Below are positions 1 through 64,000 of a stretch of DNA of 64,000 nucleotides, piece by piece. This stretch comes from Sphingobacterium yanglingense (lineage in GTDB: Bacteria; Bacteroidota; Bacteroidia; Sphingobacteriales; Sphingobacteriaceae), in assembly GCF_004363245.1 (NCBI RefSeq), contig NZ_SNYV01000011.1, positions 806,001 to 870,000 on the forward strand, written 5' to 3'. Every line of letters begins with the position of its first letter. The stretch's first letter is position 1. The position numbers and the translations under genes are program-made. The notes under the pieces are model-generated. The model was not told the origin of the DNA, did not search any database, and worked only from the letters and a program-made list of their open reading frames with translations.

Positions 1-633
1 GAGATAATAGATAATAAGTTTATAAACGCGGCACTGAAAGATTTTGACAAAATTTTCACAGGAACCTCTGACACATTAGGTCTAGAAAAAAAATGGCAAA
101 AGTTTCTAAAAGATCATAGCTGGATATTTTCCACATTATTTGCTTACCCAGTAATTTTATACCAAGACGAAGCTTACGTAGGAGGAAATACTGTATCGAA
201 TAGAGGTGGCAAATACAATGATTTTCTGATAAAGGGTGGCTTGAGTAACAATGTTTCATTCGTCGAAATCAAAACTCATCTAACTAATCTTTTGCAATCA
301 TCCCCATATCGAGGAGACAATGTATTTGCTGCAAGCAAAGAATTATCAGGTTGTATAGGTCAGGTACTCAATCAGCGGGACCAATTCCAAAAAAGCTACT
401 TTACGTTAATGCAAGGAAAAAATGACATTCAGACTTTTAACCCGAAAGCCCTAGTGCTTATTGGTAATTATTCTGCATTAAAAGAAGAGCAAAAAGGAGC
501 TTTTGAACTATTTCGAAGTAATAGTAAAGATGTAGATATTTTAACCTTTGACGAACTACGTATCAAAATTGAAAGTCTACAAAAAATTATTACAGGCAAC
601 GCGAATAAGCCTACTGTGAAGAAGAAAAACTAG
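1..633 (+). CDS. Shedu-type (DUF4263) nuclease, 5' end outside window
   Basis: Frame 1 is open from the first base to the stop at 631-633, about 210 residues, so the N-terminus lies outside the window. An internal TTG at 241 is not a real start, because the frame and the family homology continue upstream of it. Visible motifs are WQKFLKDHSWIF (about residues 36-47), then YNDFLIKGG followed by VSFVEIKTH. This is the D...ExK core of PD-(D/E)XK nucleases as arranged in the DUF4263 domain of the Shedu anti-phage protein SduA. Family knowledge: SduA proteins are nucleases that act against phage. The next gene follows after 44-116 nt on the same strand, so it may head or belong to the defence-like run to 4157. 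Domain call fairly sure; full length and N-terminal sensor domain unknown. Confidence 0.75.
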   Translation, partial: EIIDNKFINAALKDFDKIFTGTSDTLGLEKKWQKFLKDHSWIFSTLFAYPVILYQDEAYVGGNTVSNRGGKYNDFLIKGGLSNNVSFVEIKTHLTNLLQSSPYRGDNVFAASKELSGCIGQVLNQRDQFQKSYFTLMQGKNDIQTFNPKALVLIGNYSALKEEQKGAFELFRSNSKDVDILTFDELRIKIESLQKIITGNANKPTVKKKN

Positions 634-749
634 ATAATATAAATGAATGTTAATCTCAAAAGCACTTTCATGCAGCAATGTATCTAATGTCGAGTATTAA
701 TTGTTTTGTAACAAATAAGTTCCAGAAAAGTAAACCAAATAAACAAGGT

Positions 750-1067
750 ATGAAAGAAGCAATAATAAGAATCCGAACGCTCTGTGATGGAAAGCAGATA
801 GGTATAAATATAACTTTTCTAAAAATGGAGCACGGAGAAGATTACCATGAGTTCCCATTTGGAGAATATAATATTGAGTATTTTGAAGACGACCAAATCC
901 ACCTAGAAGATGCTGAATATCCAGAATCAATGTTTGAGCAAGTAATCCCTATGGCATCAGTTGTCGCTCCCGCTGATCCAATTCCTATATCCACATATAG
1001 AGGTTTGAAAATTAAAAAGGAATTTCGAAAATATAGAAATCAAGAAGAAGAAAAAGGTGGAAAATAA
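750..1067 (+). CDS. Small uncharacterised acidic protein in defence operon
   Basis: A 105-residue reading is taken from ATG 750 (MKEAIIRIRTL). The frame is also open to an upstream ATG at 678, giving 129 residues, but those extra residues (MYLMSSINCFVTNKF...) look like non-conserved leader. No signal peptide, membrane segment or known motif is seen. The middle is acidic with a FEDDQIHLEDAEYPE stretch, and the C-terminus is lysine/arginine/glutamate-rich. The stop (1065-1067) overlaps the GTG start of the SLATT gene by 11 nt, so the two are probably translationally coupled. I do not recognise the family. It could be an accessory or regulatory partner of the membrane protein. Confidence 0.6.
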   Translation: MKEAIIRIRTLCDGKQIGINITFLKMEHGEDYHEFPFGEYNIEYFEDDQIHLEDAEYPESMFEQVIPMASVVAPADPIPISTYRGLKIKKEFRKYRNQEEEKGGK

Positions 1068-1731
1068 CAACACACTGGAAAAATCAATATTTACAGGCGA
1101 AAAAGCATACCTAGAAAAAAGCTTTTTAGAAGAACTATCTCTTAAAGTGTGGACTACCAAAGGTGCGCGTTTTCAAGCCGATCAACGACTACGAGCCAAG
1201 GCAAGGATGTCCAGTATCAGCATGTCCGTTTTCTCGGCTTATTTAATAATTGCAGGTTTGATATCGGTATATGTCGGTAGTCATGCGAGTATAAATTTTC
1301 AGATAATCAATTACTTTGTAACAGCGCTATCTATTATTCTGTTAGTACTCTCACAATATGAGAATGCACAGGACTATAAGCTACGTGCAGAAAAACTACA
1401 CCAGTGTGGATTGGACATAAGCGAAATCTATAATGAGATAAGGATATTTAAGACGCTCGTCCCCTCTCCGTCTGATGAGACAACGAAAATATTCTGTGAA
1501 AATATTGCTCCCAGATACCAAGCAATCCTAAGCAAATATGAAAACCATATGCCCATAGATTACGCCATGTTTAAAACGACACAGCGACACTACTTTAGCA
1601 AACTAGAAGCTAGGGATATAAAAAGCACAAAACGCAAGCTATGGTGGATTGTGAATGGATGGTATGCAATGCTACTGATAGGCACTCCCCTAGTTTTTAT
1701 TGGTTTGAGTTTTGTTAATTTTTATAAATAA
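1057..1731 (+). CDS. SLATT-domain membrane protein (SLATT_5-like)
   Basis: A 224-aa protein with GTG start at 1057, overlapping the previous gene by 11 nt. Two adjacent hydrophobic segments lie at about residues 54-74 (SVFSAYLIIAGLISVYVG) and 84-102 (IINYFVTALSIILLVLS). They are followed by the amphipathic block YENAQDYKLRAEKLHQCGLDI, a layout typical of SLATT domains. A third membrane segment is near the C-terminus (about 196-220). Family knowledge: SLATT domains are predicted pore-forming effectors in nucleotide-signal and reverse-transcriptase-linked conflict systems. In this operon it could be the membrane-damaging effector. The assignment rests on topology and motif pattern, and the exact SLATT subfamily is a guess. 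Confidence 0.68.
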   Translation: MENNNTLEKSIFTGEKAYLEKSFLEELSLKVWTTKGARFQADQRLRAKARMSSISMSVFSAYLIIAGLISVYVGSHASINFQIINYFVTALSIILLVLSQYENAQDYKLRAEKLHQCGLDISEIYNEIRIFKTLVPSPSDETTKIFCENIAPRYQAILSKYENHMPIDYAMFKTTQRHYFSKLEARDIKSTKRKLWWIVNGWYAMLLIGTPLVFIGLSFVNFYK

Positions 1732-1795
1732 TGGACATCAGTTTTTAAAAGAGTATGACTTAATACGATTATAGTAACATTTAAAACAGCCAATT

Positions 1796-2473
1796 ATGAA
1801 TAAAATAACTGTAACTAATCTTGTTGATTTTGGTAGAAAGACACCCAAAGGTAGACAAACGTTAATCAACAACCTTAAGGTGCCAAAAATAAGTAATCCT
1901 GATGATGGTGGTGGTGACTACTGGATATCTGCGCTAAGTTGTCTAGCCAGAGCATTTACGGATAACTCTAAAAACTTAATTGGAGACAAGATAGAAGAAC
2001 TGATTGATAAAATCGAAGATGCGAAAGCTAAAATTTCAAAAGACATGTTCCAGCGAAATATTAACATCTTACAGGAGTTTGAGGACTTTGACTTTAACAC
2101 ATTAAAGCCTCAAGGTAAATTATCGGCTCTCAAGAAACCTAAAGATAAATCCATCGTAGTTATAAAACGCTTACCTCTTTTTGTGAAGCCGCACCACGTA
2201 TATTCTTTTGAAGAAAACGGAATTAAAAAAATTGGAGCCATTTGGTTTGTTGCCAAGCTAAATGGTTTCAGAACAGACGAGCTGTCTATGGTAACTGATT
2301 TACTATATCGATATCTAGATATAAACTATTCAGATGAATTCGAAGTATCCGTAGAATATTGCATTGCAGTAGATGTCAATACACCTAGTTATATCCCCTA
2401 TTCTCGTATTGAAAATGGCGATATTAAATCTGCGTTGATACCAACTGTAGATGAAATGAAAAAGCTAATGTAA
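1796..2473 (+). CDS. Uncharacterised 225-aa protein paired with PRTase-like gene
   Basis: Soluble 225-aa protein starting at ATG 1796, 64 nt after the SLATT gene and 9 nt before the phosphoribosyltransferase-like gene. Notable stretches are a DDGGGDYWISALS segment near residue 38, a lysine/glutamate-rich predicted helix at about 65-85, and a hydrophobic C-terminal half containing KKIGAIWFVAKLNGF then a LLYRYL helix and VEYCIAVDV. The strand ending in AK plus the following helix vaguely recalls a PD-(D/E)XK core, but the acidic residue of an ExK pair is missing, so I do not claim a nuclease. I do not recognise the family. The tight spacing suggests it works with the next protein. Confidence 0.7.
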   Translation: MNKITVTNLVDFGRKTPKGRQTLINNLKVPKISNPDDGGGDYWISALSCLARAFTDNSKNLIGDKIEELIDKIEDAKAKISKDMFQRNINILQEFEDFDFNTLKPQGKLSALKKPKDKSIVVIKRLPLFVKPHHVYSFEENGIKKIGAIWFVAKLNGFRTDELSMVTDLLYRYLDINYSDEFEVSVEYCIAVDVNTPSYIPYSRIENGDIKSALIPTVDEMKKLM

Positions 2474-2482
2474 TTTGAGATT

Positions 2483-3538
2483 ATGAGAGGAAAAGCTACC
2501 AGCATAGCAGAAGTATTGGCGGATTATGAAAATAATGCCATGACAACGGACCATGTTCTTGATTGGGTAAGCCAGTTTAACGAGGATGATCAAGAATTCG
2601 TATTGGACGAGCTATTACATATATTTAAACAAACATATCTATCAAAAACTGAATGCAGAAAGTTTATACAATCTTGTTTAGAAAACTGGACAAAGGAATT
2701 TAAATATAAAGATGTAGCCTCTTTTATTGCTGAAACAGCATTTTTAGATCTACAACCTGAACACAAAAGCCAAAGAGAACTATTAAATCTGTTAGACGAA
2801 ATCCTAATTGAGCACCATGATTGCAATCTTACTCAATCCGCTAGACGCATAAAAAGGTATATCTATTTAGACGACGTCCTTTCTACCGGTAGTAAGCTAT
2901 TCTATGACCTAGATACTTGGTTCAAATCTAGCAACAATTTTAATCCTGCTATTTCTAACTTCCAATCTATTCGAGACACTAAATCCCCAGTCCTAGTAGT
3001 TGTGATCTGTGGCCATACTTGGGGTGCAGACAATGCCGAATTTAGACTGATAAAGAGCGTGGGCACGGAAATAAAAAAGATCCTTGCGATAAAAGCTTGG
3101 TATTGGATTGAAAATAATATAAGAGGCTATAAACAAAAACTGAATAATATGATCCCCTTGGATCATCAAGATTCTTATGTACACGATTACTGGAATTCAC
3201 TAACTGCTACTGATAAGGTTGAATATGCCTTTAGATCTCCCCAGAAACCTGTTGAAGAAGAATTATTTTCGTCGGCGGCTTCTAGAAATAGAATAGAAAC
3301 CTTATTTTTGGTGAAAGGGATAGAAATATTATCACGTGTCGGAGAATTGAAGGTTGGTCAAATCCGTCCCTTGGGCTATACAATCAAATCGCATAAAACA
3401 TTTGGACTGGGAACGTTGTTCTTTACTTATAGAAATATACCGAACAATTGTCCAATTGTATTTTGGTGGGCCAATAATAAATGGCGACCATTGTTCGTTT
3501 TAAAGAATAGAGGAGTTAAGAAAGATGAGAACGGATAA
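2483..3538 (+). CDS. Phosphoribosyltransferase-like protein (PRTase-CE type)
   Basis: A 351-aa soluble protein. The N-terminal about 60 residues contain a DWVSQF...DELLHIF pattern that looks like a small helical or winged-helix module. Residues about 125-140 contain YIYLDDVLSTGSKL, which matches the PRPP-binding signature of type I phosphoribosyltransferases (hydrophobic strand, DD, then a STG/TG loop). A VLVVVICGHTWG strand follows near residue 170. Family knowledge: PRTase-CE domains were predicted computationally in prokaryotic conflict systems and have no assigned reaction. The stop overlaps the NADAR start by 14 nt, so the two are probably coupled. The substrate cannot be told from sequence. 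Confidence 0.65.
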   Translation: MRGKATSIAEVLADYENNAMTTDHVLDWVSQFNEDDQEFVLDELLHIFKQTYLSKTECRKFIQSCLENWTKEFKYKDVASFIAETAFLDLQPEHKSQRELLNLLDEILIEHHDCNLTQSARRIKRYIYLDDVLSTGSKLFYDLDTWFKSSNNFNPAISNFQSIRDTKSPVLVVVICGHTWGADNAEFRLIKSVGTEIKKILAIKAWYWIENNIRGYKQKLNNMIPLDHQDSYVHDYWNSLTATDKVEYAFRSPQKPVEEELFSSAASRNRIETLFLVKGIEILSRVGELKVGQIRPLGYTIKSHKTFGLGTLFFTYRNIPNNCPIVFWWANNKWRPLFVLKNRGVKKDENG

Positions 3539-4157
3539 AGAGAATATGAGATTATATAATATTAGTGAAGTCATAACATTTTCTAAAACAAATGAAGGGT
3601 TTGGGGAGTTGTCAAACATGTCTTCTTCATTCCCATTATTTATAAATGATATTATTATACCTAGTAGCGAAGCGTTGTACCAAGCGATGCGCTATTCACT
3701 ATTCCCTAAAGCTCAAAATGAAATCATCAGTCAGGCTAGCCCGATGACGGCTAAGATGATCAGTAAAAAATACAACCATTACTCGAGACAAGACTGGGAC
3801 CTGATCAAGCTAAAGGTAATGCGGTGGGTGATGGAAATAAAGCTCTCGCAACACTGGAACAAACTGGCTCCTATACTGGAAGAAACTGGAAATAAAGCAA
3901 TCGTCGAGTTATCCTATAAAGATCAATTCTGGGGAGCTAAGAACATAGGGAATAACCAATTGGAGGGCACAAATGCCCTTGGTAGGCTATGGATGGACCT
4001 TCGGGAAAAGCATATATTAACGAACAACAAAATAGAGTGTGTGCCTCCCCTAACTATTGCCGGTTTTAGATTATATGATCATGATATCGGTACGGTATGC
4101 AATGAGGATCATTTTCTAAATAATGAAGAGGATAAACTCTATGCGTTAAGTGTATAG
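3525..4157 (+). CDS. NADAR-family N-glycosidase-like protein (YbiA/DUF1768)
   Basis: A 210-aa protein. ATG 3525 overlaps the preceding gene; an alternative ATG lies at 3546. Typical NADAR features are EGFGELSNMSSSFPL near residue 20, SSEALYQAMRYSLF near 45, a KVMRWVMEIKLSQ helix near 100, ELSYKDQFWG near 128, and GTNALGRLWMDLR near 148. Family knowledge: NADAR proteins cleave N-glycosidic bonds. E. coli YbiA acts on riboflavin-pathway intermediates, and DarT-linked NADARs remove ADP-ribose from guanine. As last gene of the run and fused by overlap to a PRTase-like gene, it may break or remodel a ribosylated nucleotide made by its neighbour. That pairing is inference. Confidence 0.82.
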   Translation: MRTDKENMRLYNISEVITFSKTNEGFGELSNMSSSFPLFINDIIIPSSEALYQAMRYSLFPKAQNEIISQASPMTAKMISKKYNHYSRQDWDLIKLKVMRWVMEIKLSQHWNKLAPILEETGNKAIVELSYKDQFWGAKNIGNNQLEGTNALGRLWMDLREKHILTNNKIECVPPLTIAGFRLYDHDIGTVCNEDHFLNNEEDKLYALSV

Positions 4158-4226
4158 ATATTACTCTAATAATACTATATCAGGATCTCTATTAATTAAA
4201 GACCTAATAGTAAAGTAGAAGGCTTA

Positions 4227-5183
4227 CTAATCTTTAAACACCTCACTTCTATGCCAAGCTAGATTCTCCTGCGATGGGTAATATTGTGCTTGATGGGGTA
4301 AAATGATTTGCTTGCCAGCTAATCTGACTAGGCTATAAGGATGATCTTCCAACTCCTCAATATGGCTAGAAACGATAACAAGATAGTCTTCATCTATACT
4401 GACCAATCCTCTGTCGAAGGCGCGGTGGAGATTGGGACATAGTGCTATACCGTTGGTAACCTTATCATCATGAGTGGCTGCAAACGGAACGATATGACAA
4501 GCATCAATAAAATTATACTTAAAGGTAGAGCGCATGCGCATACCTGTCATGGCACAGGTATCCTGATAGAGCTGCGGAATATACCGTTTGAATAGACCTG
4601 ATCGTACAAATACGTCCTCCTCGGTCTGAACGGAAACATGCTTATAGCGCATTTCTGGTTCATTGAGTACTAAAGCCTGAACATCGTGGTAATAGCCGTC
4701 GTTGATCTCTTTTTGCTGATAATAGTTCGCTTGCCGATCGGGAAAGTATGTAGACAGGATTGTATCCCGAAGTATAACTCGATTGGTTGAAAGCGTAAGT
4801 AACTGAAATAACTCCGCATTGAAGCTACCATAGGCTACAGTTTGTGACAAGGTCTGGACGCTCTTGATATGTGCATTAACTTGAAATCCGGGATAAGGAT
4901 GTAATTCCCAGAAAGATTGCCCATTTGCCTTGTCTGACTGCAAGTAATAAAAAGGTTGGGTAAAATCTGACTGGTGGGACGTATGAACCAGTAACCGCCA
5001 ATTCTCCTGAAATAGTCCTACCAAATCAACATTAACTTCAAATCGATTGTCTATCGCTAACCCCTTATCGATTAATTCGATCAACGTCAAAAGCAGAATA
5101 GGTTTATGCGGTGCCAGACCATAAGGTGTCACTCCTCGTTTCAGTTTTCCAAAAGCTCTTATGTAAATATCCAGCAAATCCAT
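4227..5183 (-). CDS. HNH restriction endonuclease
   Basis: 318-aa protein on the minus strand, convergent with the NADAR gene. The N-terminal domain begins with GLAPHKPILLLTLIELI near residue 24, as in the N-terminal modules of ScoMcrA/SprMcrA-like HNH enzymes that read phosphorothioate or modified DNA. The C-terminal HNH_2-type nuclease has CAMTGMRM near residue 213, then DACHIVPFAATHDD near 227, NGIALCPNLHRAFDRG near 244 and an HPYSLVRLAG tail. The His pairs and Asn needed for the fold are present. No partner methylase or dnd-like gene is visible, so it may be a solitary modification-dependent enzyme. A 53-bp remnant of a homologue of its 3' end lies at 38812-38864. Confidence 0.78.
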   Translation of the reverse strand: MDLLDIYIRAFGKLKRGVTPYGLAPHKPILLLTLIELIDKGLAIDNRFEVNVDLVGLFQENWRLLVHTSHQSDFTQPFYYLQSDKANGQSFWELHPYPGFQVNAHIKSVQTLSQTVAYGSFNAELFQLLTLSTNRVILRDTILSTYFPDRQANYYQQKEINDGYYHDVQALVLNEPEMRYKHVSVQTEEDVFVRSGLFKRYIPQLYQDTCAMTGMRMRSTFKYNFIDACHIVPFAATHDDKVTNGIALCPNLHRAFDRGLVSIDEDYLVIVSSHIEELEDHPYSLVRLAGKQIILPHQAQYYPSQENLAWHRSEVFKD

Positions 5184-5239
5184 ATCGCTCTAAAGATAAT
5201 AAAGATTTATAATTTTACTTTCCCTATCTTTAAACCACC

Positions 5240-5620
5240 ATGCTACAAGTGACCTGTGCGATAATAGTCCAAGACAATAAGATCCTGATCTGTCAACGAT
5301 CAGCAGCAATGAAGTTGCCGCTGAAGTGGGAGTTTCCGGGTGGCAAGATAGAACTAGGTGAATCCAAAGAAGATTGTCTACGTAGGGAAATACGAGAAGA
5401 ATTGGGACTAAAAATTGATATCAGAAAGGCTTTGACGCCTATAGAACACCACTACCCTGCCTTTTCGCTCTGCCTGTATCCTTTTGTCTGTATACTAGAG
5501 TCGGGTAAGGTACTACCTACGGAGCATGCACAAGCAATATGGGTAGATACTACGGAACTGCTAAGCTACGACTGGGCTGAAGCCGATGTGCCTATTGTAA
5601 ATGAATACCTGAATCTATGA
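5240..5620 (+). CDS. Nudix hydrolase (MutT-like)
   Basis: 126-aa protein with ATG 5240, diverging from the HNH gene across a 56-bp gap. A complete Nudix box is visible at about residues 34-56: GGKIELGESKEDCLRREIRE followed by ELGL, with all G, E, R and EE positions conserved. Length and layout match MutT/(d)CTP-diphosphatase-like enzymes that hydrolyse nucleoside triphosphates or 8-oxo-dGTP. The stop overlaps the helicase start as ATGA, giving strong translational coupling. A Nudix partner next to a DUF3427 helicase suggests nucleotide clearance within the same defence or repair function rather than housekeeping. The substrate is not predictable. Confidence 0.87.
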   Translation: MLQVTCAIIVQDNKILICQRSAAMKLPLKWEFPGGKIELGESKEDCLRREIREELGLKIDIRKALTPIEHHYPAFSLCLYPFVCILESGKVLPTEHAQAIWVDTTELLSYDWAEADVPIVNEYLNL

Positions 5621-8600
5621 CTTACGGAATATACGAATCACTAATTACGGAATCGCTAGCTACGAAACTGAAACAGCTCCCGGATCAAGAATTTTACATC
5701 AATAAAACGGCTATTGACAAGGAGGAAGCTGTGCGTGTGCTAGCCATGCATCTGCAAGAGGTGATAGCTCGTGCTTTCCAAAACATCAAATCGAATAAGG
5801 ATCTACTGCTAGAAAGACAGATTGAGATCTCTAACAGACTGATCGAGTATCTACACTCGGAGATAAATCAATATGATTTTAAAGATGACCTGATTGATTC
5901 GGAAGGCTTAATACTAAAAGCGGTGTTTAGCAAAATAGACTCGCACTATTCGGACCTAGACCTTCGACTGAAAGAAATCACGCCTGCCTCGCGGCTCACC
6001 CAATCGGAGCTATTTACAGGAGGTAATGTAGGACTGTCGCTGGACAGCGAGTTGAAAAAGGAAATTGGCTCGGCAGATCGTATTGATCTTCTAGTTTCTT
6101 TTATCAAATGGAAGGCTATTGTGTTGCTACGCGAGGCTTTTAAAGAATTTACCGAACGTGGTGGTCAGCTACGCATCATTACTACCACTTATATGGGGGC
6201 TACGGACGCCAAAGCTATCCAAGAACTATCGGCTCTACCGAATACACAGATCAAGGTATCGTATAACACAGGCAATGAACGGCTTCATGCTAAGGCCTAT
6301 TTGTTTTATAGAAATACGGGATTCCATACGGGATATATTGGCTCTTCTAACTTCTCCCGATCGGCGTTGACCGATGGTCTAGAATGGAATGTCAAGGTGA
6401 CGACAAAGGAAATACCCCATATCATTGATAAATTCCGCAAGACATTTGAAACCTACTGGCAGAATCCTGAATTTGAACGGTACGACGATAGCAAGCATTT
6501 TGTAGAGCTAGCTGCTGCTCTGAACAGGAATAAATTAGGTAAAACGGATCGGGATGTATTAACATTTTTTGATGTAAAACCATATCACTACCAAAGTGAG
6601 ATATTGGAAAAACTGCAGGTAGAACGTATAGTACATGGACACTACCGCAATCTGCTAGTAGCCGCTACGGGTACTGGAAAAACGATGATCTCGGCATTTG
6701 ATTTTAAAAATAGATTGAAGCTAAATCCACAAAGCCGATTGCTCTTTGTCGCGCATCGCATTGAGATATTGAAGCAAGCTCGGGCTACATTTCGTAATAT
6801 ACTACGGGACCAAAACTATGGTGAATTGCTTGGTGATGGCTACGAACCGACTGATAACAGACAGGTCTTTGCTACGATACAAACATTAGCTAATCGGATT
6901 AAAGAGGGCAAATTTTCGCCAGACTACTACGACTACGTGGCATTGGACGAGGTGCATCACGCTGCCGCGGATAGCTATCAACAGGTGATCCAATATTTGA
7001 GGCCTGAGATATTGCTCGGGCTAACTGCTACACCCGAACGTGCTGACGGGAAGAGCATCTTAAGAGATTTTGATCAGCGTATCGCTGCTGAAATCCGATT
7101 ACCCGATGCATTAAACAATAAATTGCTGTGTCCATTTCAGTATTTTGCTATCTCGGATGCTATCGATCTCGATAAGGTAAAATGGGTGCGTGGTAAATAT
7201 GATGTGGAGGAATTGACTCGTATCTACACGAATTCGGATCAACGGGTTAGAGATATTATCCAAAACTTGAATAGATACTGTAAAGATATTAATGATGTAC
7301 TGGCGCTAGGATTTTGTATCAGTAAGGATCATGCCAAATATATGGCGCTTAAGTTTGAGTCTACTGGTTTGCGTGCCGCAGTGTTAACTTCGGATAATGC
7401 GCATGAAAGGGACACGATATTGGCTAAATTCAAAAGCCGAGAATTCAACTACCTATTTGTGGTGGATATGTTTAACGAAGGTGTGGATATCCCAGAAGTA
7501 GATACGGTTCTGTTCTTGCGCCCTACAGAGAGTTTGACAATATTTTTGCAACAACTGGGAAGAGGGCTACGTCTGCATGATAATAAAGATTCTTTGACGG
7601 TATTGGATTTTGTGGGTAATGCTAATCCGAACTATGACTTTGAATCAAAATTTAGGGCATTGATCGGTAAAACGAATACTACGGTACAAAAGGAGATTGA
7701 AAGTGATTTTGTACACCTTCCGCTCGGCTGTTCGATCATATTAGAGAAGAAAGCTAAGGAGATAATACTGAATAACATTCGTAAAGCGACTTCTCTAAAC
7801 AAACGTGATCTGATGAAGCGCCTACAAAACTACGTGAATCAAACGGAGCTACCACTGACGCTGGCTAATTTTATCAAGATTAATAATATTCCTTATCAAC
7901 GCATATACTTACGTGATACCTGGTCAGGCATACGAGCGGAAGCTGGGCTACTAAAAGACCTAGACAGAACGAACGAGAAGTATTACAAAACGATGTTGTC
8001 AAAAAAATGGGTAGCTACTAATTCGCTTTCCTACTTTAGATATATACTTGAATTGGCAGACCGAGGGTTTATAGTAGAAGAGAATGATCTCTCTAAATTG
8101 GATACGCTATACCTTACCATGCTGCATTATGACTTTTGGCAAGATGCGACCTCCAACATCTCTCTAAAAGAGTCCATCGAAACTATAGGCCTCAATAAGG
8201 ATTATGTTGCGGAGATCAAAGAATATCTTCAGTTACGGATTGACGCCATTGATTTTGAAGAATCGGAATGTCTCAACTTGGAGTATAAACAACCTCTACA
8301 GCTCCATGCTCGCTATACACGTGATCAGATACTGGCTGCTTTTGGATTGAGTACTTTAGATAAAAAAAGCTCAAACCGAGAAGGTACTGCTGAGAATAAG
8401 CTCATCAATACAGAACTGCTATTTATCAATCTACAGAAATCCGAAGAGGACTTCTCCCCTACAACGATGTATGATGACTATGCTATCGATGAGACGTTAT
8501 TCCATTGGCAATCGCAAAGTCAGACGACCGATACTTCGCCAGTAGGAATGTCATACATCAAACAGTCGGAATTGAATAAGAAGATCTTGCTATTTGTCCG

Positions 8601-8766
8601 TGAAAGCAAGAACGACATGTATGGCAATACCGCTGGATATGTCTTTGTTGGCTTAGGCAATTTTGTTAATTACGAAGGCTCGAAACCGATGTCTATCACA
8701 TGGAAATTGGAAGAACCTATACCGGAATACCTGTGGACTGCTTCAGCCAAGATGTCTGTGGGGTAG
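5617..8766 (+). CDS. PLD-nuclease/SF2 helicase with DUF3427 C-terminus
   Basis: 1049-aa protein. A phospholipase-D-like nuclease domain at about residues 130-280 has the HAKAYLF (HxK) motif and downstream GSSNFSRSAL. An SF2 helicase core follows, with Walker A ATGTGKT near residue 350, DEVH box (ALDEVHHAAAD) near 441, LTATPER near 470 and QQLGRGLRLH near 644. The remaining C-terminal part, to about 1040, matches the DUF3427 layout. Family knowledge: such proteins are common in defence islands, and the architecture suggests a DNA translocase with a PLD nuclease. It shares an ATGA overlap with the Nudix gene. No methylase or specificity gene is nearby, so it is not a classical restriction system. 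Confidence 0.83.
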   Translation: MTYGIYESLITESLATKLKQLPDQEFYINKTAIDKEEAVRVLAMHLQEVIARAFQNIKSNKDLLLERQIEISNRLIEYLHSEINQYDFKDDLIDSEGLILKAVFSKIDSHYSDLDLRLKEITPASRLTQSELFTGGNVGLSLDSELKKEIGSADRIDLLVSFIKWKAIVLLREAFKEFTERGGQLRIITTTYMGATDAKAIQELSALPNTQIKVSYNTGNERLHAKAYLFYRNTGFHTGYIGSSNFSRSALTDGLEWNVKVTTKEIPHIIDKFRKTFETYWQNPEFERYDDSKHFVELAAALNRNKLGKTDRDVLTFFDVKPYHYQSEILEKLQVERIVHGHYRNLLVAATGTGKTMISAFDFKNRLKLNPQSRLLFVAHRIEILKQARATFRNILRDQNYGELLGDGYEPTDNRQVFATIQTLANRIKEGKFSPDYYDYVALDEVHHAAADSYQQVIQYLRPEILLGLTATPERADGKSILRDFDQRIAAEIRLPDALNNKLLCPFQYFAISDAIDLDKVKWVRGKYDVEELTRIYTNSDQRVRDIIQNLNRYCKDINDVLALGFCISKDHAKYMALKFESTGLRAAVLTSDNAHERDTILAKFKSREFNYLFVVDMFNEGVDIPEVDTVLFLRPTESLTIFLQQLGRGLRLHDNKDSLTVLDFVGNANPNYDFESKFRALIGKTNTTVQKEIESDFVHLPLGCSIILEKKAKEIILNNIRKATSLNKRDLMKRLQNYVNQTELPLTLANFIKINNIPYQRIYLRDTWSGIRAEAGLLKDLDRTNEKYYKTMLSKKWVATNSLSYFRYILELADRGFIVEENDLSKLDTLYLTMLHYDFWQDATSNISLKESIETIGLNKDYVAEIKEYLQLRIDAIDFEESECLNLEYKQPLQLHARYTRDQILAAFGLSTLDKKSSNREGTAENKLINTELLFINLQKSEEDFSPTTMYDDYAIDETLFHWQSQSQTTDTSPVGMSYIKQSELNKKILLFVRESKNDMYGNTAGYVFVGLGNFVNYEGSKPMSITWKLEEPIPEYLWTASAKMSVG

Positions 8767-8786
8767 TATTTTAGATGATATTTAAT

Positions 8787-9254
8787 ATGAAAATAGAATA
8801 CACAAAGGGTGATGCTACCTCCCCTACATTAGCTGGCAATAAAATAATCGTACATATCTGCAATGATATAGGTGCCTGGGGAAAAGGGTTCGTCATGGCT
8901 ATCTCTAAAAAGTGGAAGGAACCGGCCAAACAATATAAAGCTTGGTACAAATCGCAAGATGGATTTGCCCTTGGCGAGGTACAGTTCGTACAAGTCGAAG
9001 ATGATACATGGATAGCAAACATGATCGGGCAGCATAAAATATATAAGGATTAAATGGGCAATCCACCTATCCGCTATGAAGCGGTAAGATCTGCCTTAGA
9101 AAAAGTGGCTGGTCATGCTCTACAGCACGATGCTTCAATACATATGCCCCGTATAGGCTGTGGCTTGGCTGGCGGCACCTGGGATAAGATAGAGCCGCTG
9201 CTACTGGAATGTTTGTCCGGTAAGAATGTGCAGGTGACAGTGTATGATTTTTAG
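8787..9254 (+). pseudogene. Macro-domain gene broken by an in-frame stop
   Basis: From ATG 8787 (MKIEYTKGDATSP) the frame encodes a macro domain: GDATSPTLAGNKIIVHICND, GAWGKGFV, then MPRIGCGLAGGTW near the end. It is interrupted by TAA at 9051-9053, directly followed by ATG in the same frame. The paralogous copy has GAA-GTG at this place (18884-18889), so a single G-to-T change created the stop. Family knowledge: macro domains bind or hydrolyse ADP-ribose. Reinitiation at the TAAATG could give two polypeptides of about 88 and 66 residues, but a nonsense mutation in a decaying gene is simpler. It begins 20 nt after the helicase stop. Confidence 0.78.
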
Positions 9255-9284
9255 TATCTTAGGTAAGAATAAGGATATAAGAAT

Positions 9285-9494
9285 ATGGATAGACCTAGGA
9301 TTTCAATCTTCTCAATTTTTATTTTACTGCTACTACTAGTGGAATTTGTTATTCCATTTCGAGATCTGGTAATACCAGCATGGAATACCTTGATAATCCC
9401 AGCAGGGGTTGTAAAATCAATAATAGCCCTTATTCTCCTCCTGCTGATAGGGATATATCTTTATGTGCAGATCAAGAAGATTCCGAAAAGGTAG
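9285..9494 (+). CDS. Small two-helix membrane protein
   Basis: 69-aa protein starting MDRPRISIFS. Two hydrophobic segments (about residues 9-25 and 44-62) flank a conserved FRDLVIPAWNTLIIPA turn, and the C-terminus is basic (QIKKIPKR). I do not recognise a named family. It follows the broken macro-domain gene by 30 nt. The same pair, macro domain plus this protein, recurs at 18.7-19.3 kb, so the two genes move or duplicate together. Further fragments of this gene lie at 10441-10513 and 37838-37876. Just after the gene, 9512-9530 resembles only the first bases of the dispersed element, suggesting that element was cut here. Confidence 0.62.
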   Translation: MDRPRISIFSIFILLLLLVEFVIPFRDLVIPAWNTLIIPAGVVKSIIALILLLLIGIYLYVQIKKIPKR

Positions 9495-9572
9495 ATAGCG
9501 TAATAATAATAAGTGAATGTAACCTTTATGACGACTTAGTGTTATAGGCGATCTAGATACTTACTTAGATAA

Positions 9573-10172
9573 CTAGTGGACATGAGCCTTCGATTTCATC
9601 TGTACTAACACTGGATCCAAGAGTTTCTTTGTCTTTGTATGACCATACGCTCGAACTGCATACTTTAATTTATTAGAATCCATCGATTTAGCTTTGACAA
9701 TGACATTTTTTAGAACCATCTCCCGATCTTCTGCAAGACTATCTAGATGATTGACTAAATCAACCAAGAGAAATTCGGGAGTAGCCTTTTTAGGGAAATA
9801 CGGTGTTTTGCAAAAAAAGAATTTCTTCCCATTTAAATCGACTTCACCATGCCGTTTGTGGTTGTAAACTACACGTTTGTTATATAGCTGAGTGGTACCT
9901 ACACGTAATGCATTATAACTATTTGGCGACGTTAATAGAAAACGATCGTCTTTTAGAAAACTACGTACCAATACCTCATCTTCGGGAGGTATTACGCCAA
10001 ATACGGATTGCTTGGGATAGTAATACATACCTTGCGCTATCTTGTCAAGTACTCCTTCTGTAACCAATTGCGCCAAATGTCGATCTACCGCATTAGAATA
10101 TGGAGTCAAGTCTTCTCTACGATATACTTGACCAGGCTTCAATTGCTGCTTTAATTCTTCTGCTCTACTCAT
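9573..10172 (-). CDS. AbiEi-like antitoxin (DUF6088 type), toxin missing
   Basis: 199-aa protein. The first about 60 residues form a winged-helix-like module (VDRHLAQLVTEGVLDKIAQG then MYYYPK), followed by the antitoxin body with SPNSYNALRVGTTQLYNKRV and a late AEDREMVLKNVIVKAK segment. This matches type IV AbiEi/DUF6088 antitoxin-like regulators. A strong Shine-Dalgarno (AAAGGAGGG) ends about 6 nt before the ATG at 10172 and fixes the start. The cognate nucleotidyltransferase toxin AbiEii would be expected directly downstream (below 9573), but only about 78 bp separate it from the membrane-protein gene and no such gene is there. It is therefore an orphan antitoxin or stand-alone regulator. 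Confidence 0.7.
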   Translation of the reverse strand: MSRAEELKQQLKPGQVYRREDLTPYSNAVDRHLAQLVTEGVLDKIAQGMYYYPKQSVFGVIPPEDEVLVRSFLKDDRFLLTSPNSYNALRVGTTQLYNKRVVYNHKRHGEVDLNGKKFFFCKTPYFPKKATPEFLLVDLVNHLDSLAEDREMVLKNVIVKAKSMDSNKLKYAVRAYGHTKTKKLLDPVLVQMKSKAHVH

Positions 10173-10319
10173 AGCAGGCCCTCCTTTATTAATTGCTTTT
10201 ATACAAAGATAAGGAATAAGAAGCCCATCTGCAAGAATATCAATTTAAATTTCATGCACATTAACAACATAAAAAGTTAAGATACAGAATGATTAATCAC
10301 ACAAACACATCTACATTAC

Positions 10320-10434
10320 CTAATATATTTTGTCAAAAGCCTCTTCATACAAATCTATCTCTTTGACTACCTCAACTCCTAAACGCTTTTCAATCATGAG
10401 GTCCACTATAGCTTCTCCATCAAATAGCGCTAGA
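10320..10434 (-). pseudogene. 3' remnant of an Mrr-like restriction endonuclease
   Basis: On the minus strand, bases 10434 to 10320 read LALFDGEAIVDLMIEKRLGV then EVVKEIDLYEEAFDKIY and a TAG stop. The F-DGE-x-x-x-x-LMIE-x-x-x-GV pattern is what closes the C-terminal Mrr_cat domain of type IV restriction enzymes. No upstream part of the gene exists: the sequence changes abruptly at about 10440 into a fragment of the small membrane-protein gene. I infer a gene tail left after deletion or insertion. Confidence 0.5.
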
Positions 10435-10440
10435 GGGAAA

Positions 10441-10513
10441 GAATAAGTATATAAGAATATGGATAGACCTAGGATTTCAATCTTCTTGGTTTTGATATCA
10501 CTGATACTGATAA
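10441..10513 (+). pseudogene. 5' fragment of the small membrane-protein gene
   Basis: The first part matches the start of the gene at 9285 (GAATATGGATAGACCTAGG and on). The second part (TTGGTTTTGATATCACTGAT) is closer to the copy at 19078. The reading MDRPRISIFLVLISLILIMD ends abruptly at about 10513, where the zinc-finger gene unit begins. It is a truncated third copy. Confidence 0.62.
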
Positions 10514-10525
10514 TGGACTGTCTGT

Positions 10526-11248
10526 CTACTGCTGCAACAGCGATAGAAGTCTATTCAATTTGCCTTCTAGCTGGGCCTTTGAATATTTCACAAATACGGT
10601 GTTGCGGCTAGTTCGCAGTGCTTTCGCAGTCTCATTAATAATGTGGTGTATTAATGCTTTATCGCTTTTATTCTCCAGCAGGTATTCTATCGTCTGGATC
10701 TGTATCAGAATATTGGATTCGGCATCGTCGGGGAGCTGTTCAGCACCGAATTCGAGCCGGTATAATTCCCTTTCTAGATCTCGCTTGTGCTTCCTAAACT
10801 TTGCAGCTTTCCCCAATCTAGCAAATACCTGAAAAGCTTCTTCTATTAAACTGATTATTATAGTTTTATCACCTTTGTTATCGATCTGCTCTTTTATAAC
10901 ATCGATTTGCATCTGGAGGTTTGCCGCAGCGACTTCGAGTCGGTCTCTCCACTCTTGGCGCACAGCAGCAGCTTGTTCCTTCCGCTTCTTTTTTTCCTCC
11001 TGAGCTTCTCTAAAAGCTTGTATAACCATCTCTGTCTTGCTGGGAAGATCCCTTACCTCACTGCTACTTGTAACATGCCAGCCATCGCATGCTATACATT
11101 GATAGGATCGCACAGGTGCGTAGCCAGTGGCCTTGCGAATCTCTTCATTATTGTATCTAATGAAGTCCTCCGCTTTCTTCTCTGACTCAAAAAGGATTTT
11201 GTGACGTTGTGCCTCTGGGCAATAATATCGACTCTTGGATGGTTTCAT
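10526..11248 (-). CDS. Zinc-finger-like plus coiled-coil protein, copy 1
   Basis: 240-aa protein starting MKPSKSRYYCPEAQRHKILF. The N-terminal about 60 residues contain YYCPEAQRH and RSYQCIACDGWH, giving two Cys/His clusters that could bind zinc. The rest is highly charged and helical (EAQEEKKKRKEQAAAVRQEW, then leucine-rich segments to residue 240), with an internal repeat of about 75 residues: IDNKGDKTIIISLIEEAFQV versus LENKSDKALIHHIINETAKA. I do not recognise a functional family. A near-identical copy is at 37885-38604. Both copies also share about 125 bp upstream of the start, so the duplicated unit is roughly 10518-11375. Confidence 0.62.
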   Translation of the reverse strand: MKPSKSRYYCPEAQRHKILFESEKKAEDFIRYNNEEIRKATGYAPVRSYQCIACDGWHVTSSSEVRDLPSKTEMVIQAFREAQEEKKKRKEQAAAVRQEWRDRLEVAAANLQMQIDVIKEQIDNKGDKTIIISLIEEAFQVFARLGKAAKFRKHKRDLERELYRLEFGAEQLPDDAESNILIQIQTIEYLLENKSDKALIHHIINETAKALRTSRNTVFVKYSKAQLEGKLNRLLSLLQQ

Positions 11249-11390
11249 AGCTCATAATCTAAGGGAAAATTAAAAACCTGCTAATTGTCTTATCTAAGAT
11301 AGCTTTTAAAATATTAAATACATAAAAATGAAGCAGATATAATCATAAACCAATAAAGTCGATCATACAGAAGTGGATAAAGAAGATTAG

Positions 11391-11520
11391 TAACCTTTAT
11401 GTTATTATGACAATCTGATATTCTATCGGCATGAGTCTTGCCGTTATATCAGTATTCATAATTTAGGTTAATAATTGGTTAGTTAAGAAATCCCTGAAGC
11501 TCCCCGCTTCAGGGATTTTT
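11391..11520 (+). repeat. Dispersed promoter-terminator element, copy R1
   Basis: Full copy of the repeated intergenic element. It contains a conserved CTATCGGCATGAG block, then TTG, 18 nt, and TAATTTAG (resembling the Bacteroidota -33/-7 promoter). The transcript-like part is AATAATTGGTTAGTTA, and it ends in a hairpin (CCCTGAAGC, loop TCCCC, GCTTCAGGG) with a T run. No plus-strand gene lies upstream to need a terminator, since both neighbours are on the minus strand. That supports an independent short RNA of about 60 nt. Alternatively it could act as a bidirectional terminator for the XRE gene. Confidence 0.7.
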
Positions 11521-11629
11521 ATTGTGAAAGCTTTGTATTTGCTTAACTTGTTAGTAATTGGTAACTTGTAAAAACCAATTAGTAACTTATGAAAAAACTA
11601 TTCCCTACTGTTAAAGAGTTTCTTCCCAC

Positions 11630-11896
11630 TTACTTAACAGGCAACACCCTCCGATAATCCGGCAGCTTCAACAACTCCTCTACCCCAGACCGCTGCAGGT
11701 CGACACCCACCAATAGATCTATAGACACATGAAAGTATCGTGAGATACGCTGTAATAGCTCTATAGGTGGCTCGGAAGCCCCCTCCTCGTACTTGGCATA
11801 CCTCGACCGGGTGATGATGAGCTCATCGGCCACCCGCTGCTGGGACAAGCCCCGTCGCCCACGCAGAAAACGCATATTATCAGCTAGTAATGACAT
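11630..11896 (-). CDS. XRE-family HTH regulator
   Basis: 88-aa protein consisting of one HTH_3 domain: MRFLRGRRGLSQQRVADELI, then SRYAKYEEGASEP and a IDLLVGV end, typical of Cro/C1-type repressors. It diverges from dinB, and the 92-bp space between them holds two inverted repeats (11908-11926 and 11958-11977). This suggests it represses itself and the dinB-dnaE-exonuclease operon. It has no LexA-type protease domain, so induction would need another signal or proteolysis. The annotation is firm and the target inference moderate. Confidence 0.85.
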   Translation of the reverse strand: MSLLADNMRFLRGRRGLSQQRVADELIITRSRYAKYEEGASEPPIELLQRISRYFHVSIDLLVGVDLQRSGVEELLKLPDYRRVLPVK

Positions 11897-11907
11897 ACCC
11901 TTTTATA

Positions 11908-11977
11908 TTGCTACAAATATTAGCAACAAATATACAACTCTTGGCTATAGTTTACACTAATTTTGTTAGCAAAATTA
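11908..11977. promoter_or_regulatory. Two operator-like inverted repeats between XRE gene and dinB
   Basis: Site 1 (11908-11926) has 6-bp arms TTGCTA/TAGCAA separated by 7 bp, 11 bp upstream of the XRE start codon. Site 2 (11958-11977) has perfect 8-bp arms TAATTTTG/CAAAATTA around TTAG, 11 bp upstream of dinB ATG 11989. A TTAGCAA half-site occurs in both. Their placement at both start codons is what a repressor of both directions would use. Binding by the XRE protein is inference. Confidence 0.6.
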
Positions 11978-11988
11978 AATAATTGGTG

Positions 11989-13167
11989 ATGGAGAGGCAT
12001 ATCGTACATTGTGACCTGGATACATTCTTTGTATCAGTAGAGCGGTTGGTAAATTCGGATCTGGTGGGCAAGCCTGTACTGATCGGTGGTAATGGTGACC
12101 GTGGCGTCGTGGCTTCCTGCTCGTACGAAGCGCGCAAGTATGGCGTACACTCCGCTATGCCGATGAAACTGGCGCTACGCATGTGCCCCGAGGCGGTAGT
12201 CGTACGGGGTGACCATGACCTGTACTCCAAGTATTCGGGCACGGTGACCGAGATCATCGAGGAGGTGACGCCTATCGTGGAGAAGGCATCTATCGATGAG
12301 CACTACCTCGATATCACGGGAATGGACAAGTTCTTCGGTTGCTGGAAATGGACGCAGGAGCTGCGCGGAAAGATCATCAAGGAGACGGGCCTGCCTATTT
12401 CTTTTGGCCTATCGGTCAATAAAACGGTATCGAAGATAGCGACGGGCGAAGCAAAGCCCTGTGGCGAAAAGCAGGTAGTTGGCGGTACGGAAAAGCGGTT
12501 CCTGGCACCGCTCTCTATCCGTAAGATCCCGATGGTAGGCGAAAAGTCATACCTGACGCTGCGCAATATGGGGATTTCGCATATCGAAACCTTGCAGCAG
12601 ATGGAGGTATTTACCATGCGTAGGGTACTGGGCGAGAATGGGGTGTCGATATGGACCAAGGCAAACGGGGTAGACAACAGTGCAGTGGTACCCTTTCGGG
12701 AGCAGAAGAGCATGAGCAAGGAGAATACGTTTCTGGCGGATACGATCGATATGGATATCCTGCGCAAGACACTGGTGGCTATGGTGGACGAGCTGGCCTA
12801 CGATCTGCGCAGCCAGCAGAAGCTGACGGGCTGTATCACGCTGAAGATACGCTACTCGAACTTTGACACGCATACGCAGCAGCTCGCGATACCCTATACC
12901 AACTCGGATCGGGTGATAACGGACCGTGTGCTGGAACTATTCAAAAAACTATATAGCCGTAGGATGCTGATACGCCTGATCGGTGTCAAATTCAGCAAGC
13001 TGATCCATGGCTCGTATCAGGTGGATCTATTCAACGATACACTGGAGGAGATACGCCTTATGCAGGCTGTAGATCGGATAAGGAACCGTTACGGCGTGGA
13101 TCTGATAAAGAAGGGGATCTGTCTATTGGATAAAAAAGGAGGTGCGGATGATGCTCAACGTGCATAG
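11989..13167 (+). CDS. dinB: Y-family DNA polymerase IV
   Basis: 392 residues from ATG 11989; TTG and GTG codons just upstream at 11983 and 11986 are alternative starts. Catalytic carboxylates are visible in HCDLDTFFVSVE (about residue 6) and ASIDEHYLDITG (about 100). A helix-hairpin-helix region (IPMVGEKSYLTL, about 177) and a little-finger domain follow. The enzyme is a translesion polymerase. It overlaps dnaE by about 20 nt and is divergent from an XRE regulator. Family knowledge: DinB/ImuB plus a short DnaE form mutagenesis cassettes in many bacteria. The coding sequence is visibly richer in GC (many CTG, CGC, GCG codons) than neighbouring genes, hinting at transfer or strong codon selection. 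Confidence 0.93.
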   Translation: MERHIVHCDLDTFFVSVERLVNSDLVGKPVLIGGNGDRGVVASCSYEARKYGVHSAMPMKLALRMCPEAVVVRGDHDLYSKYSGTVTEIIEEVTPIVEKASIDEHYLDITGMDKFFGCWKWTQELRGKIIKETGLPISFGLSVNKTVSKIATGEAKPCGEKQVVGGTEKRFLAPLSIRKIPMVGEKSYLTLRNMGISHIETLQQMEVFTMRRVLGENGVSIWTKANGVDNSAVVPFREQKSMSKENTFLADTIDMDILRKTLVAMVDELAYDLRSQQKLTGCITLKIRYSNFDTHTQQLAIPYTNSDRVITDRVLELFKKLYSRRMLIRLIGVKFSKLIHGSYQVDLFNDTLEEIRLMQAVDRIRNRYGVDLIKKGICLLDKKGGADDAQRA

Positions 13168-16084
13168 TTATTTCAGCCTGCGCTATGGTACGCTGAGCCT
13201 AGAGGATCTGGTGGAAGGCCTCTTGGCTGCAAGGCATGATACGGTGGTGCTGACGGATATCAACAATTCGTCGGGCTCGCTGGATTTCCTGCGGCTAGGC
13301 ATGAAGGTGGGACTGAACGTACTGGGTGGTATGGAGTTCAGAAACGGTGATCGCCTGCTGTATATCGGTATAGCACGCAATAACGAGGGCTTTCGGCAGT
13401 TGAATGAACTGATGACTGCGTCTAATAAGGAGACTACTGCCCTGCCTGAGGTGGCGCCTTATCTCGATCAGGTGTATTTTATCTATCCCTACGGCAGTAG
13501 GTCGGTGAAGGAGCTACGGGAGAATGAATATATCGGTATCCGGCCGACGGAGCGTAACCTGATACGCCTGGAAGCTGCGGCCAACTGGGAGCGCTATGTG
13601 ATCCTGGCGCCGGTCTCGTTTATCCCTGAGGATTATAAACTGCACTGCCAGCTGCGGGCTATCGATCATAATATCCTTTTCTCGCAACTGGACAAACAGA
13701 TGGTGGCGGATAAGGAGGAGGTGCTGCTACCTAAGGTAAAGCTGCTGGAGCTGTACCGTGACTTCCCGATGCTGATACGCAATACGAACCGCCTGCTGGC
13801 TTCCTGTTCGTTTGATCTGGATTTTAAGAAGATGAAGAATAAGGCTTCCTTTACTGGTAATCCCGTAAACGATAAGCAGCTGTTGCACAAGTATACGCTG
13901 GACGGATTTAGGCACCGCTATGGCCGTACGGACAAGGTGGCTATGGAGCGTATCAAAAGGGAACTGGAGATTATCGAGAACCTTAACTTTTCGAGCTATT
14001 TCCTGATTACGGATGATATATGCCGCTATGCGCGGGGCAGGGATTTTCACTATGTGGGGCGTGGCTCGGGGGCCAACTCGGCGGTGGCTTATTGTCTGGG
14101 GATCACGGATGTGGATCCTATCGAGCTGAAGCTTCCCTTTGAGCGCTTTCTGAATCCGAAGCGGCAGTCGCCCCCGGATTTTGACATTGACTTTAGCTGG
14201 AACGAGCGCGACGATATCTATGACTATATCTTCAACCGCTACGAGACGGGACATACCGCCCTGATGGGTGCTATGAGTACCTTCCGCTCGCGGAGTATCC
14301 TACGGGAGCTGGGTAAGGTGTATGGCCTGCCCAAGGCGGAGATAGACCGCCTGGTGCACGAACCGGAGCATATGCTGAATAAGAATGAGGTGACCAATAC
14401 GATCCTATCGGTATATAACCGCATGGCGGACTTTCCGAACCAGCGCACGATCCACCCGAGTGGGGTGCTGATATCGGAGCTACCCCTCACCTATTATTCG
14501 GCCCTGGACTATCCACCCAAAGGATTACCGACGATGCAGTTTGATATGTATGTGTCGGAGGATATCGGCTTCGAGAAGTTTGATATCCTCTCGCAGCGCG
14601 GCATCGGGCATATCAAGGATTGCCGGGAGATCGTAAAGCAGAACCGGGGCGTCTCGATCGATACCTCGAACCCGAAACGCTTCTTTGAAGATCCCAAAAT
14701 CGCAGATCAGCTGCGCTCGGCAAATACGATAGGCTGCTTTTATATTGAATCGCCTGCTATGCGGCAGCTGATCACGAAGCTACGCTGTGATGACTACCTG
14801 ACGCTGGTGGCGGCATCGTCGATCATACGTCCGGGAGTGGCTTCGTCGGGCATGATGGCGGAGTTTATAAAGCGCCACCATAACCCGGAGACGGTGGTAT
14901 ACCCGCACCCGGTATTCAAGGAGCAGCTGGAAGAAACCTACGGGGTGATGGTCTATCAGGAGGATGTAATGAAGATAGGCCATGCTTATGGTGGGCTAGA
15001 TATGTCGGATGCGGATGTGCTGCGCAGGATGATGTCGGGCAAGTACCGTAACAAGGAGCATCTGGTAGAGATAGAAGATAAATTTTTCGACCACTGCGGG
15101 GCGCAGGGCTATCCCGAGGCGGCCAGCAGGGAGATATGGCGGCAGATGGAGAGTTTTGCGGGTTACTCGTTCAACAAGGCGCACTCGGCCTCCTATGCGG
15201 TGGAGAGCTACCAGAGTCTGTTCCTGAAGACGTACTATCCGAAGGAGTTTATGGTGGCGGTGCTGAACAACTATGGCGGGTTCTACAACCGAAAGGTGTA
15301 TGTGAATGAGGCGAAGCGGGCGGGCGCTGCGATCAATCTGCCTTGTGTGAACAAGTCGACATTCGTGGCGACGATCTATGGGGACGATATCTTCCTGGGG
15401 TTTGACTGTCTACAGAACCTGAACGACAAACTGGCCCTGCGTATCCCGTCGGAGCGCATGGCTAATGGTGACTACACGAGCCTGGAAAACTTTGTACTGC
15501 GCACGGGGGCCCGGTTGGAACAGCTGATCATCCTGATACGGACGGGGGCTTTCCGCTTTATGGGGCTGGGTAAGAAGGAGCTTCTCTGGAAGGCGCACCT
15601 GTTGCTATCGAAGGATAAGCGGGCAGAAACTGTTCCGCTGCTGTTTGAAACGACGAGTCGCAAGCCGGTACTGCCGAAGCTGTCGAGCTCGGTACTGGAG
15701 GATTATTACGATGAAATAGAGCTAATCGGCTTTGGGGTGTCGGGATCGCTATTCGATCTGGCGCGGAGTGACTATAGAGGGGATGTGAAGGCTGCCCAGC
15801 TGATGGCGCACGAAGGGAAGACGATACGTATGGTGGGGGATTTTGTGGCGGAGAAGTATGTGCGCACGAAGAACGATAAGCTGATGAAGTTTGGGACTTT
15901 TCTGGATATGGATGGGGACTTCTTTGATACGGTGCACTTCCCTCCTTCGCTGGCCAAGTCGCCCCTGCGGGGCAATGGCCTGTACCTGATCGAGGGCAAG
16001 GTGGTGGTCGAATTTGGATGCCCGGCCATCGATGTAAGCCGATGTGGCAAGATGGCGCTCAAGGCTGATCCAAGGAGTATTTAG
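13148..16084 (+). CDS. dnaE: DNA polymerase III alpha subunit, short error-prone type
   Basis: 978 residues from ATG 13148. The strong AAAAGGAGG at 13134-13142 is placed for ATG 13148 or 13151 rather than the GTG at 13142. Domains in order: PHP (NVHSYFSLRYG at the start), polymerase core with PPDFDIDFS catalytic aspartates near residue 345, YQEDVMKIGHAYGG near 605, an FNKAHSASYA motif near 677, helix-hairpin-helix, and an OB-like domain (RMVGDFVAEKYVR) near 895. It is shorter than replicative DnaE (about 1160 aa) and close to DnaE2/ImuC size. Lying between dinB and an exonuclease gene, it is probably the extender polymerase of an inducible translesion cassette rather than the replicase. Confidence 0.9.
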   Translation: MMLNVHSYFSLRYGTLSLEDLVEGLLAARHDTVVLTDINNSSGSLDFLRLGMKVGLNVLGGMEFRNGDRLLYIGIARNNEGFRQLNELMTASNKETTALPEVAPYLDQVYFIYPYGSRSVKELRENEYIGIRPTERNLIRLEAAANWERYVILAPVSFIPEDYKLHCQLRAIDHNILFSQLDKQMVADKEEVLLPKVKLLELYRDFPMLIRNTNRLLASCSFDLDFKKMKNKASFTGNPVNDKQLLHKYTLDGFRHRYGRTDKVAMERIKRELEIIENLNFSSYFLITDDICRYARGRDFHYVGRGSGANSAVAYCLGITDVDPIELKLPFERFLNPKRQSPPDFDIDFSWNERDDIYDYIFNRYETGHTALMGAMSTFRSRSILRELGKVYGLPKAEIDRLVHEPEHMLNKNEVTNTILSVYNRMADFPNQRTIHPSGVLISELPLTYYSALDYPPKGLPTMQFDMYVSEDIGFEKFDILSQRGIGHIKDCREIVKQNRGVSIDTSNPKRFFEDPKIADQLRSANTIGCFYIESPAMRQLITKLRCDDYLTLVAASSIIRPGVASSGMMAEFIKRHHNPETVVYPHPVFKEQLEETYGVMVYQEDVMKIGHAYGGLDMSDADVLRRMMSGKYRNKEHLVEIEDKFFDHCGAQGYPEAASREIWRQMESFAGYSFNKAHSASYAVESYQSLFLKTYYPKEFMVAVLNNYGGFYNRKVYVNEAKRAGAAINLPCVNKSTFVATIYGDDIFLGFDCLQNLNDKLALRIPSERMANGDYTSLENFVLRTGARLEQLIILIRTGAFRFMGLGKKELLWKAHLLLSKDKRAETVPLLFETTSRKPVLPKLSSSVLEDYYDEIELIGFGVSGSLFDLARSDYRGDVKAAQLMAHEGKTIRMVGDFVAEKYVRTKNDKLMKFGTFLDMDGDFFDTVHFPPSLAKSPLRGNGLYLIEGKVVVEFGCPAIDVSRCGKMALKADPRSI

Positions 16085-16090
16085 AACGGA

Positions 16091-17461
16091 ATGAAATTGG
16101 AATACGCAATTGTAGATATTGAAACGACGGGCGGTAATGCCCGTGGGAGCCGTATGACGGAGATCGCTATCCGTATACACAATGGCAAGGAGGTGATTGA
16201 CTCTTTCGAGTCGCTGATCAATCCGGAGAAGGATATTCCGCTGGCGATATTTGCGCTGACGGGAATCGACAACGAGATGGTGCGGTATGCGCCTGTATTT
16301 GGTGACATCGCCAAGCGTGTGTATGACATGTTGGAAGGTCGGATATTTGTGGCGCACAACGTGAACTTTGACTATTCGTTTGTGAAGCATCAGTTGGCGG
16401 AATGTGGCCTGAAATGGACCGCGAAAAAACTGTGTACGGTGCGGATGGCACGTAAGATAAAGCCTGGCCATCGGTCCTACAGTCTCGGCTATCTGTGCGA
16501 CGATCTGGAAATACCGATAACCAACAGGCACCGTGCAGGTGGCGACTGTGATGCGACGGCAATTCTCTTCAAGCGTTTACTGGAATGGGACGAGGATGGG
16601 GTAATCGCTGAGATGGTGAAAAAGTCTTCTAAAGATCAACGCCTGCCTCCTAACCTTCCGGCGGATCAATTTGAGGCTTTGCCGGAACGCACGGGTGTTT
16701 ATTATTTTCACGACAAGAAGGGTAAAGTGATCTATGTGGGCAAGGCGCTGAATATCAAGAAGCGGGTGGGACAACATTTTTCGGGACATAATATCAATCC
16801 GCAACGACAGAACTTCCTACGGGAAATACATGCGGTGTCTGCGGAGATATGCTCGACGGAACTAATGGCGCTCCTGCTGGAATGTGCGGAGATAAAGAGG
16901 CTATGGCCCGTGCACAACCGTGCGCTGAAGAAATATGAGCCTAAGTTTGGTGTGTTTGTGTATGAGGATATGGCGGGCTATAAGCGTCTGGCTGTAGGGA
17001 AGATCTCGAAAATGCACACCTGCTGTATGATGGTAAATAGAGAATATGATGCCGTGAAGTTGCTGTCGGGATTGGTGGATCGGTACGGCATAGATACGCG
17101 CTTGTGTTCGTTTACTAATACGAAGCTGTCACGCCAGGATATCGCACAGACGGCTATCGCTACTCACCTGCCTCCTGTAGCTGAACATAACGATACAGTG
17201 GAGTCGGCTCTCGAGGAACTGCAAGGTTGTCGCCCTACCTTCGCTCTCTTTGATAAGGGGCGCGACGGCAACGAGAAAAGCTGTGTGTTTATTGAAAAGG
17301 GTAATTTCTACGGTATGGGGTACATCGATAATGGATCTCAGCTCAGCGATATCCATGATGTACGCGACAACCTGACCCGCTATGCCGGTAACCACTATAT
17401 GGCGCAGCTGATCATCAACTATGCAGAGAAGTACCCTAGGAAGGTGATGAAATTGGGATAG
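16091..17461 (+). CDS. Fused DEDDh exonuclease and GIY-YIG endonuclease
   Basis: 456-aa protein starting 6 nt after dnaE. Residues 1-165 form a DnaQ-like 3'-5' exonuclease with IVDIETTGG, AHNVNFDYSF and HRAGGDCDAT (DEDDh residues present). Residues about 200-285 form a GIY-YIG nuclease: GVYYFHDKKGKVIYVGKALN, then RVGQHF and an ALLLECAEIK segment, as in UvrC and Cho. The C-terminal about 170 residues are uncharacterised. The fusion is known in Bacteroidota and resembles a proofreading subunit joined to an incision nuclease. With dinB and dnaE it could supply proofreading or damage incision. Confidence 0.88.
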   Translation: MKLEYAIVDIETTGGNARGSRMTEIAIRIHNGKEVIDSFESLINPEKDIPLAIFALTGIDNEMVRYAPVFGDIAKRVYDMLEGRIFVAHNVNFDYSFVKHQLAECGLKWTAKKLCTVRMARKIKPGHRSYSLGYLCDDLEIPITNRHRAGGDCDATAILFKRLLEWDEDGVIAEMVKKSSKDQRLPPNLPADQFEALPERTGVYYFHDKKGKVIYVGKALNIKKRVGQHFSGHNINPQRQNFLREIHAVSAEICSTELMALLLECAEIKRLWPVHNRALKKYEPKFGVFVYEDMAGYKRLAVGKISKMHTCCMMVNREYDAVKLLSGLVDRYGIDTRLCSFTNTKLSRQDIAQTAIATHLPPVAEHNDTVESALEELQGCRPTFALFDKGRDGNEKSCVFIEKGNFYGMGYIDNGSQLSDIHDVRDNLTRYAGNHYMAQLIINYAEKYPRKVMKLG

Positions 17462-17529
17462 ACGCTCTGTCTACAAATCTTATGCGCGGATGGACTTTCG
17501 TTGCGGATTTCGGTACAGAAACTAGTTCT

Positions 17530-17556
17530 TTATATTGTATCAATGATACAATATAA
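17530..17556. promoter_or_regulatory. 27-bp perfect palindrome
   Basis: Arms of 13 bp (TTATATTGTATCA and TGATACAATATAA) surround a single central A. It lies 69 bp after the exonuclease/GIY-YIG stop and 90 bp before the small membrane-protein gene at 17646. It lacks a GC-rich stem and a T run, so it fits a dimer-binding operator better than a terminator. The regulator is unknown. Confidence 0.55.
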
Positions 17557-17645
17557 TTTACAAAGAAATTTGTAGTAAAGGAAACTTATCCCTACTTTTA
17601 AGTATCCTAACTTGGGTTATTCAGTTATTATAGATACTTAAAATT

Positions 17646-17888
17646 ATGAATCTACTATTTATCGGCACACAAGAGTTGTTTATCCTATTACCCCTAGTCT
17701 ATGGCCTTTTTATTATAGCTATATTTTATGCGTTGTACAAAGTACTATCTAGGCTATTAAATCGCTATTTGGCAGCAAAGCGCGAGCAAACTGCAGCCCT
17801 ACTCCTACAGAGCGATGCTCTGAAAGAAATCGCTACAGCAATTCGAGAATCAAATGATAAGAACGGTGTAACACAGGAGATAATTTAA
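17646..17888 (+). CDS. Small single-pass membrane protein
   Basis: 80-aa protein with one long hydrophobic segment (about residues 10-35, LFILLPLVYGLFIIAIFYAL). A basic, then helical cytoplasmic tail follows (RLLNRYLAAKREQTAALLLQ, then SDALKEIATAIRE). This resembles small Bacteroidota membrane proteins of unknown role, and no named family is recognised. It is 9 nt upstream of the DUF1877 gene, so the two probably share a transcript. Confidence 0.65.
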   Translation: MNLLFIGTQELFILLPLVYGLFIIAIFYALYKVLSRLLNRYLAAKREQTAALLLQSDALKEIATAIRESNDKNGVTQEII

Positions 17889-17897
17889 CTATATTCA

Positions 17898-18401
17898 ATG
17901 GGAATGATTCAATACTACCTTCGGGTAGATCAGAAAGTTTTAGAAAGCTTTTTAGAAGACAGCAAAGTTTTAATAGATGTAGCATATAGCAAGAATGAAT
18001 CTGATGATTATGCTCTATTAGATCTCGACAAATCATGGGAAGGTATCTTTTATCTGGTAACAGGTTCAAGCTTAGCTGATGCTTTCACCAACGAACTGCC
18101 TCAACTACCGCTGCTCTTTGGCCCTTCACAAATTGACCCTGAGCTGGACATGGGATATGGACCTGCAACTTTCACTAGCCCCGAACAGACCAAAGAGATG
18201 TACTATATCATAAAAGACCTCTCTAGAGAAGAGCTTGCTGCCAGATTCGATCCGGATAAAATGTTTAAAGAGGATTTATATCCGGATATCTGGGACGACG
18301 AAAACGCTTTAGATTACCTGTTGGACTTTTTCGAAGATCTTAGAGGTTTTTATAAAGATGCCGTAGAAAACAACCAGGCTATGGTAATGTATTTGTCTTA
18401 A
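17898..18401 (+). CDS. DUF1877 (YfbM-like) protein
   Basis: 167-aa soluble protein beginning MGMIQYYLRV with LDLDKSWEGIFYLVTGSS near residue 47 and a FTSPEQTKEMYYIIKDLS segment near 95. This is the characteristic layout of the DUF1877/YfbM family, normally about 160-170 aa. Function is unknown; family members often occur near immunity or toxin-related genes. It is followed by a decayed secreted-protein gene. Confidence 0.87.
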   Translation: MGMIQYYLRVDQKVLESFLEDSKVLIDVAYSKNESDDYALLDLDKSWEGIFYLVTGSSLADAFTNELPQLPLLFGPSQIDPELDMGYGPATFTSPEQTKEMYYIIKDLSREELAARFDPDKMFKEDLYPDIWDDENALDYLLDFFEDLRGFYKDAVENNQAMVMYLS

Positions 18402-18444
18402 GATTGATTGTTTTATGATATATAATTTACTTCTACGAGGTCGT

Positions 18445-18728
18445 ATGAAGAATATTTTTTCAACTGTAAGCTTCTTCGCTTTGTTGATTTTTTCGGTTCC
18501 TTCTTTAGGCCAAGCGACTATTACAGCAGTCTAGAGGAAAATGTATTGAAAAGCGAGATAGAGAAGCTTGAAACGGAGATCACGGCTGATTGCTATGAAA
18601 ACTTCTATCGCTTGGTAAGAGATGAGCTGATCGAAATTATTTAGATTGGCAACTCATCATCCTCGATAAGGAAACTGTACTCGCAGCTATCATTCATACA
18701 GATATGATGTTGAGTAAGTTTTTGTTTC
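18445..18728 (+). pseudogene. Frameshifted secreted-protein gene remnant
   Basis: ATG 18445 starts a clear signal peptide (MKNIFSTVSFFALLIFSVPS then LGQA). The frame soon stops. A +1 shift continues with SDYYSSLEENVLKSEIEKLE and on to RDELIEII, and a second shift continues with DWQLIILDKETVLAAIIHTD. Three pieces in different frames that read well together indicate two frameshifts in one former gene. The remnant runs directly into the 5'-truncated macro-domain copy at 18729. The original function is not recognised. Confidence 0.6.
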
Positions 18729-19088
18729 TTGGCTATCTCTAAAAAGTGGAAGGAACCAGCCAAACAATATAAAACTTGGTACAAATCGCAAGATGGATTT
18801 GCCCTTGGCGAAGTACAGTTTGTAAAAGTAGAAGATCATACATGGATAGCAAACATGATCGGGCAACATAGAATCTATAAGGATGAAGTGGGTAATCCAC
18901 CTATCGGTTATGAAGCAGTAAGATCTGCCTTAGAAAAAGTGGCTGACCATGCTCTACAGTACGATGCTTCAATACATATGCCCTGTATAGGTTGCGGCTT
19001 GGCGGGTGGCACCTGGGATAAGATAGAGCCGCTGCTATTAGAATGTTTGTCCAGTAAGGGTGTGCAGGTGCCTGTGTATGATTTTTAG
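18729..19088 (+). pseudogene. 5'-truncated macro-domain gene, copy 2
   Basis: Closely related to 8901-9254 but without the first about 38 codons. Homology starts at GGCTATCTCTAAAAAGTGG just after a junction with the frameshifted remnant, so the GDATSP...GNKIIVHICND ligand-binding part is gone. Where copy 1 has a stop, this copy reads KDEVGNPPIGYEA through. MPCIGCGLAGGTW is kept, although the arginine of MPRIG is changed to cysteine. A TTG at 18729 could start translation, but the product would lack half the fold and is unlikely to bind ADP-ribose. Confidence 0.7.
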
Positions 19089-19284
19089 CATCTTAATCTT
19101 CTTGGTTTTGATTTCACTGATATTAATAGTGGACTATGTTATTCCGTTTCGAGATCTGGTGATACCGGGATGGAATACGTTGATAATTCCAGCGGAGGCT
19201 GTAAGATCAATAATAGGCCTTATTCTCCTGGTGCTGTTAGGGATATATCTTTACGTGCAGATCAAGAAGATTCCGAAGAGGTAG
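19078..19284 (+). CDS. Small two-helix membrane protein, copy 2
   Basis: 68 residues from ATG 19078 (MIFSILIFLVLISLI), overlapping the end of the truncated macro gene. It is homologous to 9285-9494: FRDLVIPGWNTLIIPA, then LGIYLYVQIKKIPKR. Compared with copy 1, about 40 bp between the macro stop and the membrane gene, including the MDRPRI start, have been deleted, so this copy must use a different start. It may still be functional. It is followed by repeat element R2. Confidence 0.55.
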   Translation: MIFSILIFLVLISLILIVDYVIPFRDLVIPGWNTLIIPAEAVRSIIGLILLVLLGIYLYVQIKKIPKR

Positions 19285-19303
19285 AAATGTAAGAATAAAT
19301 TAA

Positions 19304-19438
19304 TGTAACCCTTCTGTTAACTTTATGACAATGAATACTATCGGCATAAGAATTGACGTTATATCAGTATTCATAATTTAGGTTAATAATTGGTTAGTTA
19401 GCACACCCTGAAGCTCCCCGCTCCAGGGATTTTTTTTG
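19304..19438 (+). repeat. Dispersed promoter-terminator element, copy R2
   Basis: Full copy with CTATCGGCATAAG, TTG-N18-TAATTTAG and AATAATTGGTTAGTTA. The hairpin (CCCTGAAGC/GCTCCAGGG) carries one changed pair and is followed by eight T. It could terminate the plus-strand membrane-protein gene and also lies 26 bp past the GMC oxidoreductase stop on the other strand. Confidence 0.68.
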
Positions 19439-19463
19439 GTTCATCAAATCAATTGCTGATGCT

Positions 19464-21188
19464 TTAAATATTGTTCTTTTTCATCTCACTAACTGCGTGA
19501 TCTACGGCACGTGCTGTCAGTGCCATGAAGGTCAGCGATGGGTTCTGGGTTCCGGTGGAGGTCATACAGGCACCATCGGTCACGAAGACATTGGGGCAGC
19601 TATGTACCTGATTCCACTTATTAAGGATTGATGTCTTAGGGTCATGCCCCATACGTGCACCGCCCATCTCATGAATATCTAGTCCCGGATTTTTGGCTAT
19701 CCGATTTTGCTGTATATTCTTCGCTCCAGCGACATCCAACATTTCGGCGCCCTGAGTAAGGAAATCTTCTAAGCTTTTGTAATCATTTTCCTGATAACCT
19801 ACCGATGTAATAAGCTGTGGAATACCGTAGCCATCGACTGCTGTATCGCTGAGGCGAACATGATTTTTGGCGTGGGGAATAGTCTCTCCCTGCATCATCA
19901 TAAATACGCGCCATTTGCCCGGCATAAGTAATGCATCTTTATAATCAGCCCCTACCCCTTCGGCAGAGTGATCTGCAGCATTCCTATAGGCTGAGAAAAA
20001 GGATGCATACCCCCGTAGAAAATCAGTATCTTGCTGATGCACATTTCTAAAATTGGGAATAAGTGGTTGCGTGGGGCGTCTCCCATAATAATATTTATCC
20101 TCAAAGCCGTCGACCTCAGCTGAGATATGCCCCATGTAGTTGTGAAATGCGACATATCTGCCTAAAAGGCCATTGTCATTGCCTAGTCCGCTGGGGAATC
20201 GCTGGGATTTTGAATTCAACAAGATCTGATTACTGGCCAACGCCGAGGCATTGAGGAAGATAACTCTTGCATAATACTGATGGACCTCTTTGGTAATCCT
20301 ATCGACAATCTGTACACCTATAGCTTTGCCCTGAATATCATCATACAGAATTGACTCGACTACAGCATCCGGACGTAAAGTGAGATTACCGGTCTTGGTC
20401 GCCCAGGGTATGGTAGAAGCATTGGAACTAAAATAGCCACCAAAGGGACATCCCCGATTACACAATGAGCGTGCCATGCACTGTGTGCGTCCCTGCGCTA
20501 TATGAACGGGTTGCGGCTTAGTGACATGGGCACAGCGCCCACTGATGACTTGTCTATCGGTATAGCTGGTATTGATGCTGCGCTGTATCATCTTCTCGAT
20601 GCTATTGAGCTCAAAGGGCGGCAGAAATTCTCCATCAGGCATGGATGTATTGCCTTCTTTTTTTCCAGAAACTCCAATAAACCGCTCTACATGACTATAC
20701 CACGGTGCAATATCCTTGTACCGTATGGGCCAGTCTACAGCAAAGCCATCGCGCGCCGGTCCCTCAAAATCAAAATCGGACCAACGCTGTACTTGTCTGG
20801 CCCAAGTCAGTGACTTGCCTCCCACCTGATAGCTCCGTATCCAGTCAAAAGGTTGCTCCTGTATATAGGGTTGCTCACTGTCTTTAGTAAAGAAATGCAT
20901 GGTATCCTCTCCATAGGCATAGCATTTTGATACGATCGGATTATCCTTGGAAACCGACAGCGGTACCCGATTATGATGTTCGAACTGCCAGATGTCATGA
21001 TGTGCTGTTGGGTAATCCTTGATGTGCTTAACATCCTTGCCTCGCTCTAACATTAAGGTTTTGAGACCATGCTCGCAGAGCTCCTTCGCAGCCCAGCCTC
21101 CAGAAATCCCTGAACCGATGACTATGGCATCAAAGTGTCGATTATCTAAACTATCTTTCATTATTGGTGGATAATTAATAGACATCAC
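19464..21188 (-). CDS. GMC family FAD oxidoreductase
   Basis: 574-aa protein. The FAD-binding fold is near the start: DAIVIGSGISGGWAAKEL (about residues 20-37), then LMLERG. Further GMC features are CNRGCPFGGYFSSNAST near 243, GGARMGHDP near 517 and PNVFVTDGACMTSTGTQNPS near 537. No signal peptide is seen. The length fits the large subunit of membrane-linked sugar dehydrogenases (gluconate 2-dehydrogenase/LacA type), but the usual small subunit is not next to it. It overlaps the Gfo/Idh/MocA gene upstream by 14 nt. As the last gene of PUL 1, it probably oxidises a sugar or glycoside released from the imported glycan. Confidence 0.87.
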   Translation of the reverse strand: MMSINYPPIMKDSLDNRHFDAIVIGSGISGGWAAKELCEHGLKTLMLERGKDVKHIKDYPTAHHDIWQFEHHNRVPLSVSKDNPIVSKCYAYGEDTMHFFTKDSEQPYIQEQPFDWIRSYQVGGKSLTWARQVQRWSDFDFEGPARDGFAVDWPIRYKDIAPWYSHVERFIGVSGKKEGNTSMPDGEFLPPFELNSIEKMIQRSINTSYTDRQVISGRCAHVTKPQPVHIAQGRTQCMARSLCNRGCPFGGYFSSNASTIPWATKTGNLTLRPDAVVESILYDDIQGKAIGVQIVDRITKEVHQYYARVIFLNASALASNQILLNSKSQRFPSGLGNDNGLLGRYVAFHNYMGHISAEVDGFEDKYYYGRRPTQPLIPNFRNVHQQDTDFLRGYASFFSAYRNAADHSAEGVGADYKDALLMPGKWRVFMMMQGETIPHAKNHVRLSDTAVDGYGIPQLITSVGYQENDYKSLEDFLTQGAEMLDVAGAKNIQQNRIAKNPGLDIHEMGGARMGHDPKTSILNKWNQVHSCPNVFVTDGACMTSTGTQNPSLTFMALTARAVDHAVSEMKKNNI

Positions 21189-22191
21189 TTAAGGCAATCT
21201 TTACACCTGTCTCTCGACTACGCTGTGCGGCCTGCATAAACTGAAATATCTCGATGGTCTCGCTCGCTGATACAGGAGGGAGACCGGTATCAAAGAAGGT
21301 CAGTATCTCGGCTACCAAAGGACCATATCCCACAAAAGGGCCTAATGGAGATATACCGATCTCGCCAAAGGCAACGCCAGCAATATTGGAAGCTCCACGG
21401 CGTATCCCACGGACTGTACCAGTGCGACCATCGCTCCAGACACCAATTACTTGCTCAAAATCGGGGTGATACACGCGATACACTTCCTTACAGCCTGTCC
21501 CCATTACGGTAAATAGCATCTCTACACCGTGGATCATATACCAAGCCTGATCGATGTGATGTGGTTCGATCTCTGCAGGAGTGTATACGTCTGCTCCGAG
21601 TACCTTGCCAATCTTGCCGCTGGTAACTTCACGTACCAACTGGTCGTACCGCAACGAGGAAGAGGAAAAGATAGGTACCTGTTTGCGTTCAGCCAAATCA
21701 AATATAGCTTTGACCTTAGCGAGATTCTCGGCCATAGGCTTATCTACAAACAGCGGTTTGCCAGCCTTGATGACCTGTTCGGCCTGCTCGAGATGTACCC
21801 GACCATCGTTAGACTCTAGAAGAATGTAGTCGACTTTGCTCAATAGACTTTCTATAGAATCGACAACTTCTACTCCCATATCACGCATGACCTGTATAAT
21901 ACGCGGCTTCATTTCTAAAGCCGAGGAAATGTCTTTACTACCATGGGGATAAGCTGCGACAACACGGTATCCCCTATCCTTGAGCGTTCCCTGGTTAATA
22001 TCCTTGGTAAACATCTCACTATGTGAGGTATCTAAACCGATGATACCAATCTTCTTGATGGGCTGCTGCTCGCCGGCTGTACTGAAAGACTGTGTCAATA
22101 CCAAGCCTCCGGTCAGTAAGCCCATTTTCTGTAAGAATGCACGACGTCCAGCAGGAGTTTGCTTCAAATTATTATCCATTGTCTTCATCAT
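21175..22191 (-). CDS. Gfo/Idh/MocA family oxidoreductase, Tat-exported
   Basis: 338-aa protein with a twin-arginine leader (AGRRAFLQKMGLLTGGLVLT). A Rossmann NAD(P)-binding start (KKIGIIGLDTSHSEM) and KPLFVDKPMAENLAKVKAIF near residue 142 follow, the latter containing the family's EKP-equivalent lysine motif as DKP. Export through Tat suggests it carries a tightly bound cofactor in the periplasm, as known for Gfo-type enzymes. Its start codon touches the stop of the upstream gene (TAAATG), and its 3' end overlaps the GMC gene, so the three oxidoreductases are translationally linked. Confidence 0.86.
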   Translation of the reverse strand: MMKTMDNNLKQTPAGRRAFLQKMGLLTGGLVLTQSFSTAGEQQPIKKIGIIGLDTSHSEMFTKDINQGTLKDRGYRVVAAYPHGSKDISSALEMKPRIIQVMRDMGVEVVDSIESLLSKVDYILLESNDGRVHLEQAEQVIKAGKPLFVDKPMAENLAKVKAIFDLAERKQVPIFSSSSLRYDQLVREVTSGKIGKVLGADVYTPAEIEPHHIDQAWYMIHGVEMLFTVMGTGCKEVYRVYHPDFEQVIGVWSDGRTGTVRGIRRGASNIAGVAFGEIGISPLGPFVGYGPLVAEILTFFDTGLPPVSASETIEIFQFMQAAQRSRETGVKIALSDVY

Positions 22192-23694
22192 TTATATTTT
22201 TGGCATTGGAGGTAGACTGAAACCATTATGATAGGTGTGTTTGATCCACTCATTGGCTGCTTCCAACGCGTTAACTTTGGTAAATTGTCGATCAAACTTA
22301 GGATCTCCATCGATGACGCTAAACTCATCGACAGACACGATATCGAGCTGATCAGAGGGTTGAATATTGGTAAATTTCATCTTTGCTCCGTCCCAAAGCA
22401 AGTCGCGATGCAGTCCCTGTAGCCGGACAGCAAGAACGCCCATAACGACGGTTTCGTTCAAGGGACCCGCAAACGCAAAGTTGGAACTTGCCTCCTTACG
22501 GTTTGCTTTAGACTCTTTGGATGCACGGATCCAATCTTGCTCGTGGGCATTGGAGGTCCAGATATTACCATTGCCCCCAGGTACCCTAGGAATCCAGGCT
22601 TTCGGTTTATTGAAATTGTCCATCCTTGAAACTGGTAATAAAGTGGGGTTCATCCCATAGCAGCCTGTCATAATCTTACCTTTCTTGCCAACGAAAATGA
22701 TACCACCGTTCTCATCGCCCATCATCATCCCTGGGACTAGCTCAGTAGGTCGGTCGGGCAACAAACCGCCATCATACCAATGCACGGTAACCTCAGGCAT
22801 ATTGACCTGTCTGATTCGGCCACGGGCAGGAAAGGTATATTTTACGATCTCGGCATGCGGTGGCGAATAAAGGTTGCTCAATGTAGAACTACCATTGACC
22901 TTGATCGGGTACTTAAGATCGAGTGCCCAATAGATAGGATCCATAATGTGACAGGCCATATCTCCCAGTGCTCCGGTTCCGAAATCCCACCAACCCCGCC
23001 AATTCCATGGCGTGTAAGCTTGATTGTACGGACGCCTGGCTGCTGGGCCTAAAAACAGATTCCAATCCAACTCGGAAGGAACCATCATCTCCTGTTTGGG
23101 CTTCATCAAACCCTGTGGCCAGATCGGTCTATTGGTCCAGCAATGTACCTCGTAGACCTCGCCAATGGTATCGGATTGTATCCACTCGGCGACCTCTCTA
23201 CAGGCATCAAAGGAATTTCCCTGATTACCCATCTGTGTAGCAACACCGTATTGCTGAGCCAATGCAGTCAACAGCCTGGACTCATATACGGAATGGGTCA
23301 TCGGCTTTTGAGTATAACAATGCTTTCCGAGGGTGATGGCATGTGCAGTGACACCTGCATGGGTATGATCAGGGGTAGCTACCATGATGGCATCGATACT
23401 GCTTCCCATCTGATCAAACATCGTCCGCCAGTCCTTGAAGGTCTTGGCTTTGGGATAATCGGCAAAGGTCTTACCTGCGTATTTCCAATCCACGTCACAC
23501 AATGCGACAATATTTTCGGTATTCATATTGGCCAGATTGCGTCTCCCCATACCGCCAACACCAATACCTGCAATATTTAACTTATCACTGGGGGCAGTAT
23601 GGCCAAACTTCTTGCCTAATACGGTATTGGATACAATGGTAAAGCCTGTCATTAAGGCTGCATTTTTAATAAAGGTTCTTCTTGAATTTTCCAT
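22192..23694 (-). CDS. Gfo/Idh/MocA family oxidoreductase, Tat-exported, long form
   Basis: 500-aa protein starting MENSRRTFIKNAALMTGFTI, a clear Tat leader. The Rossmann fold reads KLNIAGIGVGGMGRRNL, and KHCYTQKPMTHSVYESRLL (about residue 128) supplies the conserved KP lysine. Long inserts rich in Trp and Gly (RPYNQAYTPWNWRGWWDFGT, then GALGDMACHIMDPIYWAL near 240) are typical of the 450-500-aa Bacteroidota branch found in PULs. It probably carries out oxidation/reduction of sugars, possibly working in series with the two neighbouring oxidoreductases. A 22-bp gap separates it from the glycosidase-like gene. Confidence 0.86.
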   Translation of the reverse strand: MENSRRTFIKNAALMTGFTIVSNTVLGKKFGHTAPSDKLNIAGIGVGGMGRRNLANMNTENIVALCDVDWKYAGKTFADYPKAKTFKDWRTMFDQMGSSIDAIMVATPDHTHAGVTAHAITLGKHCYTQKPMTHSVYESRLLTALAQQYGVATQMGNQGNSFDACREVAEWIQSDTIGEVYEVHCWTNRPIWPQGLMKPKQEMMVPSELDWNLFLGPAARRPYNQAYTPWNWRGWWDFGTGALGDMACHIMDPIYWALDLKYPIKVNGSSTLSNLYSPPHAEIVKYTFPARGRIRQVNMPEVTVHWYDGGLLPDRPTELVPGMMMGDENGGIIFVGKKGKIMTGCYGMNPTLLPVSRMDNFNKPKAWIPRVPGGNGNIWTSNAHEQDWIRASKESKANRKEASSNFAFAGPLNETVVMGVLAVRLQGLHRDLLWDGAKMKFTNIQPSDQLDIVSVDEFSVIDGDPKFDRQFTKVNALEAANEWIKHTYHNGFSLPPMPKI

Positions 23695-23716
23695 GATATA
23701 CTATGTAGGGTACTTA

Positions 23717-26017
23717 TTAATTAATGGGTTCTATTTCCAGAATCAAGGCTTCTCTTGGTTCTAACTCGAGGACGGTATAAACCTTTCCGTTCTGGTAGGT
23801 TCCGATAAACTGTTTCTTATTTTCGATACTTCTATAAAGATTACCTCGATCGGCAAGGTCATAGTCCTGTGCCTTAAAATCCAGTCGTATATGTGTTTTG
23901 ACGCTGCCTAAGTGAACTATTGGTAATCCTAACTGACCGTCTGCAGAATGCCAGGCTCCTATCAAAACGGTGGGCATATCTTTTTGAAAAGCACGTACAT
24001 GTTCGTTCTGCCCAGCATAAATAGATAATTTGGATAGTGTTATCTGCTGCATCAATGGAGCAGGTAGAATCACTGGTGGACGACAAAAAGCACCATACAA
24101 AAGATATTGTGGGTACTGCTTACGCAGTCTGGCCAGTCTTAATAAATAGTTAATCTCCTGGGGACGTTGTAGCAATTGATCGGCTGTAAAATTAGCCAAC
24201 ATAGGTTGCATACCCCATATAAATGAACGTCCCTGCTCTATCATAAACTGTTGGCTATAGATACTGTCCAACAGTCCTTGGGTATCGGGTCGATTAGCCT
24301 GAGGCCATTTCTCATCGTAAGGTGGGCTCATCAAGGAGGAATAACTACCATAACTCAATGCATATTCATGATACACAGACTGAAAGAGTGGAATAGGCTC
24401 CCAGCCGTCATCTCCAGCATAGCGCTCGCGGCTGACCTGCAGGGAAAGAAACAGATCCAAGGATGGCAGCCAAGCTTCACAGGAGCCTTCGCCGGAAAGC
24501 GCGGTAGCGATAGAGCCTCGTTCACGAACTTCGTGAGCCATCTGCTGGGAAGCATGGGCCCAAAAATTACCTCCACCAATGGGATGCCCATGTGTCGGAT
24601 CGTAGCACTCGCGCTGTATACAGGCTTGATCCATATAAATGCCGCTAAGCCCAAAATCGCGGAGTAAAGTGTCTGCCAGGTCGGCGTACCAATCTCGCCA
24701 GAAGGGGGTGCCTACACACATATTGGTCAATGATCTATTGGTAAACACATTGTACACATGGGTATGTAGCTGACCGGAGGGACTTTTGATCGCGTAACGT
24801 GCTGCCTCTTGTTTTTTCCAACTTGCTGTCTGATCGCCCCATTGTAAAGCGTTCATATAGACTAATGCATGAATGCCGTGTTTCTTGGCTAAAGTGATAT
24901 GGTCCCGAAAGCTATTGGTGCCTTCCCGAGGCGGTAGGTATTCCGGAAAGCTGTCGTCATAGGAGCCCTGATGCCACCAATGCCAAAGCACGCTAATAGG
25001 CTCATCAAACTGTTGGCGTAAAGCGTATAGCGGTTGTAATACTTCTTCCGAACGGCCCCTATTCCATATCCAAAGGCCTGTAGCTAATACCCAATCGGGA
25101 ATAAGTCTGTTTTTGAGACGGCTCTGCTGTGCCCAGTCTTGTTGCACCGCCCAACTTTTGTAGAGGGTAGCCGCGGTCATCCAATCTCCCTGGTAACCAC
25201 CAATAACAACGGAATAAGGTATTTTGTATGTGGCACTTGGAGAAAGTGACGGAATGTGTTCGATATCGAGTACCATCCCCCTATCCTGATCGAAACGTGC
25301 CGCAAACTGCTTGGCGTACATCGCTGTATCGGTACAGGCCAAATAGAGTCCTTCCTTGTCGTAGAGTGTTAAAAACTGCATGGATAGCAGACCAGGATAT
25401 GTCCAGCTAAAACTGTGTACCCCAGAGGACTGAAGTGCCTGTCCAGGTTGTCTCATCAACTCGCCCATCCAATGGGGTACAGCCAGTGTACCATCAGCAA
25501 GCTCATCAATTCCACTGACCTGTGGAAAGGAAACCCGACTTAAAATCATATCGCTCATACCCTCTACTGCTATATTCCAATATGACAGTGATGTGAGCGA
25601 ATCTATACGGATGTGGACGGCAATGGTAAATGCCGATGCTGACTCGCCCTTGTAGGAGCGCCAAATCAACTGGGCCTCGTTGGGAGCAGCACACATGATT
25701 TCAAAATCGATAAAATCCTGGGGACGTACAATAACAGACTGCCCCTGATCTATCATCGATAGTGTCCAAAGATGATTGATACGGGATACTTCGTCACGGA
25801 TTATTGTGCCAGCGGTCTTGTGATGTAAAGCCCGGAGTATACCCGTATGCCGGTCTATTTCGACACGGAGATCTCCTCCGCTTAGCAATACCTTCTCAGA
25901 GGTATAAGATCGTGCTGCCTGAGGCTGCGCCAGGCCTGGCACAATGTATACTATACAAAGTGCCATGGCGCAGGAAAGAGAACCTAAAATCTGTCTTATC
26001 AAATAAAAACACTTCAT
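23717..26017 (-). CDS. DUF6259 glycoside-hydrolase-like protein
   Basis: 766-aa secreted protein. A signal peptide (CAMALCIVYIVPGLAQ) is followed by a beta-sandwich-like half. A TIM-barrel-like half contains WHWWHQGSYDDSFPEYLPP (about residue 340), a central GLSGIYMDQACIQRECYDP motif (about 455), and HGHPIGGGNFW. The Asp of YMDQ stands where GH36/melibiase-like barrels carry their nucleophile. Family knowledge: DUF6259 proteins are predicted but not characterised glycosidases. In this PUL it is the main candidate for cleaving the target glycan outside the cytoplasm. The substrate is unknown. Confidence 0.72.
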   Translation of the reverse strand: MKCFYLIRQILGSLSCAMALCIVYIVPGLAQPQAARSYTSEKVLLSGGDLRVEIDRHTGILRALHHKTAGTIIRDEVSRINHLWTLSMIDQGQSVIVRPQDFIDFEIMCAAPNEAQLIWRSYKGESASAFTIAVHIRIDSLTSLSYWNIAVEGMSDMILSRVSFPQVSGIDELADGTLAVPHWMGELMRQPGQALQSSGVHSFSWTYPGLLSMQFLTLYDKEGLYLACTDTAMYAKQFAARFDQDRGMVLDIEHIPSLSPSATYKIPYSVVIGGYQGDWMTAATLYKSWAVQQDWAQQSRLKNRLIPDWVLATGLWIWNRGRSEEVLQPLYALRQQFDEPISVLWHWWHQGSYDDSFPEYLPPREGTNSFRDHITLAKKHGIHALVYMNALQWGDQTASWKKQEAARYAIKSPSGQLHTHVYNVFTNRSLTNMCVGTPFWRDWYADLADTLLRDFGLSGIYMDQACIQRECYDPTHGHPIGGGNFWAHASQQMAHEVRERGSIATALSGEGSCEAWLPSLDLFLSLQVSRERYAGDDGWEPIPLFQSVYHEYALSYGSYSSLMSPPYDEKWPQANRPDTQGLLDSIYSQQFMIEQGRSFIWGMQPMLANFTADQLLQRPQEINYLLRLARLRKQYPQYLLYGAFCRPPVILPAPLMQQITLSKLSIYAGQNEHVRAFQKDMPTVLIGAWHSADGQLGLPIVHLGSVKTHIRLDFKAQDYDLADRGNLYRSIENKKQFIGTYQNGKVYTVLELEPREALILEIEPIN

Positions 26018-26031
26018 ATCTTCTAATGGGA

Positions 26032-27189
26032 TTAAAGAGTTGGCAAGCCGAGTTTCTGCCGCCGTACGACCGTTTCACATAATCGCTTGTACATTGTCTT
26101 GTGTACAGGAACAGTGGAGGTAAATAACTTTAGAATAGTACTCTCGGACTGGTAGTAGGCTATTTTTTTGGTATCGAAAATATTATTCTGGCCGAATACG
26201 TCAAGATATTCGTTAAACTTGGTTCTATAGGGATCAAAGTAGAGAATGTTGTCGTCGAATTCCATCTCTAAGCCCAGTCCATAGGTGATAGCTGCATTGC
26301 AGGCTGCCTGCAATCTACTAAAGGGCACCGTACTATAGAAGAAATAATTAGGCTGTAGATAACTGTCCGAAAATCCTAAGGCTGTTGGGTTGGTGTAGCC
26401 GGGTGACTGCCACCAGGGAATCCAATTGAAACTAAGATTCAATCCGCTCAGGTAGCTGCCCATATCTGCAATGGTGGTTCCATTGTCCTCTATCGCCTCT
26501 CCTATCCAATAAAAGCCGTCTAGGGTGAGGTGTCGGAAATTAGCCGCATTGAAGCGCGCGCTCACCTCATCAACGAACCATTTACAGGCTTTGGTCTTAT
26601 GCCCGGCTGTTTGAAAATTAAGCCAAATTCCTTCAGCCATTCCCCAATTGTTGGCAACGGCTGTCAAGGGCTCTGGAATACCGATGACAATCCGTCTCTT
26701 AGAAGGTGGCTGTCCTGCACTCCAGGTGGCGTCCTCAATAGCCTGGTCCAACTCATGCAAGGAACGCCCCTGCTCAAAATATTTATCGATCAATGTCGCC
26801 CAATTGGCTTTTTGTGCCGGTTTAGCAGGGTCGCCGTGGCCTACAGTGAAAGAAAAACCTAGATCATCGCTGAGTTCTAAAAATAAAAACCCATCAAACA
26901 TCCATTCATATACGTGTTGGTCGTTTTTATAAACCACGTAAGGATGAAACGCGTAATAATCCCAAACCTGCCCCTTATTGGTACCACCACCATAAATAAG
27001 TACCATATCACGTATGTGATTATTATGATAAGATGCAGCAGTGGAGACAAGATGTGTATCCATTGGTTTCAATCCGTCAATGCTAAAATCAGTACTGTAA
27101 GGTTGCTTTTGACAGGCAAAAAGCACCATTAGAAGAATGTACCACATCATCCTTTTAGACAAAAGGAATACTGTTCTGTATAAAATCAT
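26032..27189 (-). CDS. DUF4855 lipoprotein, copy A
   Basis: 385 residues as drawn. The lipoprotein signal (WYILLMVLFACQKQ) suggests translation begins at the Met pair at 27147-27150 rather than 27189. DUF4855 features are IRDMVLIYGGGTNKGQVWDY, EWMFDGFLFLE near residue 94, a LTLDGFYWIGEAIED barrel strand near 222 and WIPWWQSPGYTN near 256. DUF4855 proteins are TIM-barrel-like and common in gut and soil Bacteroidota PULs; no activity is established as far as I know. It is tandem with a homologue at 27260, separated by 70 bp. Confidence 0.8.
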   Translation of the reverse strand: MILYRTVFLLSKRMMWYILLMVLFACQKQPYSTDFSIDGLKPMDTHLVSTAASYHNNHIRDMVLIYGGGTNKGQVWDYYAFHPYVVYKNDQHVYEWMFDGFLFLELSDDLGFSFTVGHGDPAKPAQKANWATLIDKYFEQGRSLHELDQAIEDATWSAGQPPSKRRIVIGIPEPLTAVANNWGMAEGIWLNFQTAGHKTKACKWFVDEVSARFNAANFRHLTLDGFYWIGEAIEDNGTTIADMGSYLSGLNLSFNWIPWWQSPGYTNPTALGFSDSYLQPNYFFYSTVPFSRLQAACNAAITYGLGLEMEFDDNILYFDPYRTKFNEYLDVFGQNNIFDTKKIAYYQSESTILKLFTSTVPVHKTMYKRLCETVVRRQKLGLPTL

Positions 27190-27259
27190 ATCTCTACAGA
27201 TTAAATTGTTAATAATTCAGAAAAGATCCTGCAGCAGGACTACTGCAGGACTAACAACA

Positions 27260-28387
27260 TCAATGTTTTATATAAGGTGGATTCTGTACTTTTTGCCTTT
27301 TGGTAATAATCTCACTCAATCTCTTGTACAGCTCTTGATCTGCTGGGTTTATGGATTGGTAGAGCTTTAAAATAGTATTTACAGATTGATAATAAGCTAG
27401 CTTCTTGGTGTCGTATACAAGATTTTCTTCAAAAACGTCCAGATAATCATTTAGTTTGCCACCATTGCCTCCCAATACGGACTCATCGAATTCGATCTCA
27501 AGATCGATATCGTGCTTATTGGCTTCGACAGTGGCCTCCTGTAGACGTGAGAACGGTACGTCATAGAAGAAGTAGTTGGGCTGTAAATAGACTTCGCTAA
27601 AACCATACTTCTGAGCATTGTCGTAACCTGGCGACTTCCACCAGGGAATCCATACAAAGGTCATATCTTTCTTTTTGAGGTAATCTCCGACAAACGAAAT
27701 CATCTCTCCTGTATGATCTACCTCCTCGGCAATCCAGTAAAAGCCCTCTAATTCTAGATTTTTAAATGCTGCATTGGTAAAAGCAGTACGGGCTTGATCT
27801 ATAAACCACGTACAGCCCGCTACACGGTCCTCGTCTTTGGAAAAATCGAGCATCTTACCGTCCACTTCTCCCCACTGTACGGCACCGCGCATAGGCTCGG
27901 GGATACCGATGACGACTTTTCGCTTTTGATTCGGTGAACCAATTTCTTTTGTGGTTTTATCCAAACGCTGATCTAGTGCTGATATAGATTGTCCTTCTTT
28001 GAAGTAATTCTGAATCAAAGCCTCCCAATGTACTTTCAACCCCGGGTTGGGCGCATGCCCTGTAGTATAAGCATGTCCGTCGCCATCATTGAGCTCTAAA
28101 AAGAGAAAACCGTCAAACATCCATTCGGCTGTCGACCCGTTCTGATAAGAGACATAGGGGACAAACTTGTCGTCGGTCCATTTATCGACAGCCGCTTTAC
28201 CTGCCCCATAAATCAGTACCAGATCTCGGATACTGGACTTCTTTCCTTCGTTAGGTTCTACGGGATTTACCGGTTCTTCTTCGGTCTCCTGTCCTGTATA
28301 ATCGGGATACATATAATCCCTTGCACAGGATATCATACTTGTGTTCACCAAGAGACACATGATGAGGTATATATTTATCTTATTCAT
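27260..28387 (-). CDS. DUF4855 lipoprotein, copy B
   Basis: 375-aa protein with lipobox (LVNTSMISCARDY) and acidic linker (QETEEEPVNPVEPNEGKKSS). The DUF4855 body has IRDLVLIYGAGKAAVDKW, WMFDGFLFLELND and FVWIPWWKSPGYDNAQKYGF. It shares order and many residues with copy A (PGY, SEVYLQPNYFFYDVPFSRLQ against SYLQPNYFFYSTVPFSRLQ), so the two arose by tandem duplication and have diverged. Both probably sit on the outer surface and act on, or bind, the same glycan. Confidence 0.8.
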   Translation of the reverse strand: MNKINIYLIMCLLVNTSMISCARDYMYPDYTGQETEEEPVNPVEPNEGKKSSIRDLVLIYGAGKAAVDKWTDDKFVPYVSYQNGSTAEWMFDGFLFLELNDGDGHAYTTGHAPNPGLKVHWEALIQNYFKEGQSISALDQRLDKTTKEIGSPNQKRKVVIGIPEPMRGAVQWGEVDGKMLDFSKDEDRVAGCTWFIDQARTAFTNAAFKNLELEGFYWIAEEVDHTGEMISFVGDYLKKKDMTFVWIPWWKSPGYDNAQKYGFSEVYLQPNYFFYDVPFSRLQEATVEANKHDIDLEIEFDESVLGGNGGKLNDYLDVFEENLVYDTKKLAYYQSVNTILKLYQSINPADQELYKRLSEIITKRQKVQNPPYIKH

Positions 28388-28415
28388 TGTTTCAAAATTT
28401 TATCTTAATACACTA

Positions 28416-30125
28416 CTACTCGACTAGATAATCCATTCGGTATTTACGGATTCCGGCATTGGAAGCGGATTGATTGGAAATCGCGCTCAACCCAACGAAG
28501 ATATCCACCTGAAATCCTTTGACCTTGGCATGTAAATCGCCAGAAGTAAAATCTGTACTGATACCTAGAGCCCCTGATTCGAAAACTTTAAGATCTTCGT
28601 AACCGGTCTGTCCTGGCATCAAACTAAGTTTGCTCTTGTCAGTAATCTCGAAAACAACCAAGCGTGCTTCTGAAGTAGCCTGTTTGCCCTGTGTCAACAT
28701 CGCCACGAAAGTATCACTCTGTACTGTAAACACATCGTAGGCCAATATCTTGTAACCGTGGGATTTGGGATTCAATTGGTACGTTGCACCTGATGGCTCC
28801 TGTATCTCGAAACGACTTCCTTTACCATCGTTTTCATTGGCTCCATCATTATACCAGGATATATAGAGATCTGAATCACTGGTTGTATTAGCTCTTTTGA
28901 CAAGTGCGATATCCCAGCTGCCTCCGGTCTTGAGGACATCGTATTTTACGACCTTAGGTACGGATGACACGGGAACTCCATTATTCAATTCCCAGGAATA
29001 GTATTGTCCGTTGGGCATCGTGGTATAAGTGTAGGCTTTGCCGCTACGGATATTTCCGGTTATAGTGGTCTTGTTGACACCAAACTGTTCAATATTGAGC
29101 GGATCCCAGGATACAAACGTAAATAGCTTGTCGTAGCTGTTGTTGGTCTCGCCAAACCGCCAGAACTCATAGCCTTTGCCGAATTCATTTTTCGTGGTGA
29201 TCGCTATATTACCATTCGAATCACCTGAAATCTGCGTTGCAAAGGTCGTTGGCTGATCGATCTTGCCAGTAGCTTGTCCATTTTCAGTGTTGAAGGAATG
29301 AATCTTGCCTAAACTCCAGTCTTCAAACTCACCGATATAGAAATGGTTTTCGGCCAAAGCAAAACTCCGGATATTAGTCCGCGTCAAACCGAGGTCTTCG
29401 ATACTCCGAAACCATAGCTGTGTGAACTTTGTTTTGTTAAACTTGGTAGGACGGATTTCAATAGTATGTGTCCGCAGTGTCCCCTTACCATCGGTAACCT
29501 GGATAACCATCGGTTCTGTGAAATCCGCAATTGTACCATTGACATTTGGCGATATGCTACATGTAGGTTGAAGTTTGATTCGAACCTGAAGTTTGGTGAG
29601 ATCTAATGGTTCTTTGCTTGTATTGGGAACCTCAATAATAATACGGTCTCCATCTTGATACGGTGCTACTTGGGTCGATTGGTATTCTAACGTACCATTA
29701 AGTTTAGTCACTCCAAACTCCAATAGGCCTACCGTATAATTCATACCTGTCTTCTTGACGGTAATGTGGTATTCTTTGGATTCCCCTCCAGCGGCCATCA
29801 CGCGTATGCTGGCGGGCTGAGTAAGATCTCTAACTCCTTCCAGTCCTGACTCGATGACTGTACCTACGGGGAGGGAGGCTACAAGCTCCATTCGGGAGAG
29901 GTCATTTTCGACGAGCTCCCCTACATCTGAGGCATAGATTGGCACCTCGAATGTAATCTGATCATCGGTGATCTCGCCTTGATAATAGCGTTCGGTGCCA
30001 ACAAAGCGGACACTGATCGACTTTATACTGGTATCTGAGCTATAGCTGCGTTCGTCTACTTTTTTACATCCACATATCTGATACATGATGAAAAAACTCA
30101 GGAAAAGTTTTATAATTATTTTCAT
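28416..30125 (-). CDS. PUL surface lipoprotein (possible glycan-binding protein)
   Basis: 569-aa lipoprotein (FIMYQICGCKKVDE). The N-terminal part has two similar Ig/cadherin-like repeats, each ending in a stretch like IRVMAAGGESKEYHITVKK or IQVTDGKGTLRTHTIEIRP, reminiscent of DUF5018-type repeats. The C-terminal about 350 residues look like a beta-propeller or all-beta domain (DUF4623-like is my best guess). Sitting directly after SusD, it occupies the usual place of SusE/SusF-type surface glycan-binding proteins. Binding role is inferred from position and all-beta composition. Confidence 0.65.
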   Translation of the reverse strand: MKIIIKLFLSFFIMYQICGCKKVDERSYSSDTSIKSISVRFVGTERYYQGEITDDQITFEVPIYASDVGELVENDLSRMELVASLPVGTVIESGLEGVRDLTQPASIRVMAAGGESKEYHITVKKTGMNYTVGLLEFGVTKLNGTLEYQSTQVAPYQDGDRIIIEVPNTSKEPLDLTKLQVRIKLQPTCSISPNVNGTIADFTEPMVIQVTDGKGTLRTHTIEIRPTKFNKTKFTQLWFRSIEDLGLTRTNIRSFALAENHFYIGEFEDWSLGKIHSFNTENGQATGKIDQPTTFATQISGDSNGNIAITTKNEFGKGYEFWRFGETNNSYDKLFTFVSWDPLNIEQFGVNKTTITGNIRSGKAYTYTTMPNGQYYSWELNNGVPVSSVPKVVKYDVLKTGGSWDIALVKRANTTSDSDLYISWYNDGANENDGKGSRFEIQEPSGATYQLNPKSHGYKILAYDVFTVQSDTFVAMLTQGKQATSEARLVVFEITDKSKLSLMPGQTGYEDLKVFESGALGISTDFTSGDLHAKVKGFQVDIFVGLSAISNQSASNAGIRKYRMDYLVE

Positions 30126-30144
30126 GTCAATCTTGTTTTAGATA

Positions 30145-31785
30145 TTACTGCCATAGGAGATCCTGCTCGCATGCCGTATTATTGCGCACCTCAAATTCTG
30201 GAATAGGCACGGTATAGTACCGTTCAGGAAAATAATGATCCGCCTTGTCGCAATCGACAATACTATAAGTAAAGCCTGTATCTTCTTTTGTAATCTCCAC
30301 ACCATGCATACGCTTGGCATCTAATACAGACTGCGCTAGCTGCCATCGTCTCAGATCCCAATAGCGGTGCCCCTCGACAGCAAATTCACAGATCTTTTCT
30401 TTTTGTAAGTCTTGCAAATAAGCTGTCCAGCTACTCTGTAATGGCTTATTGGGTAGACCTACCCTGTTCCGGATTTTGTTCAGGTAATTGTATGCCTTAC
30501 CATAGTCGCCCATGTGAGCATATGCTTCGGATAATATGCAGAGGATCTCCGCATAGCGCATTTCTATCCAATATTGATCACTTTTTTCCTGAATAAAGTC
30601 TTTGGGCTTACTATCTAGGAATTTGCGGATAAAATAGCCTGTAACGGTACGATTACGTGCATTGCCATCGAAGTATTCGATATACCCATCCTTGCCGCCT
30701 ACATAAGTTTCGATCTGGCGTCCTTTCCAATCGGCCCCATTGTATAACACTGTAGCGTAAAAGCGTGGTTCTCGATTGAGATAGGGATCGCTAGCGTGCA
30801 ACGGATTGCTCCAATCGAAAGCCTGCCATTGTCCAGCTTGCTGAATGTCGAAACTACTTACTAGCTCTTCGGTAGGAGATGCATAGCCGCCATAACGTTC
30901 CATATCGCCTGTAGGACTAAAATACCTATCAAAATCATGTGTCAAAGTAAGCCTTTGGTAGTATGAGGCCAAGATGATTTCTTTATTATGTGTCAGATTG
31001 AATACCTGGGTATAATCATCCAGTAGCATATAGGTGCCTTTGGCCGTAGCCAAGATCTCAACCTGCCGTGCGCCAAAGATGGCATCATTCCACTTTTTTG
31101 CGTACAAGGCAGACCGTGCCATAATACCGTAGGCGGCACCTTTGGTAATACGTCCAGTGTGGGCAGCATCCCAACTTTCAGGAAGCTTTTCGGCTATATC
31201 TTTGAGTTCTTGAATAACCCATGTCCATGATTCGTCAACAGAAGATCGCTTCTTGTTCTTCTCCGCTGGTCCATCTAGTTTTTCATTGTCTACACGGAGA
31301 ACAACACCTCCATGACGAACAATAAGCTTGTGATAAAGAAAGGCGCGTAAAAAGCGAACCTCTGCAATACGGATCTGTAATTGCTTGGCATCGATCTTGT
31401 CACCGTAACGACCTGCATCAATAATGAACTCATTGAGGGATTTTATTTTTTCATAGGTTGTGGCCCAAGGACTCAGCGCTTCAGTCGATGCAGGGCTGAG
31501 GTAACTGGGACGCATATTGATTCTATTATGCTCGGTATCCATATAGGTCTGCGAATACTTGATAATATCCGCATATCCATCTGTAAGGCTGACTCCTTCT
31601 ATCTCCGCATACATATAGAGCGCTCCGTACAGACTATTGATGTAGAGGTCTAAATTATCTACATTTTTCCAGACGATTTCATTTGAATACTTGTCCCGAG
31701 GTGTGACATCCAATGATTTGTTACAACCGCCCAAACATAAAAGCAGACAAAGCATAGCTAATGTTTTATTCTTAAAAGTCTTCAT
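30145..31785 (-). CDS. SusD/RagB family nutrient-binding lipoprotein (PUL 1)
   Basis: 546-aa lipoprotein (MLCLLLCLGGCNKSLDVTPR). SusD features are the N-terminal NLDLYINSLYGALYMYAEIE helix, a VRFLRAFLYHKLIVRHGGVV motif near residue 147, and the RYAEILCILSEAYAHMGDYG then LNKIRNRVGLP region near 420. It forms the lid of a SusC/SusD outer-membrane importer. Its stop and the SusC gene are 2 bp apart, in the order SusC then SusD, so both are made together. Confidence 0.93.
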   Translation of the reverse strand: MKTFKNKTLAMLCLLLCLGGCNKSLDVTPRDKYSNEIVWKNVDNLDLYINSLYGALYMYAEIEGVSLTDGYADIIKYSQTYMDTEHNRINMRPSYLSPASTEALSPWATTYEKIKSLNEFIIDAGRYGDKIDAKQLQIRIAEVRFLRAFLYHKLIVRHGGVVLRVDNEKLDGPAEKNKKRSSVDESWTWVIQELKDIAEKLPESWDAAHTGRITKGAAYGIMARSALYAKKWNDAIFGARQVEILATAKGTYMLLDDYTQVFNLTHNKEIILASYYQRLTLTHDFDRYFSPTGDMERYGGYASPTEELVSSFDIQQAGQWQAFDWSNPLHASDPYLNREPRFYATVLYNGADWKGRQIETYVGGKDGYIEYFDGNARNRTVTGYFIRKFLDSKPKDFIQEKSDQYWIEMRYAEILCILSEAYAHMGDYGKAYNYLNKIRNRVGLPNKPLQSSWTAYLQDLQKEKICEFAVEGHRYWDLRRWQLAQSVLDAKRMHGVEITKEDTGFTYSIVDCDKADHYFPERYYTVPIPEFEVRNNTACEQDLLWQ

Positions 31786-31787
31786 AA

Positions 31788-34700
31788 CTAAAATGTTAAA
31801 CTGGTACCAAAACTAAATGTACGCTGCTGTGGGTAATACCCGTTATGTACGCTGGGACTCTCTGGATCCAGGTATTTAAACTTGGCAAATGTCAGTAGAT
31901 TAGATCCGGCCAAAAAGACACGAAGTGACTTTATATTAAATCGCCTAAGTGTCGACTCGGGCACTGTATAACCTAAAGCAGCATTTTTCAAGCGGACAAA
32001 AGCTCCATTCTCTATCCACCAGGATGAATCTAGAGAATTTCCTCCACTGGGTACCAAGGAAAGGCGTGGGTACCTGGCTTGGGTATGCTCGGGTGTCCAT
32101 GAATCCTCAAGCAGGTACCTCGGACTATTGTATCCATTGCCATAGAAGGCCTTTGTAAAAATAGTATTGTCCGGAATACCATGGTCATACATGCCACTGA
32201 GCAGTATATCGTTCAGTGCGCTTCCTTGCCACATCATGGAAAAATCAAATCCCTTGTACTGCAGATCGACGTTGAAAGCATACATCAACTCTGGCAGATC
32301 GGGACGTGTGCCGACAGCCATATCGTCCTGCCTTGTGAGCTTGCCATCTCCGTTGAGGTCTTTGTATATGATATCGCCAAGACGCTTATAACCTCCTCCG
32401 GGAGGTGCTGGCGTATTCTGCAATTGCTCCTCGCTCTGATATAGACCAGTCGCAATATACACCAGACGCTGCCCAATGGACTTACCCAATAAGCTCTGCC
32501 ATGGGTGTATATTCTCGGTCTCCACTATAGAGAGAATTCTATTCTTGGCATAACTCATATTGCCACTGATATTGTACTGTAAAGATCCCACGTGATTACG
32601 GTATCTTAGCTGTAGCTCCATGCCCCTGGCATCTACGGCGCCACTGTTTTCGATGGTCGGGAAGTTACCGCCAAGGGAGGATGGATAAACATTTCCAATA
32701 TTCTGTAGGATATCATAGGTATATTTGTAGAAAGCATCAAACTCTACGCTGAGCTTATTGTTCCAAAGGCCTGCTTCGACGCCGATATTGTAGGTTCTTG
32801 TCTTTTCCCAGGTTAGATCGACACTTGGGTAAGAACTGCTGGAATTTAATCCAAACTTTTGCGTAAGCTGATCGCCTAGTGCAATAACCGGAGATGATGA
32901 TAGATTGAAGTACTGTCGATATAAGAAGGGATTGACATTGTCTTGCCCTAACAGTCCGGCGGAGCCTCTGAGTTTGAAGAAATGTTCTTCTCCTATGTTA
33001 TCTTTCCAAAATTGCTCATTAGACAATATCCACCCCATAGAAACAGAGGGAAAAAATCCCCAACGGGAATGAGCTGGAAATTTATAAGATCCGTCTCTTC
33101 GGAAAGCTACTTCTACCAGATACCGAGAATCGTACGCGTAATTGAAACGACCTACATAACCTGCTCTAACGGATTGATCTGACATACCAGCATTGGGTGT
33201 AGGAGGAAATACCTGCCCAAGAGACAGCTCTGGTAGGTCCCGAAGTGGGAATCCCCATCGGGAAGCAAAAAGAGTATTGGAATTGCCACGTTGCCATTCA
33301 AAAAGCAATAATCCTTCCATATCATGCTTCCCTATCTCCATTTTGTAACGTACGGATGGACGCGCTAACAACTGACTGAAATTATCGGAATTCTGGAACA
33401 AACTGCCATCGGCCAAGAACCCGTCCGAGAGTGTTCTGGAATAGTCTCCGCTTTCAGAAATGAACGTATTTAGATAGTATGGGGTCGAAAAGCTTTTGGA
33501 ATTTGCGTATTTTCTATCAAAGCTTCCGAAGAATGCCACAGTCAATCCATCGATATATTTTGGAGAATAGGATAATTGCCCTGATGTCTCAAAAAGTGCA
33601 TTTTTACCTTCCTGAAAACCGCTTAATTCCGCTGCAGCAAAGGGATTCAGCGTCATATAGGAGGATCCTGTAGGAAGGCCTTTGTATTCGAATGGTAGAA
33701 ATGGATACATATATAGAGCCTGTGAAATAGGATTGAACAGAGCCTGCTTTCCGTAAGATATAGACCCAGGGGCATAGGAATCTTCCAAGCGTCCCGCTAG
33801 AGAAAGGGATAACAACCAGCTGGCATTAGGATTCATATCGATATTGGTCCTTACATTATACCGCTCGAACCGCATATCCTTGACTACGCCTTCTTGCAAC
33901 ATACCGCCTATACTACTGAAATATCGAATATTCTCATTGCCGCCATGGAGGGAAATGTTATGTTGTGTAGAAGCCGCAGCATGTCCTAGAAATTCCTTTT
34001 GCCAATTGGTGTTCTCTAGTCCATCGGAAGGATCTCCATTACTCATCAGGGCAATCTGCTCCTCGCTAAACCATGGCTTATTTCCATCCATTTCGTTGGC
34101 TTTATTATGCCATCGCGCATATTCCGTTCCGTTTAAAAAATCAGGAAGTTGCGTGTTTTGAGAAGCAGTGACGGAGCCGTTATAGCTGAAGGTCGGTTTG
34201 ACCCCGTTTTTTCCTCTTTTGGTTGTTACCAAAATCACGCCATGTGCACCTTTGACCCCATAGACCGCTGCTGCCGCTGCATCTTTTAATACGGACACTG
34301 TCTCCACATCGTTGGGGTCGACGTTTTGAAACGAACGTTCGATTCCATCCACTAAAACGAGTGGGCTGGAGTTATTATAAGTGCCATACCCTCTAACCAA
34401 CATAGAAGCTCCATCGGCTCCTGGCTGTCCACTCTGTTGCTGAAATACGACGCCTGGCAGCTTTCCGACTAGAGCCTGGCTGACGTTGAACATGGGCACT
34501 TTTAATATCTCTTTGGACGAAACCTGGGCTACCGAACCTGTGAGATGGGTTTTGGTCTGTTGTCCATAACCGACCGAGACTATAACCTCCTCGATATCAG
34601 ACTGAAGTTCTTCAAGCTGAATAGACAGTAATCCAGACAATGGTAACTCTACTTCTTTGGTTTTGTAACCGAGATAGCTAACCGAAAGCTTATCCCCTGC

Positions 34701-35237
34701 TTTTACGGAAACTGTAAATCTTCCTTCACTATCGGTTTTTACCTCTATAGCTCTCTTTTTGACAGCGACACTAGCTCCAGCAAGCACTTGACCGGAAAAG
34801 GTCTTGACTTGCCCAGAGACAGTACGTTCCTGATCACCCCGGTTATTGGATGCTGGATCGACAACTGTTATCTCTTTTTCAATCCGCTGTATAATGATGG
34901 ACTTTTTCAATATCTCGTATGAAAGATCTTGCGATGGTAAAAGAAGGGATAAACCTTCTCGTAAAGGCTTGTCTTTTAATGACACATCAATCGGCTCCGC
35001 TCCCGAAATTATCTCCGCATTACAGATCACGGTATAACCAGTCTGCTTTTTGATCTCGCGAAAGACCTGTAATAGGGACATATTCTTGCCTTTGATAGTA
35101 AGCGTCTGTGCGGATACATCCGCTCTTGCTTGCACGAGTAAGGCCAGAAGGAGAACAAGAACCATTTTCATAACAATCAGGTATTTAAAAAGTGGGCGTA
35201 CGTGTGTATACCCCAATGATACGATGTAATTTTTCAT
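31788..35237 (-). CDS. SusC-type TonB-dependent transporter with STN domain (PUL 1)
   Basis: 1149-aa outer-membrane transporter. After the signal region (LALLVQARADVSAQ) an STN signalling domain is visible (TIKGKNMSLLQVFREIKKQT to about residue 110). A carboxypeptidase-regulatory domain (TVSGQVKTFSGQVLAGASVA) and a plug (EVIVSVGYGQQTKTHLTGSV, then SPLVLVDGIERSFQNVDPND and VLKDAAAAAVYG) precede the barrel, which ends in FGTSLTF. Family knowledge: STN-containing SusC proteins signal substrate presence to a FecR-type anti-sigma factor, and one is encoded immediately upstream. This gene thus links uptake with induction of PUL 1. Confidence 0.94.
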   Translation of the reverse strand: MKNYIVSLGYTHVRPLFKYLIVMKMVLVLLLALLVQARADVSAQTLTIKGKNMSLLQVFREIKKQTGYTVICNAEIISGAEPIDVSLKDKPLREGLSLLLPSQDLSYEILKKSIIIQRIEKEITVVDPASNNRGDQERTVSGQVKTFSGQVLAGASVAVKKRAIEVKTDSEGRFTVSVKAGDKLSVSYLGYKTKEVELPLSGLLSIQLEELQSDIEEVIVSVGYGQQTKTHLTGSVAQVSSKEILKVPMFNVSQALVGKLPGVVFQQQSGQPGADGASMLVRGYGTYNNSSPLVLVDGIERSFQNVDPNDVETVSVLKDAAAAAVYGVKGAHGVILVTTKRGKNGVKPTFSYNGSVTASQNTQLPDFLNGTEYARWHNKANEMDGNKPWFSEEQIALMSNGDPSDGLENTNWQKEFLGHAAASTQHNISLHGGNENIRYFSSIGGMLQEGVVKDMRFERYNVRTNIDMNPNASWLLSLSLAGRLEDSYAPGSISYGKQALFNPISQALYMYPFLPFEYKGLPTGSSYMTLNPFAAAELSGFQEGKNALFETSGQLSYSPKYIDGLTVAFFGSFDRKYANSKSFSTPYYLNTFISESGDYSRTLSDGFLADGSLFQNSDNFSQLLARPSVRYKMEIGKHDMEGLLLFEWQRGNSNTLFASRWGFPLRDLPELSLGQVFPPTPNAGMSDQSVRAGYVGRFNYAYDSRYLVEVAFRRDGSYKFPAHSRWGFFPSVSMGWILSNEQFWKDNIGEEHFFKLRGSAGLLGQDNVNPFLYRQYFNLSSSPVIALGDQLTQKFGLNSSSSYPSVDLTWEKTRTYNIGVEAGLWNNKLSVEFDAFYKYTYDILQNIGNVYPSSLGGNFPTIENSGAVDARGMELQLRYRNHVGSLQYNISGNMSYAKNRILSIVETENIHPWQSLLGKSIGQRLVYIATGLYQSEEQLQNTPAPPGGGYKRLGDIIYKDLNGDGKLTRQDDMAVGTRPDLPELMYAFNVDLQYKGFDFSMMWQGSALNDILLSGMYDHGIPDNTIFTKAFYGNGYNSPRYLLEDSWTPEHTQARYPRLSLVPSGGNSLDSSWWIENGAFVRLKNAALGYTVPESTLRRFNIKSLRVFLAGSNLLTFAKFKYLDPESPSVHNGYYPQQRTFSFGTSLTF

Positions 35238-35365
35238 TACCTTTGATTGGTTTTAGTTAGTTAAATAAAATACGACTCTATTTTTCTAAGAACTACAACC
35301 GCCAGTCGGGGAAGGTGCAAACTTTCCCGGCTTTTTGAAATCGATTGTAAGTTCTAGCTATGCAC

Positions 35366-36532
35366 TTACTTCATAACCACAGTCCTCCTTCCTTGCATGC
35401 TATATGTGATACGTTTATCGGTTCTTTTGATAACCTCCATAACTGTATCAAAATCTTCATAGCGGGATACAGCTCCCCAAATAACAATATTCTTTATGCG
35501 GGGGCTAAGTTCAATATCGATATCATACCAACGTTCCAAACGTCGTGCTATGCTCTCTAGACTCTCATTATTAAACATAAACTCGCCATTCTTCCAAGCT
35601 AAACATTCATCCATATCGACTGTCTCCACAGATATTCCTGTGGTGGAAACCAGTGACTGTTGCCCTGGCCGTAATATTTCAGATCCTTGGCCTCTCGCTG
35701 GAGAAACCTTAACACTTCCCTCGAGTAATCCAACCCGAGAGATGCGTTCGTCTGTGTAAGAATTGATATTAAAATGGGTGCCCAGCACCTCTACTTGTTC
35801 TTTTTCGGTCTTCACAATAAAGGGCCTTTTCTTGTCAGATGCGACTTCAAAATAGCCTTCGCCCTCTAGATAGACCTCACGTCGATCGCCAACGAAGGTG
35901 ACTGGGTAAACAAGTTTTGACTCAGCATTGAGCCATACTTTGGTTCCATCAGACAATGTTACATGGTATTGTCCTCCTCTCGGAGTTCTCAACAGCAACT
36001 GGGTGCGGGCCACTAGATCTTGATCTACAACAGTGTGTCCCCCATCGTAACGAACCTCATTATCAATAACGATACCTTGATGTTCTGAACTAAGAAGAAT
36101 CTCCTCTCCATTTGCTAAAGTCAAAATTGCTTTATTATTGCCTGCTGGGATGGTGCTACTAAACTGTTCTGTATTGCTACTAGAATCACTGACAAACGGA
36201 TAAAGGATATACCCACCTATTCCCAAACAAAAAATGATAGAAGCCACTATAGCATATCTGAACCAAGGCTTACGGTGCCTATTATGGCCTTCTCCTGCTC
36301 TGATATGGGTCAATATGTGATTCAGATTATCCTCTTCGCGCCGGGCAAAATCTGCATCGAATATGTACTCGTACTCTAACAACAATTCACGAAGCCCTTC
36401 TTCGCTTTTAAGTTCGTCGGCTGTCTTTTTCAAATCTGGATATTTTGAGAACAGGTCACGTAGCTCCTCATTGTCTTCTGGAGACAATAATCCATTGATA
36501 TAGTCTTTTAATAGCGGAATAAGTTGGTTCAT
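35366..36532 (-). CDS. FecR-family anti-sigma factor
   Basis: 388-aa protein. The N-terminal cytoplasmic part (LLSPEDNEELRDLFSKYPDL) is followed by one membrane segment (about residues 92-112, AIVASIIFCLGIGGYILYPF). The periplasmic FecR domain has TLANGEEILL, GGQYHVTLSDGTKVWLNAES, VYLEGEGYFEVASDKKRPF and a C-terminal DUF4974-like part (NGEFMFNNESLESIARRLER). It would hold the sigma factor encoded upstream and release it on contact with the STN domain of the SusC encoded downstream. Order sigma, FecR, SusC, SusD is the standard trans-envelope arrangement. Confidence 0.93.
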   Translation of the reverse strand: MNQLIPLLKDYINGLLSPEDNEELRDLFSKYPDLKKTADELKSEEGLRELLLEYEYIFDADFARREEDNLNHILTHIRAGEGHNRHRKPWFRYAIVASIIFCLGIGGYILYPFVSDSSSNTEQFSSTIPAGNNKAILTLANGEEILLSSEHQGIVIDNEVRYDGGHTVVDQDLVARTQLLLRTPRGGQYHVTLSDGTKVWLNAESKLVYPVTFVGDRREVYLEGEGYFEVASDKKRPFIVKTEKEQVEVLGTHFNINSYTDERISRVGLLEGSVKVSPARGQGSEILRPGQQSLVSTTGISVETVDMDECLAWKNGEFMFNNESLESIARRLERWYDIDIELSPRIKNIVIWGAVSRYEDFDTVMEVIKRTDKRITYSMQGRRTVVMK

Positions 36533-36644
36533 AGTTTTATAATCGCATTACATTAATAGAAACACGATACAGATAGAAATCTGACGAGAAAAAGTATAAT
36601 TTTCACAACAAAGAACCTAAACAACTGTTAGTCAGAATGATATT

Positions 36645-37226
36645 TTAAGAAAAAAAGCTATACAACAAAGCACTCAGCAGTGCGGAATTGTGCAATTTGA
36701 AATGAGTACGCAGAATCGCTAGTGCACGTGAGCGATTAGCGTACACGACATCTGCACTCACCCCCAAGCGTTGACTTATCTCCTCTACAGTCAACCCTTC
36801 CAAGAAACTCATATGAAAGACTTTGCGCTGGCGCTCGGAGAGCTTTTCTACCTCTTTATAGATAGCGGCAATCAGTTCGGCATGAACCATTTTTGTATAG
36901 ACATCTACGTCTTGTGCCAAATCAAACTCGGTATTTAAGATAGACTCTAAGGGCTCTTCAAGAACAGGTTTTCTAAGGTAATTGAGACAGGCATTCTTGG
37001 TGCAGATATAGAGAAAGGCTTTTAGCTTTTCTTCATCCGAGAACAAATGTCTATTATTCCACATTTTGATAAATGAATCGGCAACGATTTCTTCCGCTGC
37101 CTCTCTAACCTTAACATACCGCATAGCAAACAACAGCAGCTTCCTGTTATACAAACGATAAACGGCAATAAGGCTTTGTTCCTTATTCTTATGCAATCCA
37201 TCAATCAAAAGAGAAGGGCTGTGCAT
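36645..37226 (-). CDS. ECF RNA polymerase sigma-70 factor
   Basis: 193-aa protein. Region 2 is visible as RLYNRKLLLFAMRYVKVREA then EIVADSFIKMWNNRHLF. Region 4 is LSERQRKVFHMSFLEGLTVE followed by EISQRLGVSADVVYANRSRA. Size and motifs match Bacteroidota ECF factors of PULs (FecI-like/Xanthan family). It lies 112 bp upstream of fecR in the same direction and most likely drives PUL 1. No promoter was defined from sequence. Confidence 0.92.
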   Translation of the reverse strand: MHSPSLLIDGLHKNKEQSLIAVYRLYNRKLLLFAMRYVKVREAAEEIVADSFIKMWNNRHLFSDEEKLKAFLYICTKNACLNYLRKPVLEEPLESILNTEFDLAQDVDVYTKMVHAELIAAIYKEVEKLSERQRKVFHMSFLEGLTVEEISQRLGVSADVVYANRSRALAILRTHFKLHNSALLSALLYSFFS

Positions 37227-37390
37227 TTGCTTTATAAATCGTTCGTTAAAAATATAGTGTTATCAAAATTTAGGGCTTCTGTCCCTAGAAGACAGGCCAA
37301 AGTAAGCAACAATTCTTGGAAAAACAATTCATATTCCTCAGAAACCTGCGAAATAAAATGGTAAAACACTATAAATAAACAAGTAGCGTC

Positions 37391-37448
37391 ATAACGACAA
37401 GTTAGCTAAAAATCCCTGAAGCTCCCCGATCCAGGCGTTTTTTTATTT
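37391..37448 (+). repeat. Partial dispersed element R7 (terminator half)
   Basis: Keeps GTTAGCTAAAAATCCCTGAA then GCTCCCCGATCCAGGCG and seven T; the promoter-like upstream half is absent. The stem has decayed (CCTG/CCAGG partly paired). No plus-strand gene ends upstream, so it is not an ordinary gene terminator. Confidence 0.55.
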
Positions 37449-37837
37449 TTCGGTCTGGCAATTTAGTTGCTTTTCTAACAAACCTCGTGTATGAAACTAT
37501 TAGCTATAATCAGTTTTGGACCTCATCAAAAAATGAGAAGATGGAAACAATAACACACACATTGGCGAAAATGACCAAGAATTATTTTCCAAAACAGCTC
37601 TTATGCTGAATACCATATTTAATGGCTAACTTCGGTAATCAATAGTGATCAACCAACGTAAACCTCCCCGCTTACATTTTTCTAAAGCCAAACGGGAATT
37701 GAATTTCAGAATATTTATGATTACCTGTTAAAATATTTTCAAAGATGAAAAACCAAGAAGAAGCGCTATCCTCCTTTGAACTAATCTACAAGCCCCATTT
37801 TATAACGTTTCAAACGGTTTGCAAAAACGTATGTAGT

Positions 37838-37876
37838 TCAAGAAGATTCCAAAAATGTAAATAGCATAAGTAATTG
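37838..37876 (+). pseudogene. 3' fragment of the small membrane-protein gene
   Basis: TTCAAGAAGATTCCAAAAAT followed by GTAAATAGCATAAGTAA aligns with the end of the gene at 9285 (ATCAAGAAGATTCCGAAAAG, then GTAGATAGCGTAATAA). It directly abuts the end of zinc-finger copy 2, just as a 5' fragment abuts copy 1 at 10513. Confidence 0.5.
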
Positions 37877-37884
37877 TCTAGCTA

Positions 37885-38604
37885 CTACTGAACCAACGAT
37901 TTCAGTCTATTCAATTTGCCTTCTAGCTGGACATTTGAATATTTCACAAATACGGTGTTGCGGCTAGTTCGCAGTGCTTTCGCAGTCTCATTAATAATGT
38001 GATGTATTAATGCTTTATCGCTTTTAATCTCTAGCAGGTATTCTATCGTCTGGATCTGTACCAGAATGTTGGATTCGGCATCGTCGGGGAGCTGCTCAGC
38101 ACCGAATTCGAGCCGGTATAATTCCCTTTCTAGATCTCGCTTGTGCTTCCTAAACTTTGCAGCTTTACCCAATCTAGCAAATACCTGAAAGGCTTCTTCT
38201 ATTAAACTGATTACTATATTTTTATCGCCTTTGTTATCGATCTGCTCTTTTATAACATCGATTTGCATCTGGAGGTTTGCAGCAGCGGCTTCGAGCCGGT
38301 CTCTCCACTCTTGGCGCACAGCGGCAGCTTGTTCCTTCCGCTTCTTTTCTTCCTCCTGAGCTTCTCTAAAAGCTTGTATAACCATCTCTGTCTTGATGGG
38401 AAGATCCCTTACCTCACTGCTACTTGTAACATGCCAGCCATCGCATGCTATACATTGATAGGATCGCACAGGTGCGTAGCCAGTGGCCTTGCGAATCTCT
38501 TCATTATTGTATCTAATGAAGTCCTCCGCTTTCTTCTCTGACTCAAAAAGGATTTTGTGACGTTGTGCCTCTGGGCAGTAATATCGACTCTTGGATGGTT
38601 TCAT
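37885..38604 (-). CDS. Zinc-finger-like plus coiled-coil protein, copy 2
   Basis: 239-aa protein differing from the product of 10526-11248 at only a handful of positions by eye (for example K for N in LLEIKSDKA, SNVQLEGK for SKAQLEGK, and a different last few residues). The CPEAQRH and CIACDGWH clusters are intact. Identity continues through the start codon into about 125 bp of upstream DNA, so the whole unit was copied. No transposase, flanking direct repeat or recombinase was seen. Both copies have intact frames, which argues for selection or very recent duplication. Confidence 0.62.
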   Translation of the reverse strand: MKPSKSRYYCPEAQRHKILFESEKKAEDFIRYNNEEIRKATGYAPVRSYQCIACDGWHVTSSSEVRDLPIKTEMVIQAFREAQEEEKKRKEQAAAVRQEWRDRLEAAAANLQMQIDVIKEQIDNKGDKNIVISLIEEAFQVFARLGKAAKFRKHKRDLERELYRLEFGAEQLPDDAESNILVQIQTIEYLLEIKSDKALIHHIINETAKALRTSRNTVFVKYSNVQLEGKLNRLKSLVQ

Positions 38605-38740
38605 AGCTCATAATCTATGGGGAAAATTAAAAACCTGCTAATGGTCTTATCTAAGATAGCCTTTAAAACATTAAACACATAAAAATGAAGTAGATATAAT
38701 AATTCATCAACAAAATCGATTATATCCGAAGTGGACACAA

Positions 38741-38783
38741 GAGAGAACTCACTGAAGCTCCCCGCTCCAGGAAGTTTTTTTGT
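38741..38783 (+). repeat. Partial dispersed element R9 (terminator half)
   Basis: Contains ACTGAAGCTCCCCGCTCCAG followed by GAAG and seven T. The promoter half is missing. It lies upstream of the zinc-finger gene start on the opposite strand and 200 bp before bioB, so it serves no upstream plus-strand gene. Confidence 0.55.
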
Positions 38784-38811
38784 GTATATCGTTTCATACA
38801 ACATTACATCT

Positions 38812-38864
38812 ATATTGTACTTGATGAGGTAAAATGATTTGCCTACCAGCTAATCGGGCTAGGC
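38812..38864 (-). pseudogene. 3' remnant of a homologue of the HNH endonuclease gene
   Basis: Aligns with 4281-4333 at all but about six of 53 positions. On the minus strand it reads SLARLAGRQIILPHQVQY against SLVRLAGKQIILPHQAQY in the intact enzyme, with conservative replacements. It is therefore the tail of a related, not identical, gene. The rest is absent. Confidence 0.6.
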
Positions 38865-38986
38865 TACCTTGGAAGTAAATATTGTACCGGACTATTCACT
38901 TTATTTAAATCGGACTACTATAGGCAACAGATAATCCATAACCTTTGTATCCTTCTTAGATTACAAAACGAATACTTGTCAAAAAT

Positions 38987-40069
38987 ATGGATAAGATGCA
39001 AAAACTGACACAAAAACAAGTCGTTGAACTGTATAACAAACCTCTTATGGAATTGCTTTACGAAGCTGCAACAGTCCATAGGCAATTTCATGATCCCAAT
39101 AAGGTACAGGTTTCAACTTTAGTATCCATAAAAACGGGAGGCTGCCCCGAAGATTGTGCGTATTGCCCTCAGGCTGCACGTTATCATACAGAGGTAAAGG
39201 CAGAAAGTTTGATGAGTGTGGAGCAGGTTAAAGCACAGGCCCTCCAAGCAAAAGCCGGAGGAAGCTCTAGGATCTGTATGGGTGCTGCATGGAGGAATGT
39301 AAAAGATGGTGCCGAATTTGACCAGGTATTGGAAATGGTCCGCACATTGAACAAGCTCGATATGGAGGTCTGCTGTACGCTAGGGATGATTACCGAAAAC
39401 CAGGCCAAACGCCTCTCGGAAGCGGGGCTATATGCTTACAACCATAACATCGACTCTTCGGAAGATTATTATGAACAAATAATTTCGACGAGAAGCTATA
39501 AGGATCGCTTACAGACTATCGATAATGTCAGAAAAACGAATATCACGGTGTGCAGCGGAGGAATTATCGGTATGGGTGAAAGTATGGAAAACCGGGCCGA
39601 TATGTTAATCACTTTGGCTTCTCTATCTCCCCACCCTGAATCTGTACCTATCAATGCACTAGTTCCTGTAGAAGGTACTCCGATGGAAGAAATGGCGCCT
39701 GTATCTATCTGGGAGATGGTGCGAATGGTGGCAACGGCACGTATTTTATTGCCCGAAACACAGGTGAGACTTTCGGCGGGCCGTACGCAAATGAGCCAGG
39801 AAGGTCAGGCTTTGTGTTTTTTTGCCGGTGCTAATTCTATTTTTGCGGGAGACAAGTTGCTAACTACACCTAACCCCGACGTAAATGAGGATATGAAAAT
39901 GTTTGAGGAATTGGGATTGATTCTACAAAAACCGTTTGAAAAACGTCCACAGCCGCAAACAATAGAAGCCGAAAATGCTTGCTTTCAAACACTGGGCGAA
40001 AAGCCAAAATGGACGAGACCGGGACACCTTATTAGGAGAAATATAGAAAAGGAAAAAGATAATAATTGA
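38987..40069 (+). CDS. bioB: Biotin synthase
   Basis: 360-aa radical SAM enzyme that inserts sulfur into dethiobiotin. The iron-sulfur cluster motif is in GGCPEDCAYCPQAARYHT (CxxxCxxC, about residues 49-66). Other hallmarks are CMGAAWRNV near 97, YNHNIDSS near 151, CSGGIIGMGE near 188, LSAGR near 260 and FAGANSIFAGDKLLTTPNP near 280. The length matches E. coli BioB plus a short tail. No other biotin gene lies nearby. The end of the gene overlaps element R8, which supplies its terminator. Confidence 0.97.
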   Translation: MDKMQKLTQKQVVELYNKPLMELLYEAATVHRQFHDPNKVQVSTLVSIKTGGCPEDCAYCPQAARYHTEVKAESLMSVEQVKAQALQAKAGGSSRICMGAAWRNVKDGAEFDQVLEMVRTLNKLDMEVCCTLGMITENQAKRLSEAGLYAYNHNIDSSEDYYEQIISTRSYKDRLQTIDNVRKTNITVCSGGIIGMGESMENRADMLITLASLSPHPESVPINALVPVEGTPMEEMAPVSIWEMVRMVATARILLPETQVRLSAGRTQMSQEGQALCFFAGANSIFAGDKLLTTPNPDVNEDMKMFEELGLILQKPFEKRPQPQTIEAENACFQTLGEKPKWTRPGHLIRRNIEKEKDNN

Positions 40070-40112
40070 TTAGTTAGAACTCCCTGAAGTTCCCCGCTTT
40101 AGGGAGTTTTTT
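40061..40112 (+). terminator. bioB terminator, dispersed element R8 (partial)
   Basis: Begins inside the last codons of bioB with AATAATTGATTAGTTA, the transcript-like core of the element. It continues into the stem CTCCCTGAAG/CTTTAGGGAG (one G-U pair) and six T. The stem has different bases from R1 but still pairs, which supports selection for the hairpin. Confidence 0.72.
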
Positions 40113-40294
40113 GGGAATATCTAATTGGGATGAATGCGCCTAAAAGACGCTAGAATGTATGTATAAGCAGTCATTATGAGGAATGAATCGGAATAGGATA
40201 GCTATATAGGTGATATGGATCTGCCTGTGGATGTAAATAGGCCATTATTACAGGACTAATCGGGATTGAGCTAGTCACTATAAAAACATTCAAA

Positions 40295-40323
40295 CACTTC
40301 AGATTGATCGTCACTCTGAAGTG
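40295..40323 (-). terminator. Hairpin after nucleoside hydrolase gene
   Basis: Perfect 9-bp arms CACTTCAGA/TCTGAAGTG around 11 bp, 20 bp past the stop of the minus-strand operon. On that strand it is followed by a T-rich stretch interrupted by GAA. It probably ends the PUL 2 transcript. Confidence 0.5.
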
Positions 40324-40342
40324 CCTGGATGCTTTATAAAAA

Positions 40343-41350
40343 TTATTTCTTACCCGTGACGAGTTCAACAAGTCTCGCTAAGGTACGGGCCTGTTTCTCC
40401 TGTGGTATGATGAGATAATGGTGATTTTGGCCTGAACGGGTAGAAAAGCGGCTATGTCCCTCCTTTTCAATTGTAATCTTTCCCGCAGCAGATAGGTCAA
40501 AATAGGCCTGATCGGGTTCAAGAGCGTACAATACAGAAGTTAAGTCCCAAGTCTGTCTATCGTAAGGCATCTTCTGGTATACCTCATATGAAATGGTCAG
40601 CGGATTTCGATCTTTATGAGGGAAATCATTTAGAATGCTTTGATGGGGGTACAACAATTTGCTTCCGACCTCAAAGCCGCTTGCTACTAACAAGGTCGGC
40701 CAGCGCTCGAAAACAACTTTTGAAGCGTGCAAATCCTGTACGACATTCCATTCAGGAAAATCGAAATCGTCATTATATAAACCTGCCATCACAGACAAAA
40801 GGCGAACCTTACGATTGACCAATTCTGTACCATTCAATGGGCTATATTCATCAGGCTCCGAATCCAATAAACGCTGCAAATTGGTCAATGGGCCTACTGC
40901 GATGAATACTACAGAACCATCTTTCTCTTTGGCCAATAACTTACGTTGCAATTTGTAGCCCTCAGGAATACTGGAGTCCAGTTTTCTTTTGGGTTTCAAA
41001 ATAGGCTTGTGATCCACTAAAGTGTCTAAAGCGACAGGCACATATCGGTACGGTTCGGGATTGACACCGTTGTAAGCAAATCCAATAGGTAAGGGTCTAA
41101 ACTTTTGATACCGGAGATAACCATCAAGGTATTCGACAACTCTTGGGTAGGATTTGCCGATGGTCACGCCCAATAATTTGATCACTTTTGAGCGGTCATA
41201 GTTGATCAACATTTGCAAAGCCAAAACATCGTCTATATCATTACCAATATCGGTATCAAAAATAACGGGGATTGGATTCGTGTCCTTTTTTTGTGCGGTC
41301 AGTATGGATCCGGAAACAAAAAAAACTAAGAATAACAAGTACTTCTTCAT
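40343..41350 (-). CDS. Secreted nucleoside hydrolase
   Basis: 335-aa protein with signal peptide (MKKYLLFLVFFVSGSILTAQ). The calcium/ribose-binding signature IFDTDIGNDIDDVLALQML (about residues 31-49) is complete (DxDxxxDD). VFIAVGPLTNLQRLL near 150 and VASGFEVGSKLL near 219 also fit the IunH/inosine-uridine hydrolase family. The enzyme splits nucleosides into base and ribose. Export and a place at the end of an operon with ribokinase and a sugar transporter indicate that it frees ribose in the periplasm. Family knowledge: RusNH plays this role in the Bacteroides rus locus. Confidence 0.9.
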   Translation of the reverse strand: MKKYLLFLVFFVSGSILTAQKKDTNPIPVIFDTDIGNDIDDVLALQMLINYDRSKVIKLLGVTIGKSYPRVVEYLDGYLRYQKFRPLPIGFAYNGVNPEPYRYVPVALDTLVDHKPILKPKRKLDSSIPEGYKLQRKLLAKEKDGSVVFIAVGPLTNLQRLLDSEPDEYSPLNGTELVNRKVRLLSVMAGLYNDDFDFPEWNVVQDLHASKVVFERWPTLLVASGFEVGSKLLYPHQSILNDFPHKDRNPLTISYEVYQKMPYDRQTWDLTSVLYALEPDQAYFDLSAAGKITIEKEGHSRFSTRSGQNHHYLIIPQEKQARTLARLVELVTGKK

Positions 41351-41355
41351 ATATT

Positions 41356-43014
41356 TCAGTTTTTATCTATTTTGTAATGTAGGCTCCTATCCTGTTGAAT
41401 ATCGTCAATATCAGTAGCTTCTAAGCGTTGCTTCTTTGGTATACTATTGACCCCTATATATCCTAAAGCTGTATATCCCCCCTGTATGTAATTTTTGTTA
41501 GCAAACCTTAATGAGGGGAGATCGCCCGCAGGATCTAATATAGATAACGCCAGTATATATTCCCCTTTTGACAAGTGTTTGTCGAGGGTGATTTTCTTTG
41601 AAATCCGGATTTCAGGTGCAGGTGTTAAGTATTTTTGCTGATCCACCTGCCAATTATCACCGGGCATCCAACTGGAAATATCGATAGCAGACAATACTTT
41701 GCCCCACACTTTGCGGCGCGTGACCGGATCCAAAAGTACGACCTCCAATGGCCAATTATAGTAAAATGGTGACGAACCTAAATTTTTGACGGTAAAGTCT
41801 AGGTGAAATTCCTTGTTGGAGACTACGGGATCATAACTCGCCCGCTCTACAAAAAATCTATAACCCAACGCCCGTTGTAGTGAATCTGCATTTCGTTTAA
41901 AATCATTATCCTCAAAATCAGCCCAAGTAATGCCGCCCAAGTGATTGCAGTGTAGATTCCGGATCTGCTCAATGGTGATATCCATATACTCTTTGTCTGC
42001 GACCACCTGTTCAAAACTCTTGAACTTCCCTAAGGATCCCCAATTCCAGGTTATTTCTCCACCGATAGGTTGAGTTTTCCATCGATCGCCTATTTTCTTC
42101 ATTTCATCATAACCTCGTACCTGCTCTTCTTTCTGCGACCAGGAATCCCAGTATATACCAAAATCGTAGTCCTTGAAGTCGTAGGCATAGCGTACCATTA
42201 CTTTTTTATGTTGAAAAGCTTTGGTAAAAGCATCGCCCAATACCTGCTCTATGCCCGGCACCCATGTACGATTGTCTACATGCTTCGGTTCATCATGCGG
42301 TGGCCAATAGGTCGATATGTTAGGATCGTGATGTTCGCCCCACTCGCCGATGATTCCCATCTCCACATAGGCGACTCGTGGATCATTATCCCAGGCTTGA
42401 CCAATCTTCTCGACCAATAACCTAACCCGCTCGGGAAAAGTGGCATCAAAATAACCACCTTCTATCGGGACGATGCTATCCTGACTCTCCACATACGCTC
42501 CCCATGAATTGGGAATCTGTTTGTAGGGTGACTTTTGCCCTGGTAGATCTTTGGGCCAGTGCCAGCCGTTCAGATCGTCTATATTATTTGGATCTTTGGC
42601 CTTTCCTCCGTGCCAGGGCTCGAGCCATACCAGATAGACCCGCGGTATAACTTTTATGTTTTCGTTTTCTACTCCTTGCCACCTGTAATTGGAGTAGGCG
42701 ATTATTTTATCTATCCCGTCCGACCTATTCTCTTCCAACATGTTCCATGGCATATATTCCTTAATTAAGGATCCATAGGGATAAGGATAATCAGCCCGAA
42801 CCTTGTCTTCTCCTTTTAGAAAGAATTCTCTCAAGCCTTTCATCGGGTTACGAAAAGCATATGGGTATTCTTCAAATGTCAGGTTGACCCGACGGGATCC
42901 GGACTGCGCATAAGCATTATTATGCGCAGCATACAAAAACAGGAATATAAAAAAAGTGCCTGTAAGAATCTGTAGGACGGCGGCCTGCCTATGTTTAATC
43001 TCTTTTATACTCAT
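41356..43014 (-). CDS. DUF4832/DUF4874 protein, copy A
   Basis: 552-aa secreted protein (LTGTFFIFLFLYAAHNNAYA leader). The N-terminal DUF4874-like part has YAFRNPMKGLREFF and IKVIPRVYLVWLEPWHGG. The central barrel has AYVEMGIIGEWGEHHDPNIS near residue 216 and QPIGGEITWNWGSLGKF near 315. The C-terminal DUF4832 beta domain has SPFYYNWPLEVVL. EWGEHH is a plausible catalytic Glu site of a glycosidase-like TIM barrel. It overlaps copy B by 20 nt. Activity is not established; a role in taking sugars or nucleosides from larger molecules is inference. Confidence 0.78.
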   Translation of the reverse strand: MSIKEIKHRQAAVLQILTGTFFIFLFLYAAHNNAYAQSGSRRVNLTFEEYPYAFRNPMKGLREFFLKGEDKVRADYPYPYGSLIKEYMPWNMLEENRSDGIDKIIAYSNYRWQGVENENIKVIPRVYLVWLEPWHGGKAKDPNNIDDLNGWHWPKDLPGQKSPYKQIPNSWGAYVESQDSIVPIEGGYFDATFPERVRLLVEKIGQAWDNDPRVAYVEMGIIGEWGEHHDPNISTYWPPHDEPKHVDNRTWVPGIEQVLGDAFTKAFQHKKVMVRYAYDFKDYDFGIYWDSWSQKEEQVRGYDEMKKIGDRWKTQPIGGEITWNWGSLGKFKSFEQVVADKEYMDITIEQIRNLHCNHLGGITWADFEDNDFKRNADSLQRALGYRFFVERASYDPVVSNKEFHLDFTVKNLGSSPFYYNWPLEVVLLDPVTRRKVWGKVLSAIDISSWMPGDNWQVDQQKYLTPAPEIRISKKITLDKHLSKGEYILALSILDPAGDLPSLRFANKNYIQGGYTALGYIGVNSIPKKQRLEATDIDDIQQDRSLHYKIDKN

Positions 43015-44614
43015 AGTACAACGTTTTGTCTGCCGCCAGATCTACAAATAGATTACGGCTTATTTCAAAATTATCTATCTGCTGCCCGACGCCTATGTAG
43101 CCCATCGGATGGCGTCCACCCTGAATATAATTTATCGTTGCAAATCTAATACTCGGTAGATTGCCTGCTGGATCGTTTATACTGATAGCAAGCATGTACT
43201 CTCCTGGAGCTATATCGCTTGGGATCGCTAGGTCACCTTCGATGGTGTATGATTTTGCCTGCTGCGTATATTGGTTGTTTCCAGAATCCCAGTTTTCTCC
43301 CGGCATCCAAGAAGATATATTAACATTTGATAATACGGCAGACCATTCTTTTAACTGTGTACTCTTGTGCACCAATGCGATCTCTACCGGCCAATCGTAA
43401 TAAAAGGGAGAGCTGCCGGTATTCCGGACTTTGAATGACACTTTTAGATTTTTTCCGGGATCGACACGGGTTGGATAAACAAATTCATCGATTACATAGC
43501 GATACCCTAATGCCTTTTGGATGCTTTCGGCATGTTGTAAAAACTCTAGGTTTTTAAAATTCGCCCATGTTACGCCTCCTAAGTGATTGCAGTGTAGGGA
43601 ACGGATCTGATCGAGTACATTTTTTCGCATGCTGGCGTCAACAATGACTTCTTCAAAAGATTTAAACTTGGCCATATCCCCCCAATTCCATGTGATCTCA
43701 CCGCCAATAGGTTGTGTCTTCCAACGATCTCCTAATTGTTTGATCGCTTCATAGCCCCTCTCTTGCTCTTGTCCTTCGGCAAAGGAGTCCCAATATATAC
43801 CAAAGTCATAATCTTTGAACTCATAAGCATACCTCACCATGACCTTTTTATTTTTGAACGCTGCAGTGAACGCATCGCCTAGGGTCTTTTCAACCCCGGG
43901 TATCCAAGTGCGGTTGGCCACGTGTTGCTCTTGGTCATGTGGTTTCCAATATGTTGTGATCGATGGGTCATGATGCTCGCCCCACTCGCCGATGATCCCC
44001 ATCTCGACGTACGCTACACGAGGGTCATTGTCCCAGGCTTGTCCGGCCTTCTCAACCAGCTTTTTGAGTCTATATTGAAAGTTCGGATCAAAATATCCGC
44101 CCGTAATCGGGATCGTGATATTGGCAGAATAGATCTGCCCAGGGATATCACTAGGCCAGTGCCATCCATTGAGGTCGTCTGGCGTAGAAACGTACGTGTT
44201 TTTTGCATATCCCCCATGCCAAGGCTCCTGCCAAATGATAAAAATCCGAGGAATGACCTTGACGTTCATATCCTCAACACCACCCCAACGGTGATCGCTG
44301 TAGTCCATGATTTTGTCTACACCATCACTCTCTTGGTTTTCTATCATATTCCACTGCATATACTCCTTGACCATCGAGCCAAAAGGATAGGGATATTCAG
44401 ATCGCTTGACATCATATCCCGGTCCAAAAAATTCACGTAGCCCCTTCATCGGGTTACGGATTGCCCTGCCGTATTCACGTGGCTTTACTACAACTTTCCC
44501 ATCTTGCACTTCGACGGTATTGGTGTTTATATGGCTAAAATCCTCTTCATAATTGGGCTTACATCCGATAAAAACAATCAGAACCAAAAGCTTCCATGCA
44601 TTCATTATTTTCAT
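42995..44614 (-). CDS. DUF4832/DUF4874 lipoprotein, copy B
   Basis: 539-aa lipoprotein (LLVLIVFIGCKPNYEED). It is a close tandem paralogue of copy A: AIRNPMKGLREFFGPGY, VKVIPRIFIIWQEPWHGG, AYVEMGIIGEWGEHHDPSIT, PIGGEITWNWGDMAKFKSFE and SPFYYDWPVEIAL. Copy A has an ordinary leader and B a lipobox, so they may work in different places (periplasm and surface). It lies 15 nt after SusD. Confidence 0.79.
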   Translation of the reverse strand: MKIMNAWKLLVLIVFIGCKPNYEEDFSHINTNTVEVQDGKVVVKPREYGRAIRNPMKGLREFFGPGYDVKRSEYPYPFGSMVKEYMQWNMIENQESDGVDKIMDYSDHRWGGVEDMNVKVIPRIFIIWQEPWHGGYAKNTYVSTPDDLNGWHWPSDIPGQIYSANITIPITGGYFDPNFQYRLKKLVEKAGQAWDNDPRVAYVEMGIIGEWGEHHDPSITTYWKPHDQEQHVANRTWIPGVEKTLGDAFTAAFKNKKVMVRYAYEFKDYDFGIYWDSFAEGQEQERGYEAIKQLGDRWKTQPIGGEITWNWGDMAKFKSFEEVIVDASMRKNVLDQIRSLHCNHLGGVTWANFKNLEFLQHAESIQKALGYRYVIDEFVYPTRVDPGKNLKVSFKVRNTGSSPFYYDWPVEIALVHKSTQLKEWSAVLSNVNISSWMPGENWDSGNNQYTQQAKSYTIEGDLAIPSDIAPGEYMLAISINDPAGNLPSIRFATINYIQGGRHPMGYIGVGQQIDNFEISRNLFVDLAADKTLYYEYKRD

Positions 44615-44629
44615 GATTAATGTCTTTTA

Positions 44630-46051
44630 TCAATATCCGGGATTATTTTCTTTAATGGCTTCATTGGCATCCATGGCCGCCTTAGGGATCGGGTATAAAT
44701 TATGATAGTCTTGTATATCTACACCTGCGCTTATTTTCATCGTTTCCTTGAGCTTGCCAAATCTGATCAAATCCCATCTACGCAAATGCTCAAAACAGAG
44801 CTCATGTAAGCGCTCTTTAAGAAGTACGTCTGCAAACTGTGTTTGTGTTAGGTTTGATGTAGCTAATATTGGATTAATGCCGGCGCGCCTTCTCACGGTA
44901 TTAAGCGCGTCATATTTGCTATCACTGGCATCACCCAAAAGGTTCAAAGCTTCTGCTTTCATCAATAAGACGTCTGCATAGCGAATGAGCACAAAATTTA
45001 AGTTATCATCCTCTATCACATTACCGTGTGTGGAATCAAAAAATTTATAATTGGAGGCGGGTACCTGAGGAACGCCATTAAAAGTCGTTAGAAAGAAGGC
45101 TTGCCTACGTTTGTCGGTAGGTTCATAACTATCATATACATATTGCGTAGGCCCAAATCCACCCCAGCCGCCAAAGTTTGTTGGACCTCCCACGCCACGT
45201 GGGCCCCAATAGCTATGCTGGAGACTTCCTTCCATTCCCCAAGCGCCAGAGTGTTTAAACTGTACCTCAAAGATATTTTCAATTTCTTGGTTTTTGTTTT
45301 TAGGGTCAAAAATATCTCTTAGATTATCGTATAATCTAAATTTTCCATCTAAGGCATTGCAATAAGATAAAGCTTGCTCTGGTTTTTTCCATTGCAGATA
45401 CACTCTTGCCAACATCGCTTGAACGGCGTATTTGGTGGCACGTCCAACATCTGCAGCAACGGTCCATTTTGTCGGTAAAACATTTTCGGCATCTTTTAGA
45501 TCCTGTACGATCAGCTCGTAGACTTTATCTTGGGGAACACGGGGCTTCATAATCTCGTCTCGATCGATGGATGACTTTGTCCACAAAGGCACACCGCCGT
45601 ACATACGCACCAAATCAAAATAATAGATAGCCCGCAGAAACTTGGCTTGCGCAATCATCATTGTCCTTTCATTGTTATCAATGACACCCTCCGGAATGTC
45701 GATGACGACATTGCTGCGTTTTATCCCTTCATAACAGACCCTATAATGATCCGCGAGAAAAGGATGCGAGTCATTGAAGGTGTAGTAATGGAGCTCGGAG
45801 TAGGCAGCCCAGCCCATATCGAAGGGGATAACCTCGTCGGTACCGAATTCGGACAAAGTAATGGTGTATTTTCCGACAAATACGGCCTGCAACATCGCAT
45901 ACGCTCCATTAAGTGTTTTTTTCCAATCACTGAGGTCGTTGTATGCATTCTCTGGTGTCAATACACTGAGTGGCTTTTCGTCTAAAAACTTTTCGCAACT
46001 GCTTAATAGACTTAAAAAGCATAAACCGGTATAAAATAATTTCTTTTTCAT
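44630..46051 (-). CDS. SusD/RagB family nutrient-binding lipoprotein (PUL 2)
   Basis: 473-aa lipoprotein (LCFLSLLSSCEKFLDEKPLS). SusD landmarks are NAYNDLSDWKKTLNGAYAML, AKFLRAIYYFDLVRMYGGVP near residue 141, LIRYADVLLMKAEALNLLGD near 356 and ELCFEHLRRWDLIRFGKL near 420. It caps the SusC encoded 24 nt upstream. Confidence 0.93.
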   Translation of the reverse strand: MKKKLFYTGLCFLSLLSSCEKFLDEKPLSVLTPENAYNDLSDWKKTLNGAYAMLQAVFVGKYTITLSEFGTDEVIPFDMGWAAYSELHYYTFNDSHPFLADHYRVCYEGIKRSNVVIDIPEGVIDNNERTMMIAQAKFLRAIYYFDLVRMYGGVPLWTKSSIDRDEIMKPRVPQDKVYELIVQDLKDAENVLPTKWTVAADVGRATKYAVQAMLARVYLQWKKPEQALSYCNALDGKFRLYDNLRDIFDPKNKNQEIENIFEVQFKHSGAWGMEGSLQHSYWGPRGVGGPTNFGGWGGFGPTQYVYDSYEPTDKRRQAFFLTTFNGVPQVPASNYKFFDSTHGNVIEDDNLNFVLIRYADVLLMKAEALNLLGDASDSKYDALNTVRRRAGINPILATSNLTQTQFADVLLKERLHELCFEHLRRWDLIRFGKLKETMKISAGVDIQDYHNLYPIPKAAMDANEAIKENNPGY

Positions 46052-46075
46052 CTGTAAATAATATTGCTGTAAATA

Positions 46076-49012
46076 TTAGAGTGTCAAAGCTATACCACCA
46101 ATAAATGTTCTCGCATTAGGGTATGGATTTACCTTATCGCTAGACTCTACATCAAAGCCGGTAAACTCGGTAAAAGTCAACAGGTTCTGCGCCGAGAAAA
46201 ATACCCGCAGACTTTTCACCTTACTATTGAATAAAGACGGACTAAAGCTGTAACCCAATTCGATATTTTTTAGGCGCAAGTAATCTCCCCGCTGTAAATG
46301 GGCATCTGTACCATCTCCGTTGGCAAAAGGACTACCAAGTCGTGGTGCCGGAAATATATTGGAAGGCCGCTCAAAAGTCCAGTATCCGTTGTAATAATCC
46401 TGGCTCATATTCCCCCAGGGATTGAATGCATGTAGGTAACGGTTCAATGCGTTGTCTATCATATGCCCCCCTGCGTATACGAAAAAGATATTGAGATCGA
46501 TGTCCTTGTATCTGAAAGTATTTCCTAAACTACCATAATACTTGGGCACACTCTCACCCGTAAAGGTTCTGTCGTCACTATTGATAATGCCATTGCCATC
46601 CAAATCCAGAATTTTACGGTCTCCCGGCTGGGCATTATATCTTGCGGCTTCAGAAGCTTCGCTCTCCTGCCAGATGCCTTGACTCTTTAGCATATAAAAC
46701 TGATTGATCGTTCTGCCGACAAAAAGCCATTTGTTGATATCCTGTTTGTTGTTGTACAATTCAGTCACACGGTTTTGATTGTAGGTAAAATTCATCGTCG
46801 TCTGCCAGCTAAACTTACCGGAGCTTATATTCAATGAATTTAGGCCAATCTCTATCCCTTTATTGATGACTTTACCAACATTGGTAAGGGAATTTTCAAA
46901 GCCTGACTCTCTGGGAAGCGGCACGCTGAACAGAAGGTCTCGTGTATTTTTGTGATACAAATCGATACTACCTGTTATCCGGTTATTCCACAGACCGAAA
47001 TCTATTCCCAGATCTATCTGTTGTGATTTTTCCCAGGTCAACTCTGGATTGCTAATGGTATTCTGAACAGAACCTGTGGCCACGTTATTGCCCAAAACAT
47101 AGTCTGACCAATATCCGCCTTCGCTAATAGTAGCCGCAAAAGCGAAATCGCCAATATTCTGATTCCCCAGCTGACCAATGGAGGCGCGGATCTTCAGATT
47201 GCTGAGCAATGGGCTGTCTTTCAAAAACTCCTCGCTACTGACCTTCCATGCGACCGAAGCTGAGGGGAAGAAACTCCACCTGTTATTCGGCGCAAACTTG
47301 GAAGAACCATCTCTACGAAGATTTATTGTCGCCAGATACTTATCTTGAAAGCTATAATTTAACCTACCGTAGAAGGAAACGAGGGAAGAATTGACCGCAT
47401 AAGAAGAGTTGGGGCCATGGTTTTCTGCTCCTCCAAGATTATTGTATTTTAATATGGGATTAAGATTTTTAGAGTCTGCGGTTGTATTTTCATAGGTCAC
47501 TCTGGAGACCGACGCTCCTACCATCGCATCAAATCTATGCGCCTCTAACTGATACCTGTAGTTGAATGTATTTTCAGACTGTAGATACATGCGCTTCCCG
47601 TTGAATTTGGTTGCATGCCCTCCATCGGGATAATGTTGCCCCATCCGTCCATCTTCGTAGGAGTTCACGTTAAAAAACTCTAGGTCTCCGCCATTTTCGG
47701 AACGAAAGGTCAAATTAGCAATAGGTTGAAGCTCGAAAAAGAAATTACCCATCACTTTGCTTTTTTTAGTGATCTTATCCAACAAATCGACCATCGCTAC
47801 GGGATTGGCTTTGGTATTTAAAAAGCCATCAAAATAGGCTCCATTTTCTAGAAATATCGGCGCCGTAGGTTGTGAGCTTATCGCACTGAACATAGTACCG
47901 TATCCAGAATCTTGCTCTTCATTAATATTCTTCAAGCTGGAGTTGATCACATTAAACCGTATACCGCTTTTGATCCAGTCCTTCAATTGTGCATCCATAT
48001 TAAAGCGTACAGAGCCTTTGTTGAAAGATGAGTTTTTGATTGTTCCAATTTGATCGTACCAGTCTACCGCTAACATATGGGTCACTTTATCACTTCCACC
48101 CGACAGCGAAAGGTTATAGTTATTGTATCGTCCATTTTGGGTCACGGCATCTTGCCAATCGGTAGTTTCTCCTTTACTGATCCACCTTAACTCGTCAGAC
48201 GTCCACTGATAATTGGAGTTTGCGGTATTTGCCAATTCAAAATATTGGGTTGCATCCATCAGATTCTGTTTATTGAGCATCCTTTGGGTACCATAGTTCG
48301 CTAGAAAAGAAAGCTTTCCTTCGCCACTACGGCCTTTTTTTGTGGTGATTAAAACAACGCCATTGGATCCTCTGGATCCATATATGGATGCTGCAGATGC
48401 ATCCTTCAAAACATCGATCGATTCGATATCCTGGGGAGAAAGATCCTGGAGACCTCCCTCTACGGGTAGCCCATCGATGATATAAAGGGGTGAATTACCC
48501 GCATTTATGGATCCCTGTCCTCTGATGATAACGGTAGCGTCACCTCCCGGCTTGACAGACCCGGTGGTCACATAAACACCGGAAGCAAGTCCTTGTAATG
48601 CGCTGGTAGCTGTCCCCACTTTACTGTTATTCAACTGCTCCACGTCTATAGAAACCACTGCACCTGTCAGGTCTTTTTTCTTGACTGTACCGTAACCGAT
48701 AGCGACGACCTCCTCAATATTTCTTAAGTTCTCTTGCAAAATAATTTCGAGTGGCTGCCCATCCTGAATGACAATTTTTTTAGATTCGAATTGAGCATGC
48801 GATACGAAGATCGTGTGACCGGCACTTCCCTCGATCGCAAATTGTCCATCTTGGCCAGTGATGGTCTTTATATTGGACTTTAAATTTTCAATAGTCGCTC
48901 CCGCAACTCCGAGTTTCTGCTCATTGACCACCCGCCCTCTGATCTGCGCCATTGCGTAATCGGATGATAATAAAATCAATAAGGTTGTAAATATGCTTAT
49001 TAAATTCTTCAT
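46076..49012 (-). CDS. SusC-type TonB-dependent transporter without STN domain (PUL 2)
   Basis: 978-aa outer-membrane protein. The signal peptide (LLILLSSDYAMAQ) leads straight into a carboxypeptidase-regulatory domain (IRGRVVNEQKLGVAGATIEN). The plug follows (VVAIGYGTVKKKDLTGAVVS, then NSPLYIIDGLPVEGGLQDLS and IDVLKDASAASIYGSRGSNG), with a barrel ending RTFIGGIALTL. Unlike the PUL 1 SusC it has no STN domain, which agrees with regulation by a cytoplasmic LacI protein instead of a sigma/anti-sigma pair. Confidence 0.94.
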   Translation of the reverse strand: MKNLISIFTTLLILLSSDYAMAQIRGRVVNEQKLGVAGATIENLKSNIKTITGQDGQFAIEGSAGHTIFVSHAQFESKKIVIQDGQPLEIILQENLRNIEEVVAIGYGTVKKKDLTGAVVSIDVEQLNNSKVGTATSALQGLASGVYVTTGSVKPGGDATVIIRGQGSINAGNSPLYIIDGLPVEGGLQDLSPQDIESIDVLKDASAASIYGSRGSNGVVLITTKKGRSGEGKLSFLANYGTQRMLNKQNLMDATQYFELANTANSNYQWTSDELRWISKGETTDWQDAVTQNGRYNNYNLSLSGGSDKVTHMLAVDWYDQIGTIKNSSFNKGSVRFNMDAQLKDWIKSGIRFNVINSSLKNINEEQDSGYGTMFSAISSQPTAPIFLENGAYFDGFLNTKANPVAMVDLLDKITKKSKVMGNFFFELQPIANLTFRSENGGDLEFFNVNSYEDGRMGQHYPDGGHATKFNGKRMYLQSENTFNYRYQLEAHRFDAMVGASVSRVTYENTTADSKNLNPILKYNNLGGAENHGPNSSYAVNSSLVSFYGRLNYSFQDKYLATINLRRDGSSKFAPNNRWSFFPSASVAWKVSSEEFLKDSPLLSNLKIRASIGQLGNQNIGDFAFAATISEGGYWSDYVLGNNVATGSVQNTISNPELTWEKSQQIDLGIDFGLWNNRITGSIDLYHKNTRDLLFSVPLPRESGFENSLTNVGKVINKGIEIGLNSLNISSGKFSWQTTMNFTYNQNRVTELYNNKQDINKWLFVGRTINQFYMLKSQGIWQESEASEAARYNAQPGDRKILDLDGNGIINSDDRTFTGESVPKYYGSLGNTFRYKDIDLNIFFVYAGGHMIDNALNRYLHAFNPWGNMSQDYYNGYWTFERPSNIFPAPRLGSPFANGDGTDAHLQRGDYLRLKNIELGYSFSPSLFNSKVKSLRVFFSAQNLLTFTEFTGFDVESSDKVNPYPNARTFIGGIALTL

Positions 49013-49022
49013 GGTTTATAAT

Positions 49023-50177
49023 TTAAAATGACCGAACAGGACGTACACCTATTTTCCATCCCTCTCTATCCGAATTGCTACTCACAATATTTGTTGCTTC
49101 GTAAAAATTGACATAATAAGCAGACCATCCTGCCTGATCTCCTGGACCTTCACTTGAAGACCAATAGTTATTGGCAGGTATAGCAGCACCTTTTTGAGCA
49201 AGTAGATTTTTTTGTCTGAACAATTCTTTCAATTCATCCTGAGATGGCAAATACCAGTCTTTGAACTCGAAATCCCCTTCCTTGACAACAAGCTCTCTAC
49301 ACAACTCTGCAGCCGTTTTAATATTCTTCCAATTTGAATTGGGATTATTTAAGCGATATTGGTTAATGGATTGGATCAATTTGTTGGTGTTCGGTGCTCC
49401 TGCCCCCATATCGGTACTCGTACCTGCTATGTTGGACATGGAGACTGCTGGGCCAAACATTTCTGTTGGCGTGCCTACATTGGCCTTGCTGGCTATCATC
49501 CCATTTAATCCCGAGTTGGTCGTAAAATAGACAACACCACCTCCCAAAACATCGCCAACTTGAACAGCAATTTTTAACTCGCCCAACACCGTTATCTTAC
49601 GTTCTCTTTTGACCACAACTCTATTTATACCATATAAATGAGCTGGAAGCTGAATGTTTATGCCTTCTGCATCAACAGCAGTGGTAACGGGGATCTCTAT
49701 GTTTTGTCCATAATTCGCATTGCTTAACACAATACGGTCATTCGTCTCAAAGCCTTTGCCCTCTATACGAACACTAGATTCTCTGTTAACAATCTCGCTG
49801 GGGAATACCAAGTCATCTATGACTACAACGGCAGGAACAATAAAGTTTCCCAAAAGCAGAGATTGCTGATTGTCTCGTTCTACTTGAACTCGGTATATTC
49901 CTTCGGCTTGGCGAGGAACTCGAACGGTTATATCATTGTCCGATACAGCTATAACGTCGACATCTAAAATTTCTTCTTGCTTTACTAACCTGATGATATC
50001 GCGACCCGAAAATCCCTTTCCTTGAATTTTAGCCTCAGCATTCGGTAGATTAGTGCTTTCAGTGGGCATAGTTACCTCTAGAATGATTGGCGCAATAGGA
50101 ACAGCAACATGCTTGTCCTCCTTATCACAAGAGAGCATTGCCCCCATAAGGAGTAATGATAAAAATTTGGTTCTCAT
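49023..50177 (-). CDS. IPT/TIG lipoprotein with DUF1566 domain
   Basis: 384-aa lipoprotein (LLMGAMLSCDKED). The first about 200 residues hold two IPT/TIG-like Ig repeats (LPNAEAKIQGKGFSGRDIIR and SSVRIEGKGFETNDRIVLSN). The C-terminal domain carries WYLPSQDELKELF and YWSSSEGPGDQAGWSAYYVN then RPVRSF, the hallmark of the DUF1566/Lcl C-terminal fold. Placed just upstream of SusC in the operon, it is probably a surface-exposed ligand-binding lipoprotein. Confidence 0.8.
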   Translation of the reverse strand: MRTKFLSLLLMGAMLSCDKEDKHVAVPIAPIILEVTMPTESTNLPNAEAKIQGKGFSGRDIIRLVKQEEILDVDVIAVSDNDITVRVPRQAEGIYRVQVERDNQQSLLLGNFIVPAVVVIDDLVFPSEIVNRESSVRIEGKGFETNDRIVLSNANYGQNIEIPVTTAVDAEGINIQLPAHLYGINRVVVKRERKITVLGELKIAVQVGDVLGGGVVYFTTNSGLNGMIASKANVGTPTEMFGPAVSMSNIAGTSTDMGAGAPNTNKLIQSINQYRLNNPNSNWKNIKTAAELCRELVVKEGDFEFKDWYLPSQDELKELFRQKNLLAQKGAAIPANNYWSSSEGPGDQAGWSAYYVNFYEATNIVSSNSDREGWKIGVRPVRSF

Positions 50178-50209
50178 AATAGTTTTATTTTTTATTGGTT
50201 ATTTTTTTA

Positions 50210-51214
50210 TTAGCTCCCCGCCCAGATGATGCTCACGATACCTAAAACGAAAAGGATAAACATAGTCGTCAGTTTTCCATTGACCGACGGTTGCACATCC
50301 TTAAACTCTCGCCAGATGAATACCCCCCAAAGTGCGGCAACTAGCGTAGCACCTTGTCCAAGTCCATAAGAAATCGCTGCCCCTGCTTTACCTGCGGCAA
50401 TTAGGTTGAGTGCGTTTCCTATGCCCCATATCGCTCCACCCAATATCCCTGTCAAATGATTACGAAATGATCCTGCAAAATAAGCCTTATAGCTGGTCGG
50501 AACACCAACAAACGGCTTCTTGATCAGAATGGTATTAAAGATCAAATTGCTCAACAAGACACCTAGTGAAAAGACAAAAAAGGCGGTATATGGCGTCATT
50601 TTGCCCACTTCAGGATTTTGAAAGTTATCCAAATCCATCGAAGCTGCTATAAACCGGTAGAAAAAGGCCATAAGCACTCCTGCAAAAATAGCAAGCCATA
50701 GCCCTTTAGTGGCTCCCGTATGAGCACTGGTCGTTTTCTTCGCCTTATAGGCTAGTGCATTTAAAATAATGGCCAAGACCACCATGCTCACACCGACAAA
50801 CAGAAACAATGGATCTCCCTGTTGAGCCGCCATATAATTAATAACGACACCTAGTACCAAAGCGATACCTACTCCCACAGGAAACGCGACAGACATTCCG
50901 GCGATAGCGATCGATGCTGAGAGCAGAATATTTCCTGCGTTAAAAACAATTCCTCCGACTAGAGCCGACAGGAAGTTGTCGCGCTCGACTTGCTGCAGAT
51001 CATCCACAAAGGATCGACCTTCTGTACCCATGCTTCCGAAAGTTAATGCTGAAAGCAAGGATAAAAAGACCATCCCTAACACATAATCCCAATAGAAGAG
51101 CTCAAAACGCCAATTTTTTGAAGACATTTTTTGGGTGTTACCCCAGGAGCCCCAACATAGCATGGTAATAAAACAAAGTAGTACCGCTATTCCGTAATCT
51201 TTTACAATGAACAT
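50210..51214 (-). CDS. GRP-family sugar transporter (ribose-type)
   Basis: 334-aa polytopic membrane protein with about ten hydrophobic segments. Typical GRP/RhaT-like features are FITMLCWGSWGNTQKMS near residue 17, ISYGLGQGATLVAALWGVFI near 280 and WREFKDV. Family knowledge: members (RbsU, GlcU, bacterial RhaT) import monosaccharides by proton symport. It lies between ribokinase and the SusC/SusD genes, which makes ribose or a ribonucleoside-derived sugar the likely substrate. Confidence 0.84.
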   Translation of the reverse strand: MFIVKDYGIAVLLCFITMLCWGSWGNTQKMSSKNWRFELFYWDYVLGMVFLSLLSALTFGSMGTEGRSFVDDLQQVERDNFLSALVGGIVFNAGNILLSASIAIAGMSVAFPVGVGIALVLGVVINYMAAQQGDPLFLFVGVSMVVLAIILNALAYKAKKTTSAHTGATKGLWLAIFAGVLMAFFYRFIAASMDLDNFQNPEVGKMTPYTAFFVFSLGVLLSNLIFNTILIKKPFVGVPTSYKAYFAGSFRNHLTGILGGAIWGIGNALNLIAAGKAGAAISYGLGQGATLVAALWGVFIWREFKDVQPSVNGKLTTMFILFVLGIVSIIWAGS

Positions 51215-51241
51215 AATTCTTCTATTTTAATTTATAAATGG

Positions 51242-52162
51242 TTACGCAAAAAATGATTTTACTTCGGATAAGGTTGGAGCGGACTGTTGTGCGCCAATAC
51301 GTGTAACTGCGATCGCAGCAGCTCTGCTCGCCAACTCCATCGCTCGAACAGGTGTCTCCCCTTTTGATAATCCTACAACCAAAGCTCCATTAAAGACATC
51401 TCCAGCAGCAGTGGTATCTATTGCTTTTACTTTATAAGCGTCGACAAAGGCTGACTCCTCTGCAGAGTACAAAAAGGCACCCGCTGCTCCCATAGTAATG
51501 ATAACCACCCTTGGCCCTAAACTATGGATCTTCATCGCCGCACGTTTCGCCGAATCAACATCTGTCACCGCTATTCCAGACAAAGCCTCAGCTTCCTGCT
51601 GATTGGGTGTTACAATATCGATGGTCTGTAAGATAAAATCAGATAACATACTCGCCGGGGCTGGATTTAAGACAACGACGGCCCCTACTTCCTTGGCATG
51701 GTGACAGACCTGCTCAATAGACCTTTGTGGAATTTCGAGCTGTACAAGTACAATTGTTTCCGAATTGATTGCTTTCTTTAATACCGTATCGTCCTCGAAA
51801 CTGAGCTTTGCGTTAGCTCCTGAAGCGACGACAATATTATTTTCTGCATTTTTATCAATCGTAATGAGTGCGACCCCAGAGTTTTCTCCCCGATCTACCC
51901 CTATTCCAGAAACATCAATATTTTCATTTCGCAACTGCTTTATAGCCTCTTGTCCGAAAAGGTCGTCGCCTACTCGTGTGATAAAATGCACGTCTGCACC
52001 TAATCGAGCCGCCGCCACGGCCTGATTAGCGCCCTTTCCCCCAAGATTCATCAAGAACTCGCCACCTAAAACAGTTTCTCCCGGATTCGGAAACCGCTCT
52101 GTTTTGACAACCATATCGGTATTGGTACTACCAACGACAACAATTTTCTTTTCAATAAACAT
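51242..52162 (-). CDS. rbsK: Ribokinase
   Basis: 306 residues from ATG 52162 (MFIEKKIVVVGSTNTDMVVK). The frame is open to a TTG at 52210, but that would overlap the palindromic operator and is not homologous. PfkB-family signatures are LGGKGANQAVAAARLGAD (about residue 37) and KAIDTTAAGDVFNGALVVGL (about 245), with the catalytic Asp in DTTAAGD. The enzyme makes ribose-5-phosphate in the cytoplasm. As first gene of PUL 2, it supports the ribose interpretation of the locus. Confidence 0.92.
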   Translation of the reverse strand: MFIEKKIVVVGSTNTDMVVKTERFPNPGETVLGGEFLMNLGGKGANQAVAAARLGADVHFITRVGDDLFGQEAIKQLRNENIDVSGIGVDRGENSGVALITIDKNAENNIVVASGANAKLSFEDDTVLKKAINSETIVLVQLEIPQRSIEQVCHHAKEVGAVVVLNPAPASMLSDFILQTIDIVTPNQQEAEALSGIAVTDVDSAKRAAMKIHSLGPRVVIITMGAAGAFLYSAEESAFVDAYKVKAIDTTAAGDVFNGALVVGLSKGETPVRAMELASRAAAIAVTRIGAQQSAPTLSEVKSFFA

Positions 52163-52201
52163 AGTAAGATTCACAAATTTATATTGGTCCGTTGTTACAT
52201 T

Positions 52202-52221
52202 TTGCGACAACGTTAGCGCAA
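52202..52221. promoter_or_regulatory. LacI-family operator upstream of rbsK operon
   Basis: TTGCGACAACGTTAGCGCAA is a 20-bp palindrome with arms TTGCG/CGCAA and central AACGTT; 16 of 20 positions are symmetric. Its centre has the CG step typical of LacI/GalR operators. It lies 40 bp upstream of the rbsK start codon and 80 bp past the stop of the LacI gene, so the LacI protein probably represses the eight-gene operon here. Confidence 0.7.
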
Positions 52222-52301
52222 TTTAAATAAAAAAAAGCTGCACCTCCAAATAAAAAGTGAAATATTGAGCTAAATAAAAATTAAAGGGATGTATTATAGA
52301 C

Positions 52302-53333
52302 TTAACGATTGCGCAAATCCAATACAGAAGCTCGTGATATGAGGGATGAATCTAATAATATGACTTGCTCCGATTCCTCTCTCTTGGATTTACTTTTATC
52401 ATTTATCTGCTCAAGCAAAAGTTTTACCGCCAACTGCGCAATCTGGGTGATAGGTTGAGCAATGGAAGTAACCGGAACCTCCAAATAGTCTAAGTAACTT
52501 GAATTGTCAAAAGATACAACAGATATTTCTTCTGGCACAGCTATCTTCGCTTCTTTTAGGGCTTTGAGCACTCCCAACAGTATCGTATCGCTGAGTGCTA
52601 ATATTGCTGTCGCTCGATCTTTCTTTTGTAGCAGTAATTTTGTCTCTAAGTATCCCTCTTCCTCTGTAAAGCTTACACCTCCTAGATAGTAATACTTGAG
52701 ATCGGATGCTCTTAACGCATCGCGATATCCCTGTACACGGTAGGTATTTGAAATTACTTTTTCATCTCCCTGTATACAAGCGATTTTTTGATGCCCTCTG
52801 TTAATAAGATATTGTACCAATTGAAAGGAAGATTTATAGTGATCGGTGGACACCGAATAGAAGTTAAAACCTGGAAAGAAGCGATCCACAAAAACGGTAG
52901 GAATAATCCCCTGATTGAGCAATTCATAATTTCTGCGTTCACCCAAAGGAATAGCAATCAGCCCAACTAGATTCTGTGCTTGCAGTGCCTGTAGCATTTT
53001 TTTTTCCTCTTTCTCATTATTATCACTATCACTCATCAAAACGACATAGCCCTGGGCGTGCAACATTTTGCTGACGGTACTAGCCACTATGGAAAAAAAA
53101 GGATTGCTTAAAGAAGGTACGATCAGCCCTACGGTGTGACTTTTATTGGAGCGCAAGGTCTTAGCCGCCATATTCGGTATGTAGCCTAATTTTTTTGCCT
53201 CGTCCAAAACAATTTGCTGAGTCACCCTGGATATGCGATACTTCTCTGATGTCCCATTTAATACTCTCGAAACCGTGGTTAAAGAAAAGTTCGTTTTTTG
53301 TGCAATGGTTTTAATTGTTACGTTGCCATCCAT
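52302..53333 (-). CDS. LacI-family transcriptional regulator
   Basis: 343-aa protein. The N-terminal HTH is TIKTIAQKTNFSLTTVSRVL NG (about residues 6-27) with the hinge helix AAKTLRSNKSHTVGLIVPS. A periplasmic-binding-like effector domain follows (GLIAIPLGERRNYELLNQGI, GHQKIACIQGD, EISVVSFDNSSYLDYLEVPV). It is co-directional with and upstream of rbsK, and the operator at 52202-52221 lies between them. It probably senses ribose or a phosphorylated derivative. Using LacI differs from the Bacteroides rus locus, whose regulator (RusR) I recall as a different type. Confidence 0.91.
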   Translation of the reverse strand: MDGNVTIKTIAQKTNFSLTTVSRVLNGTSEKYRISRVTQQIVLDEAKKLGYIPNMAAKTLRSNKSHTVGLIVPSLSNPFFSIVASTVSKMLHAQGYVVLMSDSDNNEKEEKKMLQALQAQNLVGLIAIPLGERRNYELLNQGIIPTVFVDRFFPGFNFYSVSTDHYKSSFQLVQYLINRGHQKIACIQGDEKVISNTYRVQGYRDALRASDLKYYYLGGVSFTEEEGYLETKLLLQKKDRATAILALSDTILLGVLKALKEAKIAVPEEISVVSFDNSSYLDYLEVPVTSIAQPITQIAQLAVKLLLEQINDKSKSKREESEQVILLDSSLISRASVLDLRNR

Positions 53334-53722
53334 CTGTGAGCGGTTAAAATTATGACGACAATTCCAGAACCTGGATTATCTTTCTACGCAAGTATAGTTG
53401 AATCCACGAAGAATTCATAATTTTTGACCTAAATTAAACTGTGGCAATACAAATCATCTACTAAATAGACCTATATAGGCACGATGGTATTTGCTATTTC
53501 AGGTCTCATGGTAGTCAAATAGGCAAGGGATCGACATCTGTGATGTGACGTTCATTAAGCCACGCTGACATATTTAGAGTTACTAAAGATAGTCCTATCA
53601 ATATTATGTCCATTATGCCTTTCGTATTATAAAGTACGAAATCATCTGATAGTGTCTCATCAAAAGCGTAAAATGGGAGCTAAAATAGAATAAGGTAGTG
53701 GAGAAAGAACTTATAACCCCAA
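53334..53722. other. Intergenic region without recognised gene
   Basis: 389 bp upstream of the LacI gene start. I see no reading frame of note, RNA gene or clear inverted repeat. It should contain the lacI promoter on the minus strand, but no convincing -7/-33 pair could be picked. Confidence 0.4.
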
Positions 53723-53857
53723 TGTAACCTTTATGTTATTATGACAATCGGACATACTATCTGCACAGAAATTGTCGTTATATCAGTATTCATAATTTAG
53801 GTTAATAATTGGTTAGTTAAAAATACCTGAAGCTCCCCGCTTCAGGTATTTTTTTTA
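53723..53857 (+). repeat. Dispersed promoter-terminator element, copy R3
   Basis: Full copy: TGTAACCTTTATGTTATTAT, CTATCTGCACAGAA, TTG-N18-TAATTTAG and AATAATTGGTTAGTTA. The hairpin is ACCTGAAGC/GCTTCAGGT with eight T. The closing base pair is A-T where R1 has C-G, a compensated change. Flanking genes are both on the minus strand, so no plus-strand gene ends here. Confidence 0.7.
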
Positions 53858-54009
53858 CCATTAGCAGTAGAGTAGTATGCTAATTATCTTTTTCATTTCT
53901 TTTTATTTTTAACAACATCTTACTTAATCCTTACCATAATCCCGGGACAAAAATTGAAATAAAGACTCGGTAATTTAGCTCCGAAAGAGGGTATGAAATT
54001 AATAAATGT

Positions 54010-54690
54010 TTAGTTTCTATGTTTTGACATTTTGACATCTGTACGCGGTTTCCTCCTTATTGGTTCAATGATCACCTCGCCCATTTCACTGAACTGCTCC
54101 TCGAGTTTTATCTTGATATTTTCATTCTTGGAAAGGTCGTGCTTGATGTTTTGGGTTTCAAATCCAATGAAATGTACTGATAATGGTAATGAATTTAAAT
54201 TTTGATGGTTTAAGAATTTGAAAGTAAATCGTCCTTGCTGATCTGTCTTGAAAGACTGATAAGTAAATGGATTTCTAATCACAACGTGAGCCAAAGGTCT
54301 GTTTGATTGGTCGGTCACTACTCCCTGGATAGTAATGCTGTCCTTTAATCCCTGTTGATGCTGTAGATGGATGCTTGTAGTATCTCTAATATGGCTTTGG
54401 GCTACTGCGGATTGGGTAAACAATAATCCGGAGAGCGCTAGTCCAAAACCAAATCTGGATAGCTTTTGTATGTGCGAAAACTGGATTCTATAATCGGGAG
54501 CGGATTGTGTGCTTGATAGACGCCCGCATACTTTGCCCGTCGAACGTTGTACATAGCTGATAATATCTTCGGTCTTCCAATCTGTGAAATCGATTACTTC
54601 GAGATTACATGTCGAGCAGAACTTGCCGCCAACGGTAGGTGACATGTCGTCCCAAGATTGACTACATTTTTTCGGAATTTTAATGGACAT
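54010..54690 (-). CDS. Carboxypeptidase-regulatory-like membrane protein with Cys motif
   Basis: 226-aa protein. The N-terminal cytoplasmic part has C-x-x-SWDDM and GGKFCSTCNLEVIDFTDW (about residues 9-37), a recurrent Bacteroidota motif with four Cys that may bind metal. A membrane segment (about 78-97, FGFGLALSGLLFTQSAVAQ) is followed by a CarboxypepD_reg-like beta domain (TIQGVVTDQSNRPLAHVVIR, QGRFTFKF, VHFIGFETQNIKHDL). The role is unknown; such proteins may present the beta domain outside. It stands alone. Confidence 0.7.
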   Translation of the reverse strand: MSIKIPKKCSQSWDDMSPTVGGKFCSTCNLEVIDFTDWKTEDIISYVQRSTGKVCGRLSSTQSAPDYRIQFSHIQKLSRFGFGLALSGLLFTQSAVAQSHIRDTTSIHLQHQQGLKDSITIQGVVTDQSNRPLAHVVIRNPFTYQSFKTDQQGRFTFKFLNHQNLNSLPLSVHFIGFETQNIKHDLSKNENIKIKLEEQFSEMGEVIIEPIRRKPRTDVKMSKHRN

Positions 54691-54846
54691 GATTCGTATA
54701 TATGATTTATAATGCCGACTTCTTATATCTGGATTTACAATTGTAATTTATAAAAATTACACGTATTGATCAATAGCCAGTAAATAGACACTTACAATAT
54801 ACTACATTTTGCTTCTCATTTGAAGAAGGACCTCAATATTAAATTA

Positions 54847-54971
54847 TTGTTATAATGGCAGTCTTTTATACTATCGGCATAGGAATTGACGTTATATCAG
54901 TATTCATAATTTAGGTTAATAATTGGTTAGTTAGAACGCCCTGAAGCTCCCCGCTTCAGCGTGTTTTTTTT
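54847..54971 (+). repeat. Dispersed promoter-terminator element, copy R4
   Basis: Near-full copy with CTATCGGCATAGGAATTGAC, the TAATTTAG box 18 nt after TTG, and AATAATTGGTTAGTTA. The hairpin is CCTGAAGC/GCTTCAG followed by CGTG and eight T. It lies between two minus-strand genes, 36 bp past the stop of the downstream one. It could therefore end that transcript in reverse or act alone. Confidence 0.68.
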
Positions 54972-55006
54972 GGACAGGTACTTCTTTTAGACTATGCTAA
55001 GATCAT

Positions 55007-55825
55007 CTATTTCTGATAAAATTCCTTTATCTCAAAACTGCCGTTGTTCAGCTTTTTCAGTTCTTTTATAAGATAATACCGATGTAAGAAACCTGTAAGC
55101 ACCACGATTTTCTTACCTGGATGTTGCTGTGCGATATTATAAATATTATTGGCCATAGTCTGGTTTCTTAAGTCCCAGAAACTAGACATAAGCTTAAATC
55201 CATCTTTAAAGCTTATGGAATCCATATTGGGTTTAACAACGAATCTCTCGGCAAACTCGGGTCTTGTATCGGTAATCTTTAACATTTCCTTGTATTGATA
55301 ATTCTGTCTTCTCTGGGCAATACTATCGGTTCTGCTATTATTAAAATTTTCGGGCGATAGACTGGCAATACGAATCAGTTCGTCGGTGGTACTGTTGAAG
55401 GTCTTATAGATAGTGGCTTCCTCTACCGTGAGGGCATTAGCCTTATAGAGACTATCTATCAATCGAAAAGTAAGGTTGTCGGTAGGAACCATTCCCCGAT
55501 CCCTTCGATAGCTGTTTCTGCCTTCAAAATCAAACGGAAGCCGCAAGGTATTGGGATTGACTTTCAGATAAAGATTACTTGCTTTTATTTCATTTCCTTT
55601 TGGGTCTTCGCTACTCGCCTCGTATTCCTTCATCCCTTGACTTTCGACTTCGTGAAGTATAATGTCTGGACGTATCTGATCTATAATCTCATATAATATC
55701 TGCGGATGATAATTAGGAACACTGTCGTGAATATTACCTATTATATAGATCTGGGTACTTGATTTCTGCGCCGAGACATCGGCTACGGCTATAATGGAAA
55801 AAAGAATAAGTAGATAATATTTCAT
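55007..55825 (-). CDS. TIKI/TraB-superfamily-like secreted protein
   Basis: 272-aa protein with signal peptide (LLILFSIIAVADVSAQ). The opening strand IYIIGNIHDSVPNY gives a GxxH motif, followed by DIILHEVESQGM with a conserved Glu. The end has MANNIYNIAQQHPGKKIVVL then TGFLHRYYLIKEL, where a late His sits after a strand. This GxxH...E...H layout is that of the TIKI/TraB/PrgY (GumN) fold of metal-dependent proteases, although the similarity is remote. The substrate is unknown. Confidence 0.5.
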   Translation of the reverse strand: MKYYLLILFSIIAVADVSAQKSSTQIYIIGNIHDSVPNYHPQILYEIIDQIRPDIILHEVESQGMKEYEASSEDPKGNEIKASNLYLKVNPNTLRLPFDFEGRNSYRRDRGMVPTDNLTFRLIDSLYKANALTVEEATIYKTFNSTTDELIRIASLSPENFNNSRTDSIAQRRQNYQYKEMLKITDTRPEFAERFVVKPNMDSISFKDGFKLMSSFWDLRNQTMANNIYNIAQQHPGKKIVVLTGFLHRYYLIKELKKLNNGSFEIKEFYQK

Positions 55826-56036
55826 AATTCATTGCTTATTGACTGATAGTAAATCCATATAAGATAAGTTTTTTTAAAAACTGACCTGCATCTTCTTTGC
55901 TGTAAAAGTAAAATATATTCACCGCACTACTATGAAACTAAGGCATTAAATAGATGCTGTTGCATAATCAAGCCTTTGAAACAACTAAAATAGTTGGTAG
56001 TTTTAATCTAAAATCATTATGACCTCTTAGAGAATT

Positions 56037-56102
56037 ATGAGTAAAAAGATAAAATCAAACCTTGTAGCAGATGACGATGGAAAAGGAGGCGACGAAAAAT
56101 GA
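56037..56102 (+). CDS. Possible 21-codon leader ORF before DUF2625 gene
   Basis: ATG 56037 to TGA 56102 reads MSKKIKSNLVADDDGKGGDE K and overlaps the next start codon as ATGA. Its last codons contain AAAGGAGG, a strong Shine-Dalgarno for the DUF2625 gene (ATG 56099). It may simply be chance frame over that ribosome site. An alternative is a coupling leader peptide. Confidence 0.3.
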   Translation: MSKKIKSNLVADDDGKGGDEK

Positions 56103-56839
56103 CTAAGTTAATAATGTATGTATATTTACTTTTATTATATTCATCGGCATTTGGACAATCAAAAATGAGAAGTATTAATGAACTGATTAACACGGAAGAC
56201 CCTGCTTGGCCACTGGTACAAGAGCGGATTCTCAATGCCAAAAACAAGGTTGAGGTATTGCCTGTGGATAATAAGCTAGCGCAGGATGCATTATTTAAAA
56301 CGCAGGTAACAACCCGCTCTCCAATGGGAGCAATTGTATATATGACGGGTGGCATTCTGATAGACGACGGTTGGATACGAATATTGGGATCTGGGAGCGA
56401 AAGGCTAAATAGATCATTGCCGGATTGGAATAAAGGAAAGACATTTGATGATTTTGGAACCCCATGTCCTTACCTATTAATTGCTGATGATGCGGTTGGC
56501 GGATTTTACGTGCTGAATGGTGGTGGACTGGGAGAAGATTTGGGAATGGTATATTACTGGGCACCAGACAACCTGGAGTTTGAACCATTAGGTCTTACTT
56601 ATACAGACTTTCTGAACTTTTGCCTCAACCATGATCTTAACGATTTTTATAAAGAACTCCGGTGGAGGGATTGGGAAAAAGATGTCAAAAATCTTAACGC
56701 GGATAGTATGTATAGCTTCTACCCGTTCTTGTGGTCAAAAGAGGGAAAGGATATCAATAAGTCCGAAAAAGCGATTGTGTCTGCTGAGGCGCTCTATAAA
56801 CTGAATGTTGGATTTAGACAGCAACTATTTGGTAAGTAG
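56099..56839 (+). CDS. DUF2625 secreted protein
   Basis: 246-aa protein with signal peptide (LIMYVYLLLLYSSAFGQ). The DUF2625 body is recognisable from MRSINELINTEDPAWPLVQ (about residue 22), SPMGAIVYMTGGILIDDGWI near 77, and DDAVGGFYVLNGGGLGEDLG near 128, with YYWAPDNLEFEPLGLTYTDF following. Most relatives lack a signal peptide, so the exported form is slightly unusual. Function is unknown. ATG 56099 is supported by AAAGGAGG about 9 nt upstream. Confidence 0.82.
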   Translation: MTKLIMYVYLLLLYSSAFGQSKMRSINELINTEDPAWPLVQERILNAKNKVEVLPVDNKLAQDALFKTQVTTRSPMGAIVYMTGGILIDDGWIRILGSGSERLNRSLPDWNKGKTFDDFGTPCPYLLIADDAVGGFYVLNGGGLGEDLGMVYYWAPDNLEFEPLGLTYTDFLNFCLNHDLNDFYKELRWRDWEKDVKNLNADSMYSFYPFLWSKEGKDINKSEKAIVSAEALYKLNVGFRQQLFGK

Positions 56840-56886
56840 ACAAACGGAACCTTCTATTACTTTCTTGATAAATTGAACACCTCAGA

Positions 56887-57585
56887 ATGAGCATTTACTC
56901 CTACCATCTGGTACAGACCTCTTCCCTATGGGGCTTGAAAACTATGATAGCTCCGCCTAGCCCTGACCGGGTATCTGGACTGATCTATGCGGAATGCATG
57001 ACAGGGATGGTGCTAGGGTCGCCTGTATTTTCATTTTCGCGTATGCTGATCGGGCAATTGGTTCTATTTGCGCAATGGGAAAATGAAGCTGCACTGGATA
57101 GCTTCTTGGCAAAGGATAAGATAGGCAAAATATTCGCCAACGGCTGGCATGTGAGACTTGTATTGGCAAGGCAGTGGGGGCACTTTTCTAAGTTTGATAT
57201 CCCGAAAGATATTGCAGAAATAGACCTATCGGACAGCCCCGTGGTGGCTGTAACTGTGGCGCGGATGAAACTATTGGAGGTACCGCGATTTATCCGCTGG
57301 GGCAGACCTGTGGAGAAGCTTGTACGGGACCACCCTGGTGTGCTACTCTCGCTGGCCTCAATACGTCTACCGCAGACAGTATCGACTTTCTCCATATGGC
57401 GATCTCAAGGGGAAATGACGGATATGGTACGTGGCCATAGTGATGTACCTCGTCCTAAAAGGCACGTAGAGGCCATGCAGGAAAGGAACAGGAGGGATTT
57501 TCATTTTGAATTTACGACTTTAAGGTTCAAAGCTGTCGCTGAATTTGGGGAGTGGAAGGGGAAACGCTATCTGACATGGGACTAG
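56887..57585 (+). CDS. CrtA/DUF3291-like protein
   Basis: 232-aa soluble protein. It begins YSYHLVQTSSLWGLKTMIAP and has LIYAECMTGMVLGSPVFSFS, LVLFAQWENEAALDSFLAKD and the late SIWRSQGEMTDMVRGHSDVP. The paired dimeric-alpha-beta-barrel pattern is that of spheroidene monooxygenase (CrtA)-like proteins. No carotenoid gene is nearby, so a carotenoid role is not supported. The stop overlaps the start of the next gene (TGGGACTAG and ATGGGACTAG), pointing to a two-gene operon. Confidence 0.6.
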   Translation: MSIYSYHLVQTSSLWGLKTMIAPPSPDRVSGLIYAECMTGMVLGSPVFSFSRMLIGQLVLFAQWENEAALDSFLAKDKIGKIFANGWHVRLVLARQWGHFSKFDIPKDIAEIDLSDSPVVAVTVARMKLLEVPRFIRWGRPVEKLVRDHPGVLLSLASIRLPQTVSTFSIWRSQGEMTDMVRGHSDVPRPKRHVEAMQERNRRDFHFEFTTLRFKAVAEFGEWKGKRYLTWD

Positions 57586-58433
57586 CTTATCCGATTCAAA
57601 AATTTCAAGACTGGTGCACACAGCAATGGGTCATCTTGTGGGGGAGAAAGATAGAACCTGAACCTCACTCGTGGTTAATGGGGGCTTTTGGTGACCTCAA
57701 TGGCATAGGTGAACAGTTTATCAATGAATTGGTTGAAAAGGAGAACCTTGTTATTGAAAGGGATAGTGTCTCGAGAGGACTGATACCTTCTATCACAGCA
57801 TTTGCCCTTGGCCCTGATGATCTATCCAGACTGTCCAGAAAAGTCATTGCCTTCTACGAAAACACGTCTGATTACAACCTTCGATTTGGATTACAATGGA
57901 GTCCTTTATTTAAGGTATTTGGCAAATTGGTGAATATGCTATTCAGCAGTAGAATCAATCAGCTGAATATCCCAACGGAAAATATAGCGGATAAGGAGTC
58001 GTTGACGAGTGAGATAATCGCGCTTCGGAATCCAAATACGAATGAGGTGGTATATACGATTTGGCTCAGGAAATTTAAAACCAGTGGTAAGGTTATTTAT
58101 TCGGGGCTATATGGCACGTGTAAGCTGCCCTCTGGGGAAACTTGTTTAAAAGCTACCTTTCCCCTACCCAAGGGCAATGCTACGGTGATCATGTCTATCG
58201 GAGTCGGGGTAGATGGAGAACTGATACTGAACTCTTCGGGACGGAAATTTGGAGATGCAGGTTTCTATTTCTTATTACAGGATCGTAAAGGTGCGTACTG
58301 GAGCCAGTATATCCGCTCATTCCGTGATAGATTGACGGTATGTGAAAGGGAGAATAGCCTGACCGCTGAACAGGTGCTGACGCTTTGGAATCAGACCGTT
58401 GTTCGTTTCAACTATACTATGAGAATGAAGTAA
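57576..58433 (+). CDS. Uncharacterised protein coupled to CrtA-like gene
   Basis: 285 residues from ATG 57576 (MGLAYPIQKFQDWCTQQWVI), overlapping the preceding stop. The frame also opens at 57552, inside the upstream gene. Residues about 1-140 look helical (GDLNGIGEQFINELVEKENL, DDLSRLSRKVIAFYENTSDY). The C-terminal half is rich in beta strands (SGLYGTCKLPSGETCLKATF, ATVIMSIGVGVDGELILNSS). No family recognised. The composition suggests a two-domain soluble protein. Confidence 0.68.
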   Translation: MGLAYPIQKFQDWCTQQWVILWGRKIEPEPHSWLMGAFGDLNGIGEQFINELVEKENLVIERDSVSRGLIPSITAFALGPDDLSRLSRKVIAFYENTSDYNLRFGLQWSPLFKVFGKLVNMLFSSRINQLNIPTENIADKESLTSEIIALRNPNTNEVVYTIWLRKFKTSGKVIYSGLYGTCKLPSGETCLKATFPLPKGNATVIMSIGVGVDGELILNSSGRKFGDAGFYFLLQDRKGAYWSQYIRSFRDRLTVCERENSLTAEQVLTLWNQTVVRFNYTMRMK

Positions 58434-58448
58434 AGTGGCACTTAAAAA

Positions 58449-58532
58449 GACAAAATCAGACATATTACCTGTATGGGAATTGAACTTATATCGATATGCA
58501 TAATTCGGGTTAATAATTGGTTAGTTAACGTC
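58449..58532 (+). repeat. Degenerate dispersed element, copy R5
   Basis: Keeps TTGAACTTATATCGATATGC, a TAATTCGG box and AATAATTGGTTAGTTA but has lost the hairpin and T run (it continues CGTCTCTAAAGCTC). It lies between convergent genes. Confidence 0.58.
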
Positions 58533-58541
58533 TCTAAAGCT

Positions 58542-59639
58542 CTATAATACTAATTCATATCGTATAGACCGTCCCGCCCCAAGTAAGCTTAAGGCTCCTA
58601 TTTCGCCTAAGTGCTGTAAATCTCGGGTAGCAGTAGCTTTAGAAGCTTTTGTTATGGCAACATACTTTTTAGCAGTCATACCTCCTTCAAAACCTTCTAC
58701 TCCCGATTCAAACATTCTATTGATAGCTTTCAGTTCTCTTTCATTTAACTGTGCTTTAAATTTGTCGAAGAATTTGACTTTCTTAACGACAAACTCAACC
58801 AGCTGCTTTGCTTCAACCTGTGCTTCTAAAATGACCTTTGCGAAATATTCAATCCAGTCGGAAATCTCGAGAGTGGACTGCGCAGATTTCAGCGCATTAT
58901 AATACTGGGTCTTATTTTTTTCAATGACCTTAGAAATTGATAATAAAACGGGACTTTGCAGGGTATACGACAAAGCATATTCGGCCAAAGCTCTGCCGAT
59001 GCGGCCGTTTCCATCTTCGAACGGATGAATACTTTCAAAATACAGATGCGTAATCGCTGATTTTACCAAAGACTGACTCACTTTGTCCGGTATTGAAAAA
59101 TCAGTATTATTAAACCATTCTACAAAGTTGACCATTTCTTCCGCTACTCTAGCTGAAGGGGGAGCTTCATAATGTACTATTTCTTTACCATGGGCGCCTG
59201 AGATAACCTGCATAGGCTCATGTCCAGCGCGCCATTGACCAGCTTGTATTCGGGTAAATGATTCCATCAACATCTTGTGCCACTCCAAAATCATTGTTAT
59301 GGATAATTCCTTTTTATAAGCCTGCCTTACATTGGTCATCAACTGGGCTATACCAGCTACGCGTATATCACGCACTTTGGTATCATCCTTTAAACCTAGA
59401 TTGCGCTTGATAGATGACATCACATCTACTCGGCTCATATACTCGCCTTCTATCTCAGAGGTTTTTATTGCTTCAGCGATTAGAATCTCAATAATGGTTT
59501 CTTGCTTTAAATCATCATTTAAAGCAGTTACTAGACCAGTGACCTGTCCAAGTTCTTCTGCAAAAGAAACTGCAATAGCTTGAATATTTTCAAGTGTATA
59601 GCTAAACGCAGGCCAGGCTTTATATTGCCAATTATACAT
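58542..59639 (-). CDS. Fic-family protein with DUF4172 and C-terminal winged helix
   Basis: 365 residues from ATG 59639 (MYNWQYKAWPAFSY). The frame opens at a TTG at 59666, which would cover an operator half-site. N-terminal DUF4172 contains TSEIEGE (about residue 62), the (S/T)xxxE(G/N) inhibitory motif. The Fic core has HPFEDGNGRIGRA (about 206), with catalytic His and nucleotide-binding residues intact, so it should transfer AMP to a protein. The C-terminal about 60 residues (AKKYVAITKASKATATRDLQ) form a winged-helix DNA-binding domain. Three upstream TGAGCCGATTA copies suggest direct autoregulation. Confidence 0.9.
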   Translation of the reverse strand: MYNWQYKAWPAFSYTLENIQAIAVSFAEELGQVTGLVTALNDDLKQETIIEILIAEAIKTSEIEGEYMSRVDVMSSIKRNLGLKDDTKVRDIRVAGIAQLMTNVRQAYKKELSITMILEWHKMLMESFTRIQAGQWRAGHEPMQVISGAHGKEIVHYEAPPSARVAEEMVNFVEWFNNTDFSIPDKVSQSLVKSAITHLYFESIHPFEDGNGRIGRALAEYALSYTLQSPVLLSISKVIEKNKTQYYNALKSAQSTLEISDWIEYFAKVILEAQVEAKQLVEFVVKKVKFFDKFKAQLNERELKAINRMFESGVEGFEGGMTAKKYVAITKASKATATRDLQHLGEIGALSLLGAGRSIRYELVL

Positions 59640-59641
59640 AA

Positions 59642-59714
59642 TGAGCCGATTAAAAGATTTATTCAACTCAAATATAGCTAAAATTTGAGCCGATTAGCAA
59701 AATTAATCGGCTCA
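59642..59714. promoter_or_regulatory. Triple TGAGCCGATTA operator-like site upstream of fic
   Basis: TGAGCCGATTA occurs at 59642-59652 and 59686-59696 and inverted (TAATCGGCTCA) at 59704-59714. The last two form a perfect 11-bp-arm inverted repeat with a 7-bp spacer. All lie within 75 bp upstream of the fic start. Such an arrangement fits binding by a dimer, possibly through the winged helix of the Fic protein itself. Confidence 0.7.
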
Positions 59715-59729
59715 CGATTATTAAGAATA

Positions 59730-59757
59730 CCTGAATTGATTCACTTCAGGCATTTTT
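59730..59757 (+). terminator. Hairpin with T run between fic and DUF6268 genes
   Basis: CCTGAA/TTCAGG stem around TTGATTCAC, followed by CA and six T on the plus strand. It resembles a worn hairpin of the dispersed element. No plus-strand gene ends upstream; on the minus strand it lies 25 bp past the DUF6268 stop. Confidence 0.45.
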
Positions 59758-59781
59758 TGTAGACGCTGTAAACCAAGAAGG

Positions 59782-60690
59782 TTATATCTTAAGCTTGAAG
59801 CCTGCTGAGGCATAGGGCGAGGTCTGGAAGTAATATCCTTTACTAACAAACATGCTCTTTATACTTCTATCTGTCATTTCTGCAGGGCGGAAGGCGTTTA
59901 TGCCTAAGGTAATGGGAATAGACAGTTTTTTACCGAGTTTTATCTCTGGGCGCAAGCCTGTGACCACATATAGGTGTGAAAATATTTTATCCTGTCCATT
60001 CTGCTCCAACAGCGCCATCTGCCCATTCATCTCCCCGATGAGGCTTAGAGAAATATTCTCACGCGCCTCATACTTGACCGACATAGTCAAACCATCCATC
60101 AGCGCGATATTCACTTTGAAATGCCCATCTGTTCGCCAGTTTAGATAAATAGCCGGAAGTACCATCGGTGCCCCAAAAGAGTTGTTAAGCGCTACTCCGC
60201 CACCTAGATCCAGATTAGGCTTGAGGTGGTAGATAAAGACTGCGCCGGCCATGCCCAAGATATTTTTACCGTTCAATTGGGAAAGCTTTGTGTTGGGCAT
60301 ATAAACACCTGCACCAACTGTAGCCAACATGGACCAACGTGGAGAAATAGGACGCATGTGATTTAGACTGATGCCTACATTTAATATTTCATCAATAACT
60401 AAGGGTTCGGTGAAATTTTGATTATCCAGATTGGAATAAACACCTTGGGCGCCTATAGACCATAGGGTCGGCCGCTGACGTTCGTCTAGTTTTAGGGACA
60501 GAGGAACACTTATCGTCGCCTGATGCACCTGGGCGGAACCTTTACTATCCCCTATAGGTTGGCTCTTCTCCCCTTCCATAATGCGATATCCTGATCTGCC
60601 AAGGTACTCACTCTTCCATTCAAATTGAACTTGAGCAGATACACTTACATAGGCCAATAGTATATAGATAAACAGGAAACTTTTTTTCAT
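59782..60690 (-). CDS. DUF6268 outer-membrane beta-barrel-like protein
   Basis: 302-aa protein with signal peptide (LFIYILLAYVSVSAQ). The body alternates hydrophobic strands, ends in aromatic/basic YASAGFKLKI, and shows QATISVPLSLKLDERQRPTL, MRPISPRWSMLATVGAGVYM and FIYHLKPNLDLGGGVALNNS. This is typical of the DUF6268 family of predicted outer-membrane beta barrels. The function is unknown. A perfect 22-bp palindrome 36 bp upstream of the start suggests specific regulation. Confidence 0.78.
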   Translation of the reverse strand: MKKSFLFIYILLAYVSVSAQVQFEWKSEYLGRSGYRIMEGEKSQPIGDSKGSAQVHQATISVPLSLKLDERQRPTLWSIGAQGVYSNLDNQNFTEPLVIDEILNVGISLNHMRPISPRWSMLATVGAGVYMPNTKLSQLNGKNILGMAGAVFIYHLKPNLDLGGGVALNNSFGAPMVLPAIYLNWRTDGHFKVNIALMDGLTMSVKYEARENISLSLIGEMNGQMALLEQNGQDKIFSHLYVVTGLRPEIKLGKKLSIPITLGINAFRPAEMTDRSIKSMFVSKGYYFQTSPYASAGFKLKI

Positions 60691-60726
60691 CGTGCGTTGT
60701 CGTTTATTCTATGACAACAAACTAGG

Positions 60727-60748
60727 TTTATACCCTTAAGGGTATAAA
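60727..60748. promoter_or_regulatory. 22-bp perfect palindrome upstream of DUF6268 gene
   Basis: TTTATACCCTT and its exact reverse complement AAGGGTATAAA meet without a spacer. A worn second version, TTATACCTTTTGGGCTATAA, lies about 20 bp away at 60768-60787. They sit between the divergent DUF6268 gene and the lipoprotein gene at 60854, so one regulator may control both. Confidence 0.62.
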
Positions 60749-60853
60749 ATATTACTCAAGTAGCACATTATACCTTTTGGGCTATAATCTAGGACAACCA
60801 AATCCTAACGGCACAATAATTGCATTTTAGGTAAAAATCAATAATCAAAAAGT

Positions 60854-61363
60854 ATGACTAAAAAGATGATATGGGCCCTGTCCTTATTTGCGCTATTTTT
60901 TTCGGGATGTAAAAAAGATGAGGCTACTGGGACGGTAGACACAACGTATATGTCGGTAAAAATCGATGGTATTGAAAAACAGTTTTCCGCCGTGAATGCC
61001 CGCTGGGTGGACGGTGGTAATTTCTTAGAAATCACAGGTTCAAATGATGGTAAGGAATGGCTTACGATAACGGTTATGTCAGAAAATACGAGGGTATCTA
61101 GTGGTCGATATTCCTTGGATACTTCGGGACCTAATATGCTTGGGGGGTACTCTGTAACAAAAGATAATCAACAACTCAACGTGACAGCCACGGGAGGTAC
61201 GTATGCGCCCGAGGACGCCCTGAATTTAGAAATTACTAAAGTTAATAACACGGCAGTGGAAGGTTCATTTTCGGGTGCTTTTGTACGTGTAGAAGGACTT
61301 AAGACGCTACAAGTTGTGTCAATAGCCAATGGGAAATTCAAAGCTGATATTAAGCCTAACTAA
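60854..61363 (+). CDS. Small lipoprotein (DUF6252-like)
   Basis: 169-aa lipoprotein (SLFALFFSGCKKDE). The all-beta body has YMSVKIDGIEKQFSAVNARW, FLEITGSNDGKEWLTITVMS and a late VEGSFSGAFVRVE strand, resembling the DUF6252/DUF5025 families of small Bacteroidota surface proteins. Function unknown. It is divergent from the DUF6268 gene across the palindrome region. Confidence 0.66.
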   Translation: MTKKMIWALSLFALFFSGCKKDEATGTVDTTYMSVKIDGIEKQFSAVNARWVDGGNFLEITGSNDGKEWLTITVMSENTRVSSGRYSLDTSGPNMLGGYSVTKDNQQLNVTATGGTYAPEDALNLEITKVNNTAVEGSFSGAFVRVEGLKTLQVVSIANGKFKADIKPN

Positions 61364-61419
61364 TCGCTCGCTATAACTTATTTTTGCATAACGATAGTAA
61401 AAGGATAATTTTAAACCTG

Positions 61420-62241
61420 ATGGATTCAAAACAATTATTTAGACTTTTTAATAGCAAATATCACCTCACAAACTGGCATAATGAAGATGGTGAACCTGCA
61501 CAAAGTGAGCGTGAGGTAACATGGCGCTATTGTGGGGTCGGTGAAGAGTTTAGGGTTGAAACTGTCGATTGGATCATTAATAAGCTATTTGAAGATGATG
61601 AGGTCTATCTGTGCATCGGATCAAACAAGAGTGCATTAGTACCAAAATCTACACTCACTGATGAGATCGGAAAGGTATTGCACAAAAAGGAAATAGGACT
61701 AATGAATAAAGCATTGACAAAAATGCTGTTTTTCAACTCGTATGGCACATTCAAAAGCGGTGTTATACAGGATTTTCCGGAACACCGTCCAAGACCTGTG
61801 GGCAGTCCTCTGAAAGTAGCGATCCATGCGAATATAGTCGATCAGCGTACCAGCGGTGTCGCTGATGTCATCGGCAAGCACCTGACCAATCTAGAGGGTA
61901 TGCTGCGTAATGACTATGGTGGCGAGATGGAGCATCTGTGGATAGATCTGGAGCTTCTGGAAAATAGCAAGCCCTATTCATTCCGCTTTCAGAAAAGGGT
62001 TGCAAGTTCAACATCGTACACCGAATTTTATGCCTACAATGTGGGGCACTATAGTGTCCAGCCGGATTTCGATATATTAATGAAGCTGTCGTCGGAAGAT
62101 GAGATCTGCTCCTATATACTGGAACTGCTATATGAATCGACTTCTGTGCTGATCCATAAGGAGAAAAAAATAGGCGATTTTGATGTGGCCAGATTCCGAA
62201 CTGATTTTATATCAGCCTGTGAAGGGGTATCACAGAGATGA
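61420..62241 (+). CDS. Uncharacterised soluble protein
   Basis: 273 residues from ATG 61420 (MDSKQLFRLFNSKYHL). A TTG at 61384 in the same frame is less likely. No signal peptide or membrane segment is found. Segments such as EVTWRYCGVGEEFRVETVDW, VYLCIGSNKSALVPKSTLTD and HLWIDLELLENSKPYSFRFQ alternate strands and helices. I recognise no family. Element R6 follows 62 bp downstream and could terminate it. Confidence 0.65.
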   Translation: MDSKQLFRLFNSKYHLTNWHNEDGEPAQSEREVTWRYCGVGEEFRVETVDWIINKLFEDDEVYLCIGSNKSALVPKSTLTDEIGKVLHKKEIGLMNKALTKMLFFNSYGTFKSGVIQDFPEHRPRPVGSPLKVAIHANIVDQRTSGVADVIGKHLTNLEGMLRNDYGGEMEHLWIDLELLENSKPYSFRFQKRVASSTSYTEFYAYNVGHYSVQPDFDILMKLSSEDEICSYILELLYESTSVLIHKEKKIGDFDVARFRTDFISACEGVSQR

Positions 62242-62303
62242 GGTCATTACTGTAGCGTGAGCTGGTTAATCTATAATGAACTGTTTTTTGAATAAAAACT
62301 TCA

Positions 62304-62439
62304 ATGATAACTTTATATTATTATGACAATTACGCATACTATCGGCATAGGTTTTGTCGTTATATCAGTATTCATAATTTAGGTTAATAATTGGTTAGTT
62401 AAAAATACCTGAAGCTCCCCGCTTCAGGTATTTTTTATT
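62304..62439 (+). repeat. Dispersed promoter-terminator element, copy R6
   Basis: Full copy: ATTATTATGACAAT, CTATCGGCATAGG, TTG-N18-TAATTTAG and AATAATTGGTTAGTTA. The hairpin ACCTGAAGC/GCTTCAGGT ends in six T. It shares the hairpin variant of R3. It can serve the gene at 61420 but also contains the promoter-like half. Confidence 0.7.
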
Positions 62440-62542
62440 TTTTGCTCTCCTTATTTTTTTAGCTATCTGTGAGCTAAGCGAATAGAAAATCGCTTAGAAG
62501 AACGGAATACTTTTTGATAGTGCGATTAAAAAAAATTTATTT

Positions 62543-62995
62543 ATGAAAATAATATTTTTGGTTTTCTTTATTGTTCTGTCATTCTTTTTAATGTTCAACG
62601 CCTCCGCAATGATTGAAAAGAAAAGATTAATGATTTTCTATGGAGTAGGGATGGTTGTGACTATTTTATTATTTATTCTTAGTCCAGCCATTGCTTTTGG
62701 AATTTCAAAAGTAGCTACCATCGATTATAACGCTATAGATAAACTTGTTAAGTCTTTATTTCTATCATTTCTATGCTTGTTCTTTTTGAATCTGTTTATT
62801 CTTTTGGTAGTGGAAAATCTAATTAACTTCTTTATTGGTTTTCACCAAACAAATAATCAAGCTAATCTTAGTAAGAATCCTATAAGAGCTGTGATTGAAA
62901 ACAAATCAAGAATACTGACATTGACGAAAGGTGTTTTCTTTGTTTTAGGTCAATGTCTCCCTTACTACGGTATTTGGATTGGATCGTATAGATAG
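62543..62995 (+). CDS. Small polytopic membrane protein
   Basis: 150-aa protein with about four hydrophobic stretches: residues 1-20 (IIFLVFFIVLSFFLMF), 30-53 (LMIFYGVGMVVTILLFILSP), 73-97 (LFLSFLCLFFLNLFILLVVE) and a weaker one near the C-terminus. I do not recognise the family. It is single, between repeat R6 and a convergent metallopeptidase gene. Confidence 0.6.
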   Translation: MKIIFLVFFIVLSFFLMFNASAMIEKKRLMIFYGVGMVVTILLFILSPAIAFGISKVATIDYNAIDKLVKSLFLSFLCLFFLNLFILLVVENLINFFIGFHQTNNQANLSKNPIRAVIENKSRILTLTKGVFFVLGQCLPYYGIWIGSYR

Positions 62996-63041
62996 TTTAT
63001 TAAAAATACAGTGTCCTCAAACTGCATTCTTTTGCATAGAA

Positions 63042-64000
63042 TTACTTCTTTTCCTTTTTAATAAGAATGTAATTTCCACTTGTAGCATCTTTTACGACAG
63101 TGTAATTCGAATCAATCTGTAGTGACCAACCATCGCCCTGTATCAATTCCTCCTCTATCACTGTAGGTACACTAACTGATATATTTCCCCAATTGGGAGA
63201 CATTAAAGCTCCGTTATTAACGTCGAGAATTCCCCAATTGTCGGTGACCCGTATATTCGGATAAACCGTTCCTTTATCTTCTATCGGAAGAATATTACGT
63301 GGATCGAATGAAGTATTCATATTCTCAAATTTGATCTTAAAATGTGGCTGCTCGATAAACTTGGATTTATAGATTGCAACCCTCGCTTTTATCTGTTCGC
63401 TGCGATGGTCCTCTTCCGCAACAATAAGCTCTCCATCGTATGCGCTAAGATTTTTCGCTGCGGCGGATTTTAAATCCTTTGGTAGTTTAACCTTAAAGCT
63501 TTCTATAAAATAATCTGTCAGATTGCTATCGGCAGTTATTTTCTGATGCCAAAGTGGATTCTTCTGGCTCAATAAATAGCCATATATAGGTGTCGTATTG
63601 TAGGCAAAAGAGCGTACGAAGGTAGGGTTTTTAAAAAAATCGTCAAGAGTATTCGTAAAATGGTATTTAATCTGCTCTCTGTCTCGATTGCTAATCATAA
63701 GGCCTGTGTACTCGGCTAATCCCTCATTGAGCTCGAGCTGATTCTCTAGGTCGTTGGATCCTGGAAAAATGGCATTCCTATATTTTCTAAATATAAGCGC
63801 GTTGGTAAGGTGTTTTTGCTGTACTCTCGGTGCATCGGCAAGTATTGCCTTTTTGAGCGCTTCTAATTCTAAACGTAGGTATATTCTACCTTCTTTTTCT
63901 TCCAAGTGATTACTTTCCTTATTAAACTGAGTGTATCCTAGAGAAGTCTGTATGGTATGGAAGAGCTCGTGCGCTAAGAGATTAATCCGATCATGCTTAT
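63042..64000 (-). CDS. Gluzincin-type metallopeptidase, 5' end outside window
   Basis: On the minus strand the frame is open from the window edge to the stop at 63042 (about 318 residues). The TTG at 63905 is only internal. At 63957-63971 it encodes HELFH within RINLLAHELFHTIQTSLGY, an HExxH zinc site. About 80 residues later, LNEGLAEYTGLM offers the third Glu ligand, as in gluzincins. The C-terminal about 130 residues form a beta-rich tail (YPNIRVTDNWGILDVNNGAL). It is probably secreted, but the signal peptide is not in view. Substrate unknown. Confidence 0.66.
   Translation of the reverse strand, partial: KHDRINLLAHELFHTIQTSLGYTQFNKESNHLEEKEGRIYLRLELEALKKAILADAPRVQQKHLTNALIFRKYRNAIFPGSNDLENQLELNEGLAEYTGLMISNRDREQIKYHFTNTLDDFFKNPTFVRSFAYNTTPIYGYLLSQKNPLWHQKITADSNLTDYFIESFKVKLPKDLKSAAAKNLSAYDGELIVAEEDHRSEQIKARVAIYKSKFIEQPHFKIKFENMNTSFDPRNILPIEDKGTVYPNIRVTDNWGILDVNNGALMSPNWGNISVSVPTVIEEELIQGDGWSLQIDSNYTVVKDATSGNYILIKKEKK

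What the first reader, a model, noticed from the sequence alone, without database searches (positions are those of the whole stretch)
59642..59714. Three TGAGCCGATTA sites in front of a Fic gene with its own winged helix
Two direct and one inverted 11-bp copies within 73 bp, two forming a perfect inverted repeat, lie just before the start codon. A Fic enzyme that also carries a DNA-binding domain could sense its own modification state at this operator.
Basis: partly seen in the sequence, partly recalled or inferred. Interest (0 to 1): 0.58.

Follow-up and report, generated by a model that had tools for sequence, protein, structure and literature searches.

The report
Self-control switch of a Fic enzyme
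A bacterial enzyme that tags other proteins with AMP appears to switch off its own gene by binding four copies of a short DNA word laid over its promoter and start codon, and the same layout, with the word changing in step with the enzyme's DNA-reading part, is found in relatives across several bacterial phyla.

Summary
The 73 bp at 59642-59714 hold four 11-bp half-sites, not three (the fourth, TGAGTTGAATA, is degenerate). They form two inverted repeats with 7-bp spacers, centres 44 bp apart, covering a Bacteroidota-type -7 box and reaching within 2 bp of the ATG of a DUF4172-Fic-winged-helix gene. Of 131 relatives at 38.5% identity or more, 126 carry four such half-sites (5240 shuffles: 45 as high); of 66 more distant ones, 42 do, with another word and centres about one helical turn closer. 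The word follows the protein: residue 334 at the start of the recognition helix matches half-site position 5 (84 of 84, one change on the tree), and wing residue 357 matches position 10 (41 of 42; then 14 of 15 later, distinct loci). I read it as an autoregulatory operator bound by the protein's own winged helix, two dimers per operator. The kind is known: Yersinia CccR represses itself through palindromes. The four-site layout and its conservation I found in no paper I searched. DNA switching the enzyme is more plausible. Nothing here is a binding test.

The parts
59704..59714 (-). half-site a, TGAGCCGATTA (distal inverted repeat, left arm on the gene strand)
   Evidence: exact match
59686..59696 (+). 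half-site b, inverted copy (distal inverted repeat, right arm)
   Evidence: exact match; spacer to a is 7 bp, as in 117 of 126 family-A loci
59669..59676 (-). TATATTTG, fits the Bacteroidota -7 promoter box TAnnTTTG (consensus recalled); its last two bases are the first two of half-site c
   Evidence: TAnnTTTG starts 6 bp before c in 66 of 78 Bacteroidota family-A loci, and in at most 3 at any other offset from -40 to +29
   Evidence: the same degenerate form stands in orthologues L008 and L035 (TGAGTTGAATG in L007 and L036)
59642..59652 (+). half-site d, inverted copy, 2 bp upstream of the ATG
   Evidence: exact match; in relatives d ends at the A of the ATG (+1) in 85 of 128
58542..59639 (-). 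DUF4172-Fic-winged-helix protein, 365 aa; inhibitory motif TSEIEG (60-65), Fic motif HPFEDGNGRIGR (205-216), recognition helix 334-346, wing 350-363
   Evidence: PADLOC SoFic model E 1.1e-52

Best explanation
The 73-bp stretch is the autoregulatory operator of the DUF4172-Fic-winged-helix gene behind it. The protein dimerises through its N-terminal helix, so that its two C-terminal winged helices read one inverted repeat (11-7-11 bp). Two dimers sit on the same face of the DNA, centres 44 bp apart, covering the -7 box and the start of the gene, and so block transcription. Expression stays low and rises when the protein is diluted, for example after transfer to a new cell, or is drawn off. Shown here by sequence: the sites, their fixed spacing, their overlap with the promoter box and start codon, their conservation, and their change together with recognition-helix and wing residues. 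Inferred: binding, repression, two dimers. By analogy with CbFic2 only: DNA-bound dimers are in the deAMPylating, harmless state.
For: (1) Four-half-site layout: score at least 44 in 126 of 131 family-A promoters and 42 of 66 family-B promoters, 0 of 197 random windows from the same loci, 45 of 5240 and 27 of 2640 dinucleotide shuffles. (2) Spacing: inverted-repeat spacer 7 in 117 of 126 (first) and 116 of 126 (second) family-A loci; centre distance 43.5-45 in family A and 32.5-34.5 in family B, about one helical turn apart (unrestricted scan). (3) TAnnTTTG at one fixed offset to half-site c in 66 of 78 Bacteroidota loci. (4) Covariation: residue 334 K with C5 (77), R with G5 (6), N with C5 (1); wing residue 357 R/K against G/other at position 10 in 41 of 42, best of 470 column splits, phi 0.95 against 0.75 for the next; 14 of 15 distinct loci fetched after the rule was seen. 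Residues 334 and 357 fall at the start of the recognition helix and in the wing loop of the model. (5) The closest experimentally studied kin behave so: CccR (PMC9755527, passages).
Against: No binding or expression data exist for this protein. Plain mutual information over all columns did not single out the winged helix (4 of the top 25 columns, 18% expected), because lineage dominates. On the tree the helix/position-5 link is one single change, and the wing/position-10 link gives only 3 supported independent pairs (3 to 0), too few for a test. 24 of 66 family-B promoters scored below 44. CccR's published operator (two 10-bp half-sites, N26 apart) has a different spacing. Half-site c of the window is degenerate.
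Confidence: 0.85

Rival explanations
1. Modification-state sensor: auto-AMPylation changes the winged helix's grip on the operator, so the gene responds to the enzyme's own AMP state.
For: The same chain holds an AMP transferase with an intact Fic motif and a winged helix. CbFic2 does auto-AMPylate.
Against: In CbFic2 automodification did not change DNA affinity more than ATP itself did (random DNA). CccR H192A still restores repression.
Confidence: 0.06
2. The operator is read by another host regulator, not by the Fic protein's own winged helix.
For: No direct binding data. Similar single inverted repeats stand elsewhere in genus genomes, some beside genes without any Fic.
Against: The sites accompany the gene through at least seven phyla and onto plasmids, and the word changes with residues of the Fic protein's own helix and wing.
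Confidence: 0.07
3. The inverted repeats act as RNA hairpins (terminator or attenuator before the start codon), not as DNA sites.
For: Perfect stems. Hairpins with the same letters stand 3' of other genes in the genus.
Against: The -7 box lies between the two repeats, so the distal one is upstream of the transcript and part of c lies at or before the start of transcription (inferred). Two repeats in fixed helical phase are unexplained by RNA.
Confidence: 0.05
4. The operator is also an enzyme switch: operator-bound dimers are held as deAMPylases, free monomers are AMPylases, so the gene's own promoter DNA serves as its antitoxin.
For: CbFic2: DNA of 20 bp or more dimerises it, suppresses auto-AMPylation and stimulates target deAMPylation. 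The inhibitory motif is kept in 196 of 198 relatives. No same-strand partner gene was seen next to the window gene.
Against: One or two operators per cell cannot hold many molecules. In the SoFic defence paper dimers were required for toxicity and a protein antitoxin, AS1, was found (abstract).
Confidence: 0.2

Closest known systems
CccR of Yersinia pseudotuberculosis (PMC9755527)
   Same: Fic domain plus C-terminal HTH; represses its own gene by binding inverted half-sites near the promoter boxes; dimer needed (passages)
   Different: Operator AGATAATCAT-N26-ATGATAATCT, two half-sites, other spacing; it is a T6SS effector, for which nothing was tested here
CbFic2 of Coxiella burnetii (PMC10628234, PDB 8cil)
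   Same: Closest solved relative: Z 37.9, rmsd 2.2 over 350 residues, 34% identity; same DUF4172-Fic-wHTH order and TSxIEG motif; binds DNA through the wHTH
   Different: Studied with random DNA as a host-directed effector; the authors leave open whether it reads a specific sequence; its promoter was not looked at here
SoFic (Shewanella oneidensis, 3eqx/3zcn; E. coli Sofic defence, PMC12249575)
   Same: Same domain order and fold (Z about 25); PADLOC SoFic model matches
   Different: Far below the NCBIfam SoFic equivalog cut-off (66 of 550 bits); 'HTH', 'DNA-binding' and 'autoregulat' do not occur in the main text of the Sofic paper
Toxin-antitoxin operators with several inverted repeats (AbiE, PMC7319586; title and abstract start only)
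   Same: A module represses its own promoter through several inverted repeats
   Different: There a separate antitoxin binds; here enzyme and DNA reader are one protein

Membership tests
CccR-type autorepressing Fic-HTH regulators | Fic domain and C-terminal wHTH in one chain | tested here: met
CccR-type autorepressing Fic-HTH regulators | inverted half-sites at the gene's own promoter | tested here: met
   four half-sites instead of CccR's two
CccR-type autorepressing Fic-HTH regulators | same operator spacing (N26) | tested here: not met
   spacers are 7, 15 and 7
CccR-type autorepressing Fic-HTH regulators | binding of and repression from the own promoter | not testable with these tools
   needs EMSA or footprint and a reporter
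Class II Fic AMP transferases | HxFx(D/E)GNGRxxR and an N-terminal (S/T)xxxE(G/N) inhibitory helix | tested here: met
   HPFEDGNGRIGR and TSEIEG in the window protein; inhibitory motif in 196 of 198 relatives, the two others have incomplete N-termini (the Fic motif itself was a selection criterion)
SoFic equivalog (NCBIfam NF046030) | score of at least 550 bits | tested here: not met
   66.1 bits
SoFic-type anti-phage defence | PADLOC SoFic model | tested here: met
   PDLC03963 E 1.1e-52; a model match, not a defence test
SoFic-type anti-phage defence | protection against phage | not testable with these tools
   needs plaque assays

The most novel reading that the evidence does not exclude
A whole class of Fic enzymes across several phyla are one-gene modules in which the gene's own promoter DNA is both operator and allosteric partner: two dimers in helical phase on four half-sites are locked as deAMPylases and shut the gene, and loss of the operator or dilution on plasmid or phage entry frees AMPylating monomers. 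The half-site code (position 5 read by residue 334, position 10 by wing residue 357) evolves as an insulating specificity between coexisting copies.
Probability: 0.15. Interest if true: 0.75.

Novelty: new variant of a known kind. Interest (0 to 1): 0.5.

Why it matters
CbFic2, the nearest solved relative, was studied with random DNA, whether it reads a specific site was left open, and its co-crystals with DNA failed. The Sofic defence work calls the C-terminal domain crucial for toxicity without treating it as a DNA reader in the text I searched. A sequence-defined operator of fixed geometry, with two residue-to-base rules that can be swapped, makes three questions directly testable: does this enzyme class bind specific DNA, does that DNA switch AMPylation to deAMPylation, and is expression set by dilution on plasmid or phage entry.

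Tried and rejected
Plain mutual information between all protein columns and half-site positions did not enrich the winged helix: 4 of the top 25 columns, with 18% of columns in the domain. Lineage swamps it, so I used within-class scans and a tree. The tree test had too few independent pairs: 3 supported, 3 to 0 for wing R/K; 2 to 1 for the alternative label aromatic/His at the next residue. The column scan for position 5 left residue 334 out by its frequency filter (6 of 84 rows); the 84-of-84 count is from the direct table of the same call.

Other Fic classes (L030-L034) were meant as negative controls and did not serve. Four of the five score 51-57 with other, AT-rich words, above their 25 own shuffles (maximum 46-49); L030 scores 41, within its shuffles. 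So the score of 44 is not safe for very AT-rich promoters, and other Fic-wHTH classes may have operators too.

Rows dropped before counts: of L005-L221, 14 loci gave no kept protein: L020, L028, L029 (fragments), L037, L052, L083 (no open frame passing my filter; L037 and L052 have in-frame stops, and L083 appears to be the same locus as L037), L030-L034 (other classes), and L171, L175, L177 (Fic motif HPYEDGNGR or HPLEDGNGR, missed by my pattern). These last three have the operator (63, 66, 66) but are not in the counts. L116 has too little upstream DNA. Family-A promoters scoring below 44 number 5 of 131. In the preset scan the lowest were L111, L123, L161, L114 and L110; L123 and L161 have no clear start codon, and in L111 both repeats stand further upstream of the chosen ATG.

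preset the middle spacer by class (13-17 or 3-7); the unrestricted scan is, where 15 is the commonest value in A (81 of 123 scoring 48 or more) and 4-7 in B (28 of 35; 21 in 5, 12 and 2 in one each).

Full report
What is there. The gene at 58542-59639 (minus strand) encodes 365 residues with DUF4172 (2-83) and Fic (112-223). An AlphaFold model from 33 sequences (mean pLDDT 93) ends in a winged helix: recognition helix 334-346, wing strands 350-353 and 360-363. The closest solved chain is CbFic2 (8cil, Z 37.9, rmsd 2.2, 350 residues, 34% identity), followed by other Fic proteins with Z about 24-27, among them SoFic. The protein keeps the class II inhibitory motif TSEIEG and the Fic motif HPFEDGNGRIGR. 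The PADLOC SoFic model matches (E 1.1e-52), but the NCBIfam SoFic equivalog does not (66 of 550 bits).

The sites. On the gene strand, 59714 to 59642 reads a-7-b-15-c-7-d: TGAGCCGATTA, TAATCGGCTCA, TGAGTTGAATA, TAATCGGCTCA. TATATTTG (59676-59669) fits the Bacteroidota -7 box (consensus recalled) and overlaps c. Half-site d ends 2 bp before the ATG. The score of 57 of 66 stands alone in the 64-kb window (next 37) and 0 of 2000 shuffles reach it. The genome has four exact 11-mers, three of them here. A degenerate single-repeat pattern finds the two repeats here without mismatch, and elsewhere one place with one mismatch and two with two.

Relatives. I collected 198 distinct homologues; 197 had enough upstream DNA. 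I scored any four 11-mers in the order +,-,+,-. Of 131 homologues at 38.5% identity or more (family A), 126 scored at least 44; of 66 below (family B), 42 did; of 197 random windows from the same loci, none (maximum 42). Dinucleotide shuffles gave 45 of 5240 and 27 of 2640; 126 of 131 and 44 of 66 loci beat all 40 of their own shuffles.

Geometry. In family A the inner spacers are 7 bp in 117 and 116 of 126 loci and the middle one is 15 (100) or 16 (26), so the centres of the two inverted repeats lie 43.5-45 bp apart. In family B the word changes to TGCGGAGAATA and the centres lie 32.5-34.5 bp apart (middle spacer preset by class; unrestricted scan). The difference is about one helical turn, as expected if two dimers must face the same side. 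In 85 of 128 family-A loci half-site d ends on the A of the ATG. TAnnTTTG begins exactly 6 bp before c in 66 of 78 Bacteroidota loci, and in no more than 3 at any other offset tested; it is absent there in 35 of 35 Pseudomonadota. So the operator stays while promoter type changes.

Protein and DNA change together. Three words occur in family A. TGAGCC goes with K334 (77 loci; one further N), TGAGGC with R334 (6 loci): 84 of 84, but one change on the tree. In the TGAGnTATA group (42 loci) position 10 is G with wing residue R357 and not G with K357 in 41 of 42; of 470 column-residue splits this is the best (phi 0.95; next 0.75). I then scored 22 later loci of this group: 11 from viral contigs and 11 of the 16 plasmid loci I chose to fetch out of the listings. 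Fifteen are distinct at 90% identity; 14 follow the rule, and L322 does not. Residue 334 opens the recognition helix and 357 lies in the wing loop, where a winged helix touches DNA (general knowledge). Against: whole-protein mutual information shows no enrichment of the domain, and the tree gives too few independent pairs for a test.

Other sites. In 45 of 93 genus genomes a single repeat (one mismatch allowed) is found. I read 29 such places that did not lie at the Fic genes already known. Two proved to be further intact Fic genes, 4 hold Fic fragments, 4 keep a second repeat at the right distance with no Fic match, 3 more do so weakly, 9 lie within 40 bp of another gene's 3' end like terminators, 6 are unclear, and one (L230) was seen only, 3' of another gene. 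In the window's genome the one near-match (one mismatch) outside the promoter is of the terminator-like sort. Autoregulation is therefore the main role I infer, but further targets are not excluded.

Mechanism. CccR, a Fic-HTH protein, represses its own promoter, needs its dimer to do so, and its catalytic mutant still restores repression (PMC9755527, passages). CbFic2 binds DNA through its winged helix, dimerises on DNA of 20 bp or more, loses auto-AMPylation and gains deAMPylation; its DNA was random and a specific site was left open (PMC10628234, abstract, section 15 part 1 and passages). I therefore take the 73 bp as an autoregulatory operator bound by two dimers. Binding and repression are inferred; the enzyme-switch step is analogy. 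The modification-sensing idea has published evidence against it in both relatives.

Novelty. Paper searches gave CccR as the only autorepressing Fic-HTH protein that I noticed in the listings; none that I saw describes this operator in Bacteroidota or a four-half-site layout. Subscription papers are mostly not in that library. A 2026 review (PMC12894286, passages) describes CccR and CbFic2 in the same terms. I rate it a new variant of a known kind.

Noticed in passing
L031, L033, L034 (also L032), upstream of another Fic + C-terminal wHTH class: Repeated AT-rich half-sites (TTTTAAATAAG and the like) stand before these genes too, scoring 51-57 against a shuffle maximum of 46-49, so own operators may be general among Fic-wHTH classes.
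   Followed up: partly
L226, L331, L338, L339: Four-half-site operators, or a second repeat at the right distance, with no Fic-like match nearby: possible ghost operators after loss of the gene.
   Followed up: partly
L224 (G000:C1:1196478-1196506), L228, L229, L333-L336, L340, L349: Terminator-like hairpins just 3' of other genes have the operator's letters and 7-base loop; more often than I would expect by chance, and unexplained.
   Followed up: partly
plasmid records: DUF4172-Fic-wHTH genes are common on plasmids: 173 and 245 records, 98 predicted conjugative in each list, with Agrobacterium, Rhizobium and Pantoea the most frequent names.
   Followed up: no
L191, L188, L197, L200 (family B): Some family-B promoters seem to carry five or six half-sites, the last running into the start codon (read by eye).
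   Followed up: no
window 58433-58542: No same-strand small gene follows the Fic gene, unlike Sofic with its downstream antitoxin AS1.
   Followed up: partly
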